Origin: Chryseobacterium sp. KACC 21268
GTDB taxonomy: Bacteria > Bacteroidota > Bacteroidia > Flavobacteriales > Weeksellaceae
DNA length: 64,000 bases
Direction of reading: 5' to 3'
Assembly: GCA_028736075.1 (NCBI GenBank)
Contig: CP117875.1
Coordinates: 2,914,001 to 2,978,000, forward strand
This document shows, one piece after another, positions 1 through 64,000 of this stretch; position 1 is the stretch's first letter; the number at the start of each line of letters is the position of its first letter. The notes below the pieces were generated by a model that did not search any database, was not told the DNA's origin, and saw only the letters and a program-made list of their open reading frames with translations. Both the position numbers and the translations under genes were made by a program.

Positions 1-780
1 GATTCTATAACAATCCAAAATTCTACTTTAGCGAATGAGAAGCAGTCATTCATAAACTTATTGAGAAACGTTCTCCACTGGACTTATGATGTTCATAAAA
101 ATTTTTCCGGAGGCGGAAGACATGATAAAATAACCTTCGGAAGACATCTTCAACTTACCCAAGGAATTACCACGCTGAATATGTTGTTTGATATAAAAAC
201 TGGCGTGAGAGACAGTTATATCCTAAGTTTGCTAGCCAACGTTTTTGGCGAAAATAGAGGAATTACCGACAGTATAGACGCCACTTCCTGGACGCCTCGA
301 AGACAAACCAGAGGATTAACCATTTTGGATGTTAATATTACCCAGCATGATCCTTACAATTCCAGAAGAAAGAAAAGTGCATTTGACACATTTTTACGAG
401 GAACTCAATCTGCGGTGCAAAACAATAATCTGGAAGATCTGCTTATGAGACTTATCAGTCAGTTTGTAAAACCTGCTCAACTGCAAAAAATTACGGAAGG
501 AATTAATGCTGCAGAATATATTTTCACTGGTAATCTAGATGCTCAGCTGAAAATTCTGAGAGGAAATCTAGAACGATATCACACACTTGTAAATCAGTAT
601 CATGCCTTTCTAGTCACTGCAAACGATGAAGCAACTATCACAGAATTGGATAAAAGACCCGGATCAATACCATATCTCGCCATGGCTTCTCACAGCTTAA
701 GTCATACACAATTTTGGCAGCAAGTGGAAGATGGATTGCGAGGTTCCTTCAGCTCTGGTAGAAATCCGAGATATCAGTAA
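1..780 (+). CDS. C-terminal part of an unidentified T6SS-locus protein (cut by window edge)
   Basis: The frame is open from base 1 with no start codon, so the protein begins outside the window; at least 259 residues are present. The first possible internal start is a TTG at 61, which is unlikely to be used because the frame continues upstream. The sequence is soluble-looking, with no membrane segment or signal peptide in the visible part, and is mainly helical in the second half. I do not recognise the family. Its place beside a T6SSiii locus makes a structural component such as TssR, or the toxic end of an effector, the two ideas worth testing. The stop is only 2 nt before the next ATG, so the two genes are translationally coupled. 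Confidence 0.6.
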   Translation, partial: DSITIQNSTLANEKQSFINLLRNVLHWTYDVHKNFSGGGRHDKITFGRHLQLTQGITTLNMLFDIKTGVRDSYILSLLANVFGENRGITDSIDATSWTPRRQTRGLTILDVNITQHDPYNSRRKKSAFDTFLRGTQSAVQNNNLEDLLMRLISQFVKPAQLQKITEGINAAEYIFTGNLDAQLKILRGNLERYHTLVNQYHAFLVTANDEATITELDKRPGSIPYLAMASHSLSHTQFWQQVEDGLRGSFSSGRNPRYQ

Positions 781-782
781 GA

Positions 783-1130
783 ATGAAGAGATCTATAAAC
801 TTGTACTTCGGTTTGTTCATCTACATTATTTTTGTTATCGGACTTACAATTTGGTATCAATCTATCCATTATTTGACTGAGATTACAACAAAAAACATTA
901 TTAAAATCATTACTCAAGTTGCAATGATAGCAGCAATTGTTCCTTCGATTTTAGCTTTTTTAATGTATTACTTCTGTACAAAATCAATGGATAAAACTTC
1001 CAGATTTTTCTTAATTTTAATATTGTTTCTATTTTTTATATTTTCAATTTACACTATGACTTTGGTAATGGTTTTTGATGATCTATCAGATTCGAAATCT
1101 TTTTTACAATCTTTAATAGAATCATTTTAA
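783..1130 (+). CDS. Small three-TM membrane protein, function unknown
   Basis: The protein has 115 residues and three clear hydrophobic segments, at about 8-26, 40-64 and 74-96, joined by short polar loops. It is therefore an inner-membrane protein with almost no soluble domain. It starts 2 nt after the stop of the preceding gene, within a T6SS locus. Small multi-TM proteins tightly coupled behind an effector gene are often immunity proteins against membrane- or periplasm-acting toxins. That role is an inference from position only; no family was recognised. Confidence 0.55.
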   Translation: MKRSINLYFGLFIYIIFVIGLTIWYQSIHYLTEITTKNIIKIITQVAMIAAIVPSILAFLMYYFCTKSMDKTSRFFLILILFLFFIFSIYTMTLVMVFDDLSDSKSFLQSLIESF

Positions 1131-1152
1131 ATTTTTCAAATTGCAACTAATT

Positions 1153-1764
1153 ATGAAAAAATCGGTCCTATATTCCATCCTAATTTTTCTATCTGCACCG
1201 ATAAATTATTATGCTCAAAAATCTGCAAATCAAGCCAATTTCACATTCATTGCGAAGGAGGATGAAGGGGATTTGAATAATGATAAAAAACTGGACAGAG
1301 TAATTGTAGAAATGGATTTGAAGAACGAAACACGACCGCTAAGGCTTCGGATTCTTCTTTCTCAGTCTAATTCTAAAACTTTGAAACCTGCTATTTCTTC
1401 TACAAAAATTATTGAAAGTCAATATCCAAAAAATAAGGAAGGGAAACATAATGGTAATAATATTCCTGATTTTTTTATTGAGGATGGAAATTTGCAAATG
1501 TTGACTGATATTAACAATCTCAAAAGCCGTTACACTTTTAAATTCCAGAACGGCAATTTTGAGTTGATTAATATTTCTAGAGTGATTTGGAACGGAAAAA
1601 ATAAAACTTCGGAAACCGAAATCGACCTCGTCAAAGGAACTAAAGTCGAATTTGACCAAGGATTGGATTCTAATAAAATTCTGAATAAGAGACAGAAATC
1701 GATAAAACATAAGAGCTTACCAAAGCTTCAGGATTTGACGTTTTCTGATTTAGAACGTTATTAA
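1153..1764 (+). CDS. Secreted protein with one Asp-rich DxNxDxxxD segment, unknown function
   Basis: The ATG at 1153 is preferred over an in-frame TTG at 1141 because it opens a standard signal peptide: two lysines, a hydrophobic stretch, and an AQ junction near residue 22. The mature part is about 180 residues. Near its start it carries DLNNDKKLD, a Ca-loop-like pattern of the kind seen in FG-GAP or EF-type repeats. The rest is polar with beta-strand character. It follows the three-TM protein by 22 nt and converges with the lipoprotein gene at 1784. It may be a periplasmic immunity or accessory protein of the left-edge gene; no family was recognised. Confidence 0.6.
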   Translation: MKKSVLYSILIFLSAPINYYAQKSANQANFTFIAKEDEGDLNNDKKLDRVIVEMDLKNETRPLRLRILLSQSNSKTLKPAISSTKIIESQYPKNKEGKHNGNNIPDFFIEDGNLQMLTDINNLKSRYTFKFQNGNFELINISRVIWNGKNKTSETEIDLVKGTKVEFDQGLDSNKILNKRQKSIKHKSLPKLQDLTFSDLERY

Positions 1765-1783
1765 TTTAAAATAAAAAAAATAA

Positions 1784-2491
1784 TTATTTTTGATAATGTT
1801 TTTTACTGAAGACAGCAAAATCAACATCTTTCTCTAATGATTTTTCTGATGAATCTTTAACAAAAAACTCATCATAGACGTTTATTTTTATGTATGTGCT
1901 ATTCACGACGCTGGTCTTCCCATTAACTGTCTTTTCCTCTTTACCTATTTTATCATCGCTTACCAATTGCACAATTTTATCTTTTCCAAACCATTGATGG
2001 ACAGTCAGATCGCCGTACATCTTGTTTTGCTTATATTGAGAGTTATTATTTTCTTTTTTTAAATCATTCACAAAATTATTTATATCAGACATTTTTCCGT
2101 CATAAAAATTCTTGGCTGAGTAGCCATAAATTTTATTCTTGGCATCCGTCAAAATTACCAATCCATTGAAGAAAAATTGATTATTATAATGGAATAGATT
2201 TTTGCCCAATATCAAATTTTGTTGATTGGAAAAATGATATTTGTAGAATTTTACAACATCCGATTTTTGCAGCGTTTCAATTTCTTTCTCTTCGTTGTTA
2301 GCATTCACGATAGCTGTTTTCCAGACTTCTGTTTTGGATGTTAATTCAGAAATATTTTCATTAAAGGTCATTTTTGATAAATCGAAACTTCCGCATTCTT
2401 TACAAATAAAATCCGGATTTTTCTGACCTTTGGATTCTGAGCAAGAACTCAAAATCATTAGAAAACTAAATATTATTATTTTCGCTGTCAT
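1784..2491 (-). CDS. Lipoprotein, candidate immunity or accessory protein of effector cassette A
   Basis: A hydrophobic N-terminal segment ends in the lipobox LSSC near residue 17, so the protein should be acylated and held at the periplasmic face or outer membrane. The upstream in-frame TTG at 2500 is rejected because the ATG at 2491 sits directly before the signal peptide. The mature part (about 218 residues) is charged and beta-rich, with a CKEC pair near its start, and resembles no family I know. It is the last gene of the minus-strand cassette with the LysM, DUF4280 and large effector genes, separated by 56 nt from the gene before it. Lipoproteins in this position are plausible immunity proteins, as in cassette B. 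Confidence 0.6.
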   Translation of the reverse strand: MTAKIIIFSFLMILSSCSESKGQKNPDFICKECGSFDLSKMTFNENISELTSKTEVWKTAIVNANNEEKEIETLQKSDVVKFYKYHFSNQQNLILGKNLFHYNNQFFFNGLVILTDAKNKIYGYSAKNFYDGKMSDINNFVNDLKKENNNSQYKQNKMYGDLTVHQWFGKDKIVQLVSDDKIGKEEKTVNGKTSVVNSTYIKINVYDEFFVKDSSEKSLEKDVDFAVFSKKHYQK

Positions 2492-2547
2492 ATTACACAA
2501 TTTTTATTTCATTTAATAATCGAAATACGTATTCCAGATGAAATCAT

Positions 2548-3327
2548 TTATCTGATAATCTCCAAAGCTTCGCCTTCAGATTTTCTATGAAAGAACAATA
2601 GAAGACTCACACCCAGGCTTTCCTCATTTACAGTTATAGGCTGATATGTAAAACCTGGAAGTTCTTTAGGAAGTTGTACGCTTACCAGTTTTCCGTTTCC
2701 AAAGATGCCAAGTTGGTAGATGTGATCTGGCAACGATTTTAAATCCTTGAACTTCGAATGGAAAATATTTTGTGAACTTTGAACAAATGGTATTGTGTAA
2801 GCTTTCGCATATTCAGCTTCTCTTTGGTAATAAATCTTGTTATATTCTGATATGTTGGAAGTCTTATAAATAGTCAATAATTTTTGATTCCAAGCCAAAA
2901 CTTCGCTGAGCAATTTATTTTTATCTTCGTCCATCAATGAAATGGAGTTTTTCCAGCCATCATTTTTATATGGGACAGTTACTGGGAAACTTCCTTTTTG
3001 AACAAATAAAGGTAAGGTATCTCTATTTTTTATATCTATTGATGACTTTTCGATAATTTCAATTCTTTCGTCTTCTGTCACTGCCTCTATCGCGTGAATT
3101 CCAAATTCCGCCTCTGCCTGCTGCGATAATCCGGATTCTCCTTCGTAAGGTAAAAGTCTAACTTCATAGGATTGTACACCAGATTCTAAAATAAATTGAT
3201 TAATAGGCCAATCTACCCAGATACTTCCATTTTTTTCGTAATGAGCAAATACAATAATATCGTTGAGCCATAATTCCACATAACAATGAAAAGCTTTGAT
3301 TTCTAAGTAATAAATAGGATTTGTCAT
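2548..3327 (-). CDS. Unknown cytoplasmic protein in T6SS cassette A
   Basis: The protein has 259 residues with no signal peptide or membrane helix. The N-terminal 70 residues look beta-rich, with aromatic-rich strands (YYLEIKAFHCYVELWLNDI). The middle is helical and the C-terminus beta again. The start codon overlaps the stop of the preceding two-TM gene by 4 nt (ATGA), so the genes form one translational unit. I recognise no family. By position it could be part of the immunity set of the cassette A effector, or a chaperone/adaptor that loads the effector onto the DUF4280 tip. Confidence 0.55.
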   Translation of the reverse strand: MTNPIYYLEIKAFHCYVELWLNDIIVFAHYEKNGSIWVDWPINQFILESGVQSYEVRLLPYEGESGLSQQAEAEFGIHAIEAVTEDERIEIIEKSSIDIKNRDTLPLFVQKGSFPVTVPYKNDGWKNSISLMDEDKNKLLSEVLAWNQKLLTIYKTSNISEYNKIYYQREAEYAKAYTIPFVQSSQNIFHSKFKDLKSLPDHIYQLGIFGNGKLVSVQLPKELPGFTYQPITVNEESLGVSLLLFFHRKSEGEALEIIR

Positions 3328-4055
3328 AGAACTGAGTTTTTTCTGTAGTCAGATAGTGTTGAATCTCCGATAGCATTATTTCTGTCAAAAACCTTATAAA
3401 ATCCAAGATTATTAATTGTATTTGCTGTGCTTGAAGATTGATTTTGATTAAAGTTCTGCCTCGTAACATCATTCCCAAATTTCAGATTAAGATATTTTGC
3501 AATATTATTATTAACGTAATCAAGATGTTTATTCGCCATTGGAAAAAAACTGTGAAAATCAATATTTCGATAATCATCAATTCTAATAATCGTCACTTCA
3601 GCTCGGTCTGTGTGAGCGGGTAAAATTTTATTATACCACTTTTGATCTTTGTAACGAACTGTCTTCACGGGAGTTTTGGCAAAAATAATATACTGAAAAT
3701 TGAAATATTCACCATCCAACGGCGCTGAATTCATTAGAAAAACTGCTTCAACCTGCTTCCACTCTACAATTTTTTTTTCTTGCAAAAGAGGACTGTCGAT
3801 CACAAATTCACCGTCATAAAAATACAATCTGTTTTTACTGATTTCTGACTTCTCAAACTGTTCCGCGGAACCATAAGTTTTAACATTAAAACTCGCTAAA
3901 ACTGTAATTAAAACAAGAGTGATTGCACCAATAACAATGGAAGAAACAACGGTCAACTTATCTGATTTCAGAAGAAAAATAAATATTAAAATGCAAATAG
4001 ATATAAAAATGACTAGAATAATATTTAATGCGATAATTGGATTAAAACTTTTCAT
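3324..4055 (-). CDS. Two-TM membrane protein next to T6SS effector, candidate immunity protein
   Basis: Two hydrophobic helices lie at about residues 8-29 and 34-54. They are followed by a soluble domain of about 180 residues with a PH-like mix of strands. The C-terminal 50 residues are Asn/Ser-rich and look disordered. The start overlaps the stop of the 839-aa effector gene by 4 nt, and its own stop overlaps the next start by 4 nt. This coupling, with the membrane location, fits an immunity protein protecting against a membrane-acting effector. The family is not recognised, so the role is inferred from context. Confidence 0.6.
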   Translation of the reverse strand: MKSFNPIIALNIILVIFISICILIFIFLLKSDKLTVVSSIVIGAITLVLITVLASFNVKTYGSAEQFEKSEISKNRLYFYDGEFVIDSPLLQEKKIVEWKQVEAVFLMNSAPLDGEYFNFQYIIFAKTPVKTVRYKDQKWYNKILPAHTDRAEVTIIRIDDYRNIDFHSFFPMANKHLDYVNNNIAKYLNLKFGNDVTRQNFNQNQSSSTANTINNLGFYKVFDRNNAIGDSTLSDYRKNSVL

Positions 4056-6571
4056 ACCGTGTAATCTTTATCAGATTTGTACCAAGGATCTACAGGTTTT
4101 TCTATGATGGTAAAATCTCTCCTGAACGTTTCATTATATTTCATACCATCCTTTATAGCATAGACAATGATAGTAGCTTTCAATCCGGTAAATTCTAATT
4201 TATGCTGACTATACTGTCCTTTACTATCAGATGTTACCTCGTAAGTGTAAAGTATAGAAGACACTCCAGAGGCTTCTGCTTTATATTTCTCAACCTTTGC
4301 AGATTGTAACTTTCCATCTGCTTCTGGAACCATTACGGTCACAAACTCTGTGCTTTTCACACCACCTTTTATAGCTATTGCAGGTTCTACCTGTAATTTT
4401 CTGGGTCCTGGTGCGAAACCTTCTACCCGATTATATGTCAATGTTAATTCACCCTTAGCTTCTAAGGACACTTCGAAAATGACATATATTGTAAAATTAT
4501 ATCTGTTTTCCAATTTTTCTTTTATCCAATCTGCAATTTTTCCACCAACTCCAGCGTATTGTAAAAGAGTCATCAGATCTACACCAATTTTAAACTTTGC
4601 GATAGGTTTTAGTGCGATAGCCCCAGTTAATTGCCAAACGATATCACCCGTACCTTCGATTTTCTTATTTGTGATTCGTAATGCAAGAGCTAAATTAGGC
4701 GGTTCTAAATCAAAAGTAACTTTTGGTAAGATCTTTTTTTGATATGCGATAGAGTCAGAAACTTTATCCCTTCCATCGAAAGGTGCTAATACCTCATTAA
4801 CTTTATTGTAAAAACCTATCAGTTTTTTAATTTGATTTTTAGTGTGTCCTAGTTCTACAGAAGATTCTACACTATCAACTTTTATTTTCGCTGATAATCC
4901 AAATCCAAGACCACCTTTCGTCTGATATAGAATCTCTAATTCATCACGAATCAGCCTCATGCTTTTTTTCTTGTTGTAGTCGGTCAACTTCTCCCTAGTT
5001 GAAAACTTAGGATTGATCTCTGCATTCAATGTTTTGAAAAGCGTTAAAACAAAAGCAACCTCCCTTTCTACAACAGGATAGACGTTGATATTAATAACTT
5101 GGTTTGGTTGCGCACAAGTATTTGCTACAAATTGATATTTATTGATTTTATCTGGCGAAAAGAAGAAAAGTTCAGGATTGGTCCTTATTAAACCTCTATT
5201 ACCGTTTCCCTCAATCTTTAATTTATATTGATCATTTTCTGCTGTTATAATTTCTATTTTATTATCAAATATAAATCTACCTTGCTTTTTATGTTCATTT
5301 TTCTGTATACATTCAAGTACACTATAACCGTTATATTTAAGCTCAAGAATATTAGGATTATCATCGTCAGAGCTTGCAAAGCAATTATAAGTAAGACTAT
5401 CAATAGCTAGTTTATCTGCACTATTGTACAATTGCTGGTCCGCCACTTTGTTTTGTGGATCAGTTAACAAAATCTGATCATATCTACAAGGAGAATAGGC
5501 CGCTACGTTGGTTTCTATTTCGCTTACAACTACTGGTTTATTAGTAACCTCTTTCTGCACATCATACAATACGCCATCTCTGCTGCAAACTTCCAAAAAT
5601 TCTCTGGAAAAATTCTCGTAGTACTTACCCGTTTTCAAAGATTTTACAGTTGGATAAATTTTAAGATGCTCTCCAGCGCTTTTCATCCAAGCATAGTCAA
5701 CTTTTACCTCTATCGTAACTTTTTGTATGTACTGCTCTCTCTCTATTGCGTTATCTGTTGCGCTTTGATCTGATTTTATAAGATTATCGGCAACACCTTT
5801 TTTACCAATTTCCTTTGGGTGTACTTTTTCTATATTTACTTCACGCCGGAAAGAATTTCCTTTCGCAATATTCAAGCCGTCATCATTGAAGATATCTTCA
5901 TCAAAAAGATTAATTTCCAATTCTTGTCCGTAGAGTGCTTCTGTATAAATATGTAGTAACACTTCTGAATTGAATGCAACCAACTTATTCTCTAACAGAT
6001 TATAATCAAAATCCGTCCATTCCACACGTACGATCCGAGGAGTACCTGTAGCTTTTACAAGTATACCAAAAGGCTTTTTACCTCTTGCTCCTTCTTCTGC
6101 TTGAAAAGCTTCTAAATATGCCATTCCACCTCCCTCCAAAATTTTCGGAAATGTAATAGTATATCTACCGTTTTGTGTTATACCCTTCGAAAACGATTGA
6201 TTATGAGAAAGTTCTGCCGAGGTCAATTGTTTAGGTGCTACCACCCAAACCCAGTTTACATCCTTGTATTTTAGATGCATTGCATCAAGTGAATCCTTTT
6301 TTTTGGCATCTCGCTGAACTTCATTTGCCTTCCAGTTTTCATCTAATTTTTCTTTGCTCCAACCAGCATCAGACCTTTCCTTCCATTTTTGCTGGGCAAA
6401 TTTTCCATCTTTCTCGAATTCAAGCGCTCTTTTTTTATATTCTGCTTCATATTCCTCTACAAGTATTTTAAAAGTTCCTGCTCTTAATAATGTCAAACAT
6501 CCGTATACTGCATCAAACTTATTTTGTTCAAAACCTTCCTTAATAACTTGTATATGGAGACCAGTACTCAT
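4052..6571 (-). CDS. Large T6SS effector candidate of cassette A (beta-rich, membrane-acting C-terminus proposed)
   Basis: The protein has 839 residues and no signal peptide, as expected for a T6SS-delivered protein. Residues 1-100 are helical and charged. Residues of about 100-280 contain an Ig-like segment with the pattern ELEINLFDEDIF, matching ELWEDDAL-type strands in the cassette B effector, so the two share N-terminal delivery domains. The C-terminal 300 residues alternate amphipathic strands with a segment around 660-700 (KIGVDLMTLLQYAG followed by an amphipathic helix). This looks like the beta-rich pore-forming or membrane-associated modules attached to PAAR/VgrG proteins. No catalytic motif is visible. 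It lies 3 nt after the DUF4280 gene and is coupled to a two-TM candidate immunity gene. The toxin class is inferred. Confidence 0.6.
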   Translation of the reverse strand: MSTGLHIQVIKEGFEQNKFDAVYGCLTLLRAGTFKILVEEYEAEYKKRALEFEKDGKFAQQKWKERSDAGWSKEKLDENWKANEVQRDAKKKDSLDAMHLKYKDVNWVWVVAPKQLTSAELSHNQSFSKGITQNGRYTITFPKILEGGGMAYLEAFQAEEGARGKKPFGILVKATGTPRIVRVEWTDFDYNLLENKLVAFNSEVLLHIYTEALYGQELEINLFDEDIFNDDGLNIAKGNSFRREVNIEKVHPKEIGKKGVADNLIKSDQSATDNAIEREQYIQKVTIEVKVDYAWMKSAGEHLKIYPTVKSLKTGKYYENFSREFLEVCSRDGVLYDVQKEVTNKPVVVSEIETNVAAYSPCRYDQILLTDPQNKVADQQLYNSADKLAIDSLTYNCFASSDDDNPNILELKYNGYSVLECIQKNEHKKQGRFIFDNKIEIITAENDQYKLKIEGNGNRGLIRTNPELFFFSPDKINKYQFVANTCAQPNQVININVYPVVEREVAFVLTLFKTLNAEINPKFSTREKLTDYNKKKSMRLIRDELEILYQTKGGLGFGLSAKIKVDSVESSVELGHTKNQIKKLIGFYNKVNEVLAPFDGRDKVSDSIAYQKKILPKVTFDLEPPNLALALRITNKKIEGTGDIVWQLTGAIALKPIAKFKIGVDLMTLLQYAGVGGKIADWIKEKLENRYNFTIYVIFEVSLEAKGELTLTYNRVEGFAPGPRKLQVEPAIAIKGGVKSTEFVTVMVPEADGKLQSAKVEKYKAEASGVSSILYTYEVTSDSKGQYSQHKLEFTGLKATIIVYAIKDGMKYNETFRRDFTIIEKPVDPWYKSDKDYTV

Positions 6572-6574
6572 AAT

Positions 6575-7042
6575 TTATAAATTTTTGATATTTAATAAAT
6601 CTTTTTCTCGCTGAATATCACCTAGCGGAAACAATTCCGCTAAAACTTCTTTATCTGCATTTTTCACGTTCTGATTAGAAAGTTCAGCTGTCTGTCCGTG
6701 GTTGATAATCGTAATACAATCTGTAGTTCCAATAGGACAAGTTGCCTTACTACTTTCTAATAAGGCTTTGCCACCATTTTCTTCAATTGTAATTTTGTCA
6801 TAAAAACCACTCCATTGCGTGACAGTAACTTGGCAAGGATTATTATTAAGTTTAGAACAGTTTCCGAACATGTTTTTTTCAAACGTCTTACCAATATCTT
6901 TTTCGGTAGCCACCAGTTTTTTACTACCTCCATTATCGTTGATGTAGCGCTTGCTTTGTGTTAAGACTTTTAATTTATCAGGAGTTGTCCCGAAGTTGCA
7001 ACGGCAAATGGCGCCTTGGCAAACAAGATGTCTCTCACTCAT
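6575..7042 (-). CDS. DUF4280 PAAR-like tip protein (cassette A)
   Basis: This 155-residue protein matches the DUF4280/PAAR-like family by its opening CQGAICRCNFG, the Cys pair around residue 65-72, the TCPIG...C motif and the NHGQ segment near the end of the domain. Such proteins cap the VgrG spike with a small beta-prism whose conserved cysteines and histidine probably bind a metal. They recruit effectors encoded directly downstream. Its stop is 3 nt from the start of the large effector, and a LysM-like gene lies 39 nt upstream. Family assignment is confident; the exact partner is inferred from position. Confidence 0.88.
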   Translation of the reverse strand: MSERHLVCQGAICRCNFGTTPDKLKVLTQSKRYINDNGGSKKLVATEKDIGKTFEKNMFGNCSKLNNNPCQVTVTQWSGFYDKITIEENGGKALLESSKATCPIGTTDCITIINHGQTAELSNQNVKNADKEVLAELFPLGDIQREKDLLNIKNL

Positions 7043-7081
7043 AATATTGTTTTTACACTTCTTATCACTTAATTCAAAATA

Positions 7082-8050
7082 TTAAATTTCGAATATCTGT
7101 ACTTCAATCTTTATTTCTTTTCCTCTCTCAAAAGTGGAAACTGAACCCGTTATTGAAAATAAATCATGGGTGTCTCTATGGAATTTATATAGCCAGTCTA
7201 AACATCCCTTTTCTTCTTTTTTAACCCAGTAATCATCTGCTTCGTTGCCCGAAATCCGTAAAGCGATTTTATTCCCTCTTGTATATTCTTTTTCTAAAGT
7301 ATATTTTACATTAAAATTGATATCACTTTGAATTTTAGCAAAATAAAAACTAAACGAATCCTCTTTACTGTACCCCGAATACAGCTGGTAAAGAGGAAGA
7401 AAAAAAAGTTTATAAAAGCTACTTTGAGACAAATAACTTTGTTTTGACTTCATATTTCTAAAAGTGATGTCCATCTTCTTTAAAATGTCTTCGGCAATTT
7501 CTCCAACATAATATTCCTTCAATTTCGGTGAATATTCTTTCTCCCATCTATCCTGGATTTCCTGTTCGTTTTCAATTTTAAAAAAGAGTCCTTTGTTATC
7601 TACTGATATTTTTATGGGATAAATTGCTTGCTCTGCCTTTTCAAATAATTTTTCAATAGTATTTTCAACTTCCGTATTATTGATAAAATTCTTTCCTTTT
7701 TTAATTTCAACCAAATATCCATCCCGCTTAATATCAACCTCAAAATGGATCTGAGTATTACTGTGAAGATATTTTATGACAACACCATATTTTTTTTGGC
7801 TTATTCCGATTGGATATTGCAAATCACTTGACTTTAGAAACTCCAAATTTCTGTCCTCAAAATTCTTCTTTGGCAAAAAAAGAAAAGGAACATATTTCGG
7901 AAGATGCAAAGGCAGAATCTCTCCTATCTCGCAATGTTGATTATGAAATTTGATAATGTCTTGTTTGGAAATCTGGTATTCTTTTGCCAAGACTTCCAAA
8001 TCCAATAAACCATTGATTTTTAATTTGATGTAACTATCTTCTGAAAACAT
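7082..8050 (-). CDS. LysM-like T6SS cassette protein (cassette A)
   Basis: The protein has 322 residues. Residues of about 8-55 resemble a LysM fold (LEVLAKEYQISKQDIIKFHNQHC), ending in a leucine-rich LPKYVPFLFLPKK strand. The remaining 260 residues form an unknown, mixed alpha/beta domain. There is no signal peptide, so the LysM-like unit is probably used for assembly on the spike complex rather than for binding peptidoglycan outside the cell, as in baseplate/spike proteins of contractile systems. It is paralogous in layout to the plus-strand gene at 17287 (same NSHC/NQHC end of the LysM motif, same following DUF4280 gene). A shared promoter-proximal motif lies 82 nt upstream. Confidence 0.7.
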   Translation of the reverse strand: MFSEDSYIKLKINGLLDLEVLAKEYQISKQDIIKFHNQHCEIGEILPLHLPKYVPFLFLPKKNFEDRNLEFLKSSDLQYPIGISQKKYGVVIKYLHSNTQIHFEVDIKRDGYLVEIKKGKNFINNTEVENTIEKLFEKAEQAIYPIKISVDNKGLFFKIENEQEIQDRWEKEYSPKLKEYYVGEIAEDILKKMDITFRNMKSKQSYLSQSSFYKLFFLPLYQLYSGYSKEDSFSFYFAKIQSDINFNVKYTLEKEYTRGNKIALRISGNEADDYWVKKEEKGCLDWLYKFHRDTHDLFSITGSVSTFERGKEIKIEVQIFEI

Positions 8051-8132
8051 TCATTTACACAATTTCTTGCGATTATTAAAATTAAAAAACATATTTTGAT
8101 TGGAAAAAAATCATTCTATATAATTTTAAAAA

Positions 8133-8145
8133 TGTAGTAATTCTA
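8133..8145 (-). promoter_or_regulatory. T6SS-locus motif copy 1 (TAGAATTACTACA)
   Basis: Read on the minus strand, this is TCGTAGAATTACTACA followed by a T-run. It is the same 16-mer found upstream of the cassette B LysM gene and shares 13 nt with a site upstream of hcp. It lies 82 nt before the start codon of the cassette A LysM gene. The GTA...TAC arms make it partly palindromic, which fits a transcription-factor site. The binding protein is unknown. Confidence 0.6.
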
Positions 8146-8175
8146 CGACTAAATCTATTTATTCCCTACCTAAAA

Positions 8176-9321
8176 TTAATCGATAACACTCCAACCTTTT
8201 TTCGGATCGTCGTTGGATTTCACTTCTTGCTCGTTTACGATGATATTTTCTTTTCTCTGGCCGATGTAATCTAATTCGCTCAATTTTCCAAAAATAGATT
8301 CAAGACTTTTCAGCATTTGATTGATATTGTAAAAATATTCACCGGTATTATGATGATCGTAATTAATTTCTGCAGAAACCGTCAATTGATTCAACAATGA
8401 ATGAGGTGTAATTTCGCTCCATTCTAAGCTGTAATTCAGCATTTCTTCCAACTCAGACTGGACAATCATCTGCGTATCATTGTAAAGTTGAAGTGCCAGT
8501 TTTGAGAAAATATTAATCAAGAAAATAGGAGGTTGTTCTGTTACTACATTTTTAAATTGGAAATAATTCTCCCCGATATTAGAAATAATCGTTTTACAAA
8601 GTATTTTCACGTTTTCTGCCAAAGTCACATTCTGGTTTTTATGTGCCGTTTTCTGGATAATTTTAAACGCGTATTGACGAAGATTGCTCAAAGAATTAGA
8701 GTAACTATTATAATATTCTACCAATCTCGGGTGACTTTCTATCGAACTACAAGGCGGAATAAAATGCGCATCAATCTGAGCCATTCCAGTCTTCATTGCG
8801 ACTTTTCCTAGAACCAAATAATTTCCTCCGGAATAACTGCTATTCAAAATTGAAATATCTATCAACTCAATTTTGTAATTCGGTTTTGTAAAAGGATGTC
8901 TTGGCGGGATTTCTTCTGCATCAATATCTCCAAAAGATATGTGATCAAAAGGATTGACTGAAGCCAGAATATAATATTCACCGTCCATATCTTCCTGTTC
9001 ATGAGACATATTTTTTGCCAGATTTCTGATATTGACTTTATAATCGAACAACTCGATTCTGTAGCCTGCAAGTGTGACAGCCGTACATTTTTTGATTGTC
9101 AGTTGCGCATCATTGGTTGCGGTGCTTTGAAGTTCGTAGATGGTTTTGTCTCCAAATTTTTCAGAAATCGGAAGCAATCCAAAGTTGTAAGAGTTGATTT
9201 GCAGAGAATTACAATCTCGGATAGAATCTATAATAAAATCTTCCTGTTGTACAAGATGATCTTTCGAAATCTTCATTCCGTCTACCCAGTTTACTGCATA
9301 ATGTTTAATTGGCTGTATCAT
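8176..9321 (-). CDS. tssK: T6SS baseplate protein TssK
   Basis: TssK links the baseplate wedges to the membrane complex. The 381-residue protein begins with the family signature VNWVDGMKISKDHLVQQEDF, equivalent to the W-x-x-GM...QH..QQ start of TssK. It continues with the long beta-sandwich and helical-bundle layout expected, including a late NYSLEWSEITPHSL segment. It is somewhat shorter than proteobacterial TssK (about 450), as is normal for the Bacteroidota type. Its start overlaps the tssN stop by 4 nt, so it is the last gene of the tssH-SLT-tssE-tssF-tssG-tssN-tssK unit. After it there are 125 nt of AT-rich DNA before the cassette A promoter. Confidence 0.85.
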   Translation of the reverse strand: MIQPIKHYAVNWVDGMKISKDHLVQQEDFIIDSIRDCNSLQINSYNFGLLPISEKFGDKTIYELQSTATNDAQLTIKKCTAVTLAGYRIELFDYKVNIRNLAKNMSHEQEDMDGEYYILASVNPFDHISFGDIDAEEIPPRHPFTKPNYKIELIDISILNSSYSGGNYLVLGKVAMKTGMAQIDAHFIPPCSSIESHPRLVEYYNSYSNSLSNLRQYAFKIIQKTAHKNQNVTLAENVKILCKTIISNIGENYFQFKNVVTEQPPIFLINIFSKLALQLYNDTQMIVQSELEEMLNYSLEWSEITPHSLLNQLTVSAEINYDHHNTGEYFYNINQMLKSLESIFGKLSELDYIGQRKENIIVNEQEVKSNDDPKKGWSVID

Positions 9322-10235
9322 AATGTTGTCGTTATTTGGTTTGCGATATTACCTTCTTCCTGATGTCTTATGACTCTTTTGCAGATGATTGTTTGGTTTT
9401 CGGTAATTTTATTGGTTAAAATATCTTTCTCAAAATCGATGTATTTTCTAAGGCTGAAAAATGATTTTTTGATGTAGAAAATCCAATAGAAAGGTTCATC
9501 GTTTGCGTCCAATAATTTGATAGTCGTTGCTGGATTTTTGTAATTATAATCATCAACCAGGCGATAAAACCAATCTCCAAAAGTGATTCCCGTAGGAAGC
9601 GTTTTTGCTTTTACAATGAATCTCTGCTGATCTTCGGAATTTTTGCTTAATTCTACATTCAGAACCATTAATTTATCAAAATCAACACCTTGAAAATTGT
9701 GAGGTTTCTGCTCTGGATCAAATCTCCAGGTTTTGTAAATATCAAAAGGAATGCTGATAAATTGTACGAAGCAGTAATAAAAAACCAGAGGAACAATGAA
9801 AATCAAAAGACTAGTTGCAGCCATATATTCGTTGCCCAGATCTTTGCTCATCCATTTGAAAATCAATGTAAAAAGATAGCCTCCAAAAAGAATACATGTG
9901 ATGCTAAGGATGCTTTCAAAAAGAATACTTTTCCAAAGTTTATCTATATATTTTCTAAAATAATGATGCAATAAATTTACGTGAAAAATCCCCAATCCCA
10001 AATAAATCACCTGTGAAAAAAGATACCAGTAAGGATTAAAAAGATTCCCCGAGAATCCCAGAAAACCAGGTAAAGAGAGGCATAACCCAGCTATCAAAAT
10101 ATAAAAAATGATATGTTTTATTTTGATGGCAGGTTGACTTTTGCGAATCAGTGCAAGAATAAAGACCATAATTCCCGCAATCAGTGGCATCAGAAGATAT
10201 CTCAAAAAAATCTCTTTCACAGATCCTACTTCCAT
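9318..10235 (-). CDS. tssN: T6SSiii membrane component TssN
   Basis: TssN is specific to the Bacteroidota subtype (T6SSiii), where it is thought to help replace the TssJLM membrane complex. This 305-residue protein has about five hydrophobic segments in residues 8-165 (for instance LLMPLIAGIMVFILALI and LLIFIVPLVFYYCFVQF). A cytoplasmic domain of about 140 residues follows, with the FDKLMVLNVELSK and GITFGDWFYRLVDDYN segments. Topology, length and the position between tssG and tssK all agree with TssN. It overlaps tssK by 4 nt and lies 33 nt after tssG. Confidence 0.82.
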   Translation of the reverse strand: MEVGSVKEIFLRYLLMPLIAGIMVFILALIRKSQPAIKIKHIIFYILIAGLCLSLPGFLGFSGNLFNPYWYLFSQVIYLGLGIFHVNLLHHYFRKYIDKLWKSILFESILSITCILFGGYLFTLIFKWMSKDLGNEYMAATSLLIFIVPLVFYYCFVQFISIPFDIYKTWRFDPEQKPHNFQGVDFDKLMVLNVELSKNSEDQQRFIVKAKTLPTGITFGDWFYRLVDDYNYKNPATTIKLLDANDEPFYWIFYIKKSFFSLRKYIDFEKDILTNKITENQTIICKRVIRHQEEGNIANQITTTL

Positions 10236-10268
10236 ATTAGTTTTTTATTTTATATAATTTTATCTTTT

Positions 10269-11216
10269 TTAAATATACGTTGAAAATCCCAATCTATTAT
10301 TGTTTCCTGTTGCACTTATGATAAATGAATCATCTCTTTTTTCAGTCACAAATTTCTCCTCAATTTTTACATTGATTGGAATAAAATAGTCATATATATT
10401 CTGCAACAACTCACGAAAAGCCGTTCCTGAAACATACTTATGAATTTGATCATACGGAATAGATCCCACTTTGATCTGCCAATTTCTTTCCCCATCCATA
10501 TGTTTTCCGTTTGGGATCAAAGTAATTCCCAGTTTTGCGTTTCCTAAAGATGAAATTCCTAATTCGCCTTCGTTTTTATGAATGATATTTGGGACAAAAT
10601 CAATCTCAACTTTTACATTCAAAAAAGCAGTCAGAAATCTTTCAATCCAACGTTTATTCCCTCTCACTTCGTGCAAAAACGGAAGAATGTAAAAAAAGAC
10701 TTTTGCTGTTTCCAAGTCTACCTTTTTCAGAATCGGCCAAAGCTCTGTAAATGTTTCGATCAACGTATCCGACTTATCCGCAATATCAAATTCAGTTTCC
10801 TTCAATAGCGCAGAAACTTCTGTGTAGAAAAACTCCTGCTCAAAAGGTTGGAAGAAATTTCTGGCATTTTCCTCAACTTCTTTTTGTTTTCTAATAGCCT
10901 TCACAACACTCTCTACACCTCTGCTAGAAGCACTTCCCAAAGATGGCGGATGAAACAAACCTTCTGGAAGATAATCGTAAATACTCTCGCGGTACGTTTC
11001 CATAATAATTGTCTCATTATCCAGACCATAATACGTGGAATATATATTTTTGATATCCTTGAGATAAGGACGGTCATTAATCCCAACTCTTCTGACAAAA
11101 ATGCTCGAACTATCATTGTAATATTTCAACAAATTGGCAGCCACCGATTCTATTTTAAAATCAGTTCCGAGTTTGTTGTACTTCAGTTCAGAAATATGTT
11201 GAGTATCGTTCATCAT
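10269..11216 (-). CDS. tssG: T6SS baseplate protein TssG
   Basis: TssG forms the baseplate wedge with TssE and TssF2. The 315-residue protein lies directly after tssF (8 nt gap) and shows the expected layout. The N-terminus is helical and includes the IFVRRVGINDRPYLKDI strand, and the middle has FFYTEVSALLKETEFD. The C-terminal half contains the GxLGxxxLGxxTLxG-like region (SSLGNAKLGITLIPNGKHMDG) typical of TssG. Two adjacent ATG codons (11216 and 11213) could both serve as start. Family assignment rests on that motif and gene order. Confidence 0.83.
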   Translation of the reverse strand: MMNDTQHISELKYNKLGTDFKIESVAANLLKYYNDSSSIFVRRVGINDRPYLKDIKNIYSTYYGLDNETIIMETYRESIYDYLPEGLFHPPSLGSASSRGVESVVKAIRKQKEVEENARNFFQPFEQEFFYTEVSALLKETEFDIADKSDTLIETFTELWPILKKVDLETAKVFFYILPFLHEVRGNKRWIERFLTAFLNVKVEIDFVPNIIHKNEGELGISSLGNAKLGITLIPNGKHMDGERNWQIKVGSIPYDQIHKYVSGTAFRELLQNIYDYFIPINVKIEEKFVTEKRDDSFIISATGNNNRLGFSTYI

Positions 11217-11224
11217 TAGTGAGT

Positions 11225-13102
11225 TTAAATTTCCAAATGCATAGCTTCTTCCACGATCATCACACGATATTCTACGCCGTCTATTGCTTTTGCTTTTATA
11301 TTATTTCTTAGGACATTCGCCAGATTATCCCAGTATTTTCTTCCATAAAAAGAATAATTCAAAGGTGTGATTTCCACATCCACAGTTCTGATGAAACCTT
11401 CTCTTGGTTTGTCGCTTATCATTGTTCCACGTTTGACAGTTACAGTTTTCAGTTCGCTGTTCAACATCATTTTGCAGTAATTTTTCACATCTTCTGCAGA
11501 AATAATTTTATCTCTAGTTGTCAATGCATATTTGTAAGCCAGAATCGTATCTGACTGCTTTTTCTCTTCTGCACCGCCAGTAGTCTCAGTAACCAAAGTA
11601 ATGATCTGAAATTTTTTCTGAGAATTAAGATCTGTACCGGGACGAATGCTGTTAGCCAATGAAGCGTGAGAAACCCAAAATGACGCATAAGTGTGAGTAG
11701 AATTTTCCAAAGGTTCTATGATGACGTAATTGACATCTTCTTTAAGTTCCTTATTCGCCTGCTCTACTTTTTTCATCAGACCTTTCATCTTATCAGAAAT
11801 TTCACCCAAAACATCTTTCACTTTATCTCTGTTGACGATGGCGAAAGCTGCAACCTCATCTCTCAACAATTCCATTACATAGGACATCAGATCAGTTGCA
11901 TTTCTGCTGGTAAAGCGTTCCATTCCACCTTTTCTGACGGTGAAAAGCCCTTTCTCAATTTCATCATTTGGAGTAAACGGAATTTCGGAATATCGTTTTC
12001 CAAGACCATCTACCACTTCTTCTACATATAAGAAAAATTCTTCTTCACTGGTTTCCATTGGGATGTTATTTCCCATAATATCCAGATTGTATTCCGTCTT
12101 TTTCCAACCACGGTTATAAACGGGAAAAGCATTCATTACAAATGAAAAATTCTCCAAAATCTCTGACGTGAATTGTGGTGGAAATTCCATTTTCAGCCAA
12201 AGGATTTTTTTATTTCTGAAAGGATCCAAAACTGAACTTCCATCTTCAATATTTTCTGGCAATCCTAGCGTAATTCTTTTCAAAAGCGATTGATAAAGAC
12301 CACTGATCTCTATGAATTTGTGATTGTAAAGATTTTTGACATCTTCTTTGATCTTATGCCGAATAGATTGTTCCTCGAAAATACCTTCATAACCTTGATC
12401 TTCACTCATTTTATTATAATTAATTCCTGCAGAAACCTGCAATGGAATATTATTATGAAAAACCTTGATATGAGGTAAAAGTCTATAAATGAAATCTACT
12501 TTTTCATAAGTAGGATTTGAACAATACAAATTGAATTTTTCTGGGAAAACTTCCGATTCGTACTGACTGATATCAATGCCAATCATTATATTTCTGTATT
12601 CAGAAACATCTTGCGAAATTCTCTTAATTGGGATTTTATTCAATTGTTCATCTATATGATAAACTGTATTTCCAGCAACCATTAAGATATTTTGAGCCTT
12701 GACCAAATCAATATTATCGACTGGCGTAAAAGGAATTTCGACCTGTTTATCAGACTGTGTTTTTCTAAAAGAATTCAAATGCTTTTTAAAGAAAAATTCG
12801 GAATGTTCCATCAGGATTTCCGTATCTTCTTCCGGCATACAAAATGCAATGGCGTGAGATGGCGTCGGATGTGTATAATTGGTTGGAGTCAGCAATTTTG
12901 CCAATCGTTCCAAAATTCTTCCATTGATGCTCTGGATTTCGTTATTAGCTTTAAAAACTTCCGTACTAAATGCGTCAATCAGCAATTTTACAAACGGATC
13001 CAACGATTGGATGCTTTTCAAACCCCAGAGCTTGGTCGCATTCTGAAGCATTCTCGCTTTTATGACTTCCTTAGAAAAAGTCTGTTGTTGATCAAAACTC
13101 AT
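11225..13102 (-). CDS. tssF: T6SS baseplate protein TssF
   Basis: The protein has 625 residues, typical for TssF. It starts with the family-like ATKLWGLKSIQSLDPFVKLLIDAFSTEV helix, followed by RILERLAKLLTPTNYTHPTPSHAIA, the conserved P-rich region that begins the wedge domain. Later segments such as DITPLNYSFYGRKYWDNLANVL close the C-terminus, where TssF and phage gp6 proteins carry the J-like domain. It lies between tssE (11 nt upstream) and tssG (8 nt downstream) in one compact operon. Confidence 0.87.
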   Translation of the reverse strand: MSFDQQQTFSKEVIKARMLQNATKLWGLKSIQSLDPFVKLLIDAFSTEVFKANNEIQSINGRILERLAKLLTPTNYTHPTPSHAIAFCMPEEDTEILMEHSEFFFKKHLNSFRKTQSDKQVEIPFTPVDNIDLVKAQNILMVAGNTVYHIDEQLNKIPIKRISQDVSEYRNIMIGIDISQYESEVFPEKFNLYCSNPTYEKVDFIYRLLPHIKVFHNNIPLQVSAGINYNKMSEDQGYEGIFEEQSIRHKIKEDVKNLYNHKFIEISGLYQSLLKRITLGLPENIEDGSSVLDPFRNKKILWLKMEFPPQFTSEILENFSFVMNAFPVYNRGWKKTEYNLDIMGNNIPMETSEEEFFLYVEEVVDGLGKRYSEIPFTPNDEIEKGLFTVRKGGMERFTSRNATDLMSYVMELLRDEVAAFAIVNRDKVKDVLGEISDKMKGLMKKVEQANKELKEDVNYVIIEPLENSTHTYASFWVSHASLANSIRPGTDLNSQKKFQIITLVTETTGGAEEKKQSDTILAYKYALTTRDKIISAEDVKNYCKMMLNSELKTVTVKRGTMISDKPREGFIRTVDVEITPLNYSFYGRKYWDNLANVLRNNIKAKAIDGVEYRVMIVEEAMHLEI

Positions 13103-13113
13103 ACTTCTATATT

Positions 13114-13554
13114 TTAATCGATAGACATTGGACTTAAAAACAATTCTGTAGAAAAATTAAAACGCTCGCCTGTTGATTCCATTTTGGCATTGATTCCAAC
13201 TCTCACTTTCTTCTTCACTTCGCTGAAACCTCTAGTTGCATAACTGTGTTCTACATAAGTAATATTTGCCTGAACTACTGCATTCACGATTCTTGGCTCA
13301 TATTCTGCAAGTTGCCTTTGCAAGCTGGTTACGAATAGATTTTCCCACATTGCAGGCGTTACACCATTATCAAATTCTACATTCCAGACATCGTTTCCAT
13401 AGTTTTCATCATATCTGTTTTCTCCTTTTTTAGTAACGATTAGTAGCATAATATTTTGAGCAATACTTTCCGCCATATCACAAGTTTCAATTTGACCGTT
13501 GCTGATCATCATATTCGCAGGATTGAAGGGAATTTTATAATTTTGGCTTTCCAT
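13114..13554 (-). CDS. tssE: T6SS baseplate protein TssE (gp25-like)
   Basis: This is the gp25/lysozyme-like baseplate protein that nucleates sheath polymerisation. The 146 residues include AESIAQNIMLLIVTKKGENRYDENYGNDVW, the gp25 core with the conserved helix followed by the ExR-type salt-bridge region (GENRYDENYG). The SLQRQLAEYEPRIVN segment matches the EPR motif used for sheath interaction. Length and place in the operon agree with TssE. Confidence 0.87.
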   Translation of the reverse strand: MESQNYKIPFNPANMMISNGQIETCDMAESIAQNIMLLIVTKKGENRYDENYGNDVWNVEFDNGVTPAMWENLFVTSLQRQLAEYEPRIVNAVVQANITYVEHSYATRGFSEVKKKVRVGINAKMESTGERFNFSTELFLSPMSID

Positions 13555-13569
13555 AGATTAGTTTTTACA

Positions 13570-14409
13570 TTAATTCTTCAAAGAATTGTTCAGAATTTCA
13601 TTTTTATTCATCAAGAAATTAACCATCAAATCCTTAGGCAAATAAAAATTGCTTTCTCCTTGTTCACTCAGATTCTTTTCTAATTTGGGATTCCAAGCTA
13701 AAATTTCTTCTTTATTAATATCTAGCCATTCTGCAATTTCATTGATATCAAAAGCGCCATTTAATTTGGTTTCCGCTAAATTGGCTTGAGAATTCGAAAA
13801 ATCTGATTTGAAAGGCGTTGTAGCTTTCCGGCTTGCAGTAAAATTTCTGTAATCATTCAGAATCTGTTCCAGCTCTCCTGTTGCATAACCTGCATTCAAA
13901 TATTTCTTAACGTGATTTTGAGTTTCTAATGGAAGATAAGACGCAAATTCTGTGTAAACTCTGGAATTCGCTTTATCCATAGCCTTTTGGATATTACCTT
14001 CACCACAATTGTAAGCGGCAACAACCGTGATCCAATTTCCATATTTTCTGTACAGATTTTTCAGAGAAATCGCAGCCGTTTTGGTGCTTTTGTACATATC
14101 ACTTCTGTTATCATCGGACAAACCATAACCGTTGGCGTGTGCTGACATAAACTGCCACAAACCTTTTGCCCCAGCGTGGGAAACCTGTGTATGATCCAAA
14201 CCAGATTCTATAACAGCAAGGTTTTTTAAATGTCTCGGAATGCCTTTTTTCACAAAAGTATATTCTATGAAATCTACAAGTTGTTTGTTGCCTTTGATAA
14301 CGCCTTTATACCTTCTCACACTCTGTTCAGATGTGTCAGATGCCGTTAAACCTTGAGCATGAAATTTTGAAACGATAATCGTAAAAAATAAAATGATAAA
14401 ATATTTCAT
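13570..14409 (-). CDS. Lytic transglycosylase (SLT family) inside the T6SS operon
   Basis: A signal peptide (residues 1-18, ending FHAQ) sends the enzyme to the periplasm. The SLT domain spans about residues 45-190. The catalytic glutamate lies in LAVIESGLD, followed by AKGLWQFM and the VVAAYNCGEGN motif, as in MltD-type lytic transglycosylases. These cleave the glycan strands of peptidoglycan to form 1,6-anhydro ends. The last 100 residues are not a clear LysM repeat, but contain INKEEILAWNPKLEKNL, a LysM-like ending. It lies between tssE (15 nt) and clpV (21 nt). It probably opens the wall for assembly of the trans-envelope apparatus. Confidence 0.85.
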   Translation of the reverse strand: MKYFIILFFTIIVSKFHAQGLTASDTSEQSVRRYKGVIKGNKQLVDFIEYTFVKKGIPRHLKNLAVIESGLDHTQVSHAGAKGLWQFMSAHANGYGLSDDNRSDMYKSTKTAAISLKNLYRKYGNWITVVAAYNCGEGNIQKAMDKANSRVYTEFASYLPLETQNHVKKYLNAGYATGELEQILNDYRNFTASRKATTPFKSDFSNSQANLAETKLNGAFDINEIAEWLDINKEEILAWNPKLEKNLSEQGESNFYLPKDLMVNFLMNKNEILNNSLKN

Positions 14410-14430
14410 TCTTATAATTTGATTATTACT

Positions 14431-16914
14431 TTATGATATTACCCACTCCAAATCTTCCCTCTCATTATTCCAGCTCACATGGATTGTTTCACCTGATTTC
14501 ACTTCCTCTCTAACAATTTTTTTGGAAATTGGTCGTGCCAATTGCGCTCTGATGACACCAGAAATTTGACGTGCGCCATATTTTGAACTGAATCCATTTA
14601 AAGCTAAATTTTTGATTGCGTCATCGTCAATATTGAAACCAATCCCCAATCTAGTTAAAGCTTTTCTCAATGATCTTAATTGAATACTGAAAATCTTCTC
14701 AGCCATATTTTCATTAATCGGCGCAAAAGGAATAATCTCGGTAATTCTAGCCAAAAACTCAGGTCTGAATCTTCCCGAATCCGTCATTATTTTCATCAGA
14801 TTTTTAGAGTTCGGAATTTCATTTTTCTCAAAATGTTCCACAATTTGTTCACTTCCAATATTAGAAGTAAATAAAACCAAGGAATTGCTAAAATCACCTT
14901 CTTTCCCTAATTTATCGTGAATTTTACCTTCATCCATTATCTGAAGAAAAACATCGAAAACTGAAGTATGTGCTTTTTCTATCTCATCAAAAAGAACCAC
15001 AGAATAAGGATTTTGTCTGATTTTATTGACCAACATTCCTCCTTCTTCATAACCGACGTAACCTGGAGGTGCACCGTACAACAATGCAGCAGAATGTTCC
15101 TCTTTAAATTCCGACATATCAAACCGAATCATCGCAGCTTCATCATTGAAAAGTAATTCTGCGATAGATTTTGCTAATTCAGTTTTCCCCGTTCCGGTTG
15201 GTCCTAGTAAGAAAAATGATCCGATTGGTTGTCCCGGCTTGTTGAGTCCGCTTCGGTTTTCTACGATCGCATCAGATAGGATTTTCAAAGCGTGATCTTG
15301 CCCTACTACTCTTTTGATGAGCATTTCCTCCATATTCAGGAGTTTTTCTTTTTCCTTGGCTTGGATTTTCCCAATTGGAATTCCAGTTTTTGCAGCCATA
15401 ACTGCAGCCAATTCCAGTTTGCCAACTTTTTCTCTTTTTATCGAAGCTAACTGTATTAATTCTTCAAAGGTTGAATTAATAATATTTTTAATCTGAGCAA
15501 TATCCATTGATGCTTCCAAAGTATGTTGTTCAGACAGTGAACCCCAAAGAATTGGACTCAGTTGATTTTGAAGAAGATTGTAATTCCAGATTAATTCATC
15601 AGCTAAAATCGGATCTGTTTCATCAATTTCGGCAATGATTTTATCATAATTTTCTTTCCAGGATTGTAATTCTGTTTCAGACAATTCATCCAACATTTTG
15701 ATCGAAGCCATTGTTCTGTCTAGCAAATCGATTGCAGAATCTGGTAATTTTTTTCCCTTAGAATAACGCTTCGCCAAACTGACACAATCTGCCAATGCAC
15801 TTCTATCGACATCTACTTGATGATGATTTTTATAACCATCTAGTAGAACATCAATCATTTTCACGCAAGTTACATCATCTGGCTCTTCAACATTCAAAAC
15901 TTCAAATCTTCTATCGAAGGCGCGTTCTGGTTCTATAATTTTTCTATATTCTTCTTGTGTAGTTGCGCCAATTACTGTTATTTCTCCTCTCGCTAACTCT
16001 GGCTTCAAGAGATTAGCGACATTTCCTGCACTTCCTTTGCTATCTAAAAGAGAATGAATCTCATCTATAAAAAGAACAGCTTTGTTAATATTTTTACATT
16101 CATTAATCACTTTTTTCAGACGATCTTCGATTTCGCCTTTGTAGGAAGTCCCGGCTAATAATGATCCTGTGTCCAATTCCAATAAAGTTGCTTCTTTCAG
16201 CATCTGCGGAACATTCCCTTTATTAATTTCAATCGCAAAACCTTCCAGCAGAGCGGTTTTTCCAACGCCTGGTTCTCCAACAATAATAACATTTGGTTTT
16301 GTGCGGCGACAAAGAATTTCGATTAACATTCTGAGTTCTTTATCTCTACCGATGATATTATCTAGTTTACCCTGGTTAGCTTGCTCAGTTTTATCAATAC
16401 AATAACTTTTGATAGCTGGAAATGAATTTTTATTGGGGGTAGAATGTCCCGTCAAATGATTTTCGTGAATATTGACATTTTTGTCTTCACCACGGAAAAA
16501 ATTTAGAATCTCATGTTCGCGGAGAGGAAAAGATTTAAGTTCCTGAACATTGTAGGCAACATTTGGTTTCGAAATGGCAGCAAGTAAACATAGTGGAGAA
16601 ATTTCATCTAATCCCAATTTTAATCGAATATCATCCGCTTCTTCAAGAATAGTACTCACTTTTTCATCTTTTATAATATCATTAGGAAGATGACCAGTTT
16701 TTGCGAGTTCTTCGATTCGAACTTCTGCCCATTCATAGATGTAAGCTGGATCTTTGTCGATATTTAAAAGAAAATCTTTTAAACCAAAATTATTGTGCAA
16801 AAGCGCTTGTAAAAGATGGGAAGCTCCATATTGATTATTGTAATTTTCTCTTGCTACAGATTCAGCAATATGAAAAACTTCTTTTATTGTCTCGTTAGTT
16901 ACCAGTACACTCAT
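14431..16914 (-). CDS. tssH: T6SS sheath-recycling ATPase TssH/ClpV
   Basis: ClpV disassembles the contracted TssBC sheath so that it can be reused. The 827 residues follow the ClpB/ClpV plan. A Clp-N repeat domain lies at about 5-145 and a first AAA+ module has Walker A GEPGVGKTAL near residue 216 with Walker B AVLFIDEIHSL. A middle coiled region comes next, then a second AAA+ module with Walker A GPTGTGKTEL near 571 and SVVLFDEIEKAH, and a D2-small domain ends the protein. The shortened middle domain and its operon with tssE/F/G/N/K identify it as ClpV rather than the ClpB chaperone. It is the first gene of the core operon and is transcribed divergently from cassette B. Confidence 0.88.
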   Translation of the reverse strand: MSVLVTNETIKEVFHIAESVARENYNNQYGASHLLQALLHNNFGLKDFLLNIDKDPAYIYEWAEVRIEELAKTGHLPNDIIKDEKVSTILEEADDIRLKLGLDEISPLCLLAAISKPNVAYNVQELKSFPLREHEILNFFRGEDKNVNIHENHLTGHSTPNKNSFPAIKSYCIDKTEQANQGKLDNIIGRDKELRMLIEILCRRTKPNVIIVGEPGVGKTALLEGFAIEINKGNVPQMLKEATLLELDTGSLLAGTSYKGEIEDRLKKVINECKNINKAVLFIDEIHSLLDSKGSAGNVANLLKPELARGEITVIGATTQEEYRKIIEPERAFDRRFEVLNVEEPDDVTCVKMIDVLLDGYKNHHQVDVDRSALADCVSLAKRYSKGKKLPDSAIDLLDRTMASIKMLDELSETELQSWKENYDKIIAEIDETDPILADELIWNYNLLQNQLSPILWGSLSEQHTLEASMDIAQIKNIINSTFEELIQLASIKREKVGKLELAAVMAAKTGIPIGKIQAKEKEKLLNMEEMLIKRVVGQDHALKILSDAIVENRSGLNKPGQPIGSFFLLGPTGTGKTELAKSIAELLFNDEAAMIRFDMSEFKEEHSAALLYGAPPGYVGYEEGGMLVNKIRQNPYSVVLFDEIEKAHTSVFDVFLQIMDEGKIHDKLGKEGDFSNSLVLFTSNIGSEQIVEHFEKNEIPNSKNLMKIMTDSGRFRPEFLARITEIIPFAPINENMAEKIFSIQLRSLRKALTRLGIGFNIDDDAIKNLALNGFSSKYGARQISGVIRAQLARPISKKIVREEVKSGETIHVSWNNEREDLEWVIS

Positions 16915-17286
16915 AATTTTGATTTTAGTTTTTGTATCTAATAATTAATGGTAAGGCTTATCAAATCAGAAAAACTGATTTCCTAATTCGCAGTAAAAAT
17001 GATGCCACAACGATTGAATTAACAACATTAATTTAATATTACTAGAAAGTATTCAAAACATAAAGTTATTTTAATCATACAATAACAATTGTATAATCAA
17101 TATTATCATAACTTAGTTTTTTATCACATGATATCTCACACTGTTTTCAAGAGAGGATTATCAACCATCTTTCAAAATTTACAATCGTAGAATTACTACA
17201 CTTTTTCAAATAAACAGAATTACTGGAAATAATGGAATATGATTAGCTAAATTTAGAAGAGAAAATCTGTTAGCAAATCCCAAGTT
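16915..17286. other. Divergent promoter region between clpV and cassette B
   Basis: This 372-nt, very AT-rich stretch has no convincing ORF. It should hold the promoters of the tssH core operon (leftward) and of cassette B (rightward). It contains one copy of the shared T6SS motif at 17188-17200 and a partial copy (CAGAATTACTGG) at 17215-17226. Confidence 0.6.
17188..17200 (+). promoter_or_regulatory. T6SS-locus motif copy 2 (TAGAATTACTACA)
   Basis: The sequence TCGTAGAATTACTACA is identical over 16 nt to the copy at 8133-8145 read on the minus strand. It lies 86 nt before the cassette B LysM start codon and, as in the other copy, is followed by a T-run. The same spacing and orientation relative to two paralogous genes argue for a functional site. 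Confidence 0.6.
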
Positions 17287-18321
17287 ATGGACGACAATAT
17301 TTTACTTTATGACATAAAAGCTGGCGATAACCTTGACATTATAGCTCACAAAATCGGGATGACAGGTGATGAACTGAAAGATTTTCATAATAGTCATTGT
17401 GATAAAATGAATAGATTGTGGTTTAATAATTTAGCTGGTGTAAGGCAAATTATTATTCCTAAACAATATAAAAATCCGGAGCAGGCCAAAATTGAATGCG
17501 AGAAAGAATTGCCATCAGCCAGTGTGACGAAAGATTTTTATGCTGATACTTACTTTGTAAAAGAATCATTTTCGGGAATTACGGAGAATAATTTAAGATT
17601 AGAATATAAAGTTGATATTAAATTCAGAGAAAAAAAAGAAACTAATCTTCCTTTTGAGATTGTAGATGTTCAAACTTATGATTTTTTAAAAAATGGGTCA
17701 GTGCCAGATGATAAAATAAGCTTAATTTCTTTAGCTTGTATGCAGTGTATTTCGCCAATTTCTTTTACAATTCCAGTGCAGGGAAAAATCTCTGGATTTT
17801 TTGAATTTGAGAATCTCAGGAAGAGATTCAGTGAAAAACGAGTGCATTTGGAAGATTTTTTCGTCGGAGAAGTTTATCAAGCTTACTTCAAACGATTTTT
17901 CGAAAATCTTGAAAAAAAAGATTATACCTTAAAAATGTTTACGTCATGCTTATTATACCAATTATTATTTCCTAAAATGGATTGGTTTTATAAATCGGGA
18001 CAGTGGACAGAGCAATTTTATTTGTTACCAAACTCGATGTTTATCAATTGCTCAACATCGGCAAGGTATAATCACGAAGATGAAAATATTGTTGTTACAA
18101 AATTGAAAGGTATGATAAAGGATTTGTTCAGCCTTCAGGATATTTTGCGAGGACAGTCTTTTGATAATTATTCTCAAGAATTGGCGGATGGAGAAATAAA
18201 CCTTATTTACAAAACTGATAAGAAGACAAAAAAAATGCTAGGGGCAGAAGCTTCGATAATATTTAGAAAAGATTCTGAAATTGTAAGAGAACAAACTTTA
18301 AAGCTGCTACAAAATGGATAG
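17287..18321 (+). CDS. LysM-like T6SS cassette protein (cassette B)
   Basis: The protein has 344 residues and no signal peptide. Residues 5-60 form a LysM-like unit (YDIKAGDNLDIIAHKIGMTGDELKDFHNSHC, ending RQIIIPKQY), clearer than in the cassette A paralogue at 7082-8050. The rest is an uncharacterised domain of similar length to the paralogue, sharing the pattern (E)DFFVGEVYQAYF versus EYYVGEIAEDIL. It probably serves as an adaptor in the spike/effector complex. It overlaps the following DUF4280 gene by 8 nt, so the two are translationally coupled. Confidence 0.72.
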   Translation: MDDNILLYDIKAGDNLDIIAHKIGMTGDELKDFHNSHCDKMNRLWFNNLAGVRQIIIPKQYKNPEQAKIECEKELPSASVTKDFYADTYFVKESFSGITENNLRLEYKVDIKFREKKETNLPFEIVDVQTYDFLKNGSVPDDKISLISLACMQCISPISFTIPVQGKISGFFEFENLRKRFSEKRVHLEDFFVGEVYQAYFKRFFENLEKKDYTLKMFTSCLLYQLLFPKMDWFYKSGQWTEQFYLLPNSMFINCSTSARYNHEDENIVVTKLKGMIKDLFSLQDILRGQSFDNYSQELADGEINLIYKTDKKTKKMLGAEASIIFRKDSEIVREQTLKLLQNG

Positions 18322-19003
18322 AAATTCTGATTTAAATACACTTTCCAATGAAAATTCAAATACTGATTTCAGTAATCCCAATATATCGACTGGTGAAGAT
18401 TTTTTGGAGGTTGATGAAGGACGTGACACAATGGAGGATGAAAGCTCTGGCGAAGATGAAGACGAAAATAAGAATTTGGATGATCAGACAAACGAAATTG
18501 AACCGAAAAATCAAACTAAGTCAAGCGAACACGATGGCAAATTTCTAGTGGTACAAAAAGGTCTATCATGCTGTGATAAAGGTTCTAAATTTCCGTCATT
18601 CAAAGTGACAAGCCATCAAAAACATTATTGGAATGATGAAGATGGAAATGCTGATTATCTTGTAGTTACAGAAGATGATCTTAATTTTAATCCTTTAGGA
18701 ATGCCATTCGGTGCATGTTCCGTTAAAAACGGAAATCCTTGTGCTTTTGCACCTTCAGGAAAGTGGACTAAAACCTATGAAAAGGTAAAGGTATCTGGGA
18801 AAAAGTGCGTGACGGAGATTTCTGAATTGCTTTGTTCCGTCGGCGGAAAAATAACCGTTATGAAACACGGTCAACAAACGGAGGCAGGAAAAAGCAATAC
18901 CAACAATGCCAATTCACAAGAACAACAGACCTACAATCCAATGATAGATTTTGAGGAATTCAAAGAAGAAATCAATCAGGCTGATCAACTTTATTACACC
19001 TAA
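18314..19003 (+). CDS. DUF4280 PAAR-like tip protein with acidic N-terminal extension (cassette B)
   Basis: Residues of about 75-205 form a DUF4280 domain: VVQKGLSCCDKGSKF, GACSVKNGNPC, a Cys pair around CVTEISELLC, and the closing MKHGQQ. Before it lies a disordered extension of about 70 residues, very rich in Glu, Asp, Ser and Asn, that the cassette A paralogue lacks. After it come about 25 residues of Asn/Gln-rich tail. The protein should sit on the spike tip and carry the hydrolase encoded 4 nt downstream. The acidic arm may be a docking or shielding segment; this is inference. Confidence 0.85.
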   Translation: MDRNSDLNTLSNENSNTDFSNPNISTGEDFLEVDEGRDTMEDESSGEDEDENKNLDDQTNEIEPKNQTKSSEHDGKFLVVQKGLSCCDKGSKFPSFKVTSHQKHYWNDEDGNADYLVVTEDDLNFNPLGMPFGACSVKNGNPCAFAPSGKWTKTYEKVKVSGKKCVTEISELLCSVGGKITVMKHGQQTEAGKSNTNNANSQEQQTYNPMIDFEEFKEEINQADQLYYT

Positions 19004-19007
19004 AACT

Positions 19008-21458
19008 ATGGCGGCAATCATCGGTAATCAGAATCCAAAAGTTGGAGAAACTAATTTCTATGAAGTCAGTATTTTCGGCGCACTACCCTACTATAATCCT
19101 AATAGTACTTATGAGTGGTATCTCTTCAAAAAACAAAAGAACGGCAACTGGATAGATATTACCAAAAACGGAATTCCAAAAATTGGAACTAAGGTTGACT
19201 ACACATTTTTTGAACCTGTAGCAGGCGATTTATTTGAAATCAGAATCTTCGAAATCAGGCAAACTCTACTTCCAACAACGCAAAACACCAAAACATTCTA
19301 CGGCAAACTGGAAATTACGCCCACAGCTAGTATAAAGGAGCAAATTAATAAAGTGGTTCTTTTCAACCGTGGAAAAGTTGATGTAAACAAGGCTGATTAT
19401 CGAGATACTTTGATTGCCCAAGCTTTCTGCACAGGACTTTTTGGGAAGGAAATAGAATTCCAGCTTTGGGAGGATGATGCGCTTGGGGATGGGCATAACC
19501 CTGAAATTAACAAAAGCAACAGAATCCCAAGGGTTTATAATGCCACTGTTAATGAAAAAGGTATTGCTGAAGCGAAAATTCCACTGAGTGCTGATGAAAA
19601 AGTGATGCGACAAATAGCCAATAAATATCTGATGAAAGGCGATGAAGACGAAGGTGCCACTCACGAATTTTATGTTACTGCTACCCATCTAGGTAAAGGT
19701 GAAAAAGCGAGTCAAATCAATGTGAATGTGGCAAATCCTGATTACAGACCAAAACCAAAACAAAATTCTGCCAAATTTCCGGCAACTATTGCAAGTAAGA
19801 CTAAGAAACAGCCTGACCCAAAAGGAAAAATAACAGATGCGTATTTTGTTGATGCCAATGAAAAAAAATTGACTAAGGTTGAGGTCGGAAATAAAATTCG
19901 GGTTAGGATCAATTCCCAGAATCTGAAAGGCAAAAGCATCCAATATGTCATCTGGGAATATGATAATCTTTCTACTAATGACGAAGTTTACCGTAGTGGA
20001 AAAATAAGGGTTGACCACGATGCGATTGTTACAATGGGATTTACATTAACGGAAAGTATTTTTTCTAAAGGGACTTCTGGCATTTGGGGAGATTCTGACA
20101 ATGAAAAACAGAATTACTTTATAGAAGTTATTGTACTGGATGTTTCTGCTGAATCTAAAAAATTCGGTATTGATTCTGATGGTTTGATGACGGTTGAAAA
20201 ATTGAAAAGTCCAGCCGTAATTAATAAAAAAGATAAAAAGGACACAATTGGAAATTGCATTTGCCAAGAGCAATACAAAGATCTCATTTGGGGAGGAAAA
20301 GTCAGTTGTCAATTCAGAAAGAAAGTTGTGCAAATCTGCACGGAACTTTGGGGAGAAGATCGAAAAATGGAGATGTCCAATGGTCTAATGGCAGTAATGA
20401 ATGTCGAAACTGCTGGCTCATTCAAAGCGCATCAAATAATGGGTAAATCTTTACAAGATGTGAACTCTATAACTAAGGATGATTTTTGGCTCTACAAAAA
20501 AGATAAAACTGGGAAAATCATTTCTAAAGGTTCTAGAGCCGTGGGTCTGATTCAATTTACACAATCTGCTTTGCAGGCTATCGGAGAATTTAAATCTGGG
20601 ACTGGCTTTGATAAATTACACGAGTTGAAATTAAAATTAGCCAAAATGGGCGAGGTCAATCAACTGGATTATGTCAAAAAGTATTTTGAAGATAGTAAAT
20701 CCAAGATAAAAAGTCCAGAAGATATCTATCTGCACGTTTTTGCTCCAAAAGGTGTTGGAAAAGCAGATAACTTCGTTCTGTACGAAAGTGGCACGGAGGA
20801 ATACAGGCAAAACGCCAGTGTAGATACAAAAAGTACCGGCATATATAAGGATGACAAGAAGATTCAGCGGTCGGAAATCTTGGAACGTTATTATCATAGT
20901 TTGAAAGAAGGACAAAATAATAAGCCACTAGAGTTCAAATGTTCATCTTCTGAAACTGCGCCAGTTTCTAAATCACCTGCAACTCCGAAAGAAGACATGC
21001 TGAGTGTTCATTTAAGTCTGGCACAAGCTATAAGAAGTGATACCGCTAAGCAAAATGGATTGGATAACACTCCAAGCGCAGCAGAAAAGGAAAATCTGAA
21101 GCAACTTGGCATAAATATTTATGATAAAATTTACGATCAATTTAATGGTAATGTGAAGTTGACAAGTGTTTTTCGAAGTGAGGCTGTTAATAAAAAAGTA
21201 GGTGGTTCAAATACTTCGCAGCATCGTTTCGGGCAGGCATTAGACATCCAAGGTACCAACGGGATTACCAATAAGCAAATATTCAAATATGTTAGACATA
21301 ATCTGAGTTACCATCAGATCATTTGGGAGTACGGAAGCAAAAACGAACCAGATTGGGTGCACGTTGGCTACAAACCAAGTGGAAATAAAAAGATCAACAC
21401 TAGAGCTGTACGCATCAAAGGGAAAACCAATTATATAACTTTCGATTTAGAAATTTAA
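19008..21458 (+). CDS. T6SS peptidoglycan-hydrolase effector: Ig-like + lysozyme-like + M15 peptidase
   Basis: The ATG at 19008, 4 nt after the DUF4280 stop, is chosen over an ATG at 18951 that lies within the upstream gene. The 816-residue protein has no signal peptide. Residues 1-400 hold several Ig-like units (GNQNPKVGETNFYEVSIFG; KEIEFQLWEDDALGDG; KGKSIQYVIWEYDNL). Residues of about 440-620 form a lysozyme/transglycosylase-like domain with the probable catalytic Glu in LMAVMNVETAGSF (near 465) and AVGLIQFTQSAL. Residues of about 690-800 are an M15 peptidase: SQHRFGQALDI (Zn His and Asp) and WVHVGYK (Zn His). It should cut both glycan strands and peptide stems in the target periplasm. A lipoprotein gene follows after 13 nt. 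Confidence 0.85.
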   Translation: MAAIIGNQNPKVGETNFYEVSIFGALPYYNPNSTYEWYLFKKQKNGNWIDITKNGIPKIGTKVDYTFFEPVAGDLFEIRIFEIRQTLLPTTQNTKTFYGKLEITPTASIKEQINKVVLFNRGKVDVNKADYRDTLIAQAFCTGLFGKEIEFQLWEDDALGDGHNPEINKSNRIPRVYNATVNEKGIAEAKIPLSADEKVMRQIANKYLMKGDEDEGATHEFYVTATHLGKGEKASQINVNVANPDYRPKPKQNSAKFPATIASKTKKQPDPKGKITDAYFVDANEKKLTKVEVGNKIRVRINSQNLKGKSIQYVIWEYDNLSTNDEVYRSGKIRVDHDAIVTMGFTLTESIFSKGTSGIWGDSDNEKQNYFIEVIVLDVSAESKKFGIDSDGLMTVEKLKSPAVINKKDKKDTIGNCICQEQYKDLIWGGKVSCQFRKKVVQICTELWGEDRKMEMSNGLMAVMNVETAGSFKAHQIMGKSLQDVNSITKDDFWLYKKDKTGKIISKGSRAVGLIQFTQSALQAIGEFKSGTGFDKLHELKLKLAKMGEVNQLDYVKKYFEDSKSKIKSPEDIYLHVFAPKGVGKADNFVLYESGTEEYRQNASVDTKSTGIYKDDKKIQRSEILERYYHSLKEGQNNKPLEFKCSSSETAPVSKSPATPKEDMLSVHLSLAQAIRSDTAKQNGLDNTPSAAEKENLKQLGINIYDKIYDQFNGNVKLTSVFRSEAVNKKVGGSNTSQHRFGQALDIQGTNGITNKQIFKYVRHNLSYHQIIWEYGSKNEPDWVHVGYKPSGNKKINTRAVRIKGKTNYITFDLEI

Positions 21459-21471
21459 AAATCATAATTTT

Positions 21472-22542
21472 ATGAGAAATCTGACCACTTTATTTATTTT
21501 ATCGTGCCTTTTGTGTTGTAAAAAAGAATCTGGCAATTTATCAAATACTATAAAAAAAGATTACACTTTTGACTACAATAAACAGTCAATTGATGATCTC
21601 GCAAATTCAAATTCATATTTGAATACAGAAGAAAATGAGTACGATCAATTTTTAAAACCAATTTCAAGAGCAGAATTCATCAAAGACTCATCAGCTTATC
21701 AAAATAATCTCGATGAAAAGAAATATAGGTTTAGCAGCAACATTTTAAAAACAGACTACGGAAATATAAAAATGATTCCCACCAATGATAAAAACTCAGA
21801 TTCATTTGTCAATTATTCTTATGCAGGTTTTTCCGATTTGATTAATAGCCATATCATCAATTTAAAGCTCTACGACGGTGAAAAGGCATTGATATTAAGC
21901 AACAAAGATTATAAATCAGCAACTATTTCATCTCTGCCCTATTTTTCTAAGAGTAAATTATACGCACTGAACTTTAAGAATTCTGATGGACTTTCATCCC
22001 AGATCTCTATTTACGATATCAAGGAAAAAAAACTAAAGCATTTTACAACGCTATGGTCAGAAAACTTTTTGACAGATGATGTCTTTTGGGATTCAGATGA
22101 TAATATGATTCTTAAGCTGAGAAAAAATGATTCTGGCAAAATTTCCTATTCTAAATTAGTAATTTCGGATATTAAATCATTAGATAAAAACGATATCATA
22201 TCGACTAAAAAAGAGAACAGCCAATCTTGGAAAGGCGAATATCAAATTACAACAAAAGCCATAAGTAATTATAATCAAAAAGAAATAGATTTACTATACT
22301 CCATATCACTAGCATCAGACGAATCAGCTATATTAAGTATTGGAGCGGACCAAGCTCAAGATTACTGGTGCGAAGGCGAGTACTATCTCACTGAACAAAA
22401 TGGAATTCTAAAAGCGACTGGAAAATGCGATGAAGATGACATCAACGATTTTTATTTGAAACAAGAACAAGGACGTTATTATATCAAAAGCAAACGTTTT
22501 CTAGACCAAAATTGGATAGTTCTGATAAAAAGCAACAATTGA
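21472..22542 (+). CDS. Lipoprotein, candidate immunity protein for the cassette B hydrolase
   Basis: A short hydrophobic leader ends in the lipobox LLCC near residues 13-16, so the protein is acylated and periplasmic, where the neighbouring hydrolase effector acts. The 340-residue mature part is beta-rich. Its last 100 residues (ISLASDESAILSIGADQAQDYWCEGEYYL...) contain a Cys pair and resemble small lysozyme-inhibitor-like beta domains, though I cannot assign a family. It follows the effector by 13 nt, and a bidirectional terminator closes the unit. Immunity function is inferred from compartment and position. Confidence 0.65.
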   Translation: MRNLTTLFILSCLLCCKKESGNLSNTIKKDYTFDYNKQSIDDLANSNSYLNTEENEYDQFLKPISRAEFIKDSSAYQNNLDEKKYRFSSNILKTDYGNIKMIPTNDKNSDSFVNYSYAGFSDLINSHIINLKLYDGEKALILSNKDYKSATISSLPYFSKSKLYALNFKNSDGLSSQISIYDIKEKKLKHFTTLWSENFLTDDVFWDSDDNMILKLRKNDSGKISYSKLVISDIKSLDKNDIISTKKENSQSWKGEYQITTKAISNYNQKEIDLLYSISLASDESAILSIGADQAQDYWCEGEYYLTEQNGILKATGKCDEDDINDFYLKQEQGRYYIKSKRFLDQNWIVLIKSNN

Positions 22543-22594
22543 TTTTGGTTTAGAGAAACCGTTATTGCTAAAATTTACACCGAGAATCTATATA

Positions 22595-22630
22595 AAAAAT
22601 CCTGACGAATAAATTTTCATCAGGATTTTT
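22595..22630. terminator. Bidirectional terminator between immunity gene and hcp
   Basis: An 11-bp perfect inverted repeat, AAAAATCCTGA (22595-22605) with TCAGGATTTTT (22620-22630), has A/T runs on both sides. It lies between two convergent genes and can terminate both. Confidence 0.85.
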
Positions 22631-22648
22631 AACTAAAAAGTTTTATGA

Positions 22649-23056
22649 CTATTTTGCTCCTGGCCAAATTCCGTCGTAAGAAGAATTACCGTAGTCGATT
22701 TTTTCTGCACTGATGACAAAGCTTACGAACATATTGTCCTCGTTCAAAGCATCATAATCCACCTCGTGCTGGATTACATAACCATTGTCCCATTTCAAAG
22801 TTGTCAAAGTTCCTTCTTCGTGAGATTTGTTAAAAGTTACTTCACCATTTGTTGGTTTGTACTTCCCGTTCAATAAACTTTCCAAAATTCCTGAATCCTC
22901 AGTCGCTTCAACAGTGATTTTAATCAATGCGTTGGAAGGGTCTGATGCAACTCTACCGGAAACGTCTGTGTTTCTTGATACACCGTAATTCAGTTTAAGA
23001 ATTTTTTGTTCTGATCCGCCGTTGAATTTTAATACGGCTCTTGAATTGTTTGCCAT
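22649..23056 (-). CDS. tssD: T6SS tube protein Hcp/TssD
   Basis: The 135-residue protein matches the Bacteroidota TssD/Hcp family: ANNSRAVLKFNGGSEQKILKLNYGVSRNTDVSGRVASDPSNALIKITVEATED, ending in a short loop after the last strand. Hcp hexamers stack to form the inner tube and carry small cargo. It stands alone on the minus strand, separated from cassette B by a bidirectional terminator. It has its own leader containing the T6SS motif, so it can be expressed in excess of the other components. Confidence 0.85.
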   Translation of the reverse strand: MANNSRAVLKFNGGSEQKILKLNYGVSRNTDVSGRVASDPSNALIKITVEATEDSGILESLLNGKYKPTNGEVTFNKSHEEGTLTTLKWDNGYVIQHEVDYDALNEDNMFVSFVISAEKIDYGNSSYDGIWPGAK

Positions 23057-23147
23057 GATTTCTAAAATTTAATTGTTAATATATTGTATTTTAATGTTTT
23101 CCTTACTTTTAACATACCAAAGATAGAACCACAGCACTTAAAAAAAC

Positions 23148-23164
23148 GTAGTAGAATTACTACA
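23148..23164 (-). promoter_or_regulatory. T6SS-locus motif copy 3, perfect palindrome form
   Basis: The plus strand reads GTAGTAGAATTACTAC (23148-23163), with six-base arms GTAGTA/TACTAC around GAAT. It contains the 13-mer TAGAATTACTACA found upstream of both LysM genes. It lies 91 nt before the hcp start codon and, in the gene's direction, is again followed by a T-run. Confidence 0.6.
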
Positions 23165-23920
23165 ATTGCCATATAATATTAAGTTAGGTGTGGAACATTT
23201 TTTCATTCAATATCAACTATAAATCATTTTTCAGAAATGAAATATCAGCTTGGTTATTACAATAGAAAAAAGACAATTTACATAAAAATCTAAATACCAA
23301 AGCATTATCAAAAGTGAGTGAATGATATTAATCTGCTTTTTTGAGAATATGAGATTCTTTTCAATAAATACTTCAATTATCTATAAATTCTATTTGGCAA
23401 AACTATATTAGCAGATTACCAGTACCAAAAGGACGATAAGCACACACTTTTATTGTACTCAAACTAAGAAACCGTTAAAATTTATTCGTACCTATCTTTA
23501 TACGGAGACAGTAGGATACCTTTTACTGTCTTGATATGCCTAAACCTTATTTCTGGTATCGGCATGAAATTGTCCACTTGATTTGGGTATTGCATACTTG
23601 CACATTAGACAATCAGCTACAATCTCTCCCATTCCACTGCTGTCAAACGTTTCACAGACTATCTTCGCCGGAAAACAGCTCAATCTACTAAAGGTGTACT
23701 TCTTGAAACGGGAATTAAAGCTTAGTTTGAAAAATATTCCGATAGATCGGCTTCTTTTATTCTCTGGTTTGATCTCGTACTGAAGTTTACATCTCTGTTT
23801 TACAGGAACCAGCAACCGTTCTTCAAGAATTTCAATCTCGGACTTACCTCTTGGAGAATAGAACAAGAATGTAAGAAACTTAAAAGACATATTCTTTCTT
23901 TGTCGTTAGATATGGAATAC
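23165..23920. other. Gene-poor stretch with no assignable gene
   Basis: The first 350 nt are AT-rich and without ORFs. A 116-codon minus-strand ORF (23540-23890) and a 66-codon plus-strand ORF overlap each other; neither translation shows a recognisable motif. Because the next gene (dprA) is clearly decayed, this stretch is probably also degraded coding DNA whose origin I cannot identify. Confidence 0.4.
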
Positions 23921-23921
23921 T

Positions 23922-24300
23922 TTAATTAAAAAATTCAAAGTTATCATTGGTCATTACCTGTGCACCATAACTTAGCATTTCTTCTGCCCAAGAGATCTTA
24001 TCGTCGAGGACATTTTCCTTGATGTTTTGTGCCGGTTTTCTCACTCGCCTTAATGACAATCGTTGCATCACTGATCAACTCCATTGTGCGGTTTCTTATA
24101 GGGAAACTTTTGGGTAACCTTGAAATTCAATAGCAGTTTTGTGTGCGATTGAATCGATACCTTCCGCTAAACCACTAACGACAGTGACATCATTTTGCAC
24201 CAACAGCTACACGATCTTCCTTGTTCTTTCTGCTTATAACCATTTCAGATACCTTCCAAGAACCAACAACCGCTAAAACCTTGAAGCATTTTCAATTCTT
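23922..24300 (-). pseudogene. dprA/smf-like remnant (SLOG-fold DNA-processing protein)
   Basis: Reading the minus strand in shifting frames gives consecutive DprA-like blocks: KVLAVVGSWKVSE, then (another frame) VTVVSGLAEGIDSIAHKTAIEFQGYPK, then NRTMELISDATIVIKASEKTGTKHQ, and finally a C-terminal stretch LDDKISWAEEMLSYGAQVM ending in TAA. These correspond in order to the nucleotide-binding Rossmann motifs of DprA/Smf-type proteins (VVSGLAxGID, NR..ISDA...EA...SGT). At least three frame changes and an in-frame stop separate the blocks, and the segment is about 130 codons, so it cannot encode a working protein. It is a decayed gene, probably of a short DprA-like protein. Confidence 0.75.
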
Positions 24301-24314
24301 TGATTCTTACTATT

Positions 24315-24337
24315 AAAGCGACAAAAAATGCCGCTTT
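24315..24337. other. Small hairpin downstream of DJ-1 gene
   Basis: AAAGCG and CGCTTT form a 6-bp stem around an A/T-rich loop, 22 nt past the ancestral stop of the DJ-1 gene. The run of T/A lies in the loop rather than after the stem, so it is at best a weak terminator. Confidence 0.3.
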
Positions 24338-24412
24338 ATCAGTAAATGTTTTAAAACATTAAATCAGTTTCAATAGCTCCTCCGCAACTTTTTCAGAAGA
24401 AGCTGGATTTTG

Positions 24413-25036
24413 TCATGTGATTAGTCTTCCTTCAACTACTGCATAAGGAGCCCAATCTTCAACTTTACTATATGATCCACCATTCCTTTTAAGCATATCC
24501 TCCACCAGGAACGGAACAACATCAGTCAGTTGTACTGCCTCTTCTTCCGTATTGGTAAATCCGGTGACATTTTTACCCTTCACCAGATATTCACCATCTA
24601 TTTTTACATCCTTCAAGACCCCGGGTGCATGACATACAAACGCTACTGGTTTATCATTGTTATAAAAATCAACAATAAGGTCTTGTGAAACTTTATCTTC
24701 AGCCAGATCCCACAAAGGACCATGTCCACCAGGATAAAATACCGCATCAAAATCTTCGCTTTTAACTTCCGATAACTTATGTGTATTTTTTAATTTTTCG
24801 TTTAATACCTCATCATCGTCCATTCTGCGTGTAGCATCTGTCTGAGATGAAGGGTCTTCACTTTTCGGATCAATCGGCGGTTGACCACCCTTTGGAGATG
24901 CCAATGTGATCTCTACCCCTTTATCCGATAATGCATAATAAGGAGCGGCCAATTCTTCAGTCCAGAATCCTGTCTTTAAACCTGTATTTCCTAATTCATC
25001 GTGATTCGTAAGCACGAATAATACTTTTTTGCTCAT
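24413..25036 (-). CDS. DJ-1/PfpI-family protein (Hsp31-like glyoxalase/chaperone), C-terminally truncated
   Basis: The protein belongs to the type 1 glutamine amidotransferase-like DJ-1/PfpI family. The nucleophile elbow is AFVCHAPGVL, preceded by VFYPGGHGPLWD and an N-terminal VLFVLTNHDE strand. Members act as glyoxalase III/deglycase or stress chaperones in the cytoplasm. The frame stops at a TGA after GRLIT, but the same frame continues with QNPASSEKVAEELLKLI and ends in TAA at 24359. The family normally has Gly (GGA) where the TGA stands, so a single G-to-T change has removed 17 codons plus that glycine. The catalytic core is intact; activity may remain. A palindromic operator-like site lies 78 nt upstream. 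Confidence 0.85.
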   Translation of the reverse strand: MSKKVLFVLTNHDELGNTGLKTGFWTEELAAPYYALSDKGVEITLASPKGGQPPIDPKSEDPSSQTDATRRMDDDEVLNEKLKNTHKLSEVKSEDFDAVFYPGGHGPLWDLAEDKVSQDLIVDFYNNDKPVAFVCHAPGVLKDVKIDGEYLVKGKNVTGFTNTEEEAVQLTDVVPFLVEDMLKRNGGSYSKVEDWAPYAVVEGRLIT

Positions 25037-25114
25037 TTTTATAATTATTTATTTGTAACTACAAAGTTGGAATTTACCTATTTTTTAACAAAGGATCCAA
25101 ATCACTATTTAAAA

Positions 25115-25128
25115 GTGATCCGGATCAC
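25115..25128. promoter_or_regulatory. Perfect 14-nt palindrome, Crp/Fnr-like operator candidate
   Basis: GTGATCCGGATCAC is its own reverse complement and matches the layout of Crp/Fnr-family sites (GTGAT-N4-ATCAC). It lies between the divergent DJ-1 gene (start 25036) and the PA2169-like gene (25229). A related imperfect half, GGATCCAAATCAC, lies just to its left and can pair with it. Confidence 0.5.
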
Positions 25129-25228
25129 ATTTTTTATTGCTTCAACTCCTTTTGGATCATAGAATTATACGCCGACATAGTCAACATTAAAGGAAAAGTA
25201 TGAGCACACCATTTCCCACACCAAGATA

Positions 25229-25534
25229 ATGAAGGTCGAGATTATCAATCTGATAACACAATGTGGCAGAAATCCTGAAGATTCAGCATCAGTCACCGGT
25301 ACATTGCACAGGGCGTGGATCGATATTAAAAATGCATTTGTGATCAGTGACCTTGAATCATCGACTTTGCAAAATGTAATGTTTGGAGAGAATGCAGCGA
25401 TTCAGTCCTACCAAGACGCTTTAGACACAAATGAACTAAATACTGAAAGCTTCAGTGTAATAGGTGATCAACTAAAAAGGATCAAGGATTCAGCTCAGGA
25501 ATTCAGGGGAATTGCTGAGAGTATCAAATCATAA
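25229..25534 (+). CDS. PA2169-type four-helix protein (DUF2383), N-terminally truncated
   Basis: The 101 residues match the C-terminal two thirds of PA2169-family ferritin-like four-helix proteins: INLITQCGRNPEDSASVTGTLHRAWIDIKNAF, then MFGENAAIQSYQDALD, ending in a helix before the stop. Full members have about 150 residues and begin with an additional helix pair that includes NDLIEI...RIEGY-type residues. That part is missing here, and the bases upstream show no frame that supplies it, so the gene has probably lost its 5' end by deletion. The ATG at 25229 is an internal methionine of the family, so translation is uncertain. Confidence 0.65.
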   Translation: MKVEIINLITQCGRNPEDSASVTGTLHRAWIDIKNAFVISDLESSTLQNVMFGENAAIQSYQDALDTNELNTESFSVIGDQLKRIKDSAQEFRGIAESIKS

Positions 25535-25561
25535 AAATTAGACATACAGATGAAGATACAG

Positions 25562-25588
25562 GACCGTAATATTTTCGGTCTTTTTTTG
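25562..25588 (+). terminator. Rho-independent terminator
   Basis: The stem GACCG (25562-25566) pairs with CGGTC (25576-25580) and is followed by seven T residues. It lies 28 nt after the PA2169-like stop. Confidence 0.75.
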
Positions 25589-25838
25589 CGTTTTACCTTG
25601 CGTAAATTCTTCTTCATTTTATTTAATTACCAAAAGAGATTATTAAGAGCTATCTGATATGGACGTCAAATAGTATAAGTCTTCTGTTCTTTCGCTTATA
25701 GTCTTAAATTTATTTTTCCTACTACCTTCTTTTGACTTAGACTTTTAAATAAGTTTACAACTATTATAAAAAAATAAATTAAGTAACAATTCAACTATTT
25801 TCTTTCTTGATCTGATATTTTTAAGTAATTTTACATTA

Positions 25839-25922
25839 TGCTTTAGGGGTATTCTGAAAAGAATTGAGAGAGTCCCTTTGAACCTGATACGGCTAACACC
25901 GACGTAGGGAAAAGCAATAAGT
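25839..25922 (+). ncRNA. TPP riboswitch (THI element)
   Basis: The conserved THI-box blocks are present in order: GGGGTATTCTGAAAAGAATTGAGA (25847-25870), CCCTTTGAACCTGATACGG (25876-25894) and CTAACACCGACGTAGGGAA (25895-25913). The outer helix P1 is formed by TGCTTT (25841-25846) with AAAGCA (25913-25918). It lies 67 nt upstream of thiM and should turn the operon off when thiamine pyrophosphate is plentiful. Confidence 0.95.
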
Positions 25923-25961
25923 CATTCACTTAAAAATGGCTGTTGTTTCTTTTATTTTTCC

Positions 25962-25971
25962 TAAAGCATTT
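25962..25971 (+). promoter_or_regulatory. Candidate expression-platform strand of the TPP riboswitch
   Basis: CCTAAAGCAT is the exact 10-nt complement of ATGCTTTAGG at 25840-25849, the 5' side of riboswitch helix P1. It sits 18 nt before the thiM start. Pairing of the two would open P1, so this can be the ligand-free alternative structure, which would leave the translation start in a different context. No T-run terminator is seen, suggesting translational control. Confidence 0.5.
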
Positions 25972-25989
25972 ATTTTAAAATATTTGAAT

Positions 25990-26784
25990 ATGGAAAATAA
26001 TCTTTGGAAACACATCCTTACTGTTAGAGAATCGTCCCCTCTCGTACACAGCATCACCAACTATGTAGTAATGAACAATACCGCTAATGCACTTCTTGCC
26101 ATCGGTGCCTCTCCTATTATGGCGCACGCCAAATCTGAAATGGAAGAAATGGTTTCGATTTCTCATTCTCTGGTCGTGAATATCGGGACATTGGATGAAT
26201 ATTGGGCAAAATCAATGTTACTGGCAGTGAAAAAAGCCAATTCATTAAACAAACCTTGGGTTCTGGATCCTGTTGGAGCTGGCGCCACTTCTTATCGCGA
26301 CACTGTACTAAGCGAACTTTTAACTTTGAATCCCACAGTAATCCGTGGAAATGCATCAGAAATCATTGCTTTGGCAAAGGCCAATGTCACAGCAACCAAA
26401 GGCGTTGACAGTACAGCCAAGAGCGACGAGGCCATAGAGGCAGCAAAAAATCTGGTTCGAAATTATGGTTCGATCGTCTGTATTTCTGGCGAGACAGATA
26501 TTATCATTAATGATAAACAAGGTATATTTTTAAAAAACGGCCACGAGATGATGACAAAAGTAACAGGACTTGGTTGTACTGCATCAGCACTGATAGGCGC
26601 ATTTGTTGGCGTCATCGAAAATAAAACAGAAGCTGTAGCCACGGCAATGAGCTTACTGAGTATTGCCGGTGAGTTGGCTTCTGATCTAAGTGTTGGACCG
26701 GGAAGTTTGCAGCTTCATATCATTGATAAGATTTTCAATATGACGGAAAAAGAATTTTCACATCATCTTAAACTAAGCTATTAA
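25990..26784 (+). CDS. thiM: Hydroxyethylthiazole kinase ThiM
   Basis: ThiM phosphorylates the salvaged thiazole (THZ) with ATP to THZ-phosphate. The 264-residue protein starts at the ATG at 25990. An ATG at 25936 in the same frame is rejected because it lies in the riboswitch expression region and adds an unrelated hydrophobic stretch. Seen motifs are HSITNYVVMNNTANALLAIGASPIMAHA (substrate site), LDPVGAGATSYR, ROOTED by GNASEI, and the catalytic/anion-hole segment VTGLGCTASALIGAF with the conserved Cys. It overlaps thiE by one base (TAATG) as the first gene of the thiamine salvage operon. Confidence 0.93.
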   Translation: MENNLWKHILTVRESSPLVHSITNYVVMNNTANALLAIGASPIMAHAKSEMEEMVSISHSLVVNIGTLDEYWAKSMLLAVKKANSLNKPWVLDPVGAGATSYRDTVLSELLTLNPTVIRGNASEIIALAKANVTATKGVDSTAKSDEAIEAAKNLVRNYGSIVCISGETDIIINDKQGIFLKNGHEMMTKVTGLGCTASALIGAFVGVIENKTEAVATAMSLLSIAGELASDLSVGPGSLQLHIIDKIFNMTEKEFSHHLKLSY

Positions 26785-27422
26785 TGAGCCTTCATCCAAA
26801 ATTTCCTTATCAGTTGTATTTGGTCATTTCTGAAAAAGATTGCTTAGGAAGAAACTTTCTGAAGGTTGCAAAAGAAGCTATCCTCGGCGGTGTTGACATC
26901 ATCCAGTTGCGTGAGAAAAATATTGGAAAGAAGGAATTTCTTCAAAAGGCATTGCAGCTAAAGGACGTTACAGAAAAATACAACATTCCGCTCATTATCA
27001 ATGATCACCCTGAAGTTGCGGAAAAAGCTGATGCCTTTGGAATTCACGTCGGAAATAATGATATATCCCCGACATCTTTGAGAGATCAATCATTCTTCAA
27101 AAACAAAATGATCGGCTACTCTATCGAGTACCTAGAACAGTTGGAAAATGAGCAAACCTCTACTTCAGATTATCTTGGAATAAGTCCGATATTCAGTACC
27201 AACACAAAAGAAGATACGGTGACTGAATGGGGAATTGATGGTCTTACGAAAATCAAAAGCTTAACAGACAAACCTTTGATTGCTATTGGAAATATCAATC
27301 TAGAAAATGCACAAATGATCATGAAAGCTGGCGCAAATTCCTTAGCGGTGGTCTCTGCAATATGCGCCTCCGAGAATCCACAGAAAACAGCTTCCGAACT
27401 TAAAAATGAAATATTGAAATGA
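26784..27422 (+). CDS. thiE: Thiamine phosphate synthase ThiE
   Basis: ThiE couples HMP-pyrophosphate and thiazole phosphate to thiamine phosphate. The 212-residue TIM-barrel protein shows GGVDIIQLREKN (pyrophosphate site), PLIINDHPEVAEKADAFGIHVGNND, GYSIEYLEQ, and the phosphate-binding end PLIAIGNINLENAQMIMKAGANSLAVVSAI. In many homologues the fourth block begins LGxxD; here GNNDIS is close to that. It overlaps thiM by 1 nt and thiD by 4 nt. Confidence 0.93.
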   Translation: MSLHPKFPYQLYLVISEKDCLGRNFLKVAKEAILGGVDIIQLREKNIGKKEFLQKALQLKDVTEKYNIPLIINDHPEVAEKADAFGIHVGNNDISPTSLRDQSFFKNKMIGYSIEYLEQLENEQTSTSDYLGISPIFSTNTKEDTVTEWGIDGLTKIKSLTDKPLIAIGNINLENAQMIMKAGANSLAVVSAICASENPQKTASELKNEILK

Positions 27423-28252
27423 AAAAATACACTTATCCTTCCGTATTGACAATCGCAGGTTTCGACGGAAGCGGTGGCGCAGGTATTCAAGCGGACATCA
27501 AGACTTTTTCGGCTTTGGGATGCTATGCCACATCTGTTCTCACAGCTTTACCAGTACAAAACACACAAGGCGTGAGGAAAATCTATCCTATTCCAATGGA
27601 AGCTGTCGAAGAGCAAATAGAAGCGGTGCTAGATGATATTTTTCCAAGGGCTATAAAAATTGGAATGGTTCATACACCAGAATTGGTGGAAACGATCGTT
27701 AATACACTAAGAAAATATCCAAAAATCCCAATTGTATTCGATCCCGTTATGGTTGCCACCAGCGGACACCGATTGATCGAAGAAGAGACCATCACCACCA
27801 TAGTAGAAAAGCTCTTTCCTATAGCCGAGATCATTACACCAAATATGGACGAAGCTACGATCCTGGCCGACATGAAAGTGAAAACTTTAGAAGATATGGA
27901 GAACGCAGGAAGAATCATTCTGAAATCTGGATGCAATAATATTCTGCTGAAAGGAGGCCATCAGGAATCGCCAATAATTACATCTTTATTATTAAACCAA
28001 AACGGTGAATTAACTTCTTTCGAAACTGAAAAATTTGTCACCAACAACACCCACGGATCCGGCTGTACGCTGTCTTCCGCAATTGCAGCTTTTCTGGCTC
28101 ATGGCGAAGATTTGAAAAGCGCTGTAACTCTTGCACAGGAATATGTTTTCGAAGCTATAAAAAATGGAAAAGACGTCGTCACCGGAAAAGGAAATGGTCC
28201 ACTCAATCACTTTTATAATCCAATTAAACTAATCAAAAATGAAATGGTCTGA
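27419..28252 (+). CDS. thiD: Bifunctional HMP/HMP-phosphate kinase ThiD
   Basis: ThiD phosphorylates hydroxymethylpyrimidine twice to HMP-PP, the partner of ThiE. The 277-residue ribokinase-fold protein has the start VLTIAGFDGSGGAGIQADIKTF, the segment IKIGMVHTPELVETI, VFDPVMVATSGHRLI, ITPNMDEATIL and the ATP/catalytic motif NTHGSGCTLSSAIAAFLA with the usual Asp position occupied by Ser-Gly-Cys context typical of ThiD. The start ATG overlaps the thiE stop, and its 3' end overlaps tenA by 14 nt. Confidence 0.93.
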   Translation: MKKYTYPSVLTIAGFDGSGGAGIQADIKTFSALGCYATSVLTALPVQNTQGVRKIYPIPMEAVEEQIEAVLDDIFPRAIKIGMVHTPELVETIVNTLRKYPKIPIVFDPVMVATSGHRLIEEETITTIVEKLFPIAEIITPNMDEATILADMKVKTLEDMENAGRIILKSGCNNILLKGGHQESPIITSLLLNQNGELTSFETEKFVTNNTHGSGCTLSSAIAAFLAHGEDLKSAVTLAQEYVFEAIKNGKDVVTGKGNGPLNHFYNPIKLIKNEMV

Positions 28253-28889
28253 ATCCGCTTGGCTACGAATTGAAGAACGATATCAATCAATATTGACAAT
28301 ACCTTTCATCTTAGAATTGTCTGATGGAAGCCTATCTAAGGAAAAGTTCCAGTTTTATATGGCGCAGGATTCTTTGTATCTTGAACATTTTGGTAGAGCT
28401 TTGTCGTTGATCGCAGCACGAGCCCATCATATAGATGATACATTAGAATATATGCGATATGCAGAAACGGCAATCGTAGTTGAAAATGCTTTGCACGAAT
28501 TTTATTTTGAGGATTTTGGATTGACTGAAAGAGGAAAGATGCAGCCAGTCTGTCATCATTACGTTCACTATCTGAAAAGCACAGCAGCTTTGGATCCGGT
28601 GGAAGTTGGAATGGCTGCAGTTCTGCCCTGCTTCTGGATCTACAAAAAAGTTGGGGATCATATCTACAACAACCTTCAATCTGACAACAATCCTTACCAG
28701 AAATGGATCGACACGTACGGCGGAGAGGAATTTGCTGAAGCTGTCCAAAAAGCCATCGACATCTGTAACAGAGTTGCCAATGAAACCACTCCAGCAATGA
28801 GAGAAAAGATGACGGAAGCGTTCATCACGGCTTCGATTATGGAATATCATTTTTGGGAAGCGGCGTATGATCTGAAGACGTGGATTTGA
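28239..28889 (+). CDS. tenA: Aminopyrimidine aminohydrolase TenA (thiaminase II)
   Basis: TenA hydrolyses aminomethylpyrimidine released from degraded thiamine, giving HMP for ThiD, so it completes a salvage route. The 216-residue helical protein contains FYMAQDSLYLEHFGRALSLIAARA, the active-site cysteine segment MAAVLPCFWIYKKVG, WIDTYGGEEFAEAV, and the late glutamate in EYHFWEAAYDLKTW. It begins within the last 14 nt of thiD and ends 30 nt before a strong terminator. No thiC or thiG is present in the window, so de novo synthesis is not shown. Confidence 0.92.
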   Translation: MKWSESAWLRIEERYQSILTIPFILELSDGSLSKEKFQFYMAQDSLYLEHFGRALSLIAARAHHIDDTLEYMRYAETAIVVENALHEFYFEDFGLTERGKMQPVCHHYVHYLKSTAALDPVEVGMAAVLPCFWIYKKVGDHIYNNLQSDNNPYQKWIDTYGGEEFAEAVQKAIDICNRVANETTPAMREKMTEAFITASIMEYHFWEAAYDLKTWI

Positions 28890-28919
28890 AAAAATAAATT
28901 TATTTCCATTTAAACATAG

Positions 28920-28953
28920 GAACGGGAGCAAAAATTTGCTCCCGTTCTTTTTT
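28920..28953 (+). terminator. Terminator of the thiamine operon
   Basis: GAACGGGAGCAAA (28920-28932) pairs perfectly with TTTGCTCCCGTTC (28935-28947), followed by TTTTTT. It lies 30 nt past the tenA stop. Confidence 0.92.
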
Positions 28954-28972
28954 AATCAAGTTCTATGTATAA

Positions 28973-31303
28973 TTATTTTCTTACAACTTTTTTGGAGATA
29001 GATTTTCCGTTGTTCAAAGTTGCATTCAAGATGTAAACGCCTCTTGGTAAATTGGAAAGATCTACTTTTTTGGAAGATGACCTCAATACACTTCTTCCAT
29101 TGAAATCAAAGACGTTAATGTCCTTTACATTTTCATTCAACACTGTCACATAATCAGATGTTGGATTTGGATAGATGACCAAATCAGAGTTTGATAAAAT
29201 ATTGATATCAACAGATAAAGTCTGCAAGTTGATCTTATATTGAATCAATCCCAAGTCAGATGTGCTGATATAAACATCAACTTTTTCGTCTGGCGTAAAA
29301 TCAATAGATGCAGATTCTGAAAACAGATAATTCAGATCTTCAGGTGAAATCTCGGTCCAAGCCTGACCAAAATCTTTGGAATAAACAATTCTCACTTGGG
29401 ATGGCGGATACGCATATCCATCACCTGTTCCATCCATAAAATTGGAAGTTGCGACGATGACACCGTTTTTATAAGGTGAAAATTCTGCATTGTTGATGAC
29501 ATTCCCATTGTAGACGTGATTCCACTTTATCCCTGCATCATCAGAGAGGAAAATTCCTTTTGTGGTCGAAAGCAGTAATTGATTTTTATTAAATGGATTA
29601 CTTTTGATATCATAAATATAATCATTGCCGGATTCCAAAACTCCCAAACCGCTTTCCGAAGCTGTCCAGGTTTGTCCGCCATCTGTCGTTTTGTAAACGT
29701 TATTATCCTGAGAAAGCAGAACATTATTCTCATTATTTTCATCGACGATGATTCCAAAGACAACACCGAAAGAAGGAAGAATTACTTCTTCGCTGGTAAT
29801 GGCACTCATATCAGTGAAATCAAATTTTCTGACAGACTCACTGAAAGACACCCAAGCATGATCTGTATTCTGTTTAGAAGTCGCTATTTTCATGATATTA
29901 AGTCCAAAACCACTGTAACCTGTGGAATAATCTACACCGTGATTATTGCTCACAGCAAAGCTTGATCCCATAAAGCCACTTGTACTGATGTACACTCTTC
30001 CGGCAACTAATGGATCCGCAAAAAGCCCGTTATTGTTGAAATTTGGGAAGAAGTTAATTGGATGATGACCAATTGCAGTCTCTTCTCCAGATTGAAAATT
30101 TTTATGCATAAATCCTCTTCTCAGACCATAGTACAAATGCTTCTCCGTGCCTTTATGAAAACTGACTCTGCCTGTATTATTGGCAAATGGATTTTTGAAT
30201 CTTGTCATTGTAATACCACCGTCCAAAGAATGGAACGGATAGAAGTTGGAACTGATAATCACTTCACTATTATTTGAAGGATTGAAAGTTGCATTCAGTC
30301 CGTAATAGTATGTGTTTTCGAGATCATCATTGGGATGAACGTAATTCGTCCAGCTGTTTCCGCCATCTTTAGAAATGACGATCTCATTCTCTTCCAAGAT
30401 CAAGATCTCGTCATTGTTTTTTTGATTGATGACTATTTTCTGGATGCTGTTAGTGGAAAGGTCTGTCCAACTAATCGGGACAACGTTCCAAGTACTTCCA
30501 CCATCATTGGATCTGTAAAGATTTTGCCTTTGATCTTCTGACAGATAAAAACTTCCTAAAAACATTTTTTGAGGATCCGCTGGATCGAATGCTAGCGCTG
30601 AAAAATTAGTTCCGGCAAGTTTTTCTGTCCACGAACTTCCTGCATCTTCAGAAACGAATAATCCACCGTACTTCGTATCCGGCGAAAAACCTCTTGACAG
30701 AAAAATCTTTTTTGGATCTGATGGATGTATCGCCACGTTATTCACGTGAATCCCGTCATTGTCAAAACTCGAATATACTTTCTGCCAATTACCTCCTCCA
30801 TTTTCGGTGTAGAAAATATCTGTTGTCAAACCAAAATTAAACATAAATGTCGTGTGCAAAAGAATATTTTCCTGATCAGAACCGGTAACTGAATAAGAAA
30901 CAATCAGATTACCAGGCATTGATCCGTTCGGAGAATTGATATTTTTTACAACAGAGCCATTTGAAGGATCAATAATGATAATTTGATTATAAACCGAACC
31001 TTCCGCCTGAACAATGAAACTGAGATACTTTTGATCCTGAGTCCATTTCAGATCTTTGATGGTTCCAAAAATTTGGTCTATTGGGAATGAGTAGAGAACT
31101 TCCCAGTTTTGTCCATTGTCAGAACTTTTAACAACGTGATTGGTCACCGTATGCGCATATAAAACATTTGGTTTGACAGGATCGTAAGTCACATCGAAGA
31201 CCTGTCCGTAATTCGGCGAAGTCAATAATGTCATCTGAGCCAAAACTCTGTTCGAGAAACTGAAACAGATCACCATTAAAAAAAGAGTAAGAATTTTCTT
31301 CAT
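28973..31303 (-). CDS. Secreted BNR/sortilin-like beta-propeller protein with T9SS type A sorting domain
   Basis: The ATG at 31303 opens a normal signal peptide (MKKILTLFLMVICFSF...VLAQ); an in-frame ATG at 31348 only adds a hydrophobic stretch before it. The 776-residue protein carries many BNR/Asp-box-like repeats of the kind SxDxGxxWxxV (SSDNGQNWEVL, SEDAGSSWTEKL, SNDGGSTWNVV, TTDGGQTWTAS, SDDAGIKWNHV), which form a VPS10/sortilin- or sialidase-type propeller. The last 75 residues are a type A sorting domain (NPTSDYVTV...NLPRGVYILNATLNNGKSISKKVVRK), used for T9SS export and attachment to the cell surface. No sialidase catalytic set is seen, so an adhesive or binding role is more likely. 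A tandem GTGACA site lies 61 nt upstream. Confidence 0.85.
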   Translation of the reverse strand: MKKILTLFLMVICFSFSNRVLAQMTLLTSPNYGQVFDVTYDPVKPNVLYAHTVTNHVVKSSDNGQNWEVLYSFPIDQIFGTIKDLKWTQDQKYLSFIVQAEGSVYNQIIIIDPSNGSVVKNINSPNGSMPGNLIVSYSVTGSDQENILLHTTFMFNFGLTTDIFYTENGGGNWQKVYSSFDNDGIHVNNVAIHPSDPKKIFLSRGFSPDTKYGGLFVSEDAGSSWTEKLAGTNFSALAFDPADPQKMFLGSFYLSEDQRQNLYRSNDGGSTWNVVPISWTDLSTNSIQKIVINQKNNDEILILEENEIVISKDGGNSWTNYVHPNDDLENTYYYGLNATFNPSNNSEVIISSNFYPFHSLDGGITMTRFKNPFANNTGRVSFHKGTEKHLYYGLRRGFMHKNFQSGEETAIGHHPINFFPNFNNNGLFADPLVAGRVYISTSGFMGSSFAVSNNHGVDYSTGYSGFGLNIMKIATSKQNTDHAWVSFSESVRKFDFTDMSAITSEEVILPSFGVVFGIIVDENNENNVLLSQDNNVYKTTDGGQTWTASESGLGVLESGNDYIYDIKSNPFNKNQLLLSTTKGIFLSDDAGIKWNHVYNGNVINNAEFSPYKNGVIVATSNFMDGTGDGYAYPPSQVRIVYSKDFGQAWTEISPEDLNYLFSESASIDFTPDEKVDVYISTSDLGLIQYKINLQTLSVDINILSNSDLVIYPNPTSDYVTVLNENVKDINVFDFNGRSVLRSSSKKVDLSNLPRGVYILNATLNNGKSISKKVVRK

Positions 31304-31364
31304 AATCAAAAATTTATTTAATGTAAAATTGATGAAAAAGAGAAACAATCCTACAAATTATGGC

Positions 31365-31380
31365 GTGACATATTGTGACA
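31365..31380 (-). promoter_or_regulatory. Tandem GTGACA direct repeat upstream of BNR gene
   Basis: GTGACA occurs at 31365-31370 and 31375-31380, one helical turn apart. It lies 61 nt before the start codon of the BNR gene. The same pair with the same spacing and nearly the same distance is upstream of the FG-GAP gene (34713-34728). Confidence 0.6.
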
Positions 31381-31411
31381 ACATTGATTTTTATTCGTGA
31401 CCAACAATAAT

Positions 31412-33040
31412 CTAAATCGCTGATATATAATCGAATAAATTAATTCCATCAGTCAAATTCAGTTTTTTGGAAATTCTTTCCTTTCTTTTCCTGCAGGATT
31501 CTGGACTTATGTTTAGGATGGACGCAATTTCTTTGTGACTTAAATTCATATAAAGATAACAGATGAATCTGATCTCGGAAGAACTCAGATCTGGATGTCT
31601 TTCTTTCAAAGTTGTAATGAAATTTTGATTCACGCCTTCGAAATGTTTGAAAAAACTATCCCATTGATTATTGTTCTTCAACTGAATTTTCAAATCCTTG
31701 ATCGATTTTACCAGATGGGAATTATTCGAAATTTCCGGTTGATTGATGATGGCCTCAATGATCTCCTCCACCACATCATTTCTGCTGGAAATCGTCAAAG
31801 CCTGTGATGTCAATTGTCGGTTTTGATGTTCTATTTCGTTTTTGAGACGCTCTTTTTCGAGCAAAGACAAAGTCTCCTGTTCTTTTAACTGCTGGGTCAG
31901 AATCAGATTGTCGCTTTGCTTTTTCTCAAATTCGAGTTGCGTGATTGTTTTCTGTTGTTTGTATTTGATCGAATTGTTGTAAAGAAAAAGAAGCACCAAC
32001 AAAATGATGATAATGGCAGAAGCAATGATGACATAGAAAATTTTTCTTTCATCTTTCAAACGCTGTTGGCTTTCTTTCAGTTCAAATTGGTAATTCTGCA
32101 TTTCGAACTTGATCTTCCCATTGTTGAACAAAGCAGAATTGTTAATTTTAGAAATCGAATCATTGACCACGATCACAGAATCCTTATACTTCAGAGACTC
32201 ATCATAATTCTTGGTTTCTGCATTGATCTTAGAAAGATAATTGTAGATTTCTTCCCTATTATTAATATTTGGCGAGAGTTTTCGCGCTTCCAGTGCCATA
32301 GATTTGGCTTGCGCATAATCACCTTTTTTCTCGCTGATCTGAGCCTTGATCAATAGAATAAAAACCAGATTTTCAGTTTGATTTTCAACTTCTAGTTTAG
32401 GAATGAGATAATCAATGATGGCTTCGGAATCTTTAAATTTTTTCTTCAGATAGAGATTTTCCGCAAGAGCCATTTTGTTCATAATGTTGACTTTTGGATC
32501 ATCTTTAGTCAAAGTTTCCGCCTCCTGAATATATTTATAAGCTTCATTGGTTTTGTTCAATTTGTTCAAAACCAGACCAAGGTTTACAGCATAAGCCCCA
32601 GCTTTTTCGTTTCGTTTGTTTTCTTTTGCGGTTTGGTAGGCTTTTAGAAAATATTCGTAGGCTTTCTGATTATTTTTCTCTTCAAAGTAGAGAATCGCAA
32701 TGTTGTTTACGACCGTCATCACGTGCTTTTTATCTGGCATATTGGTCGCGATGTCATAAGCTTCTAAATAAAATTTCAGAGCTTCACCAAAGTCCGTCAT
32801 CAGATAATAATTCAGACCGATATTATTGGTTGCACGAAAATTAGCTTTATTCCATTTCTTATGTTCCGAAACTGTTTTCACACGGATCAGCATTTCCAGG
32901 GACTTCGTATGTTGCTTTTTAAACATTTTTTGAATGGCAGAATCTATGATGACCTCACATTCTTTCTCTGATTGTCCAAATATTTTCGAAGGCAGAACAA
33001 AAAGTATGATTAGGGGTATTATTCTCAGTAATAATTTCAT
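31412..33040 (-). CDS. TPR-TM-LuxR-type regulator
   Basis: The 542-residue protein has a signal-peptide-like N-terminus (residues 1-22). It is followed by about seven TPR units between residues 30 and 300 (for instance NNIAILYFEEKNNQKAYEYFLKAYQTAKE). One membrane helix lies at about 335-353 (IFYVIIASAIIIILLVLLFLY), then comes a coiled coil of about 70 residues. The C-terminal LuxR-like helix-turn-helix (DLSSSEIRFICYLYMNLSHKEIASILNISPESCRKRKERISKKLNL) completes it. Such proteins sense through periplasmic TPRs and bind DNA from the cytoplasmic side. It lies between two T9SS-secreted genes that share a tandem repeat motif, so it is the obvious candidate regulator. Confidence 0.85.
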   Translation of the reverse strand: MKLLLRIIPLIILFVLPSKIFGQSEKECEVIIDSAIQKMFKKQHTKSLEMLIRVKTVSEHKKWNKANFRATNNIGLNYYLMTDFGEALKFYLEAYDIATNMPDKKHVMTVVNNIAILYFEEKNNQKAYEYFLKAYQTAKENKRNEKAGAYAVNLGLVLNKLNKTNEAYKYIQEAETLTKDDPKVNIMNKMALAENLYLKKKFKDSEAIIDYLIPKLEVENQTENLVFILLIKAQISEKKGDYAQAKSMALEARKLSPNINNREEIYNYLSKINAETKNYDESLKYKDSVIVVNDSISKINNSALFNNGKIKFEMQNYQFELKESQQRLKDERKIFYVIIASAIIIILLVLLFLYNNSIKYKQQKTITQLEFEKKQSDNLILTQQLKEQETLSLLEKERLKNEIEHQNRQLTSQALTISSRNDVVEEIIEAIINQPEISNNSHLVKSIKDLKIQLKNNNQWDSFFKHFEGVNQNFITTLKERHPDLSSSEIRFICYLYMNLSHKEIASILNISPESCRKRKERISKKLNLTDGINLFDYISAI

Positions 33041-33127
33041 CTTGCATCAAAATCGTTTAACGAAATATAGATATAATTAATTTTAAAAGCAAAAGATGAC
33101 AATATGAATATATATTTTTAAAATTAA

Positions 33128-33158
33128 AATCGGTCTTAAAATTAATTCAAGACCGATT
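33128..33158 (-). terminator. Terminator of the FG-GAP gene
   Basis: AATCGGTCTT (33128-33137) is complementary to AAGACCGATT (33149-33158). On the minus strand a T-rich run follows, directly after the stop at 33165. Confidence 0.8.
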
Positions 33159-33164
33159 CATAAA

Positions 33165-34652
33165 TTATTGTTTGATCAATTTCTGGAGTTTGGATTTTCC
33201 GTTGACGAATTTAATATTCAGAAGATAAATTCCTTTAGTTAGCTGAGAAACATTAATATTTGAATTTTTTGTTTCTGAAATTTTCTTTCCGGATAGATCT
33301 AGGATTTCAACAGATGAAATTTCTTTTTTACTGCTTATGTTGAGAAGATCTTTAATAGGATTTGGAAATATTTTTACCTCATTAATAGACAGACTATTTT
33401 CGTTTGTTGCCAAGTTTGCGTGATTAAAGATATAGGCAGAACCAGCATCCTGTATTTCATTCTCTTCGTTGCTGTCCAAGTCATCTCTGGACGCGCCGAC
33501 AATAATCTCATTTTCATTCATCGCAATGCTCCAACCATAAGAATCTTGGACCACATCATTTTGTGGCGTCAGTTCCTGATCAAACTCCCAGTTATTTTGA
33601 ACATTCTTTTTATAAACAAAAGTTTTTCCCGGTTCGGCACCGTACAAATGCGGACTGGCTATCAAAAGCTTGTCATTTTTCATTTCACACATCCATCCAA
33701 AATAAGTATGTTCTGAAGATTGATAACTTGCAATTTTTTGAGATTCTTCCCAATAACCAGTTTCATTAAGCTTAAAAATATAAGCCATTGATGGATTCCC
33801 AGTATTGCTCTCTGTGTAGGCGCCAACAACCAATTCCTGATCATAGATGCTGATTGAGTTTCCGAAATAAGAATTTTCAAAATCATCTGACGATGCCAGA
33901 CTTTGATGAAAGATCCACTGTCCGGAATCGTTTTTTTTATAAATGTAAATTTTGCCCGCGCTGTTATTTTCGCCACTTGCTCCAACTGCAAGATAACCGT
34001 CATAAAAACTGACACCGATTCCGAAATTCCCAAAATCAACGCCTGCAGGAGATTCTATCCTTTGTATTTCCGACCAATTATCATTATTTTTTTCAAAGAT
34101 ATAGACTACACCTTTCCAAGAATCTACGCCAGGTGCACCAGCAACAATCGTATTTCCAGACACAGCGAGAGAAGTTGGATTAACGGCCAACAAAGCATCG
34201 TTGCTAAAATCTGAGGCCAGCAATTTTTTCTTGAAGATCCATTGATTATTGGAATTTGGTTCATAGATATACAATCCCCCTGCCCTTGCAACACCTTCAA
34301 TATCAGCCCTTCCTGCTGAAACCACCATAAAATCACTTCCTAATTTTATACTTCCTCCAAACTCAGCCATTTCAAAACCATCAGGTGCATTGATTTTTTG
34401 ATGAAATCCCCAGCTCTCTCCGTTTTTCTGATAAATGTAAACCGCACCTTTCGCAACCTCTTCTCTCGAAGCACCAACGGCGAAATATTGATTGTTGATT
34501 GCAACAGCGGTTCCAAACTCAGCTCGGCTTTCTCTCGTTGAAGCCGTCAATTTTGCCGATTGCTGAAATTGTCCGAAAATAAGTGAAAAACAAAATAGTT
34601 GTCCTAATAAGGTTGATTTTGCAAACATTTTCAAAAATAGATACTTTTTCAT
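33165..34652 (-). CDS. Secreted FG-GAP-repeat protein with T9SS type A sorting domain
   Basis: The 495-residue protein has a signal peptide ending SLIFGQ (about residue 28). At least seven FG-GAP-like repeats follow, of the type FGTAVAINNQYFAVGASREEVAKGAVYIYQK, which build an integrin-alpha-like propeller on the cell surface. The last 70 residues are a T9SS sorting domain with IFPNPIKDLLNIS and LTKGIYLLNIKFVNGKSKLQKLIKQ. It is a surface or extracellular protein, probably adhesive. It has its own terminator and the same tandem GTGACA site as the BNR gene, 60 nt upstream. Confidence 0.85.
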   Translation of the reverse strand: MKKYLFLKMFAKSTLLGQLFCFSLIFGQFQQSAKLTASTRESRAEFGTAVAINNQYFAVGASREEVAKGAVYIYQKNGESWGFHQKINAPDGFEMAEFGGSIKLGSDFMVVSAGRADIEGVARAGGLYIYEPNSNNQWIFKKKLLASDFSNDALLAVNPTSLAVSGNTIVAGAPGVDSWKGVVYIFEKNNDNWSEIQRIESPAGVDFGNFGIGVSFYDGYLAVGASGENNSAGKIYIYKKNDSGQWIFHQSLASSDDFENSYFGNSISIYDQELVVGAYTESNTGNPSMAYIFKLNETGYWEESQKIASYQSSEHTYFGWMCEMKNDKLLIASPHLYGAEPGKTFVYKKNVQNNWEFDQELTPQNDVVQDSYGWSIAMNENEIIVGASRDDLDSNEENEIQDAGSAYIFNHANLATNENSLSINEVKIFPNPIKDLLNISSKKEISSVEILDLSGKKISETKNSNINVSQLTKGIYLLNIKFVNGKSKLQKLIKQ

Positions 34653-34712
34653 ATATAAATTTTTTATTGGGTGAATTTATATAATGATAAGTTAAACGAC
34701 ATTGTACAAGGC

Positions 34713-34728
34713 GTGACATTGCGTGACA
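34713..34728 (-). promoter_or_regulatory. Tandem GTGACA direct repeat upstream of FG-GAP gene
   Basis: GCGTGACATTGCGTGACATT contains GTGACA at 34713-34718 and 34723-34728, again 10 nt apart. It lies 60 nt before the FG-GAP start, compared with 61 nt at the BNR gene. Confidence 0.6.
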
Positions 34729-34730
34729 TT

Positions 34731-35287
34731 AGAACTTATTTCAAGAAAAAACACGGATTTCAATCTCTAAAATGCTTTAGTCTTAAAAAATGAACACTAC
34801 AATTCAATTCTTGATGACCTTCTGGTTTCGCCTCCCTAAAATTCATAGAATTTACAAGGGAACAATTTTCCAAAAATGAAAAAACGGAGGAATACTTAAT
34901 TGAAATTCCTAAAAAATAAGTAGGATAAGTTGATATTGAGATCCAAGAAAAAAATGACGATGGCCACTTCACGACGGCAGAATACCAATTGGAAGATGAT
35001 ATCAATAACATTACAGTCAAAATGAAACAACCTGTTGATATCAGGGTGAATTTTTAGGAATTGAGGGATGAGCCGTCCTAATGGAAACTGATCTAAAATA
35101 TTAAACTACCTAACCACTTGGCAGAGGTAGTTTTATAACTAGATGCAAAGGGCGAACTATTGTAATCTTGACCAAGGCGCAACTAGATGAAAGGCCAGAT
35201 CAATACACCCTGTCCAAAGCATAATCCGGATTGTCCACTTGCTGTATTCCGGCTATGTAAATATCTCAGCAGAGTTGGTTGTTTTGA
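34731..35287. other. Degraded coding DNA, no intact gene
   Basis: The plus strand contains a short readable block, VDIEIQEKNDDGHFTTAEYQLEDDINNITVKMKQPVDIRVNF then a stop (about 34931-35056), preceded by EEYLIEIPKK and two stops. This looks like the worn end of a gene, but I do not recognise it. The 35060-35287 part is stop-rich in every frame. Confidence 0.4.
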
Positions 35288-35675
35288 TTGATCATGGAGA
35301 TAAGAATATATTTTCCAAAGATGGAAACAGAGATTTTATCCTACATAACCAGTAAGACAGGACAAGCAAGTCCCGGAAGTATTATACTGAATGCCACAAC
35401 GCCAACCTCTGTAAAAGTAGAATATTACAACGGCACCAGCTGGGTTGACCTTAGTGTACAGGGTACAGATGTCTTGTCTTTTCTAGGTACAACCTGCTGC
35501 AAGAGAAATACATAATGCAAGAGCAGTCATCGGAAGCGATACTACAAATGCCAATGGCATTTTGGTTCTGGAATCATCTTCCAAAGCAATGGTTCTACCA
35601 ATAGTCTCCTCACATTTGAACATCACAAATCTAGCACCAGGAATGATGGCCTTAATCAATAATGGAGGCAATAAA
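35288..35675 (+). pseudogene. Frameshifted fragment of a Chryseobacterium-type surface protein
   Basis: Two overlapping frames together read as one protein. The first gives SIILNATTPTSVKVEYYNGTSWVDLSVQGTDVLSF; after a shift near 35,480 the second gives VQPAAREIHNARAVIGSDTTNANGILVLESSSKAMVLPIVSSHLNITNLAPGMMALINNGG. The second block (VLESxxKAMVLP..., APGMM) is typical of flavobacterial surface proteins with a Thr/Ser-rich ending. The frame break and the missing ends mark it as a pseudogene. It runs without a stop into the integrase-like sequence. Confidence 0.6.
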
Positions 35676-36062
35676 ACAGAACTGGCTAAGAGATTAATTT
35701 CGAAATATGAGGATACAATTTATTACCCTATCCCCAGAATATCCTCACAAAAATTAAATGAAGCGATTCAAAAGTGTTGTGAAGAAATTGGTCTTACCGA
35801 GGAAGTTCAGTTAACACGTTATTGCGGCTCAAAAAGATTTGACGAAACATTTAGAAAATGTGATATAATTACAAGTCACACTGGAAGGAAAACTTTTATC
35901 ACTAGTAGCTTGTTCTTAGATATTCCCGAGCGGATTGTTAAAGCACAGACCAACTCCAAGGACGAGAAAAGTTTTAGGAGGTATGTCAAAATCTCAGAGC
36001 AACATCATAAGCGGGAGCTTTATAAATGGAATGTATTAGCGGTAGATGACAATAAAAATTAA
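35676..36062 (+). pseudogene. C-terminal fragment of a phage-type (tyrosine) integrase
   Basis: Within the ORF at 35562-36062, residues from about 40 on read as an integrase tail: KLISKY...YPIPRISSQKLNEAIQKCCEEIGL, then ITSHTGRKTFITSSLFLDIP with the H-x-x-R pair, and SFRRYVKISEQH with the active-site tyrosine region. The N-terminal half with the first Arg and the DNA-binding domain is missing, replaced by surface-protein sequence. It is a dead recombinase joined to another gene by a deletion or recombination event. Confidence 0.75.
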
Positions 36063-36768
36063 AACATTTTCAAAATATTAAAATGGACACTATAAAACAA
36101 ATGGAAAAATGATATCACAAATATTCTAGATAGATATTTTCAACCTTTTCCATAATGGCCACAGTCAGACAAACCAAGTAAATAAAAGTCATCATTAAAC
36201 TATTCTATGTCTTAATGTGAATTTTGAATCTAATAAAGATAGGAAAATGGATAAATTCATCAAAGACGGTTTACAGTCAAAGTCTGAAAAAGAACTGCAA
36301 ATTGAGGTATCAAATGAAGATATCCTATCCCCCTACTATTTCCCACTACCTGAAGATCAAATGCGTCAACGGGAAGTTGCAGCCACCTTCTGAAACGTTT
36401 TTAGAAAGAATTTTTCTAAAAAATAATATTAGTAGAAATTACATAAAGTCTATACTAAAAATGTGTACCTGTAATTGACCCCAAAGGTGCAATTCTCGAA
36501 CACTTTTGTAGAGGATTTAGATAAATTAGCCAACCTTCTCAGTCTCTAAAACTATTATTTCCTAAAATGTTTTTAAAAATCAGTTATTGTTTTCATTTGC
36601 TTTAATTCTCTCAAAATGGTGGAGCTTAAATTATTTAGAGTTTTAAATAAGGACCGATAAATTCTAACCTTAAGCTTCGAGGATCACCAACCAAAAATTA
36701 AAAAAGCTGTTCCACAATTCTGATAGAAAATGAAACAGCAATTAAGAAAATAATAATGTGATTTGATT
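36063..36768. other. Stretch without a convincing gene; one small unassigned ORF
   Basis: Only short ORFs occur. One at 36247-36393 (plus strand, 48 codons) has clean codon use and a compact sequence, MDKFIKDGLQSKSEKELQ... ending LSPYYFPLPEDQMRQREVAATF. It could be the start of a decayed gene or a small orphan. I recognise no family, and no start signal sets it apart. The remainder is AT-rich and stop-rich. Confidence 0.35.
36706..36739 (-). terminator. Terminator of the GH5 gene
   Basis: On the minus strand GCTGTTTC pairs with GGAACAGC (8 bp with one G-T pair) and is followed by TTTTTTAATTTTT. It lies 30 nt past the GH5 stop. Confidence 0.65.
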
Positions 36769-37899
36769 TTATTCTAACATATACGGTACTATATTATTTA
36801 CGAAAGATGTACCGTTTGCATTGATGAGTGCAAACCAACCTCTGTCATCCCATACACTGTATGACATAGACTGAGCCAGGGTTGTTCTTGCCATTGTACG
36901 GTAATAATTTCTGACAAGATCGGTATTTCTCTCCGCAGCATTGCTACTTCTTCCTACTCCGAATTCGCCGTAATGAACCGGCACATTCAATTTTATCGAA
37001 TGTGCTTTCACATTTTGAATGCCTGTCTCAAAACTGGCAGTTCCAGGAAAAGCAGCATTGCTTCCGGTCTCTCCGCAGAATGCCCAAGGAGAATACGTGT
37101 GAACCTGTATGGATATATAGTCATCATTGCCTCCACCTGGCAATGAAGATTTACTTGGATAGACGTTACTGATATATAGCGCATTTCCTTGACCGTTGGT
37201 GCCCACCATAATCAATCTTTTTTCATTATTACCACGTGTTGCGCGTATCGCGTCATATCCGATCTGATTAACTTTTCGAGTGTATTGTAAAGCCAATGCA
37301 TCTGTGGGTTCGGGAAACGGGCCATTTCCGTCTACTTCTCCCAAATTACCTTCCGGCTCATTTAGAACTTCAAAGATCAATTTTTGGGGATAATCTTTAA
37401 AATATGTAGCAATACCTGTCCATAGATTTCGGAACTTGCTATCATACACCTCGGATCCATCATAATGATCCTTAAGCCAAGACTCGTGATGGGTATTTAG
37501 AATAACGTATAGATCCTGAGACAGTGCATAATCTATCACTGCCTTTAGCTCCAAAAATCTTGGATGATCGACATTGATATTGCCATTGCTATCTGCAAGA
37601 GTAGATGTAAACCTATCCATCCAGGTCGTTGGTATTCTTATATGCTTCATTCCTGCGTTCTTGTACAGATCGATAACTGGTTTGACCGCTGCCAGGTTGG
37701 TCGGATGGATACCGTTCTCAAAGGTATTACCAAGATTAAAACCTGGTCCCATATCAGCAATCATCTTTTTAGCAGAAAAGGGATCCGGATTTTCCACTTG
37801 TCCTGATTCCCCATTAACAAACTCTACTTTGTCCTCGTGTGTGCAAGAGACTAAAAAGAATAGCATGCTTAATCTTAGTACTCTAAATATTTTTTTCAT
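36769..37899 (-). CDS. GH5 family endoglucanase-type glycoside hydrolase, lipoprotein
   Basis: A short hydrophobic leader ends in the lipobox LVSC at residue 19, so the enzyme is probably anchored at the outer membrane, facing out or the periplasm. The 350-residue TIM barrel shows GPGFNLGNTFENG, HIRIPTTW, NTHHESWL, the acid/base Glu in FEVLNEPEG (near residue 179), a conserved QVHTYSPWAFCG, and the nucleophile Glu in HYGEFGVG (near 311). This is a GH5 beta-glycanase; the substrate cannot be read from the motifs. It is the last gene of the minus-strand PUL arm, 13 nt after the GH2 gene. Confidence 0.88.
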   Translation of the reverse strand: MKKIFRVLRLSMLFFLVSCTHEDKVEFVNGESGQVENPDPFSAKKMIADMGPGFNLGNTFENGIHPTNLAAVKPVIDLYKNAGMKHIRIPTTWMDRFTSTLADSNGNINVDHPRFLELKAVIDYALSQDLYVILNTHHESWLKDHYDGSEVYDSKFRNLWTGIATYFKDYPQKLIFEVLNEPEGNLGEVDGNGPFPEPTDALALQYTRKVNQIGYDAIRATRGNNEKRLIMVGTNGQGNALYISNVYPSKSSLPGGGNDDYISIQVHTYSPWAFCGETGSNAAFPGTASFETGIQNVKAHSIKLNVPVHYGEFGVGRSSNAAERNTDLVRNYYRTMARTTLAQSMSYSVWDDRGWFALINANGTSFVNNIVPYMLE

Positions 37900-37912
37900 A
37901 TAGAATGAGGTT

Positions 37913-39745
37913 TTATTTATTATTTAATGATTTACTTTTATAATAATTCTGAAGCGTATAAAAAGCTTTCTTTTTGACCCCAGTTTCCGAAATAAGACCT
38001 TTTCTGTTCCAGAAATTCTGATAAATTGGATTTTGACGTCTCGGTGATTTGAAATCGACGAGGATCCAGGGGGTCATTCCCCGCAGTCCATCTATTTTTT
38101 CAAGCATTTCCAGTTGTTTTTCATAGAACAACTGCTGATGCTCCTCACTCCAGACGGTGTCCTCATCTGCGTGATATCCAGCTAATGCATCGGCTCCAAA
38201 TTCAGAGATCACCACTGGTTTGTTGAATTTTATCTCCCATTTATATTTTGGCAATTCTTTTGGCTCAGACCAGTACCAGCCTCCATATTCATTAAAACTG
38301 GCAAGATCCAGCTTTTCACCTAAAGGGTCTTCGACCGTTACGTCATAGCCATTACGTTCAATTTCCAGTGCGGCTGCAACAAGTCTTGTCTCGTCTAAGC
38401 TGCGAACTTTGTCGATTAATTTTCCCATAAAAACATTACGTTCCTTACTGATAGGCGTCTCATTCCCTACGGACCAAATAATCACTGAAGCTCTGTTTTT
38501 ATCTCTTTCGATTCCTACGGTCAACTGATCTTCTGCGTTTTTGTAAGTATCAGCATTGCTCCATGAGATAGTCCAGTAAACAGGAACTTCTGCCCAAACC
38601 AATAATCCAATCTCATCTGCAAGACGCAGCATCGTTTCGTTGTGTGTGTAATGTGCCAAGCGGATATAATTGCAACCCAACTGCTTCGCCCATCCAAGTA
38701 TCATCCGCATATCACCTTCCGACCGCAAACGTCCACCGACCAAAGGATTTTCATCATGCACAGAAATACCTTTCAAAAACAAAGATTGATTATTCAGCAA
38801 AATATCTTTTCCAACTGTTTTGATTGTTCTAAAACCAATTTTATCATTAATTTTATCTGATTTTGAACTGATCTTGACATCGTATAGCTTAGGATTTTCC
38901 GGCGACCAATAAGCAATATTTTTTGTAGGAATTATAATTTTCGCATAACCATCTGCATCAGTTTCAATGGTGGTCTTTATCTTCAGTTCAGCAATTTCTA
39001 TGATCAGTTTCTCTTTGCCTGTATTGCCACTTAATTTTACAAAACCTTCTAATTTAGTAGCATCATTTTTAGCCAACTGCACTTTATAATCTTCTATGTA
39101 TGATTTTGGTGTGCTTATTAATAAAACATCACGTGTGATTCCGCCATAGTTCCACCAATCTGTGTTAATGGTTGGCACCTCATCTTTTTTGCGTATGTTA
39201 TCGACCATCACCACTACATAGTTATTGCCCTTTTTTAATTTCGACGTCACATCAAATTGAAATGGCGTAAACCCGCCTTTGTGTGTGCCTACCTTTTCGC
39301 CATTCAGATAAACGTGACTTTCATAATTCACCGCTGCGAAATATAAATAGTAACTCTTGTTGGCTTGTGGATCTGCAACAAAATCTCTTTTGTACCAAAC
39401 AGTACCTTCATAAAACAGAAGTTTTTGATCTTGAGAGTTCCAATCACCAGGAACTTGCAGAGAAGGCTCAAAATCAAAATTGTATTCGACTCTTGTTTTT
39501 TTGTCCGGGGATGTAATATTATCATAAAAACCTCCCTTTCCAGATTTACTTTGATCGAAAGGTTTTTGTCTGTAATCCAAGTAGCCCATCTGGTATGGAT
39601 CTATAATATACTTCCAAGAACCATTCAAATTGATATGATCTCTGGCAAAAGCGTGCTGAATCGTTTTTTGTCCCATAATCGATATGCAAAATGAATTTAA
39701 AATAAAGACTGTCAACAGCAACTGGATAATATTTTTTTTAAACAT
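37913..39745 (-). CDS. GH2 family enzyme, beta-glucuronidase/beta-galactosidase type
   Basis: The 610-residue protein has a signal peptide (residues 1-27, ending IMGQ) and the GH2 layout: jelly-roll N-terminal domain (ESHVYLNGEKVGTHKGGFTPFQFDVT), Ig-like middle domain, and a TIM barrel. The acid/base Glu lies in SVIIWSVGNETP (near residue 427) and the nucleophile in VISEFGADALAG (near 513), with NYIRLAHYTHNETMLRLAD between. These sequences are closer to the short beta-glucuronidase/UidA-like branch than to five-domain LacZ. Release of glucuronate would feed the UxuA route of this locus. It lies between susD and GH5 in the same operon. Confidence 0.85.
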   Translation of the reverse strand: MFKKNIIQLLLTVFILNSFCISIMGQKTIQHAFARDHINLNGSWKYIIDPYQMGYLDYRQKPFDQSKSGKGGFYDNITSPDKKTRVEYNFDFEPSLQVPGDWNSQDQKLLFYEGTVWYKRDFVADPQANKSYYLYFAAVNYESHVYLNGEKVGTHKGGFTPFQFDVTSKLKKGNNYVVVMVDNIRKKDEVPTINTDWWNYGGITRDVLLISTPKSYIEDYKVQLAKNDATKLEGFVKLSGNTGKEKLIIEIAELKIKTTIETDADGYAKIIIPTKNIAYWSPENPKLYDVKISSKSDKINDKIGFRTIKTVGKDILLNNQSLFLKGISVHDENPLVGGRLRSEGDMRMILGWAKQLGCNYIRLAHYTHNETMLRLADEIGLLVWAEVPVYWTISWSNADTYKNAEDQLTVGIERDKNRASVIIWSVGNETPISKERNVFMGKLIDKVRSLDETRLVAAALEIERNGYDVTVEDPLGEKLDLASFNEYGGWYWSEPKELPKYKWEIKFNKPVVISEFGADALAGYHADEDTVWSEEHQQLFYEKQLEMLEKIDGLRGMTPWILVDFKSPRRQNPIYQNFWNRKGLISETGVKKKAFYTLQNYYKSKSLNNK

Positions 39746-39787
39746 AAAATTTAGATTAATGATTGATTCAAATATTAAGTTATGATC

Positions 39788-41401
39788 CTAATATCCGATA
39801 TTAAATTGTGAAGCTGCAGCACCCATAATGTCGATCTGACTTTGGGGAACCGGGCAATTGACATACTGCGCTCTCCACGGGGTAAGACTATTTACAGCGT
39901 CGGAGGCTTCTGAGCTTGTGTTATCACCATTTCTGTAGTGTAGAGTAATTCTTTCACCCAGAATTCCTAATCGTTTCAGCAGAAACCAACGTTCATTTTC
40001 AAAAGCCAATTCCCTTGCTGATTCTTCAAGATAGGTTTCCTGCGTCCAGCTTGTAAAATCAAATGATGATAATGCATTAGGATTGAGACCATAACCTCTT
40101 CTGCGAACTTTATTAATGTATGATAAAGCTAATGCATCATTTCCAAGATTATGATGCGCTTCCGACGCCAGAAGCAGTGTTTCTGCATATCGGTAATACA
40201 TATAATTTTTAAAACTGTTTTCTGTCCCAACCAGCTTTGTTTGAAAGTCTGCATATTTTTTAAGGCTCCAGTGGTACCTTCTGTAATTATCCTCCGGCTG
40301 CGTAATAGGCTGTCCAAAGCGTGGGTGAGCAGGATTATTAACAATATAAGCAGTATAATTATCTGGCCAGTAATAAGTTGAAAACCGCTTGTCATTGGTC
40401 TTGTCATAAAGGGATTTTAAATAATTATTAGGATAAAACCAACCTAACGATTGCCCACCGTAATTAACATCTAAAACCATCTCATTTCCAGCACTACCCG
40501 AAGCTCCAGACTGTTTTTCATAAATTCTTTGGGTAAAAACACTTCCCAGCCAAAATCCACCACCTCCTGCAAGATCATCCCCTTGTCCGAGACTTTGGTT
40601 GCGCTGGTAAACAAACAGCGCTTCTTTATGGTTGACATCAGCTCCGAAAACCTGATTAATATCTACCAAATCGTGGGTGGGGTTGACAATAATTGCATCA
40701 AATTCTTCGGCAGCTTTCTGCCAGTCTTTGCGCCACATAGCCGCTTTACCACGCAGATGTCTCGCAACTCCTTGACCATATCTGCCCGTTGGCACCTGCC
40801 AATCCAAGTTTGCAACAGCATAATCCAGGTCTTGATTAATAACCCCGAAAATCTCTTCTTCTGTAGCTGCTTTGTAAATTACTGCATCATCTATGTTCTG
40901 TGCGTTAGTGGCTACAGTATCCAATAAGATAGTGCCATACATTCTTATCAAATCCAGATAAAGCTCGCCTCTTATAACGCGCGCCTGTGCTACCAATTTC
41001 CTTTTAGCATTACTATCCATAGACACTGTACGTGCACTGCTGATAATTGCCGAAGCTCTATCTATAATTTTATAGGCATTGACCCATTTGTCCCTCGGGA
41101 AATTTTGAGGTGTGTGAGTAGTAGCTCCGTAGGGCGTAAACCACGTTCTGTGAAGGCCAAGATCTGTAGCGGCCATAAAAAACACATTCGCTTGCAGATT
41201 GCTATTATCTCCAGACGGCGCATTGTACTGTCTCATTCTGTTGTATAAGGCGTTGACGCCCACATCAAGACCTTCCGGTGTTGTATATATGTAATCTACA
41301 GAAACCTGATCTATAATCTCTTCCTCCAGGAAATCTTCACACGAGATGCAAATTGTTGCCAGAGATATGATAGAAATGAATAAACATTGTAATTTTTTCA
41401 T
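39788..41401 (-). CDS. susD: SusD/RagB-family glycan-binding lipoprotein
   Basis: SusD proteins form the lid on the SusC transporter. This 537-residue protein has a lipobox-ending signal (ICISCEDFLEEE, with the typical C-x-D-x-L-x-E start). TPR-like helices in the N-terminal half include YDLIRMYGTILL and HLRGKAAMWRKDWQKAAEEFDAII. The C-terminal SusD core has YYRYAETLLLASEAHHNLG and AFENERWFLLKRLGIL. It lies 34 nt after susC and starts the degradative part of the operon. The ligand is presumably the same polymer as that targeted by the GH2/GH5/GH3 set. Confidence 0.93.
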   Translation of the reverse strand: MKKLQCLFISIISLATICISCEDFLEEEIIDQVSVDYIYTTPEGLDVGVNALYNRMRQYNAPSGDNSNLQANVFFMAATDLGLHRTWFTPYGATTHTPQNFPRDKWVNAYKIIDRASAIISSARTVSMDSNAKRKLVAQARVIRGELYLDLIRMYGTILLDTVATNAQNIDDAVIYKAATEEEIFGVINQDLDYAVANLDWQVPTGRYGQGVARHLRGKAAMWRKDWQKAAEEFDAIIVNPTHDLVDINQVFGADVNHKEALFVYQRNQSLGQGDDLAGGGGFWLGSVFTQRIYEKQSGASGSAGNEMVLDVNYGGQSLGWFYPNNYLKSLYDKTNDKRFSTYYWPDNYTAYIVNNPAHPRFGQPITQPEDNYRRYHWSLKKYADFQTKLVGTENSFKNYMYYRYAETLLLASEAHHNLGNDALALSYINKVRRRGYGLNPNALSSFDFTSWTQETYLEESARELAFENERWFLLKRLGILGERITLHYRNGDNTSSEASDAVNSLTPWRAQYVNCPVPQSQIDIMGAAASQFNIGY

Positions 41402-41435
41402 AGTGTAATGACTTAAAATTTAAATATTATTTTTT

Positions 41436-44282
41436 TTAAAATCCGAATTTAATTCCAGCAACAATGGTTCGCGCTTCAGGATATTCGTTTGGATTTTTTT
41501 CCGGGCTGTAAGACTGATAATCTGTAATCGTAAAAAGATTGCTACCGGTCAAAAAGATCCTGAGGTTGGTAAGACCAATCTTAGCCACTGTGTCTGGTTT
41601 GAATGAATAACCGCAAGTGATATTTTGCAATCTGAAGTAAGAAGCGTCCTGAAGTCCCATATTAAAAATATTTGACGGGTCATTCCCCTCATTTGGTCTG
41701 GGATAGTTTCCACCAGGATTTTCTGGTGTCCAATAGTCTTGCTTGATACCATTTTTTATTCCTCTCAAGGATCCACCTTCCAGATAGCTGTATAGAAAAG
41801 GATTATTTTTCACAACACCTTGCACAGTATAAAAATCTGCATTAATGTCAAATCCTTTATACTCGAATCCAAGTGATAATGTACCATACCAGTCTGGCAT
41901 CTGTGATGTGATTACGCGATCTTTGTCATTGATGATCCCGTCGCCGTTTACATCTCGTAGCTTGATGTCACCTGGCAAAGCAAGAGGCTGCGCAGAGTTA
42001 ACAATATCTTCACCCTGTTGAAAGATGCCTACGACATCGTACTGATAGTACACATTGATCGGCTGACCAATGAAACGTCTGTTAAGGATATCATCATCTT
42101 CCCTACCATCACCGTCTGCATCTCTGCCATACAAGCTGATGATCTTATTTCTGTTTTTCGTATAAGCTAAACCGATTTTGAATTTGAAATCTGAGGTTTT
42201 GATCACATCCGCATTCAATGATACTTCAAGACCTTTGTTCTCTACTTCGCCTAGGTTGTTCCACCTATTGCTGTATCCGGATGAAAGATCTAACTGCTCT
42301 TGAACAAGTAGGTCTTTTGTTCGGGTATTGTAATATTCAACCGTTGCTGTTATCCTATCTCTAAAAAAACCAAGATCCAATGCGGAGTTGAATGTTGTTG
42401 AAGTTTCCCATTTCAAATTGGGGTTGGGCAAAGTTGGTCCTGGGATATATCCAGAGACCTGATTACCACCTATCACGTAATTACTTTGGTCGGCAGTACT
42501 CTGGCTCAATCCAGGCGAAATGGCCTCATTACCAACACTTCCGTAGCTGAATCTAAGTTTTAAATTATTGAGGAAATTTAAATTTTCCATAAAATTTTCC
42601 CTGTGAATATTCCACCCGATATTGGCTGATGGGAATGAGGCCCATTTGTTATTTTTACCAAATACTGTGGAGCCATCAATTCTTCCTGCAATCGTCACAT
42701 AATATTTGCTATCATAGTCGTACTCCAGACGCCCGACAGCAGATACAATTCCTCTGTTATATTCTGTAATAGTCGGTGTATTGAGTAACGCAGATTGCAA
42801 TCCATTAATCCCCAAGATATCATTCGGGATATTTGTAGAGGCATTCTCAAAATCATTTCTATTAGTTTTCGAGATACTCTGCACAACGGTGGCGGCGAAA
42901 TGATTTTTCTCTGCCAATTTGAAATTGTAGGTGAAGATATTTTCCAATTGCCATTCTACCTCATCTTGGAATTGAATACTGCCGCTCCCCTGGTTGTTAT
43001 TGGCAATTCCAGCAACCGACTGTGTTGTATTATATGATTTTCTCTTGTAATTCCACGATCTTCTGCTGGCATTCATTCTATATTTAAAACCTTGAAAAGG
43101 TGTAAAGTCCACAAAAAGGTTGAGAATGTCATTTCGGTTCTGTACAAAATTGGTCGTTTGGTAAAGATCGATGAGCGGATTTTTATTTTCAGCAAAACCT
43201 CCGGGCAATAGTCTGAGTGAACCATCATCATTGTAAACGCGTCCGAGAGGCGATGTTGTAATAGAACTTAAAATGACACCTGCATTATTTGGATTATTGG
43301 TCTCTGAGAATTGAAAGGAAGTATTCAGACCCACTTTCAGCGTATTGCTGATTTTTTGATCAGCATTTAATCTGATTCCTGTTTTGTTAAAATCTGAATT
43401 GGGAATAACACCTTTGGTCCCAATATAGTTCACACTACCAAATATACTGGACTTGTCACTGCCTGATGAAAAATTGATGGCGTGATTTTGTGTCTCTCCT
43501 GTTCTGAGCATGAGCTTCTCCCAGTCAATATATTTCCCGGTCTGTACACTTTCCAATTCTAATGCAGAAAAAATCTCACTGTCTGGCCTGTATACACCCC
43601 CATTGTTAGTTCTGAAAGCTTCTCTCTTTAACTGGGCAAATTCTTCACCACTGTAGATATCAAAATTTCTGTTGATTGTTTGAAAGCCCGAAAAACCATT
43701 GTAAGTCACTTTGGCTTTGCCACTTTTCCCTCGTTTTGTGGTAATCAGTATGACCCCATTCGATGCTCTCGCACCATAGATGGATTGTGCAGCGGCATCT
43801 TTCAAGACCTCTAGGGATTCTATGTCATTTGCATTGACGTCATTTATACTTCCAACCCTTACTCCATCAACGATCACGATAGGATTATTTCCTCCAGAGA
43901 TCGATCGCTGACCACGAATTTGAATATTTGATGAGCTACCCGGCGCACCATTGGCAAGTGTAACCTGTACTCCGGCAGCCTTTCCACGTAACATTTCACC
44001 AACATCCGATGTAGCTACTTTTGTAAGGTCATCCGCGTTGACCTTGACCACTGAGCTGATGACATCACTTTTCTTCTTTGCACCGTATCCAATGATCACG
44101 ACCTGCTCTATTTCTTTGGAGACACCAACCAAAGTGTCCCTATCAGAACTTGGAGTGGTACTTGGAGTGGTCTGCGCGTGAACAGATATTTGCCCGGAGA
44201 GTAGGAAGGCAACTGCTATGAGTCCTATTTTTTTGCCATCATAGGTTTTAGAAGAACCAATATTCTTGTCGAATTTTTTCAT
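41436..44282 (-). CDS. susC: SusC/RagA-family TonB-dependent glycan transporter
   Basis: The 948-residue protein carries a signal peptide ending HAQ, then QVVIIGYGAKKKSDVISSVVKVNADDL, the TonB-linked plug start. VRVGSINDVNANDIESLEVLKDAAAQSIYGARASNGVILITTKRGK is the SusC signature in the plug. A 22-strand barrel follows and ends in an aromatic residue (KFGF). It imports oligosaccharides through the outer membrane with SusD as lid. It lacks the N-terminal carboxypeptidase-like domain of many SusC proteins: the plug starts about 65 residues in. A shared regulatory motif is found 80 nt upstream. Confidence 0.94.
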   Translation of the reverse strand: MKKFDKNIGSSKTYDGKKIGLIAVAFLLSGQISVHAQTTPSTTPSSDRDTLVGVSKEIEQVVIIGYGAKKKSDVISSVVKVNADDLTKVATSDVGEMLRGKAAGVQVTLANGAPGSSSNIQIRGQRSISGGNNPIVIVDGVRVGSINDVNANDIESLEVLKDAAAQSIYGARASNGVILITTKRGKSGKAKVTYNGFSGFQTINRNFDIYSGEEFAQLKREAFRTNNGGVYRPDSEIFSALELESVQTGKYIDWEKLMLRTGETQNHAINFSSGSDKSSIFGSVNYIGTKGVIPNSDFNKTGIRLNADQKISNTLKVGLNTSFQFSETNNPNNAGVILSSITTSPLGRVYNDDGSLRLLPGGFAENKNPLIDLYQTTNFVQNRNDILNLFVDFTPFQGFKYRMNASRRSWNYKRKSYNTTQSVAGIANNNQGSGSIQFQDEVEWQLENIFTYNFKLAEKNHFAATVVQSISKTNRNDFENASTNIPNDILGINGLQSALLNTPTITEYNRGIVSAVGRLEYDYDSKYYVTIAGRIDGSTVFGKNNKWASFPSANIGWNIHRENFMENLNFLNNLKLRFSYGSVGNEAISPGLSQSTADQSNYVIGGNQVSGYIPGPTLPNPNLKWETSTTFNSALDLGFFRDRITATVEYYNTRTKDLLVQEQLDLSSGYSNRWNNLGEVENKGLEVSLNADVIKTSDFKFKIGLAYTKNRNKIISLYGRDADGDGREDDDILNRRFIGQPINVYYQYDVVGIFQQGEDIVNSAQPLALPGDIKLRDVNGDGIINDKDRVITSQMPDWYGTLSLGFEYKGFDINADFYTVQGVVKNNPFLYSYLEGGSLRGIKNGIKQDYWTPENPGGNYPRPNEGNDPSNIFNMGLQDASYFRLQNITCGYSFKPDTVAKIGLTNLRIFLTGSNLFTITDYQSYSPEKNPNEYPEARTIVAGIKFGF

Positions 44283-44362
44283 ATTCTTGAGTTTAATAGC
44301 TTTGTTTTTTACAAATATGTCTGATAATCATATTTATCTGGGTGTATAAATATGCTTTTTGC

Positions 44363-44380
44363 GGGGTAATAACGTATGAA
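44363..44380 (-). promoter_or_regulatory. PUL motif copy 1 upstream of susC
   Basis: On the minus strand the sequence is TTCATACGTTATTACCCC. It matches 14 of 18 positions of a site upstream of the SDR-uxuA operon (TTCGGACGTCTTTACCCC). It lies 80 nt before the susC start. A 9-nt inverted copy of its core (CATACGTTA) lies at 44425-44433, opposite in orientation. It is a candidate HTCS binding site. Confidence 0.55.
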
Positions 44381-44482
44381 CCAACACAACATATTGAAAA
44401 ACAACACATTATTAAAGTATTTCACATACGTTAAAATAAAAATACTAGCGGGAATATCTAAATATGAGAGGTATTGGACCAA

Positions 44483-47400
44483 TTATACCCCGGAATTATG
44501 ATCACTTTTGTAAGATGTAGGAGAAACTTTGTACACTTTTTTGAACTCACGGCTAAAATGTTTACGATCATTGAATCCGACCATAAAAGCAACTTCTGAA
44601 ATCGGATGAGTTGTGTTCAGGATAATATCTGCTGCCTTTTTCATTCTAAGCTGTTTTATAAGACTTGCCACAGAATGGTTGGTAAGTGCAGTGACCTTTT
44701 TGTACAGTATGGTCCTGCTCATACCGATCTTATCAACCAGCATATTGACGTCAAATTCAGAATTCTCAAGATTTTCTTCTATCACGCGCATCAGTTTTTT
44801 GATGAATGCTTCTTCGGGCGTGGTAAGACTGCTCAGGTCAGAATCTATGATAAAATTACCACTGTATTTCTTTCTGAAGATCTCCTGGGCAGAAAGTAAA
44901 TTGGCAATACTCAGTTTAAGTTCCTGCGTACTAAAAGGTTTGGTGATATAAGCATCTGCACCTGTCGAAAGCCCTTCTATTTTATGATCTATAGATGCTT
45001 TAGCGGTAAGGAGCAATACTGGTATGTGACTGGTACTCTCATTGGTTTTTACAATGCGGCAAAGTTCTATGCCATCCATCTCAGGCATCATAATATCACT
45101 GATGATAAGATCTAAGATCTCGGTCTCTAAATAGTTTGCTGCCTCCTTACCGTTGGCAAATTCCACTGTATTGTAATCGCTGGACAAAATACCTACAATA
45201 AATTTGCGTACATCTTCATTGTCTTCGACAACCATTAAAGTCTTCTTGTCCTTGTCGGGAAAATCAGCAAACGCAATTTTTTCATTGGTTACAATGGTCG
45301 GAGAGTCTATGATCATCTGCTGAAAATCCTCGCCATTACTTTCAATGATCTGATCTTCGGATAAATGTTTGTTACCTAATTGTAATTTAATTTGGAAAAC
45401 GGTCTTGGCCCAGGTCCCTTCTTCATCCGGTGTTGAAATTTCACCTTTATGCAATTCTACAATGCTTTTTGAAAGTGCCAGCCCCACGCCGCTTCCCATA
45501 TTTTGTACCCCTCTGTCATCCACTTGAAAAAATCTTTCGAAAACACTTGTGCGATTATTCTCTGGGATGCCGATTCCGTTATCTTTAACTTTGATGAATA
45601 CAGCATTCTCATCTGGCGTACCTTTTTCTACTGCAAAAACTATTTTTCCATTTTTTTTAGTGAATTTGAATGCGTTGGAAAGCAGATTATAAACAACCTT
45701 TTCCATCTGATTTTTGTCAAAATAAGCAATGATGACATTGGAGTTGAGTACGAATTTGAAATCGATATTCTTTTCAGTCGCCAATCCTTTATAGGATTCA
45801 AATATTTCAAAACAGAAGGACACTACATCTTGTCTTTGGCAGTAGATTTTCATATAGCCCTTTTCAGCTTTTCTGAAATCCAACAGCTCGTTTACAAGTT
45901 TAAGAAGACGGTCTGAATTCTGCTTTATTGTTTTCAGTTTAGCATTGGTCTGTGGATCTTTTTCATTAGACAACAATTCTTCCACTGGCCCTTTGATAAG
46001 TGTCAGCGGGGTTCTTATTTCGTGCGAAATATTTGTAAAAAAATTGATCTGTGTTGTGAGGATCTCTTCTTTCCGTTCATTTTCCACTTGTTCCAAAAAT
46101 ATTTCCCTTCTAAGTTTTAGACGGTATTTTATGAAACGATAGACGGTGTAATTGGCTCCAACAAAACTGATCAAATAAGAGAGATATGCCCACCATGTCC
46201 TATACCAAGGTGGCAGTATTACAATTTTCAGTTTTTTAATATTCTTGTTCCAGCTTTGGTCTTCATTGGTGGATTTTATGGATAACGTATAATTTCCCGG
46301 ATCCAGATTGGAAAGATTGATCCTGTTTTGAGTACCTATAAAATGCCATTGATCTTCAGAAAGTGCGTTGTCCAACTTGTAGGCATACTTACTCTTTTGC
46401 GGATTGATAAAATTAAGGCCCGTAAATTCCAATCCTATATAACCTTGGTCATAGTTGATCGTGATCTCCGAAGTTTCAGAGATGGGCTGCTTTAAAATCC
46501 CATCTGTTTGATCTGCCTCTACAATCTCGTTATTTACGATCAGTTTCGTAAGGACTATGGGTGTGTTATTAGAAGTTTTTATTAATTTCCTAGGATCAAA
46601 AAGCAGGAGACCTTTGGAAGCTCCGAAAGCTACCATATTGCGATTGATCCTCGCAGTGGAATTGTATAAAAATTGTTTTACAGAAAGACCGTCCGCAGAT
46701 GAAAAACGTGTAATTTCAAAGTCGGACGCTTTCAAGTTGCTGCCATCGTTTTTAATTTTGATCTTAAAAAGAAAATCTTCTGCACCAACCCACAAATTGC
46801 CCTGTGCATCTTCGGTAATACTTTTAACAGAGGCATCCGTAAAGCCTTTTTCCTTATTAAGAGCAAAAAACTTTTGATTGTTCTCATTGAGATAATATAG
46901 GCCATCATAATCTGCTCCAATCCAAAGTCTTTTTTTTGAATCTGTAAACATGACTGTCAGACTGTTATTATCCAAAGGCTTTGCATTATTTGCCCTGAAG
47001 ATCTTTGAAATTCTGTTGAGTTTCTTATCAAAAAAATTAAGCCCGTTTTGTGTAGTGATCCAAACACCATCGCTCCTGTTTTCTAAATCCATTACAAAAT
47101 TATCGGACAATGCATTCGCAGACCCATCATTTTTATAGTTTAGAATAGTGCCGTTTGGTAGAATTTTTATTAACCCGTTGCCATCTGTTCCTATCCAAAT
47201 ATTGCTTCCATCGACAAGAATGGATGTAACAGGTCTCTCCCCTTTTTCAGCAGAATTAAGAGAAATCTGAGAGAATTTTTTCGAGGTTTTATTAAACTCA
47301 AAAAGTCCATTGAAGGTGCCACACAAAAGTGTGTTAGCATCTTTTTTAGCTAATGATGTAATGATATTTTTAATATTTTTCTCATTACTGTTGTCTATAG

Positions 47401-48604
47401 CGTAATAATTGGAGGTCTTACCTTTAAGATCAAGATAATTAAGTCCTCCGCCAGAAGTCCCCACCCAAATACTTTGATCATTTTCCTTTAAAATGGCGCT
47501 TGTAGCAGCATTGTTGAGACCAAACCCCGTGTTTGTTACCTCTGAGATCTTCGTGAAATTTAGATTGGATCTATTGTAAATATTTATTGCTCCTCCCGAA
47601 GTTCCTACCCAAACAGAACCTGTATGATCTCTCATAAAACATTTCAGATCATTATCGCTAAGACTGTACAGATTATCGGGATTATGTTTTATTCTTTTAA
47701 ATTTTTGACTGTTATTACTGAAGATACTTAATCCTCCTTTTGTTGCAAACCAAACGGTATTTTGGTCCCATTGGATGATATCATTGATCCAATTCGATGA
47801 CATAGAATTGGTGTTCCCAGGATCGTGCTTAAACTGTAAGAGAATTTTTTGTATTGAGGAAAATAAAAATGCACCAGAACTTTCCGTAGCAAACCAAAGA
47901 TCGCCTTTGCTGGTCTTTATAATTTTTCTCACCTTGCCATTGATCAGCTCTGCATTTGAAGACAATTCTAGAGGTAATGGTTTTTGATGACTTGTTTTCG
48001 GATCAAAACATTTCAGACCTTTTGACGTTCCGACAAACATCCCATAATTTGAATCATAAAATAAAGATAGAACCCTGCTTTTACACAATTCCGAATTCTT
48101 GTTGAAGTTTTCCAGCTTCCGGGTAGACTTTTTAAGTTTTTTGACACCGCCAAACGTTCCCACCCAAAGATTCCTTTGTCCATCTTCGGCAAATGCAGCG
48201 ATATAATTACTTCCACCTTTCTCTTTGGTTACATCCAGTGATATAAAATTATTGGCGTTTTTATTATAAAAATTGAGTCCGTGGTTTGTACCGATCCAAA
48301 GATTCTGATCGTGGTCTTCAAAAATCACATTGATGTGATTATTGCTCAGGTTGCCATTCGTCTGTTTATCTCTAGCGTACTTCCTGTAGCTGTAACCATC
48401 GTAGCGGAATAGTCCGTTTTCAGTCCCGATCCACACAAATCCGGATTTATTCTGGATCATACTGGAGATCATACTGGGCGAGAAGTCATCGTCATAATTA
48501 ATCTGATCGAAATGAAGTGATGCTTCCTGAGCAGGTAAAATGCCAGAAACAAAAACAAAAACAATATAGATTAATATATCAGTTACTTTTTTCAACAGAT
48601 TCAT
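44483..48604 (-). CDS. Hybrid two-component system regulator (HTCS)
   Basis: The ATG at 48604 opens a signal peptide (MNLLKKVTDILIYIVFVFVSG...PAQ); an ATG at 48646 is in frame but only adds 14 polar residues. The 1373-residue protein has two periplasmic seven-bladed Reg_prop beta-propellers (repeats such as GFVWIGTENGLFRYDG) to about residue 690 and a Y_Y_Y domain to about 780. A membrane helix lies near 805-820. The HisKA site is FFTNISHEIRTPL, with the phosphorylated His near 857. HATPase_c carries NAFKFTKKNG and GIGIP, the receiver has IISDIMMPEMDG (Asp near 1169), and a C-terminal AraC-type HTH ends the chain. It senses a glycan fragment and activates the PUL. Confidence 0.93.
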   Translation of the reverse strand: MNLLKKVTDILIYIVFVFVSGILPAQEASLHFDQINYDDDFSPSMISSMIQNKSGFVWIGTENGLFRYDGYSYRKYARDKQTNGNLSNNHINVIFEDHDQNLWIGTNHGLNFYNKNANNFISLDVTKEKGGSNYIAAFAEDGQRNLWVGTFGGVKKLKKSTRKLENFNKNSELCKSRVLSLFYDSNYGMFVGTSKGLKCFDPKTSHQKPLPLELSSNAELINGKVRKIIKTSKGDLWFATESSGAFLFSSIQKILLQFKHDPGNTNSMSSNWINDIIQWDQNTVWFATKGGLSIFSNNSQKFKRIKHNPDNLYSLSDNDLKCFMRDHTGSVWVGTSGGAINIYNRSNLNFTKISEVTNTGFGLNNAATSAILKENDQSIWVGTSGGGLNYLDLKGKTSNYYAIDNSNEKNIKNIITSLAKKDANTLLCGTFNGLFEFNKTSKKFSQISLNSAEKGERPVTSILVDGSNIWIGTDGNGLIKILPNGTILNYKNDGSANALSDNFVMDLENRSDGVWITTQNGLNFFDKKLNRISKIFRANNAKPLDNNSLTVMFTDSKKRLWIGADYDGLYYLNENNQKFFALNKEKGFTDASVKSITEDAQGNLWVGAEDFLFKIKIKNDGSNLKASDFEITRFSSADGLSVKQFLYNSTARINRNMVAFGASKGLLLFDPRKLIKTSNNTPIVLTKLIVNNEIVEADQTDGILKQPISETSEITINYDQGYIGLEFTGLNFINPQKSKYAYKLDNALSEDQWHFIGTQNRINLSNLDPGNYTLSIKSTNEDQSWNKNIKKLKIVILPPWYRTWWAYLSYLISFVGANYTVYRFIKYRLKLRREIFLEQVENERKEEILTTQINFFTNISHEIRTPLTLIKGPVEELLSNEKDPQTNAKLKTIKQNSDRLLKLVNELLDFRKAEKGYMKIYCQRQDVVSFCFEIFESYKGLATEKNIDFKFVLNSNVIIAYFDKNQMEKVVYNLLSNAFKFTKKNGKIVFAVEKGTPDENAVFIKVKDNGIGIPENNRTSVFERFFQVDDRGVQNMGSGVGLALSKSIVELHKGEISTPDEEGTWAKTVFQIKLQLGNKHLSEDQIIESNGEDFQQMIIDSPTIVTNEKIAFADFPDKDKKTLMVVEDNEDVRKFIVGILSSDYNTVEFANGKEAANYLETEILDLIISDIMMPEMDGIELCRIVKTNESTSHIPVLLLTAKASIDHKIEGLSTGADAYITKPFSTQELKLSIANLLSAQEIFRKKYSGNFIIDSDLSSLTTPEEAFIKKLMRVIEENLENSEFDVNMLVDKIGMSRTILYKKVTALTNHSVASLIKQLRMKKAADIILNTTHPISEVAFMVGFNDRKHFSREFKKVYKVSPTSYKSDHNSGV

Positions 48605-48632
48605 AATTACCTCACAATGATTATTATCAATT

Positions 48633-49817
48633 CTAAATTGTATCAAAGCTGCGGACGATACCCAATTCCAAACCTCGTAATTCGGCTAGTCCCCTAAGTC
48701 TTCCTATCGCAGAATATCCGGGATTTGTCTTCTTTTGCAGATCATCCAGCATCTGATGCCCGTGATCCGGACGCATTGGGATTATAAGATCAGCCCTTCC
48801 CTGCTGTTCCCTTTTACGTTCTTCTAAAATCACTTCTTTCACCAATCCGTACATATCGACGTCACCTTCAAGATGATTGGCTTCATAGAAATTTCCTTTA
48901 TCATCTCTCTTCGTACTTCGAAGATGTAAAAAATGAACTCTATCTGCAAAGCGCTGAAATATTTTCACAAGGTGATTATCCTCTCGAACTCCCAGTGAAC
49001 CTGAACAGAACGTCATTCCGTTTGCAAGATCCGGAACTGCTGAAAATAGCAAAGCATAATCTTCCTCGGTGCTTACAACTCTTGGCAGCCCCAATATAGA
49101 ATATGGCGGATCGTCTGGATGTATGCATATCCGCGCATTATTTTGGGAGGCAACTGGAACAATTTCCTGGAGAAAGAGAATCAGATTTTGTCTCAGTCTG
49201 TTTGCATCAACTGCTGCATAGTTGTCCAAAATAGCCTGGAAACTCTCCAAACTATAGCCTTCCTCTGCGCCTGGTAAACCCGCAATTATATTGTTGACCA
49301 GTTTTGTTTTCTCTGTTTTCGACAGTTTTTCAAGATATGCTTTGGCTTGTTCTTTTTCCTGCGGCGAGTATTGTGACAATGCGCCGGTCCTTTTAAGCAA
49401 ATACAGGTCGAAGGCGGCAAATGCTGTATAATCGAACCGTAGGGCTTTGGAGCCATCCTGCAATTCAAACTCGAGATCTGTACGGGTCCAATCCAGAACA
49501 GGCATAAAATTATAGCAAATGATGTTGATCCCGCAATGCGCCAGATTTTCAATGCTTTGCTTATAATTTTCGATAAATTTCTGAAAATTCCCAGTACGGG
49601 TTTTTATATCTTCGTGAACGGGAATGCTTTCGACAACATTCCATCGAAGTCCTTCATTTTCGATTATTTTTTTTCTGATATTGATTTCCTCTACAGTCCA
49701 TACCGAACCGTTTGGAATGTGATGAAGTGCGGTCACAATACCCACTGCTCCAGCTTGTTTGATATCTGATAAAGATACTGGGTCCTTCGGTCCATACCAG
49801 CGCCAAGATTGTTCCAT
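48633..49817 (-). CDS. uxuA: D-mannonate dehydratase UxuA
   Basis: UxuA dehydrates D-mannonate to 2-keto-3-deoxygluconate in glucuronate breakdown. The 394-residue protein starts with [33 protein letters not shown], and contains [20 protein letters not shown], the metal/substrate residues in [21 protein letters not shown], and [12 protein letters not shown]. It ends with [12 protein letters not shown]...[20 protein letters not shown]. All are diagnostic for UxuA. It lies 15 nt after the SDR gene and 28 nt before the HTCS gene, in the same direction. Confidence 0.95.
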
Positions 49818-49832
49818 TTTTTATTTTTTTAT

Positions 49833-50663
49833 TTAAACACCACTAAATGCGCTAAAACCACCATCCACAGGGATCACAATTCCAGTAACGAAAGACGATC
49901 TGTCATCACATAAAAACAATACAGAACTGATCAGATCTTCCGGATTTCCAAATCTTCCCGCAGGTGTCTGTGAAATTATAGATCGCCCTCTTTCCGTGAG
50001 ACTGCCATCTTCTGATGTGAGCAGACTTCTATTCTGAGTTGTCAGGAAAAATCCTGGTGCAATAGCATTAACACGGATACCCAGCTTGGAAAAATGAACA
50101 GCGAGCCACTGGGTCAAGTTCGAGGTTGCAGCTTTTGCCGCGCTGTAAACAGGAATTTTAGTTAATGGGGTTAAAGCACTCAAAGATGAGATATTGAGAA
50201 TGCTACAGCCTGTTTTTCCTACCATATCTCTTGCAAATACTTGTATTGGAAGAAATGTTCCCAAGAAATTGAGATCGAAAACTGATCTTATTCCTTCAGA
50301 TTCGAGATCGAAAATCGTTCTAAAGTCAGGATCATTATGATCCAAGTCTTTTTGCGAAAGGTATGGCTCAGATGTAGTTCCGAGGGGATGATTGCCTCCA
50401 GCCCCATTGATCAGAATATCACAAACTCCTAACTTTTCTGTGATTTGCAACCTTGCTTTTTCCAAAGTTTCTTTTTTTAATACATCTGCTTCAAAAATGT
50501 AAGCAACGCCACCATCCTCAACAATTTCATTTTTCAGACTTTCTGCTTTACCCATTTCTCTTGCCAACAGAGCAACTTTAAAACCTTTCTTTGCTAAAGA
50601 TTTTGCTATTATTCTGCATAAAACTCCAGTGGAACCTGTGATAACTACGACTTTTTTTTTCAT
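49833..50663 (-). CDS. SDR-family D-mannonate oxidoreductase (fructuronate reductase) candidate
   Basis: The ATG at 50663 is used; the 14 codons before it lack the family start. The 276-residue short-chain dehydrogenase has the Rossmann start VVVITGSTGVLCRIIAKSLAKKG, the NAG segment LINGAGGNHPLG, catalytic Ser in ILNISSLSAL and YxxxK in VYSAAKAATSN, then RVNAIAPGFFLT. In Bacteroidota uronate loci such SDRs replace UxuB and interconvert D-fructuronate and D-mannonate, directly before UxuA. The third glycine of the cofactor loop (GVLG in relatives) is Cys16 here (codon TGC, one step from GGC). It overlaps none of its neighbours but lies 15 nt before uxuA. Confidence 0.85.
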   Translation of the reverse strand: MKKKVVVITGSTGVLCRIIAKSLAKKGFKVALLAREMGKAESLKNEIVEDGGVAYIFEADVLKKETLEKARLQITEKLGVCDILINGAGGNHPLGTTSEPYLSQKDLDHNDPDFRTIFDLESEGIRSVFDLNFLGTFLPIQVFARDMVGKTGCSILNISSLSALTPLTKIPVYSAAKAATSNLTQWLAVHFSKLGIRVNAIAPGFFLTTQNRSLLTSEDGSLTERGRSIISQTPAGRFGNPEDLISSVLFLCDDRSSFVTGIVIPVDGGFSAFSGV

Positions 50664-51161
50664 ATTTTTTTGATAATCAGACTCACAAAAGTAATTTATC
50701 ACCACAATCTGAAGCAGTTCAAATATCTTTTTTTAGGGGTAAAGACGTCCGAATTAAAAATATAAAAAAATATCATATGTTTAAATTTAAATTCATTTGG
50801 ATGAAGAATTAGTAACAATCTGTTTGAAAGATAGCAATTTGACATAAATATCACCTGACAAATTCATTCAGCATTGCAGTATGATCTACAAGCTAAATTT
50901 GAATATAAAAATATGAACTTCGCAATCTCATCAGTTTGGAAAACAAATTGGCCGATTCCCGCTTAAACAAAAAATCCAGCTGAGTTTCTTGTAATGAATT
51001 TAACCCATTAGAATATCCCTGTCAATCCCTCATTACACGGTGCGTTTGTCAAAAAGTACATTTATTACCCTAATCTAAAATATTTAAGACCCTTTTTATT
51101 TTTTATTTATATAAAATTTGTGGCAGATAAAATATAATCAAAATTAAAAACCATTAGAGTT
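50664..51161. other. Divergent PUL promoter region
   Basis: This is 498 nt without a credible ORF, between the leftward SDR-uxuA-HTCS-sus operon and the rightward CBM/GH operon. It contains PUL motif copy 2 at 50736-50753, 72 nt before the SDR start. A looser candidate, ACATTTATTACCCT, is at 51057-51070 upstream of the rightward gene. Confidence 0.6.
50736..50753 (-). promoter_or_regulatory. PUL motif copy 2 upstream of the SDR-uxuA operon
   Basis: On the minus strand the site reads TTCGGACGTCTTTACCCC, with ACGT and TTACCCC identical to copy 1. It lies 72 nt before the SDR start codon, compared with 80 nt at susC. Confidence 0.55.
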
Positions 51162-52589
51162 ATGAATTTAAAAAATACAGACTTTTTGAAAAGCATACTT
51201 TTTCTTTTGTTTTCTGCCCTTTTGTTTTCCTGTGTTGAAGAAGAGATAAGAGAGGTCACACTTTACGACAAGCCACATACGGAAGCTACTGCTTCTCGTA
51301 CTGATATTAAATTTGGAGAAACTGTAGATTTCAAAAGTACCTCGTTCAAACATCTTACTACAACCTGGACATTTGCTGGAGGTAGCCCCGCTTCATCCGT
51401 CAATCCTGATGCTACAGTTGTTTACAGCAATCCTGGCACCTATGATGCGAAATTGGTCATAAAATATATAGATAATACAGTTGAGACAAAATTGTTCAAG
51501 ATCATTGTTAAAGGTATTGATCCGCCTTTGCCGTATGGTGGAACTGCAGTTACTATCCCTGGTACCATTGAAGCCGAGAATTATAATTTGGGTGGTGAAG
51601 GCATAGCCTATCACGATACAGAAGAGCAAAACCTTGCTGTTCAAAACGGAAGTCCACGTTACAGAACAGACGATGGTGTGGATGTTCAAATGGGCAATAG
51701 CATCAATAATATCAGCTACACAGAAGCTGGGGAATGGAGCAACTATACGATCACTGTTCCTGCTACGGGTATATATGATTTCGATTTCCGGGTGGCATCT
51801 GGTGATGCTTCTGGTGGAAAATCCATTAAACTTCAGCTGGTCAATCCTAATACAGGGGTTGCGACTGATTTAGGACAGACAGGCAATTTCCCAAATACAG
51901 GTAGCTATAATACCTACATTTCCAAAAATATTACTGGAGTTAATTTGACAGAGGGTCAAAACACATTTCGTGTGTTGTTCACAGGTCCTAACATCAATCT
52001 TGATAAGATCAACATTAAGGTTAGCGTTCCTGCACCACCGATCGATGGCGTTGGAATTTTTACAGAAAAAGATATTTTGAGTTCAAATCCAGGAATAGCA
52101 CCACCACCGAATGGAGGAAATATGGCGATCACAATCGTTACCACTAATACGAATCACGGTACAAAGGCCTTATGGTATCATTTTGATCCTGCAGGAAATG
52201 GTAGCCCACAGAATGGATTTGCCCTTTCGCATATGGACCTGACTGTTTCTCCTTATAACGCAACAGCTTACAACAATTTGAATGTTGCTGTAAAATCCAG
52301 TACACCAAAAAAAGTACGAATAAGATTGAATACCAACTCTGGAAACTATTGGGTAACACTTAATCCTGGAAATCCTGCCTATGGGATGTTGTGGGACGGA
52401 CAATGGCATGAATTGACAATTCCTTTTTCCCAAATTCTGAGAGATGGTAATGGTGCAGCGCTTTCTACTGTACCTGCAGCCAAGTCGAGCATCAAGCAAT
52501 TTACAATACGTACTGATGACAGCGATTACAGTACTGTGCCGAACTCTTTCGATTATTATATTGACGATATTTACTTTACGCCAAACTAA
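51162..52589 (+). CDS. Surface glycan-binding lipoprotein: PKD + CBM6 + C-terminal CBM-like domain
   Basis: A lipobox (LLFSC near residue 24) tethers the 475-residue protein to the outer membrane. Residues of about 40-118 form a PKD domain (VDFKSTSFKHLTTTWTFAGGSP...VVYSNPGTYDAKLVI). Residues of about 130-285 are a CBM6-like module (IEAENYNLGGEGIAYHDT...GEWSNYTITVPATGIYDFDFRVAS), which typically binds beta-glucans. The last 180 residues are a galactose-binding-like domain, with WHELTIPFSQIL and a YYIDDIYFTPN end. No catalytic domain is present, so it fits a SusE/F-like surface glycan-binding protein. It heads the plus-strand PUL operon, which shares a regulator region with the divergent arm. 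Confidence 0.85.
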   Translation: MNLKNTDFLKSILFLLFSALLFSCVEEEIREVTLYDKPHTEATASRTDIKFGETVDFKSTSFKHLTTTWTFAGGSPASSVNPDATVVYSNPGTYDAKLVIKYIDNTVETKLFKIIVKGIDPPLPYGGTAVTIPGTIEAENYNLGGEGIAYHDTEEQNLAVQNGSPRYRTDDGVDVQMGNSINNISYTEAGEWSNYTITVPATGIYDFDFRVASGDASGGKSIKLQLVNPNTGVATDLGQTGNFPNTGSYNTYISKNITGVNLTEGQNTFRVLFTGPNINLDKINIKVSVPAPPIDGVGIFTEKDILSSNPGIAPPPNGGNMAITIVTTNTNHGTKALWYHFDPAGNGSPQNGFALSHMDLTVSPYNATAYNNLNVAVKSSTPKKVRIRLNTNSGNYWVTLNPGNPAYGMLWDGQWHELTIPFSQILRDGNGAALSTVPAAKSSIKQFTIRTDDSDYSTVPNSFDYYIDDIYFTPN

Positions 52590-52654
52590 CTTTTGCAAAA
52601 AAATTAAAGAAGTAGTATCGAAATGCTCATACTCATCAATATTAAAAATTAGAA

Positions 52655-54931
52655 ATGATCAAAACCACTTTACTCTGTTTTGTTGTCTTCGGTGCTACAA
52701 ATATTACTGCGCAGAACAAATCGCACCTGGATATAAAAAAACCTCTGGAGGAGCGTATTACATTACTGATGAATCAAATGACACTCGAAGAAAAGGTCGG
52801 CCAGATGAATCAGTACAATGGCTTCTGGGAAGTGACAGGTCCTGCTCCTCAAGGAGGCTCATCCAAAATAAAATATGATCATCTCAACAGAGGTCTGGTT
52901 GGATCATTACTCAATGTTCGGGGTGTTCAAAAAGTGCGCGAAGTACAAAAAATAGCCGTTGAAAAAACAAGATTGGGGATCCCTCTGATCATTGGCTTTG
53001 ATGTTATACACGGTTACAAAACACTAAGCCCAATTCCTTTAGCCGAAGCTGCCAGTTGGGATATGGAAGCTATAAAAAGATCAGCTGCCATCGCCGCAAG
53101 TGAAGCTGCTGCAAGCGGTATCAACTGGACATTTGCTCCCAATGTGGACGTTACAACTGATGCCCGCTGGGGTCGGGTGATGGAAGGCGCTGGTGAGGAC
53201 CCGTTTCTCGCCAGTAAGATCGCTGTGGCCAGGGTGAAGGGATTTCAAGGTGATAATTTTTCCGGGACCAATACTATCGCAGCTTGTGCAAAACATTTTG
53301 CAGGATACGGATTTGTAGAATCCGGTAAAGAGTACAACAACGTGGATATGAGCTTATCTAGGTTGTACAACTCCGTCTTGCCTCCTTTCAAAGCGGCAAA
53401 TGATGCTGGTGTTAAGACATTTATGAATGCTTTCAATACGTTGAACGGGATCCCAGCCACCGCCAATCGTTTTCTTCTCAGAGATATTCTCAAAACAAAA
53501 TGGAATTTCCAAGGATTCGTAGTATCAGACTGGGCGTCTATACGGGAGATGATCTCTCACGGATATGCGAAAGACGGTGCAGAAGCAGCTCACAAAGCAG
53601 CAGAAGCAGGCTCTGATATGGATATGGAATCTTACTTATATGTGAACGAACTGGCGAACCTGGTGAGGGAAAAGAAAGTAGACATTGAGGTCATTAACAA
53701 CGCAGTAAGGAGAATTCTAAGGTTAAAATTTGAAATGGGTTTATTTGAGGATCCTTACAAGTATTGCAACGAAAAAAGGGAAAAAGAAGTAATTGGCAGT
53801 ATATCTAATCACGATGGTGTTCTGGATATGGCCAAAAAATCAATTGTCCTTTTAAAAAATGACAATGATCTACTGCCACTCAAAAAGTCCGGGCAAAAGA
53901 TCGCATTAATTGGTGCTTTGGCAAGCGATAAGACAAGTCCTTTGGGTAGCTGGCGAATTGCGGCTGAAGATGATACAGCAATTTCCATTTTGGAAGGGAT
54001 GAAAAAATACAAAAACAGTCCCGTTACATACGCTCCAGGAACAGCAGTCTTTGCAGGGAAGCCGACTTTTACGAAAGAATTAGAGATCAACACCACTGAT
54101 AAAAGCGGTTTTGAAAAGGCCATCGCAACAGCAAGACAGGCAGATGTGGTGGTGATGGTCCTTGGCGAGCACGGTTTCCAAAGTGGTGAAGGAAGAAGCA
54201 GAACAAATCTCGATCTGCCTGGCAATCAGCAAGAGTTGCTGGAAGAGGTTTTTAAAGTCAACAAAAATATAGTTTTGGTCCTGAATAACGGAAGACCGCT
54301 CGCTATCCAATGGGCAGCAGATCATATTCCTGCAATCGTAGAAGCTTGGCAACTAGGCAGTCAAAGCGGTAATGCTATTGCTCAAGTTCTCTATGGCGAC
54401 TATAATCCTAGTGGCAAATTACCAATTTCATTCCCACGTAACGTTGGACAGGTTCCCATTTATTATAACCACTATAACACTGGAAGACCTACCAATTCAG
54501 AGAATAACGTTTTCTGGTCTCACTATTCTGATGTAGATAAGACGCCGCTTTTTCCCTTTGGTCACGGATTAAGTTATACCAAATTTGCTTATACAGGGAT
54601 GACAATCAATAAAAAGACATTCTCTATCGGAGAACCTATAGATCTATCAGTTTCTGTTACCAATACTGGCAGTGTTGATGGTAAGGAAGTGGTTCAGCTT
54701 TACATAAGAGATGTGAGCGGAAGTATTTCCAGACCGGTGAAAGAGCTGAAGGGATTCGAGTTGATATCTCTCAAAAAGGGCGAACAAAAAACCATACGAT
54801 TCACTTTAAATAAGGAAGATCTGGGTTATTACGACAATAACAGTAATTATCTTTTGGAACCGGGTATGTTCAAAGTATTTGTTGGAACCAATTCTGATCA
54901 GCTGTTAGAAACAGAATTCGAATTGAAGTAA
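52655..54931 (+). CDS. GH3 family beta-glucosidase (BglX type)
   Basis: The 758-residue exported enzyme (signal to about residue 19) has the two-domain GH3 core plus a FnIII-like end. Seen blocks are MTLEEKVGQMNQYNG, IPLIIGFDVIHGYKT, NWTFAPNVDVTTDARWGRVMEGAGEDPFLAS, and CAKHFAGYGF. The nucleophile Asp is in GFVVSDWAS (near residue 292), the acid/base-domain motif is GEHGFQSGEGRSR, and a FPFGHGLSYTKFAY end is followed by the FnIII domain. GH3 enzymes of this form release beta-linked glucose in the periplasm. It lies 65 nt after the CBM lipoprotein. Confidence 0.93.
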   Translation: MIKTTLLCFVVFGATNITAQNKSHLDIKKPLEERITLLMNQMTLEEKVGQMNQYNGFWEVTGPAPQGGSSKIKYDHLNRGLVGSLLNVRGVQKVREVQKIAVEKTRLGIPLIIGFDVIHGYKTLSPIPLAEAASWDMEAIKRSAAIAASEAAASGINWTFAPNVDVTTDARWGRVMEGAGEDPFLASKIAVARVKGFQGDNFSGTNTIAACAKHFAGYGFVESGKEYNNVDMSLSRLYNSVLPPFKAANDAGVKTFMNAFNTLNGIPATANRFLLRDILKTKWNFQGFVVSDWASIREMISHGYAKDGAEAAHKAAEAGSDMDMESYLYVNELANLVREKKVDIEVINNAVRRILRLKFEMGLFEDPYKYCNEKREKEVIGSISNHDGVLDMAKKSIVLLKNDNDLLPLKKSGQKIALIGALASDKTSPLGSWRIAAEDDTAISILEGMKKYKNSPVTYAPGTAVFAGKPTFTKELEINTTDKSGFEKAIATARQADVVVMVLGEHGFQSGEGRSRTNLDLPGNQQELLEEVFKVNKNIVLVLNNGRPLAIQWAADHIPAIVEAWQLGSQSGNAIAQVLYGDYNPSGKLPISFPRNVGQVPIYYNHYNTGRPTNSENNVFWSHYSDVDKTPLFPFGHGLSYTKFAYTGMTINKKTFSIGEPIDLSVSVTNTGSVDGKEVVQLYIRDVSGSISRPVKELKGFELISLKKGEQKTIRFTLNKEDLGYYDNNSNYLLEPGMFKVFVGTNSDQLLETEFELK

Positions 54932-54963
54932 TAGACTGACCTACCGCACAAGTGTAGAATTCT

Positions 54964-54983
54964 ATCCAATAAAAATATTGGAT
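54964..54983. repeat. Perfect hairpin after the first GH3 gene
   Basis: ATCCAATA pairs with TATTGGAT around AAAA, 33 nt past the GH3 stop. No T-run follows, so it is more likely an mRNA-stabilising or processing stem than a terminator. Confidence 0.45.
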
Positions 54984-55095
54984 CGTATCACTTACGTTAT
55001 TATCTAACACATTTTTAGTGGGGTCTGTAGCTCACCAGCTTAAATAATATTTTCAATTTTTCTTTTATCAATAATAATCTTATAATCTGTCAATT

Positions 55096-56550
55096 GTGAA
55101 AATTAAAGTAAACTGTACGAAAAAAAGTGTCATTGCGCTTATCGCGCTGAATATCAATATGTATTCTGAAATCAAAGCACAGGAAGTTTCAATACCTGAA
55201 ATTTCAGCAAATCATTATCATAGTGTATTGGCCAGACAGAATGCAGAAGATCCCTTGTGGAAGCCATATGTTGCAAAAACCATCGACCGGCTACCGGGAT
55301 ATCAATTATCAAAAGATCCGGCTATCAATAAATTTGGTGGGTACAAAACATTGCAGCTTAAGGCAACTGGTTTATTCAGAACAGAGAAAAAGGATGGCAG
55401 ATGGTGGATCATAGATCCTTTGGGTAATCCTTTTATTCACAAAGGTGTTGCTGTGCTCAATCCTGGCAACTCTGAAAATCAGGAAATTGCATTTAATAAA
55501 AAATATAAAACCGGTAAAAATTGGATTGCCAAAGAAACTAAATTCCTTAAAAAAAATGGTTTCAACGGTGCTGGTGCCTGGTCGAATGTCGACTTGATCC
55601 GTTCATCGGCAAAACCTTTGGTCTATACGGTCATCGTAAGCCCAATGGGAGCTTACAGAGCCGAACATATAAAAAAGTATAATGGTAAATATGAAGAAGC
55701 GGGCTGGCAAGGATATCGTTATGATCTGGTGATGGTATTCGATAAAGCATTTGACCGTTATGTCGATCAGGAAATTTCCAAAATCGTAAAATACAAAGAT
55801 GATCCATTTCTTCTTGGTTATTTTACAGACAATGAACTGCCTTGGGTAGATGATGCTTTGGACAGACATTTGAAATATCTTAACAAGGATGAGGAAGGAT
55901 ACATCGCCGCAAAAAGATGGCTGGATGATCGAAAACAAAAGAATGCATCTTTAGAGGATATTACAGATGCTGACAGACAGGATTTCACAGGTTTTTATTT
56001 TGAGACTTATATGAAAAAGGTGACTGCCGCGATTAAAAAATATGATCCAAAGCACCTCTATCTGGGCTGCCGTTTTAATCAAGAGCTGGATGAACTGGAC
56101 AATCCAAAAATATTTGAGGTGGCGGGAAAATATATGGACATCATTTCCATCAATCATTACAGGAAATGGGAACCCGAACAGCCTGTTTTATCCAACTGGA
56201 TGGCTTGGTCAGGAAAACCGTTCATCATCACAGAATGGTACACCAAAGGTGAAGATTCTGGTTTGCCCAATAAAACTGGCGCCGGATGGAATGTCCACAC
56301 ACAAAAAGAAAGAGGCTACTTTTACCAGAATTTCGTTATTGAATTGTTGAAAAGCAAAGGTTGTGTGGGATGGCATTGGTTTCGATATCAGGATAATGAC
56401 CCGGACAATTTAAAAACGGATTACTCAAACCGTGATTCTAACAAAGGTATTATAAATAGTGGCTTTGAATACTATATGCCTCTCATCGACAATATGAAGA
56501 CCATAAACGATAATGTCTTCGGTTTAACTCAATATTTAGACTCCAAATAG
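55096..56550 (+). CDS. GH50-like clan GH-A glycoside hydrolase (agarase-like)
   Basis: Translation seems to begin at GTG 55096, which opens a signal peptide; the next ATG (codon 22) would cut into it. The 484-residue protein has the beta-agarase/GH50-like pattern: RTEKKDGRWWIIDPLGNPFIHKGV, the acid/base Glu in GYFTDNELPW (near residue 247), DIISINHYRKWEP, the nucleophile Glu in FIITEWYTKGEDSG (near 380) and CVGWHWFRYQDNDPD. Members annotated as agarases occur in non-marine Bacteroidota too, where agar is unlikely, so the substrate is not assigned. It lies between the two GH3 genes, after a 165-nt gap containing a weak PUL-motif copy (ACGTTATTATCTA, 54994-55006). Confidence 0.75.
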   Translation: MKIKVNCTKKSVIALIALNINMYSEIKAQEVSIPEISANHYHSVLARQNAEDPLWKPYVAKTIDRLPGYQLSKDPAINKFGGYKTLQLKATGLFRTEKKDGRWWIIDPLGNPFIHKGVAVLNPGNSENQEIAFNKKYKTGKNWIAKETKFLKKNGFNGAGAWSNVDLIRSSAKPLVYTVIVSPMGAYRAEHIKKYNGKYEEAGWQGYRYDLVMVFDKAFDRYVDQEISKIVKYKDDPFLLGYFTDNELPWVDDALDRHLKYLNKDEEGYIAAKRWLDDRKQKNASLEDITDADRQDFTGFYFETYMKKVTAAIKKYDPKHLYLGCRFNQELDELDNPKIFEVAGKYMDIISINHYRKWEPEQPVLSNWMAWSGKPFIITEWYTKGEDSGLPNKTGAGWNVHTQKERGYFYQNFVIELLKSKGCVGWHWFRYQDNDPDNLKTDYSNRDSNKGIINSGFEYYMPLIDNMKTINDNVFGLTQYLDSK

Positions 56551-56641
56551 TATTCTTTCAAAGCATTCTGATCTTCTCGTTCCGGAATTTACCGAAAACT
56601 TGTCCCCAGAATGGAATTAGCAAAGAAATATAACCTTCGAT

Positions 56642-58840
56642 ATGAAAAATATCTTTTACGCAGCAAGCATTCTTGTAATGAGTTGCTCAGCGGCCAGTGC
56701 TCAAAAACAGCCACTTTACAAGAACAAAGATGCTCCTGTAGAGAAACGGATCGATGATCTGATAAGTCAGATGACCCTGGAGGAAAAAATAATGCAGATG
56801 AACCAATGGACGTATGGGAAAAATGCCAACCCCAACAATATTGGTGAGCAGATGAAAGCCGTAAAACCAGAAATTGGTTCTTTGCTATACAGAAGTACGA
56901 ACCCAGAATACCGCAACCAAATCCAGAAAAAGGCTGTTAACGAAACACGCCTGGGAATTCCTATTATATTTGGATTCGATGCCATACACGGATACAAAAC
57001 GATTTTTCCAATTCCGCTGGCACAAGCCTGCTCATGGAATACAGATCTGGTAAAACGATCCAGTGCGATTACCGCAAAAGAAAGCTGGCTGTCAGGATTG
57101 GACTGGACTTTTTCGCCAATGGTAGATGTTGCCAGGGATGCCCGCTGGGGAAGGATCTCCGAAGGTTACGGAGAAGACACTTACGCCAATTCAGCTTTTG
57201 GTGTTGCTGCCATCCAAGGTTATCAAGGGACGGATCTGAAAGACAAATATACTATTGCCGCTAGCTTGAAACATTACATCGGTTACAGTATGTCTGAGGG
57301 TGGTCGGGATTATCACTACAGTGACGTATCACAACAGACCCTATGGGAAACCTTCCTCCCACCTTTCGAAGCTGGCATAAAAGCAGGAGCTGCCACTGTG
57401 ATGAGTGGTTTCAATGATATTTCCGGTGTTCCTGCATCAGCCAATCATTACACCCTTACGGAAATTCTCAAGAAAAAATGGAAGCACGACGGTTTTGTGA
57501 TCTCAGATTGGGGATCGGTAAAAAATCTCGTAGTTCAGGGCGTCGCAAAAGATCACAAAGAAGCAACAGAAAAAGCATTGCTTGCCGGCGTGGAAATGGA
57601 TATGGTCGATAACCTTTACCTGGAATATCTTCCGGAATTGGTAGCTACAGGAAAAATTAAGATGCAGACCATTGATGATGCAGTGAAAAGGATCCTGCGC
57701 GTCAAAATGAATCTCGGTCTGTTTGAAAATCCTTACGTCGATATGGTGCCGGAAACTGAGAGATATTTGCTGCCGGACTATCTGAAGATCGCAGAAGAAT
57801 TGGCTCAGGAATCTATGGTTTTATTGAAAAATGAAAATCAGGTTCTGCCATTGGATTCAAAATATAAAAGCATCGCTGTTATTGGTCCCATGGTAAAAGA
57901 TTCTGTTCACATCATGGGATTTTGGGAAGGAATGGGTGATCCTAAAGATGTGAATACGATTTTTGATGGATTGACCAAAGAATTTGGTAAGCGATCAAAG
58001 ATTAATTATGCTATAGGCTGCGATTTTGAAGGCGAGGACAGAAGTGGTTTTTCCAAGGCTTTGGAAGTTGCAAATAAATCAGACATCATACTTGTTTTCC
58101 TGGGCGAAAAAAGAAATTGGAGTGGCGAAAATGGCTCCCGTTCCACTATTGCATTACCAAAAATCCAAGAAGATCTTGTTGAAGAATTATCCAAAACGGG
58201 TAAACCTATTATTCTGGTGCTTTCCAGCGGAAGACCCTTAGAATTGATCCGGTTAAACAAAATGGCCGATGCAGTATTGGAAATCTGGCAACCCGGAACG
58301 ATGGCTGGAGCTGCTGTATCTGGAATTCTTTCAGGAAGACACAATCCATCCGGGAAACTTTCAGCCACTTTTCCGCAAACGACGGGTCAAATCCCGATCT
58401 ATTATAATATGCGACAATCAGCAAGGCCAGACGCTGGACATTACCAGGATATTCCAAGAGATGCATTATATTGGTTCGGTCACGGACTCAGCTATAGTAA
58501 CTTTGAGTATGGAAAAATAAAACTGTCGAAAAACAAGATCCATAAAGGTGAAAAGATCGTGGCAGAGATAGAAATTACCAACAATGGAACTGTGGATGGG
58601 AAGGAAGCGGTACTTTGGTATATCAATGATCCTGTTGCAAACATTTCCCGACCAATGAAAGAGCTCAAATTTTTCGAAAAAAAAATGATCAAAGCAGGAA
58701 AAAAGGAGATCTATCGCTTTGAGATCGATCCTGAAAAAGATCTGTCCTACGTAGACAGCATTGGTGAAAAACACTTGGAATCTGGAGATTTCTATATCAT
58801 CATCAATCATGAGAAGGTAAAATTTGAGTTAACGGACTAA
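56642..58840 (+). CDS. Second GH3 family beta-glucosidase
   Basis: The 732-residue enzyme has a signal peptide ending SAQ near residue 20. It shows the same GH3 blocks as its neighbour: MTLEEKIMQMNQW, IPIIFGFDAIHGYKT, DWTFSPMVDVARDARWGRISEGYGEDTY, ASLKHYIGYSMSEGGRDY, nucleophile in GFVISDWGSVKNL (near residue 289), GEKRNWSGENGSRS and YWFGHGLSYSNFEY, then a FnIII-like end. It is not a tandem copy of the first GH3 (differences are spread throughout), so they probably act on different linkages or chain ends. It lies 91 nt after the GH50-like gene. Confidence 0.92.
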   Translation: MKNIFYAASILVMSCSAASAQKQPLYKNKDAPVEKRIDDLISQMTLEEKIMQMNQWTYGKNANPNNIGEQMKAVKPEIGSLLYRSTNPEYRNQIQKKAVNETRLGIPIIFGFDAIHGYKTIFPIPLAQACSWNTDLVKRSSAITAKESWLSGLDWTFSPMVDVARDARWGRISEGYGEDTYANSAFGVAAIQGYQGTDLKDKYTIAASLKHYIGYSMSEGGRDYHYSDVSQQTLWETFLPPFEAGIKAGAATVMSGFNDISGVPASANHYTLTEILKKKWKHDGFVISDWGSVKNLVVQGVAKDHKEATEKALLAGVEMDMVDNLYLEYLPELVATGKIKMQTIDDAVKRILRVKMNLGLFENPYVDMVPETERYLLPDYLKIAEELAQESMVLLKNENQVLPLDSKYKSIAVIGPMVKDSVHIMGFWEGMGDPKDVNTIFDGLTKEFGKRSKINYAIGCDFEGEDRSGFSKALEVANKSDIILVFLGEKRNWSGENGSRSTIALPKIQEDLVEELSKTGKPIILVLSSGRPLELIRLNKMADAVLEIWQPGTMAGAAVSGILSGRHNPSGKLSATFPQTTGQIPIYYNMRQSARPDAGHYQDIPRDALYWFGHGLSYSNFEYGKIKLSKNKIHKGEKIVAEIEITNNGTVDGKEAVLWYINDPVANISRPMKELKFFEKKMIKAGKKEIYRFEIDPEKDLSYVDSIGEKHLESGDFYIIINHEKVKFELTD

Positions 58841-58941
58841 TTGTCCAAACATTTCTACCCCTATTAAAGAACATTTTGATTCCTCTACATTTTAAAACAA
58901 AACTAATTTCGAACCAGTTAACATTAAAAAAATCATACACT

Positions 58942-59781
58942 ATGAAAAAAATTAATCTTTTAATCATGCTGTTTATTTCAGCAGTAACTTATGCTCAAAC
59001 GTTCTCGATCTATACAGAGAATCCGAATATTGGAGCAGGTGTCAACTCCTTACGCTTCAGCAATGGATCGGGATTTGCGCTTTCAGAACCTGGCACTGCA
59101 ACGTATGAAGGAAATAAAAACCTGCTGCTGACCTATAATGGGACAAGCTCATATTTCCACGCCATTATGTTTCCCCGCAACGCAGCCAATACTTCGGATG
59201 TGGTGCTGGATCTCTCAGCTTACAGTTACTATAATCTTGCAATTAAAACTTCATCCCCTCATCCTTTTTACATAAGAATACGTGGGAACAATGTTACTGC
59301 TAAAGTATTGATTAATCCATCCTCCAACAATTACAATTTCACTAATGACAATCAGTGGCACTTTATGTCTATTCCGCTTTCTGCATTTATTCCCGAATCA
59401 TCCAGCTTTAGTCTTTCCAATGTTTCAGAAATTTTTGTACTAAGAAGCGAAAATACCATCTCTACAGTCGTTGGTTCATCTAACAATTTTCAAGTTGACA
59501 ACATTTATTTATCTGCTACCAGTGCTTTATCTGTAATGTCAGGAGAAAAGAATAAACCATTGAGTATTTTCCCTAATCCGGCATCCTCAAAAATTACGAT
59601 TACATCAGATCAGAATATGGATAAAATATCAGTTTATGACTCTACTGGAAAACGAGCAATCGTTACAGATTCAGGCGAAAAAACGTCGCAAATTGACATT
59701 TCAAAACTGAGCAAGGGAACGCATTTCATCTCTGTGGAATCCAAGGGTAAAATAACTACATCGAAATTCATAAAGAAATAG
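58942..59781 (+). CDS. T9SS-secreted CBM-like protein
   Basis: The ATG at 58942 precedes the signal peptide (MKKINLLIMLFISAVTYAQ); an ATG at 58876 in frame gives only a polar lead. The 279-residue protein has one galactose-binding-like domain (about residues 20-190). It is related in layout to the C-terminal domain of the CBM lipoprotein at 51162, with QWHFMSIPLSAFI matching QWHELTIPFSQIL and VDNIYLS matching IDDIYFT. A T9SS type A sorting domain (IFPNPASSKITITSD...LSKGTHFISVES) ends it. It has no catalytic domain. It is the last gene of the PUL and presumably adds a secreted copy of the glycan-binding module. Confidence 0.82.
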   Translation: MKKINLLIMLFISAVTYAQTFSIYTENPNIGAGVNSLRFSNGSGFALSEPGTATYEGNKNLLLTYNGTSSYFHAIMFPRNAANTSDVVLDLSAYSYYNLAIKTSSPHPFYIRIRGNNVTAKVLINPSSNNYNFTNDNQWHFMSIPLSAFIPESSSFSLSNVSEIFVLRSENTISTVVGSSNNFQVDNIYLSATSALSVMSGEKNKPLSIFPNPASSKITITSDQNMDKISVYDSTGKRAIVTDSGEKTSQIDISKLSKGTHFISVESKGKITTSKFIKK

Positions 59782-59801
59782 AATATTGAATTTCTTTTAT
59801 T

Positions 59802-59837
59802 AAGAGCTGTCTAAATTTTTTAGACAGCTCTTTTTAT
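59802..59837. terminator. Terminator at the end of the PUL
   Basis: AAGAGCTGTCTA (59802-59813) pairs perfectly with TAGACAGCTCTT (59821-59832), followed by TTTTTA. It lies 21 nt past the last PUL stop. Confidence 0.9.
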
Positions 59838-60465
59838 TTTCTGAAAAGCTTACATCTCCATTTGTAAAGGAAGTGGCTAAGGTTCGTGCAGTGATCTCGA
59901 TCTCAGACCTGACCGCAGGGGAACCTGGTTGGGAAACCCATATGTAAATAACTACCGCTACCCTCCCATTTCTAACAACTAAGAGTTTCTCTGGTAAAAT
60001 AACTCTTAGGGATAATAATTCCTTTCTTAATGACAGCCAGCTTGTCATACTATTCGCTAAAAGCACTGATCTGCGTAGTTGTTCTTGATCTAATCAATGA
60101 ACATATATTTTAACAATGGATGCAAGTTGCCATAATATTACAGAGTAGATCAAGTCATATAAACTAATTTAAATGTAACTCATATTTTCCATAATAAACC
60201 GGTAAAAAGGCAGCTAAGGTATATCGGTCATCCATTTCTTCACCCAGCCAAAAGACTACGGCATAAACGGTCTCCTCCCTGAAGGTACCCTCCAATTATT
60301 CCGTTTCCTTTTGGCTTTTTCCCTTTGCCCGCTAAAATTATCTGCTTTCTTTTTTCCGGTTTTTCTTTTGAAAAATATTCAGCGAAGCCTGAAAGGCTTT
60401 TAGGGAATGGGTCGAAGAGAGGATCGAGAAAAGATCAAAATGTACAATTTTTAAAACCTACGGTT
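59833..60465. other. Stretch without an intact gene, upstream of ssb
   Basis: Overlapping ORFs at 59800-60066 (minus) and a plus-strand reading (TSPFVKEVAKVRAVISISDLTAGEPGW then a stop) are not recognised and may be decayed. From about 60200 the composition changes to C/T-rich DNA with the run CCCTTTGCCCGC, followed by the ssb leader. The ssb ORF extends upstream to 60325, but that part looks non-coding. Confidence 0.4.
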
Positions 60466-60876
60466 ATGAACATTATCGGAAGACTGACAAGGGATGCGGA
60501 AGTGCGCAACCTGTCAAATGAAAAACAGGTGGTCAATTTTTCAATTGCCACCAATGACAACTATCGCAACAAGCAAGGCGAACGGATCGAACAGACCACC
60601 TATTTTGACTGTGCCTATTGGATCTCACCAAAGATAGCCGACTTTTTAACGAAAGGCACTTTGGTAGAATTAAACGGAAGAGCCTACACCTCTGCATGGA
60701 TAGGAAAAGACGGAGAACCTCACGCAGGTCTGAATTTCCACACCTCACAGATCAAAGTTCATGGCAGTGGTAAAAGTAAAGAGAGCAAGTCTACTGAGTC
60801 GCATAAAAATGATAAAAAGGAAAGCTCTATTTCTAGATCTAGTGACAGCGACAAGGATGACGATTTACCATTTTAA
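60466..60876 (+). CDS. ssb: Single-stranded DNA-binding protein, accessory-element type
   Basis: The ATG at 60466 is chosen because the OB-fold begins there (NIIGRLTRDAEVRNLSNEKQVVNFSIATNDN); an earlier in-frame ATG at 60325 gives unrelated sequence. The 136-residue protein has YFDCAYWISPKIADFLTKGTLVELNGRAYTSAW, a disordered Ser/Lys-rich linker, and the acidic tip DDDLPF that recruits partners. It is shorter than housekeeping SSB (about 150-160). With the next two genes it forms the ssb-DUF932-radC group common on conjugative elements and plasmids of Bacteroidota. Confidence 0.9.
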   Translation: MNIIGRLTRDAEVRNLSNEKQVVNFSIATNDNYRNKQGERIEQTTYFDCAYWISPKIADFLTKGTLVELNGRAYTSAWIGKDGEPHAGLNFHTSQIKVHGSGKSKESKSTESHKNDKKESSISRSSDSDKDDDLPF

Positions 60877-60917
60877 AACCATCAATACAATTTTATAACA
60901 TCCAAAATTTCAATATC

Positions 60918-61991
60918 ATGGCACACAATTTAAATTTCAACAACAGAACAGGAAAATATTCATTTTTCAGCGTAAAGGAAAAAGCATGGCACAACCTGGG
61001 ACAGATCGTACAGCACTACCCAACAAGTGAAGAGGCCATCAAATTTGCAGGACTTGACTATGAGGTCGAAAAATCTCCCCTATTTACAAAAGATGCAGGC
61101 ATTATCGAAAATGACAACGGCATAGAAATGATCGATTCTGCATTGGAAGTTCCCAACTACTTTGCCAATATACGAACTGATAACAACACCGTGTTAGGTG
61201 TGGTCGGAAAAGATTACCAGATCGTACAAAACCGCGAAGCTTTTTCATTTTTTGATGCTATAGTAGGCGGTGGAAAAGGAATCTTATACGAGACTGCAGG
61301 AGCTTTGGGAAATGGCGAAAGAATTTTTATCACTGCTAAATTACCCGATTATATTCGTGTTGGCAACGGTGACGATATTACAGAAAAATACATTTTCCTG
61401 ACCACCTCCCACGATGGAAGCGGCAGCATTACCGCCGCATTTACCCCCGTGCGCATTGTCTGTCAAAATACTTTGAACGCGTCGCTGAAAAATATGAGCA
61501 ATGTGGTGCGGATCAGACACACCGCAGGCGCAAAACAGCGTCTTGAAGATGCCCACAAGGTCATGGGATTGGCGAATAAATTAAGTCAAGAGTTGGAAAG
61601 CACTTTCAATCATTGGGCAAATATAAAAGTCGGTGATGATGAGATGAAAAAGCTGATACAATTGGCACTTTGTCCTAACAAAGAAACTTTACATCATCTG
61701 CAGAAAGGAAATGTTGCCGATCTCTCAACAGTTTTTAAAAATACCGTCGATGATGCATTTGCTTATGCGATGATCAGTGAAAGCCAGCAGACTGAAACCA
61801 CAAAGGGAACTTTGTTCGGCGCTTACAATGCCGTTACAGGATATTTCCAGAATGTCAGAAATTACAAGGACAATGAAGCAAAACTCCAGTCCATTGTCTT
61901 GGGAGGGACAGCACAATTAAAGTCTCAAAAAGCTTTTGACCTGTGTGAAAATTTTGCCCGATCTGGCGCAGATACCTTGATCTTGAACTGA
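60918..61991 (+). CDS. DUF932 (phage/plasmid-like) protein
   Basis: This 357-residue protein matches the DUF932/phage-plasmid primase-associated-like family by AWHNLGQIVQHYPTSEEAIKFAGLDYEVEKSPLF, the NIRTDNNTVLGVVGKDYQIVQNREAFSFFDAIV block, GSGSITAAFTPVRIVCQNTLNASL, and RIRHTAGAKQRLEDAHKVMGLAN. The function is unknown; such genes travel on mobile elements beside ssb and radC. It lies 41 nt after ssb and 58 nt before radC. Confidence 0.85.
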   Translation: MAHNLNFNNRTGKYSFFSVKEKAWHNLGQIVQHYPTSEEAIKFAGLDYEVEKSPLFTKDAGIIENDNGIEMIDSALEVPNYFANIRTDNNTVLGVVGKDYQIVQNREAFSFFDAIVGGGKGILYETAGALGNGERIFITAKLPDYIRVGNGDDITEKYIFLTTSHDGSGSITAAFTPVRIVCQNTLNASLKNMSNVVRIRHTAGAKQRLEDAHKVMGLANKLSQELESTFNHWANIKVGDDEMKKLIQLALCPNKETLHHLQKGNVADLSTVFKNTVDDAFAYAMISESQQTETTKGTLFGAYNAVTGYFQNVRNYKDNEAKLQSIVLGGTAQLKSQKAFDLCENFARSGADTLILN

Positions 61992-62049
61992 TGAAAATTT
62001 TAAATTACGTACGGGAAAATCAAGTCTCTGCCGTATAAGAGCAAAATCA

Positions 62050-62493
62050 ATGAAATTTAATATAGTCAACGAGATAAAATTAAGCTATTCGAGAAAAGGA
62101 AATTCTGAAAAATTAGTCGGTAGTTCACGTGATGCCGTGGATGTGTTCCGTCAGCACTTTGACCATGATGAAATGGACTACAGAGAATCTTTTTTTGCCC
62201 TATATTTAAATCAGACTCACAAGGTCTTAGGGATAAGGAAAATTTCTGAATCGGGAATTTCTTCTACGGTAGTCGATGTTCGCATCATTATGCAGGCGGC
62301 ACTCCTTTGTAATGCTTCGGCTGTGATATTAGCACATAATCATCCATCAGGGAATTTGAAACCTTCTGCTGAAGATCTGAAAATTACGCAGAGCATAAAA
62401 AGTGCGTCTGAATTTCTAAACATCAAATTACTCGATCATTGCATTCTGACATCAACGGGCTATCTATCATTTGCTGATGATGGTCATTTATAA
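62050..62493 (+). CDS. RadC-like JAB domain protein, short form
   Basis: The 147 residues are the MPN/JAB domain of RadC: the Glu in the first strands (YRESFFALYLNQTHKVLGIRKISESGISSTVVDVR) and the metal motif AHNHPSGNLKPSAEDLKIT (HxHPSG...SxxD). The N-terminal helix-hairpin-helix domain of chromosomal RadC is absent. This short form is common on ICEs, plasmids and prophages. Its role in DNA repair is not supported; an anti-restriction or element-maintenance role has been suggested for such genes. Confidence 0.88.
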   Translation: MKFNIVNEIKLSYSRKGNSEKLVGSSRDAVDVFRQHFDHDEMDYRESFFALYLNQTHKVLGIRKISESGISSTVVDVRIIMQAALLCNASAVILAHNHPSGNLKPSAEDLKITQSIKSASEFLNIKLLDHCILTSTGYLSFADDGHL

Positions 62494-63217
62494 ATGAATT
62501 TATATTAATGGCAAAATTCACGGCAATATTTTTATTGTCGTGTATTTTCAGATCGGGCGAAAAGACAATTCCTTCCGGTGGTCGGAAACATCTTTTCGCA
62601 CTATATATTGATACAACTCTTATGATCGCCCCTCAAAAGACCAGCTGCAACATAACAGTTGTGAGCTTTTGCAGATTTTCATTTTTAATTAAATCTGTGC
62701 TGTCAATATTCAATATTGATGGACGAAGTTTTGACTGGAAGTAATACTAAAAAAAGCACTTATGAGATTTTAGAAACAGTCAGCGCAATTTACTATTATG
62801 CTAAATCTTACTTAACAAATTTCCATTGAATTAAGACATAACAAATTATTACTACATAAGAACAAAATATGATTATTTTGATGGTCTAAATCCTTTAAAT
62901 TTACCATTAGTCTCTCAAGAGGCCTTAATAATAGCGGTAGAATTCCCTAATTTCACTAATTGCCGTTTCTTTGTCAGCATCATTTTTATTTGCAATCTCT
63001 TGTTAGAACTTACATATGTATATAATTTTTTACAACAAAGACAAAATCCAATATTATACAATGATAAGATTATAGCTTTAAATGTACACATGTGATAATT
63101 AAACAAACAATTTCATATAGATATTTGGTCAATTAAGAAATTTTATTTAATTTTAGACAAAACAAAATATTACTTTATAGATTCAAAAAGTAAGAAAAAC
63201 TGAAAACCACTTAACCA
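62494..63217. other. Stretch without a convincing gene
   Basis: Only short ORFs of unlikely codon use occur (62508-62744 plus, 62915-63106 minus), neither with a recognisable product. The last 100 nt are AT-rich and probably hold the promoter of the leader-peptide gene at 63218. Confidence 0.45.
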
Positions 63218-63379
63218 ATGAAAAACTTAAAAAAAACTTTCTCGAGAAATTCTCAAGAGTATCTATGGAAGATATGGACCTTGTACTCCGCTTGCTTGCT
63301 ACCTTACGAATTTGAGACGTCCGGCAAGCTGCATACAAACGATTCTTCTATGTATTGTAGTTCCGCAGTTATAATTTAA
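63218..63379 (+). CDS. Bacteriocin-like leader peptide gene with frame break at an A8 tract
   Basis: The frame from the ATG encodes MKNLKK followed by an unremarkable 47-residue tail ending at 63379. Skipping one A of the A8 run (63229-63236) gives instead MKNLKKLSREILKSIYGRYG followed by a Cys-containing 31-residue core (Cys in GPC, LAC, ASC, LLC) ending at 63374. The second reading reproduces the MKNLKKLSRExLKxI leader seen in Chryseobacterium bacteriocin-like peptides. The exported/processed product is therefore probably made from the +1 frame, by sequence change elsewhere in the population, or by slippage; or this copy is inactive. The C39-like/VKOR gene follows after 73 nt. Confidence 0.6.
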   Translation: MKNLKKTFSRNSQEYLWKIWTLYSACLLPYEFETSGKLHTNDSSMYCSSAVII

Positions 63380-63388
63380 ATGATCCAC

Positions 63389-63430
63389 GCCCACCCTAAT
63401 ACTAGTAATATTTAAGGTTGGGCATTTTTA
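63389..63430 (+). terminator. Terminator (or attenuator) after the leader-peptide gene
   Basis: GCCCACCCTAAT (63389-63400) is complementary, with two mismatches, to TTTAAGGTTGGGC (63411-63423) and is followed by ATTTTTA. It separates the peptide from the processing gene and may limit readthrough. Confidence 0.65.
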
Positions 63431-63452
63431 TGTTAAATTAAAACATTACCAT

Positions 63453-64000
63453 ATGCAATTCAGTCATCTACTGGGAAAGCTCAAACTCAACCAACAAGAA
63501 TTTATATTTCAATTTCAATCTCATCCTCAACATCCCTCAGCACTTGCATTCAGCGATACGCTAAATTTTATGGGTCTTAAAAATGATGCTTATGAATTGG
63601 ATAAGGATTTTTGGGGGGAATTACCCGCCGAGTTCATTACCATTTATAATAACAATTTTACTTTGGTAAAAATGGAAGATGAACTTTACAGGACTTTTTC
63701 CGATAATACTCAAGTTATCACAAAAGATACTCTTTATAAAAGTTCTTCCAATTTTATTTTGCTATTCGAAAATGAAGAAAAAAATAACGTTAATAAGAAA
63801 ATTAACTATCAATATCTCATTTTATTTTCATTAGGACTTTTGCTGATCTATTCATTTTTACAACTAAAATGGTATGAGGGAATATTCAATACACTTTCAA
63901 TAATTGGTATCTACATATCTCTCGAATTGTTCAGTGAAAAATTTGGATATGACTCAAATGTAATTAATAATATTTGTGGAGCAACCACTGCCAAAACACA
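63453..64000 (+). CDS. C39-like domain / VKOR membrane protein, 5' part (cut by window edge)
   Basis: The frame is open to the end; 182 codons are present. Residues 1-115 resemble the C39-peptidase-like domain of lantibiotic/bacteriocin processing proteins (SHPQHPSALAFSDTLNFMGLKNDAYEL, ELPAEFITIYNNNFTLVKMED). The catalytic Cys position is not conserved (FQFQ in place of Q-x-x-x-x-x-C-G), so it is probably a binding or degenerate domain. Residues of about 128-160 give two membrane segments. At the edge, NNICGATTAKT is the start of the VKOR CxxC-type region. Full members continue with VKOR helices and a thioredoxin domain and couple disulfide formation to peptide maturation. It lies 73 nt after the leader peptide. 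Confidence 0.8.
   Translation, partial: MQFSHLLGKLKLNQQEFIFQFQSHPQHPSALAFSDTLNFMGLKNDAYELDKDFWGELPAEFITIYNNNFTLVKMEDELYRTFSDNTQVITKDTLYKSSSNFILLFENEEKNNVNKKINYQYLILFSLGLLLIYSFLQLKWYEGIFNTLSIIGIYISLELFSEKFGYDSNVINNICGATTAKT

Follow-up and report, generated by a model that had tools for sequence, protein, structure and literature searches.

A TPP riboswitch upstream of a Chryseobacterium thiM operon that probably hides the translation start region through three competing RNA strands

The analysis presented here suggests that the TPP riboswitch ahead of the thiM operon of Chryseobacterium sp. KACC 21268 is, with good probability, a translational OFF switch in which three strands (the P1 strand, a pivot element and the thiM initiation region) compete for pairing, with neither a Shine-Dalgarno (SD) sequence nor a terminator. 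The window analyzed is a 64,000-nucleotide stretch (CP117875.1, positions 2,914,001 to 2,978,000, forward strand) of a single-contig genome of 4.07 Mb. The strand sequences, their conservation, the mutual exclusion of their pairings and the calculated energies were established directly, and the direction of control is taken from the OFF logic known for the family. In the absence of TPP, the pivot (25960-25969) would pair with the 5' strand of P1/P2 (25838-25847) and break P1, the thiM initiation region would be open and the operon would be translated. In the presence of TPP, binding would pay for P1 and, with the aptamer holding this helix, the pivot and its neighbors would be freed; the linker would then fold on the start region of thiM, 25956-25961 pairing with 25992-25997 and, outside this helix, 25944-25950 with 26006-26012, and the 30S subunit would be unable to load on the closed start. 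We infer this block of ribosome loading upon TPP binding. A switch between P1 and an alternative helix that acts on translation had been proposed in an earlier note on this DNA and is the best-supported reading, with the downstream strand retained in 10 of 10 own-genus loci, its pairing better than in shuffles in 82 of 89 thiM leaders, and neither a terminator nor an SD in evidence. The proposal was nevertheless incomplete, as it had missed a second, competing pairing between linker and initiation region, which is needed because the start lies outside the pivot element: the P1-strand helix accounts for the sensing of P1, not for the action of the switch. The features of the locus are as follows.

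25826-25833, + strand: candidate promoter -7 box TAATTTTA, one mismatch to TAnnTTTG
25835-25927, + strand: TPP aptamer (RF00059; cmscan, full model, 74.1 bits, E 9.8e-13)
25838-25847, + strand: P1/P2 5' strand ATGCTTTAGG, first partner of the pivot and exact complement of 25960-25969; conserved core 25840-25847
25840-25844 (GCUUU) with 25911-25915, + strand: helix P1, from the Rfam alignment
25920-25941, + strand: spacer hairpin AGTCATT / AATGGCT (25920-25926 with 25935-25941) between P1 and pivot, predicted fold
25944-25950, + strand: outer arm of the start-site hairpin, TGTTTCT, pairing with 26006-26012 (GGAAACA), predicted fold
25956-25961, + strand: inner arm of the start-site hairpin, TTTTCC, pairing with 25992-25997 (GGAAAA), predicted fold
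25960-25969, + strand: pivot CCTAAAGCAT, pairing with 25838-25847, its CC also in the inner arm of the start-site hairpin
25990-26784, + strand: thiM, hydroxyethylthiazole kinase, ATG at 25990 (TIGR00694, 281 bits over cut-off; start aligned to relatives)
26784-27422, + strand: thiE, thiamine phosphate synthase (TIGR00693, above cut-off)
27419-28252, + strand: thiD, HMP / HMP-P kinase (TIGR00097, above cut-off)
28239-28889, + strand: tenA, thiaminase II (TIGR04306, 138.2 bits, cut-off 130)

The RF00059 match spans model positions 1-105 and scores 74.1 bits versus a gathering score of 54.3. The aptamer itself is ordinary, and its binding of TPP in the cell would be expected from the known OFF logic of the family. 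It sits upstream of the thiamin genes thiM-thiE-thiD-tenA, the products of which all score above the cut-off of their NCBIfam models, and the operon is a vitamin-B1 salvage operon. In the direct type of TPP switch the start codon lies within 15 nt of P1 and the initiation site is buried in the aptamer (PMC2258182); here, 74 nt separate the end of P1 (25915) from the ATG at 25990. Hairpins resembling the spacer hairpin in this interval were recognized by eye in relatives. The spacer hairpin also contains, directly after P1, a further ATG in the frame of thiM, 54 nt ahead of its start (25936-25989), and the frame from this ATG is open through to thiM in the window but not in most own-genus relatives. 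An N-terminal extension of ThiM with ATG 25936 as the usual start was considered and rejected, the in-frame ATG being found only in L001, L005 and L010 of ten own-genus loci. On the promoter side, a TAnnTTTG motif was detected 5-8 nt before a reference point adjoining P1 in 79 of 88 thiM leaders, versus 4% in shuffled flanks, and the 5' strand of P1 is therefore probably the first part to be transcribed. A sigma-70 promoter scan of the leader returned two weak promoter-like sites, which is chance level, and these were discarded.

The upstream strand of the first pairing, ATGCTTTAGG, combines the 5' side of P1 (25840-25844) with the two preceding bases and the AGG of P2, and its partner, the pivot, lies upstream of the thiM ATG. 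The 10-nt exact complementarity previously described between these two strands does exist, at 25838-25847 and 25960-25969; the coordinates assigned to it (25840-25849 and 25962-25971) were both 2 too high, and the identification of the upstream strand with the 5' side of P1 applies to GCUUU (25840-25844) and leaves out the two bases ahead and the AGG of P2. Exact complements of at least 10 nt between the P1 5' region and the 74-nt linker were obtained in 4 of 5000 dinucleotide shuffles of the linker, and the duplex energy of P1 strand and linker in the window (-15.1 kcal/mol, shuffle mean -6.2) was equaled by none of 200 shuffles. Pairing of the pivot with the P1 strand excludes P1. The calculated ensemble energies of the two states are -44.0 kcal/mol with the pivot on the P1 strand versus -41.8 kcal/mol with P1 formed, and across the thiM leader set they are near balance; in an unconstrained fold of the whole leader, neither state appears cleanly.

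The conservation of the pivot pairing was assessed within the genus and across thiM leaders. A TPP-switch match was found in all 23 own-genus genomes, above cut-off in 10 of them, and in all 10 of these the full 8 pairs can form between the P1 strand GCTTTAGG and a partner located 117-122 nt further downstream. The switch lies directly ahead of thiM in nine of these ten loci and 1.3 kb from thiM in G021 (L179 / L004), where the intervening ~1.3 kb reads, by eye, as acetyltransferase-like frames and a thiM-start-like remnant immediately follows the pivot. ThiM is present in 84 of 306 family genomes. From 163 ThiM loci (L061-L223), 120 with an aptamer identified by text pattern, 89 leaders passed the filters of at least 50% ThiM identity, AGGGG at P1/P2, a linker no longer than 130 nt and a distinct combination of linker and start; those left out include L070, L093, L185 and L201 (pattern miss), L085, L184 and L192 (wrong anchor), L109 and L113 (long linker) and L179 (switch not adjoining thiM). 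The pairing of P1 strand and linker beats 95% of shuffles in 82 of these 89 leaders (median energy -13.2 versus -7.3 kcal/mol for shuffles), the remaining seven being L102, L103, L110, L117, L128, L133 and L177. The leader of L093 (Epilithonimonas hominis) is the same as that of the own-genus genome G006. L092 (Sphingobacterium faecium, from another order) encodes a ThiM with 74% identity and carries a leader very near the Chryseobacterium/Epilithonimonas type, and horizontal transfer of the operon together with its switch is likely, judging from this resemblance.

Individual base pairs were counted in the leaders of the class, of which 112 of 156 could be anchored and 61 were distinct. Only 8 of the 10 pairs are conserved (GCTTTAGG/CCTAAAGC), the two outer columns pairing in 14 and 37 of the 61 distinct anchored leaders; these counts were anchored on a CCT motif, which fixes most pairs and leaves only the fourth and eighth free of the anchor. 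Since the leaders are related to one another, neither these nor the other leader counts given here are independent. The eighth pair is kept in 59 of 61 distinct anchored leaders, where 500 shuffles averaged 46 and never exceeded 52, and its base retains its pair within P1 as well in all 61. This pair is G-C in the thiM leaders (35 of 35) and A-U in most thiS leaders, a change that is common to a gene class and amounts to a single change rather than to many independent events. The covariation of the downstream strand with P1 that had been called for as support was thus found in part: the eighth pair moves from G-C in thiM to A-U in thiS, and a third gene class uses a different strand pair.

The second pairing involves the start itself. 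In the predicted fold of the window, UUUUCC/GGAAAA and UGUUUCU/GGAAACA clamp the AUG region into one hairpin, the inner helix of which includes the G of the AUG, with A and U in the loop. The segment 25917-26025 folds better than its shuffles (z -2.23, with 5 of 200 as good). A plain test of the duplex between linker and start is not significant in the window alone (p 0.55); because this test is weak at a single locus, we also calculated what it costs to open the start within the folded segment. Opening positions -8 to +9 of the thiM start in the window costs 9.1 kcal/mol with P1 formed versus 2.5 kcal/mol with the pivot on the P1 strand, the former value standing at p 0.07 against shuffled linkers, and the AUG triplet is not more paired in the repressed model (unpaired 0.65 versus 0.43). 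In the window alone the start-site hairpin is therefore weakly significant and the case rests on the relatives; because of the p values of 0.07 (opening cost) and 0.55 (duplex test), the second arm at this locus is plausible and not proven.

All 89 thiM leaders have a higher opening cost in the P1-formed model than in the model with the pivot on the P1 strand (medians 7.9 versus 2.7 kcal/mol), and in 84 the gap is no smaller than 2 kcal/mol. In 83 of 89 leaders the natural linker closes the start more than its own shuffles do on average, with p at or below 0.05 in 34, and the plain duplex test reaches 0.05 in 26. As in the window, the repressed model of the thiM leaders shows no gain in pairing of the AUG triplet (median unpaired 0.56 versus 0.36); only its flanks are more paired. 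The sequences of the inner arm vary among relatives, including GTTTTCC/GGAAAAC and, in Flagellimonas, TTGTTCC/GGAACAA; in Empedobacter-like thiM leaders CCATTAATTG pairs with CAATTAATGG, and in those of Flavobacterium CATATTTT pairs with AAAATATG.

The AUG itself is paired in the leaders of thiS and of a transporter class. The thiS leaders of genus g6, by inference Chryseobacterium, combine the linker CATTCCTAAAGT with the start TTTAGGAATG, and the strand that pairs with ACTTTAGG of P1 also pairs with the start codon. L002, a second TPP switch in the genome of the window and one of the leaders with a paired AUG, matches CGCCCCTT to AAGGGGTG of P1/P2 and CCTTTTATTCT to AGAATGAAAGG across the ATG, and it is in this leader that the hairpin is strongest; the frame that follows is called a putative outer-membrane thiamine transporter, from the resemblance of its start and the gene described in the consulted part of PMC5613172. 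The other thiS leaders of the class came from 87 phylum and family loci, 31 of which were not parsed; among those parsed, 20 thiS loci of the class (19 distinct) were picked by eye, and L290, L291, L292, L297 and L300, also of the class, were omitted as other genes. In shuffle tests at 0.05, for which 2 of 50 loci (L037, L054) could not be anchored, both pairings were significant in 20 of 20 transporter leaders, L002 among them, and in 28 of 28 g6 thiS leaders; among the other thiS leaders of the class, the pairing with the P1 strand was significant in 16 of 19 and that with the start in 11 of 19. A further type of thiS leader in the class (L225, L238, L241, L308, L309, L310) has a GTTTAC-like element as complement of the P1 strand and its start beside a separate hairpin.

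Linkers and starts were also swapped among five leader classes, sampling up to 14 leaders per class out of 156. Every class of linker closes its own starts most, save for one near-tie in which the linkers of the other thiS leaders close g6 thiS starts (10.0) slightly above their own (9.5). The start in the window is closed at 9.1 by its own linker, at 6.0 by GGCTTT-type thiM linkers, at 4.9 by transporter linkers and at 4.1 by g6 thiS linkers. For the class as a whole the evidence is strong, and for this one locus it is moderate. In a cobalamin riboswitch of the same genome (L312, G000:C1:1901138-1901322), the ATG of the downstream frame lies within the hairpin GUCAUCAUUA / UAAUGGUGAC; from this instance, burial of the start codon may extend beyond TPP switches.

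The observation that no U-tract follows the pivot, made in the earlier note, holds in that an intrinsic terminator scan found no terminator-like site in 25700-26100. Terminator-like hairpins occur in 1 of 156 leaders of the class versus 9 of 31 leaders from other classes of the phylum. None of the 156 class leaders, that of the window among them, has an SD-like motif (GGAG, GAGG, AGGA) at -18 to -4, a stretch that stops short of an AGGA directly ahead of the thiS AUG; the motif is present in 16 of the 31 leaders from other classes, with starts placed roughly at the first long ATG frame. Several of the latter (L234, L247, L255-L259, L278, L279) have GC-rich hairpins followed by T-runs, often with an SD-like GGAG. 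The phylum thus seems split in how its TPP switches act. Ribosomes of Bacteroidia are described as failing to recognize the SD, initiation depending on adenines upstream and on low structure around the start (PMC9976891; PMC6847099).

These results bear on three other explanations. A chance match in AT-rich DNA could account for complementarity of which two out of ten pairs are not conserved; with 4 of 5000 shuffles reaching this length, the pairing kept in 10 of 10 own-genus loci and significance in 82 of 89 thiM leaders, it is very hard to credit. Somewhat less improbable, though still a poor prospect, is that the alternative helix with the P1 strand functions alone, changing access to the mRNA or its stability, and that what folds at the start site of the window is an accident of AU-rich sequence. 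That the start-site pairing of the window is not significant by itself would fit this proposal; the strong start-codon hairpins of thiS and transporter leaders and the class-specific swaps speak against it, as does its logic, which is the wrong one, for without a second partner the alternative helix would have no obvious effect at the start.

The alternative that deserves most weight, while unlikely, is transcriptional control, in which P1 formation would lead transcription to end before thiM, through an intrinsic terminator or through Rho acting on the exposed pyrimidine-rich linker. The linker does contain a U/C-rich stretch, and a 2019 preprint by Costliow, Degnan and Vanderpool, which may already contain part of the present finding, reportedly names, in its title, regulation of transcription or translation by TPP riboswitches in Bacteroides. 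In B. thetaiotaomicron, moreover, the mRNA of a biosynthesis operon controlled by a TPP switch drops with thiamine (PMC5613172, in the part consulted), for which mRNA decay after a translation block, or Rho-dependent termination, may be the cause. Against transcriptional control stand the absence of a terminator-like site from the leader and the scarcity of such sites in the class (1 of 156, versus 9 of 31 in other classes), and an RNA-seq survey including Bacteroides data in which, according to the portion consulted, 6 of 57 TPP switches were transcriptionally active, none of the six from Bacteroides (PMC12121620). It also leaves the match between linker and start region unexplained. The translational switch of three competing strands remains the preferred reading. 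It proposes an answer to how a riboswitch can repress without an SD, by hiding the start codon region itself, and makes predictions at the level of single bases; the leaders also provide parts for controlling genes in this phylum, and a natural setting in which to test how SD-free initiation depends on structure around the AUG.

The thiM gene of Escherichia coli is controlled by a TPP riboswitch of the translational antisequestor/sequestor kind. The switch described here resembles it in its presumed OFF logic and in that P1 formation would displace an antisequestor in favor of a sequestor hairpin at the thiM initiation site. It differs in that the window has no SD, the linker pairing instead with the start codon region and first codons, and in that the antisequestor consists of the 5' strand of P1 and the AGG of P2, with which the transcript probably begins. 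In the classical form the hidden element is the SD sequence, which is the case neither in the window nor in the class. The general scheme of the antisequestor/sequestor platform has been laid out previously (PMC2258182, in the part consulted). Within the same phylum, the TPP switches of B. thetaiotaomicron precede thiS, outer-membrane transporter and pnuT genes, and the mode of action of TPP switches in Bacteroidetes was called uncertain in 2017 (PMC5613172, in the part consulted). Start-codon burial is not described in the titles and abstract openings of the literature searched, which had no preprints and few subscription journals within its scope, nor in the consulted parts of a B. thetaiotaomicron transcriptome paper and a cobalamin riboswitch paper. 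The TPP switches from other classes of the phylum (31 leaders) belong to the same aptamer family and differ in their terminator-like (9/31 versus 1/156) and SD-like (16/31 versus 0/156) elements. We would give even weight, for and against, to the broader proposal that metabolite riboswitches across Bacteroidia have converged on a pivot that pairs with the closing strand of the aptamer or with the start codon region, thiM, thiS and transporter leaders doing so through different sequences and a cobalamin switch of this genome also having a start codon within a hairpin, and that the class boundary separates this design from the SD- or terminator-type TPP switches of the phylum. The logic, that of antisequestor and sequestor, is already known; the variant is that the start region is hidden instead of the SD, in a class whose ribosomes ignore the SD.

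Follow-up and report, generated by a model that had tools for sequence, protein, structure and literature searches.

A membrane-bound TPR-HTH protein is the candidate regulator of two T9SS cargo genes preceded by tandem TGTCAC half-sites in Chryseobacterium

Two genes for T9SS cargo proteins flank a gene for a putative membrane-bound regulator and are preceded by the same tandem repeat. Does this arrangement represent a small regulon, and which factor would act on it, in which direction? To our knowledge, the switching-on of individual T9SS cargo genes is poorly understood. The window, i.e., the whole stretch of 64,000 nucleotides that was analyzed, derives from Chryseobacterium sp. KACC 21268, and the three genes lie on its minus strand, namely, (i) target 1, a BNR/sortilin-like protein of 776 amino acids with a T9SS type A sorting domain (28973..31303; Pfam Sortilin-Vps10, 2e-31; Por_Secre_tail, 1.1e-13), (ii) a TPR-TM-HTH protein of 542 amino acids (31412..33040), assigned from Pfam, hydropathy, and an AlphaFold model, and (iii) target 2, an FG-GAP repeat protein of 495 amino acids, also with a T9SS type A sorting domain (33165..34652; FG-GAP_2, 6.8e-48; Por_Secre_tail, 1.5e-14). 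Both targets score above the cut-off for the sorting domain (TIGR04183/PF18962), as do the paralogous BNR proteins and the targets in other genera described below. The reading that we prefer, at a probability of roughly 0.8, is that the TPR-TM-HTH protein is a membrane-anchored one-component regulator that would bind in-phase tandem half-sites and most likely activate the BNR/sortilin and FG-GAP genes and little else.

The repeat reads TGTCAC-N4-TGTCAC on the minus strand (GTGACA-N4-GTGACA on the plus strand) and occurs in the window at 31365-31380 and 34713-34728, 61 nt from the ATG of the BNR/sortilin gene (31303) and 60 nt from that of the FG-GAP gene (34652), respectively. The putative operator of target 1 is TGTCACAATATGTCACGCC (31362..31380, minus strand), with two half-sites 10 bp apart, and is proposed from its uniqueness in the genome and its conservation; that of target 2 is TGTCACGCAATGTCACGCC (34710..34728, minus strand), proposed from its uniqueness and from a TGTCAC pair that is invariant in 8 of 8 loci. 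GCGTGACAT is common to both. A search of the whole 4.07-Mb genome retrieved two matches to the tandem, both at this locus and at most 3.4 kb apart, whereas about 0.3 are predicted from base composition; the reversed pattern, used as a control, gave no match in the same genome. A longer form, TGTCACNNNATGTCACGCC, with up to 2 mismatches identified the same two genome positions and no others. For the lone hexamer, the window has 19 copies versus 20.8 expected, i.e., no enrichment. Beyond the genus, the sample of 174 family genomes contained 8 tandem matches altogether. A third match in genome G058 lies within a coding sequence and was taken as chance; the extra matches in G001 (an additional exact copy elsewhere), in G011, and in most other family genomes also lie within genes and were treated likewise.

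The tandem coordinates, the two distances, the shared core, and the absence of the site from the regulator's own leader had all been reported in the first-pass annotation, and we confirmed each of them. It had taken the sites as the mark of a small surface-protein regulon, which the genome-wide search supports, since the exact site is found only before the two T9SS genes and is not spread over unrelated promoters. Its picture of a site pair holds but was incomplete in two respects. The genome contains two further paralogues of the module, and a putative third half-site, GGTCAC (31397..31402, minus strand), had been missed; it precedes the BNR pair by 22 bp and is proposed from its conservation and from a 22+10 spacing that recurs elsewhere.

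Operator identity amounts to 91 to 93% across 9 BNR and 8 FG-GAP orthologous loci (93% for the FG-GAP operator), and the identity of the upstream flanks is 67% at the BNR loci and 45% at the FG-GAP loci; TGTCACnnnATGTCACGCC is nearly fixed while the flanks have diverged. The third half-site is kept as GTCAC or GTCACG in 9 of 9 BNR loci. At the FG-GAP loci, the corresponding position contains only a weak TTCAC or no half-site.

The domain order of the TPR-TM-HTH protein fits a membrane-bound one-component regulator, with a topology predicted from hydropathy only. A hydrophobic segment (residues ~1 to 23) is followed by the TPR region (~65 to 276; TPR_12, 4.9e-16), a TM segment (~334 to 356), a long helix, and the HTH (485 to 532); hydropathy maxima are at residues 1 to 23 and 330 to 360. 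The HTH resembles the LuxR/NarL-FixJ (GerE) type with 3.1e-4 and 20.8 bits, which is below the Pfam gathering cut-off of 23.5, and it also matches Sigma70_r4_2 weakly. Among 24 regulator homologues, GerE was matched at E<0.01 in 10 and Sigma70_r4_2 in 12, and the motif RKRKER was unchanged throughout. HTH-like helices are present at 487 to 526 of the AlphaFold model, which has a mean pLDDT of 61 and low confidence outside the TPR; structure searches returned matches to the TPR only and nothing informative for the HTH. Assignment as an ECF sigma factor was rejected, as TIGR02937 reached 18.8 bits against a cut-off of 42.9 and covered the region-4 part only, and the repeat geometry is also unfit. 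A single recognition-helix residue that would set the operator type was considered as well, and this link failed across families.

We propose that the TPR domain resides in the periplasm, that a single helix passes through the inner membrane, and that the C-terminal HTH faces the cytoplasm, where it most likely binds GTCAC-led tandem half-sites. Direct binding of the operator by the HTH domain is what the sequences suggest. Half-site spacings of 10 and 22 bp correspond to one and about two helical turns and would place the half-sites on roughly one face of the DNA, an arrangement that suits cooperative binding by tandem HTH units. Each regulator would control one to three T9SS surface proteins.

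Comparison with known systems reveals partial likenesses. (i) LuxR sites are usually inverted repeats, whereas those described here are direct repeats in a 10/22-bp phase. (ii) Regulators of the ToxR/CadC and VtrA types carry a winged-helix domain at the N terminus and use other sensors; as these families are commonly described, our protein differs from them in that its HTH is C-terminal and LuxR/sigma-r4-like and its sensor is a TPR domain. These regulators unite a periplasmic sensor, one TM segment, and a DNA-binding domain on the cytoplasmic side in a single chain (compare PMC9214523). By analogy, our protein would resemble the ToxR type in its one-component mode of action while standing outside the ToxR family. 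(iii) In FimS-FimR of Porphyromonas gingivalis, an inner-membrane protein with a periplasmic TPR sensor controls surface-structure genes (PMC11053733). The best NCBIfam match of the TPR part of our regulator is HK_Porph_FimS (2e-13); this match covers the TPR region only, and its 49.5 bits fall short of the cut-off (600), which leaves our regulator outside the FimS family. In addition, FimS is a histidine kinase that acts with a separate response regulator, FimR, whereas here the HTH is fused directly and the Pfam search of the regulator found neither a kinase nor a receiver domain. (iv) The nearest full-length model is the BT3442 family (NF053779), matched weakly over residues 75 to 538 of 542 (2.5e-11), and the 43 bits obtained against a cut-off of 940 place the regulator outside this family. 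BT_3442 appears as a multi-domain TPR protein from a cluster of exported proteins in the part of the source cited here (PMC2954219), which mentions no operator or regulon. In the open-licence literature, we found no description of this regulator-operator-cargo unit and nothing direct on TPR-LuxR proteins in connection with T9SS.

The direction of control was assessed from the position of the operators, which would be placed ahead of a core promoter presumed to be weak. A conserved AT-rich block, CATCAATTTTACA (31322..31334, minus strand), follows the BNR operator at a downstream distance of about 27 bp; it is invariant in 9 loci and is presumed to be the promoter -7 region; it fits the Bacteroidetes -7 consensus, TAnnTTTG, poorly. 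By binding the tandem as a blocking operator, the regulator may repress both cargo genes until a signal releases it; site position alone leaves the sign of control unfixed. We consider repression unlikely, if credible; activation is likelier because the operator ends ~27 bp upstream of this presumed, poor-consensus -7 block, a placement that we take to be more usual for activators. With the TPR-TM-HTH protein as the candidate regulator, the small regulon is probably real and its control probably one of activation.

Alternatively, another protein may bind the sites, for example an unlinked response regulator or an ECF sigma factor, and the TPR-HTH gene would be merely adjacent and co-inherited. 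The weak match of the HTH to Sigma70_r4_2 would agree with this, and the TPR-HTH protein is itself a putative binder of the sites; the following observations nevertheless make this alternative improbable. (i) The sites track the regulator. Among 23 congeneric genomes, the tandem site and a regulator orthologue (85 to 100% identity) were both present in 10 of 10, and the site was present in 0 of the 13 genomes without the regulator (Fisher p 9e-7, a value that overstates the association since related genomes are not independent). Two sites separated by ~3.4 kb are present in nine of the 10 site-bearing congeners, and G016, which lacks an FG-GAP match, has a single site. In the family sample of 197 genomes, FG-GAP orthologues were found in 12, each of them one of the 13 genomes with this regulator clade (Fisher p 3e-18, which overstates the association given the kinship of the genomes). 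(ii) The site stays with the FG-GAP gene where the latter is unlinked from its cognate regulator. This is seen in G030, G058, and G074, three genomes from a second genus, where the FG-GAP gene is 36 to 68 kb from the cognate regulator and adjoins a paralogous module with operators of a 20- to 22-bp type, but it carries TGTCACAAAATGTC, the site type of the cognate regulator. Genome-wide, TGTCACNNAATGTC is confined in G030 to the cognate BNR gene and the FG-GAP gene; G074 has one more intergenic site, 120 bp before the gene for a T9SS-sorted adhesin-like protein of 1445 amino acids. (iii) Direct repeats in a 10/22-bp phase do not form a sigma -35/-10 pair. (iv) Paralogous regulators accompany different operators.

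The last point is based on an inventory of the regulator family. The same genome contains two further regulator-BNR units, whose regulators are 43% and 39% and whose BNR proteins are 33% and 32% identical to those of the window. We inspected 27 regulator homologues outside the window orthologue group, together with their flanks. An intact BNR cargo gene lies downstream on the same strand in 22 of them, mostly 100 to 130 bp away, and the others are followed by a split BNR gene (2), another T9SS cargo (2), or a PorP/SprF gene (1); in G153, a different T9SS cargo sits between the regulator and BNR. GTC-led repeats are present between homologue and cargo in nearly all cases inspected. The paralogue operators consist of GTC-led elements, TGTCACnnTnTTTC ... 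GTCnnnnTnTTTC, with a period of 20 to 22 bp. This pattern was found at 21 places in the 197 genomes, 19 of which are such modules; because it was derived from these same loci, its specificity is informative and the number of matches is not. The other two places are in G104 (where it lies on a separate contig, the assembly being fragmented) and in G071 (which looks like chance). Regulators with the 10-bp operator type form one clade of the tree within the family (100/100 support), and this type recurs separately in another family. At two loci of another family (L194 and L195), homologues precede T9SS cargo of 291 and 292 amino acids without BNR repeats, and the operator, TGTCAC-22-TGTCAC-10-TGTCACGC, has the same 22+10 layout as the BNR operator; one half-site of L195 is TGTCGC. 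These data suggest that each regulator clade goes with an operator layout of its own and that the unit of regulator, operator, and cargo has been duplicated.

It is highly improbable that the matching promoters reflect a recent duplication and shared ancestry in place of a selected operator: GCGTGACAT and similar distances are common to both sites, but the repeat domains of the targets differ and only the sorting tail is shared, the FG-GAP flanks are 45% identical between species against 93% for the operator, and, in another family, unrelated cargo lies behind the same operator. The reading in which the TPR-TM-HTH protein itself acts on the sites has its limits in the two occurrences of the 10-bp type on the tree, in the weak or absent third half-site at FG-GAP, and in a siteless locus. 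At the latter (L193:4814-7445, G384), a PorP/SprF gene (PF11751, 6.2e-73) takes the place of cargo behind the regulator homologue, and no operator is visible before that gene.

A more speculative and rather doubtful extension is that the periplasmic TPR domain binds the T9SS cargo that the regulator controls, or the sorting tail of this cargo, so that export status would feed back on cargo transcription. Regulator and BNR cargo distances correlate (r 0.976, 23 pairs), which fits co-evolution, and linked genes that were duplicated together would give the same result. If true, this protein would be a type IX system regulator that is cargo specific and coupled to secretion. With the membrane-anchored activator that we favor, regulator, operator, and cargo form a unit that can be tested, for which a binding code is predicted and which exists in up to three re-tuned copies per genome. 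Natural swaps, namely, the unlinked target and the unrelated cargo behind the same operator, allow the evolution of operator specificity to be studied.

Several minor observations concern individual loci. G030 contains a third regulator-BNR module (L100:8826-12800), in which a GTCCGATTA-like operator is repeated at 21 and 15 bp and differs from both main types. Module genes are split or have internal stops at L063 (G004), L065 (G013), L108 (G020), L110 (G008), L115 (G005), and L162/L163 (G009), which suggests recurrent loss or sequencing errors. In the window, the segment at 34760-36480, beside the FG-GAP gene, contains no clear intact gene; a plus-strand ORF within it (35562-36062) resembles the C-terminal part of a tyrosine recombinase, and the segment may be the remnant of a mobile element.
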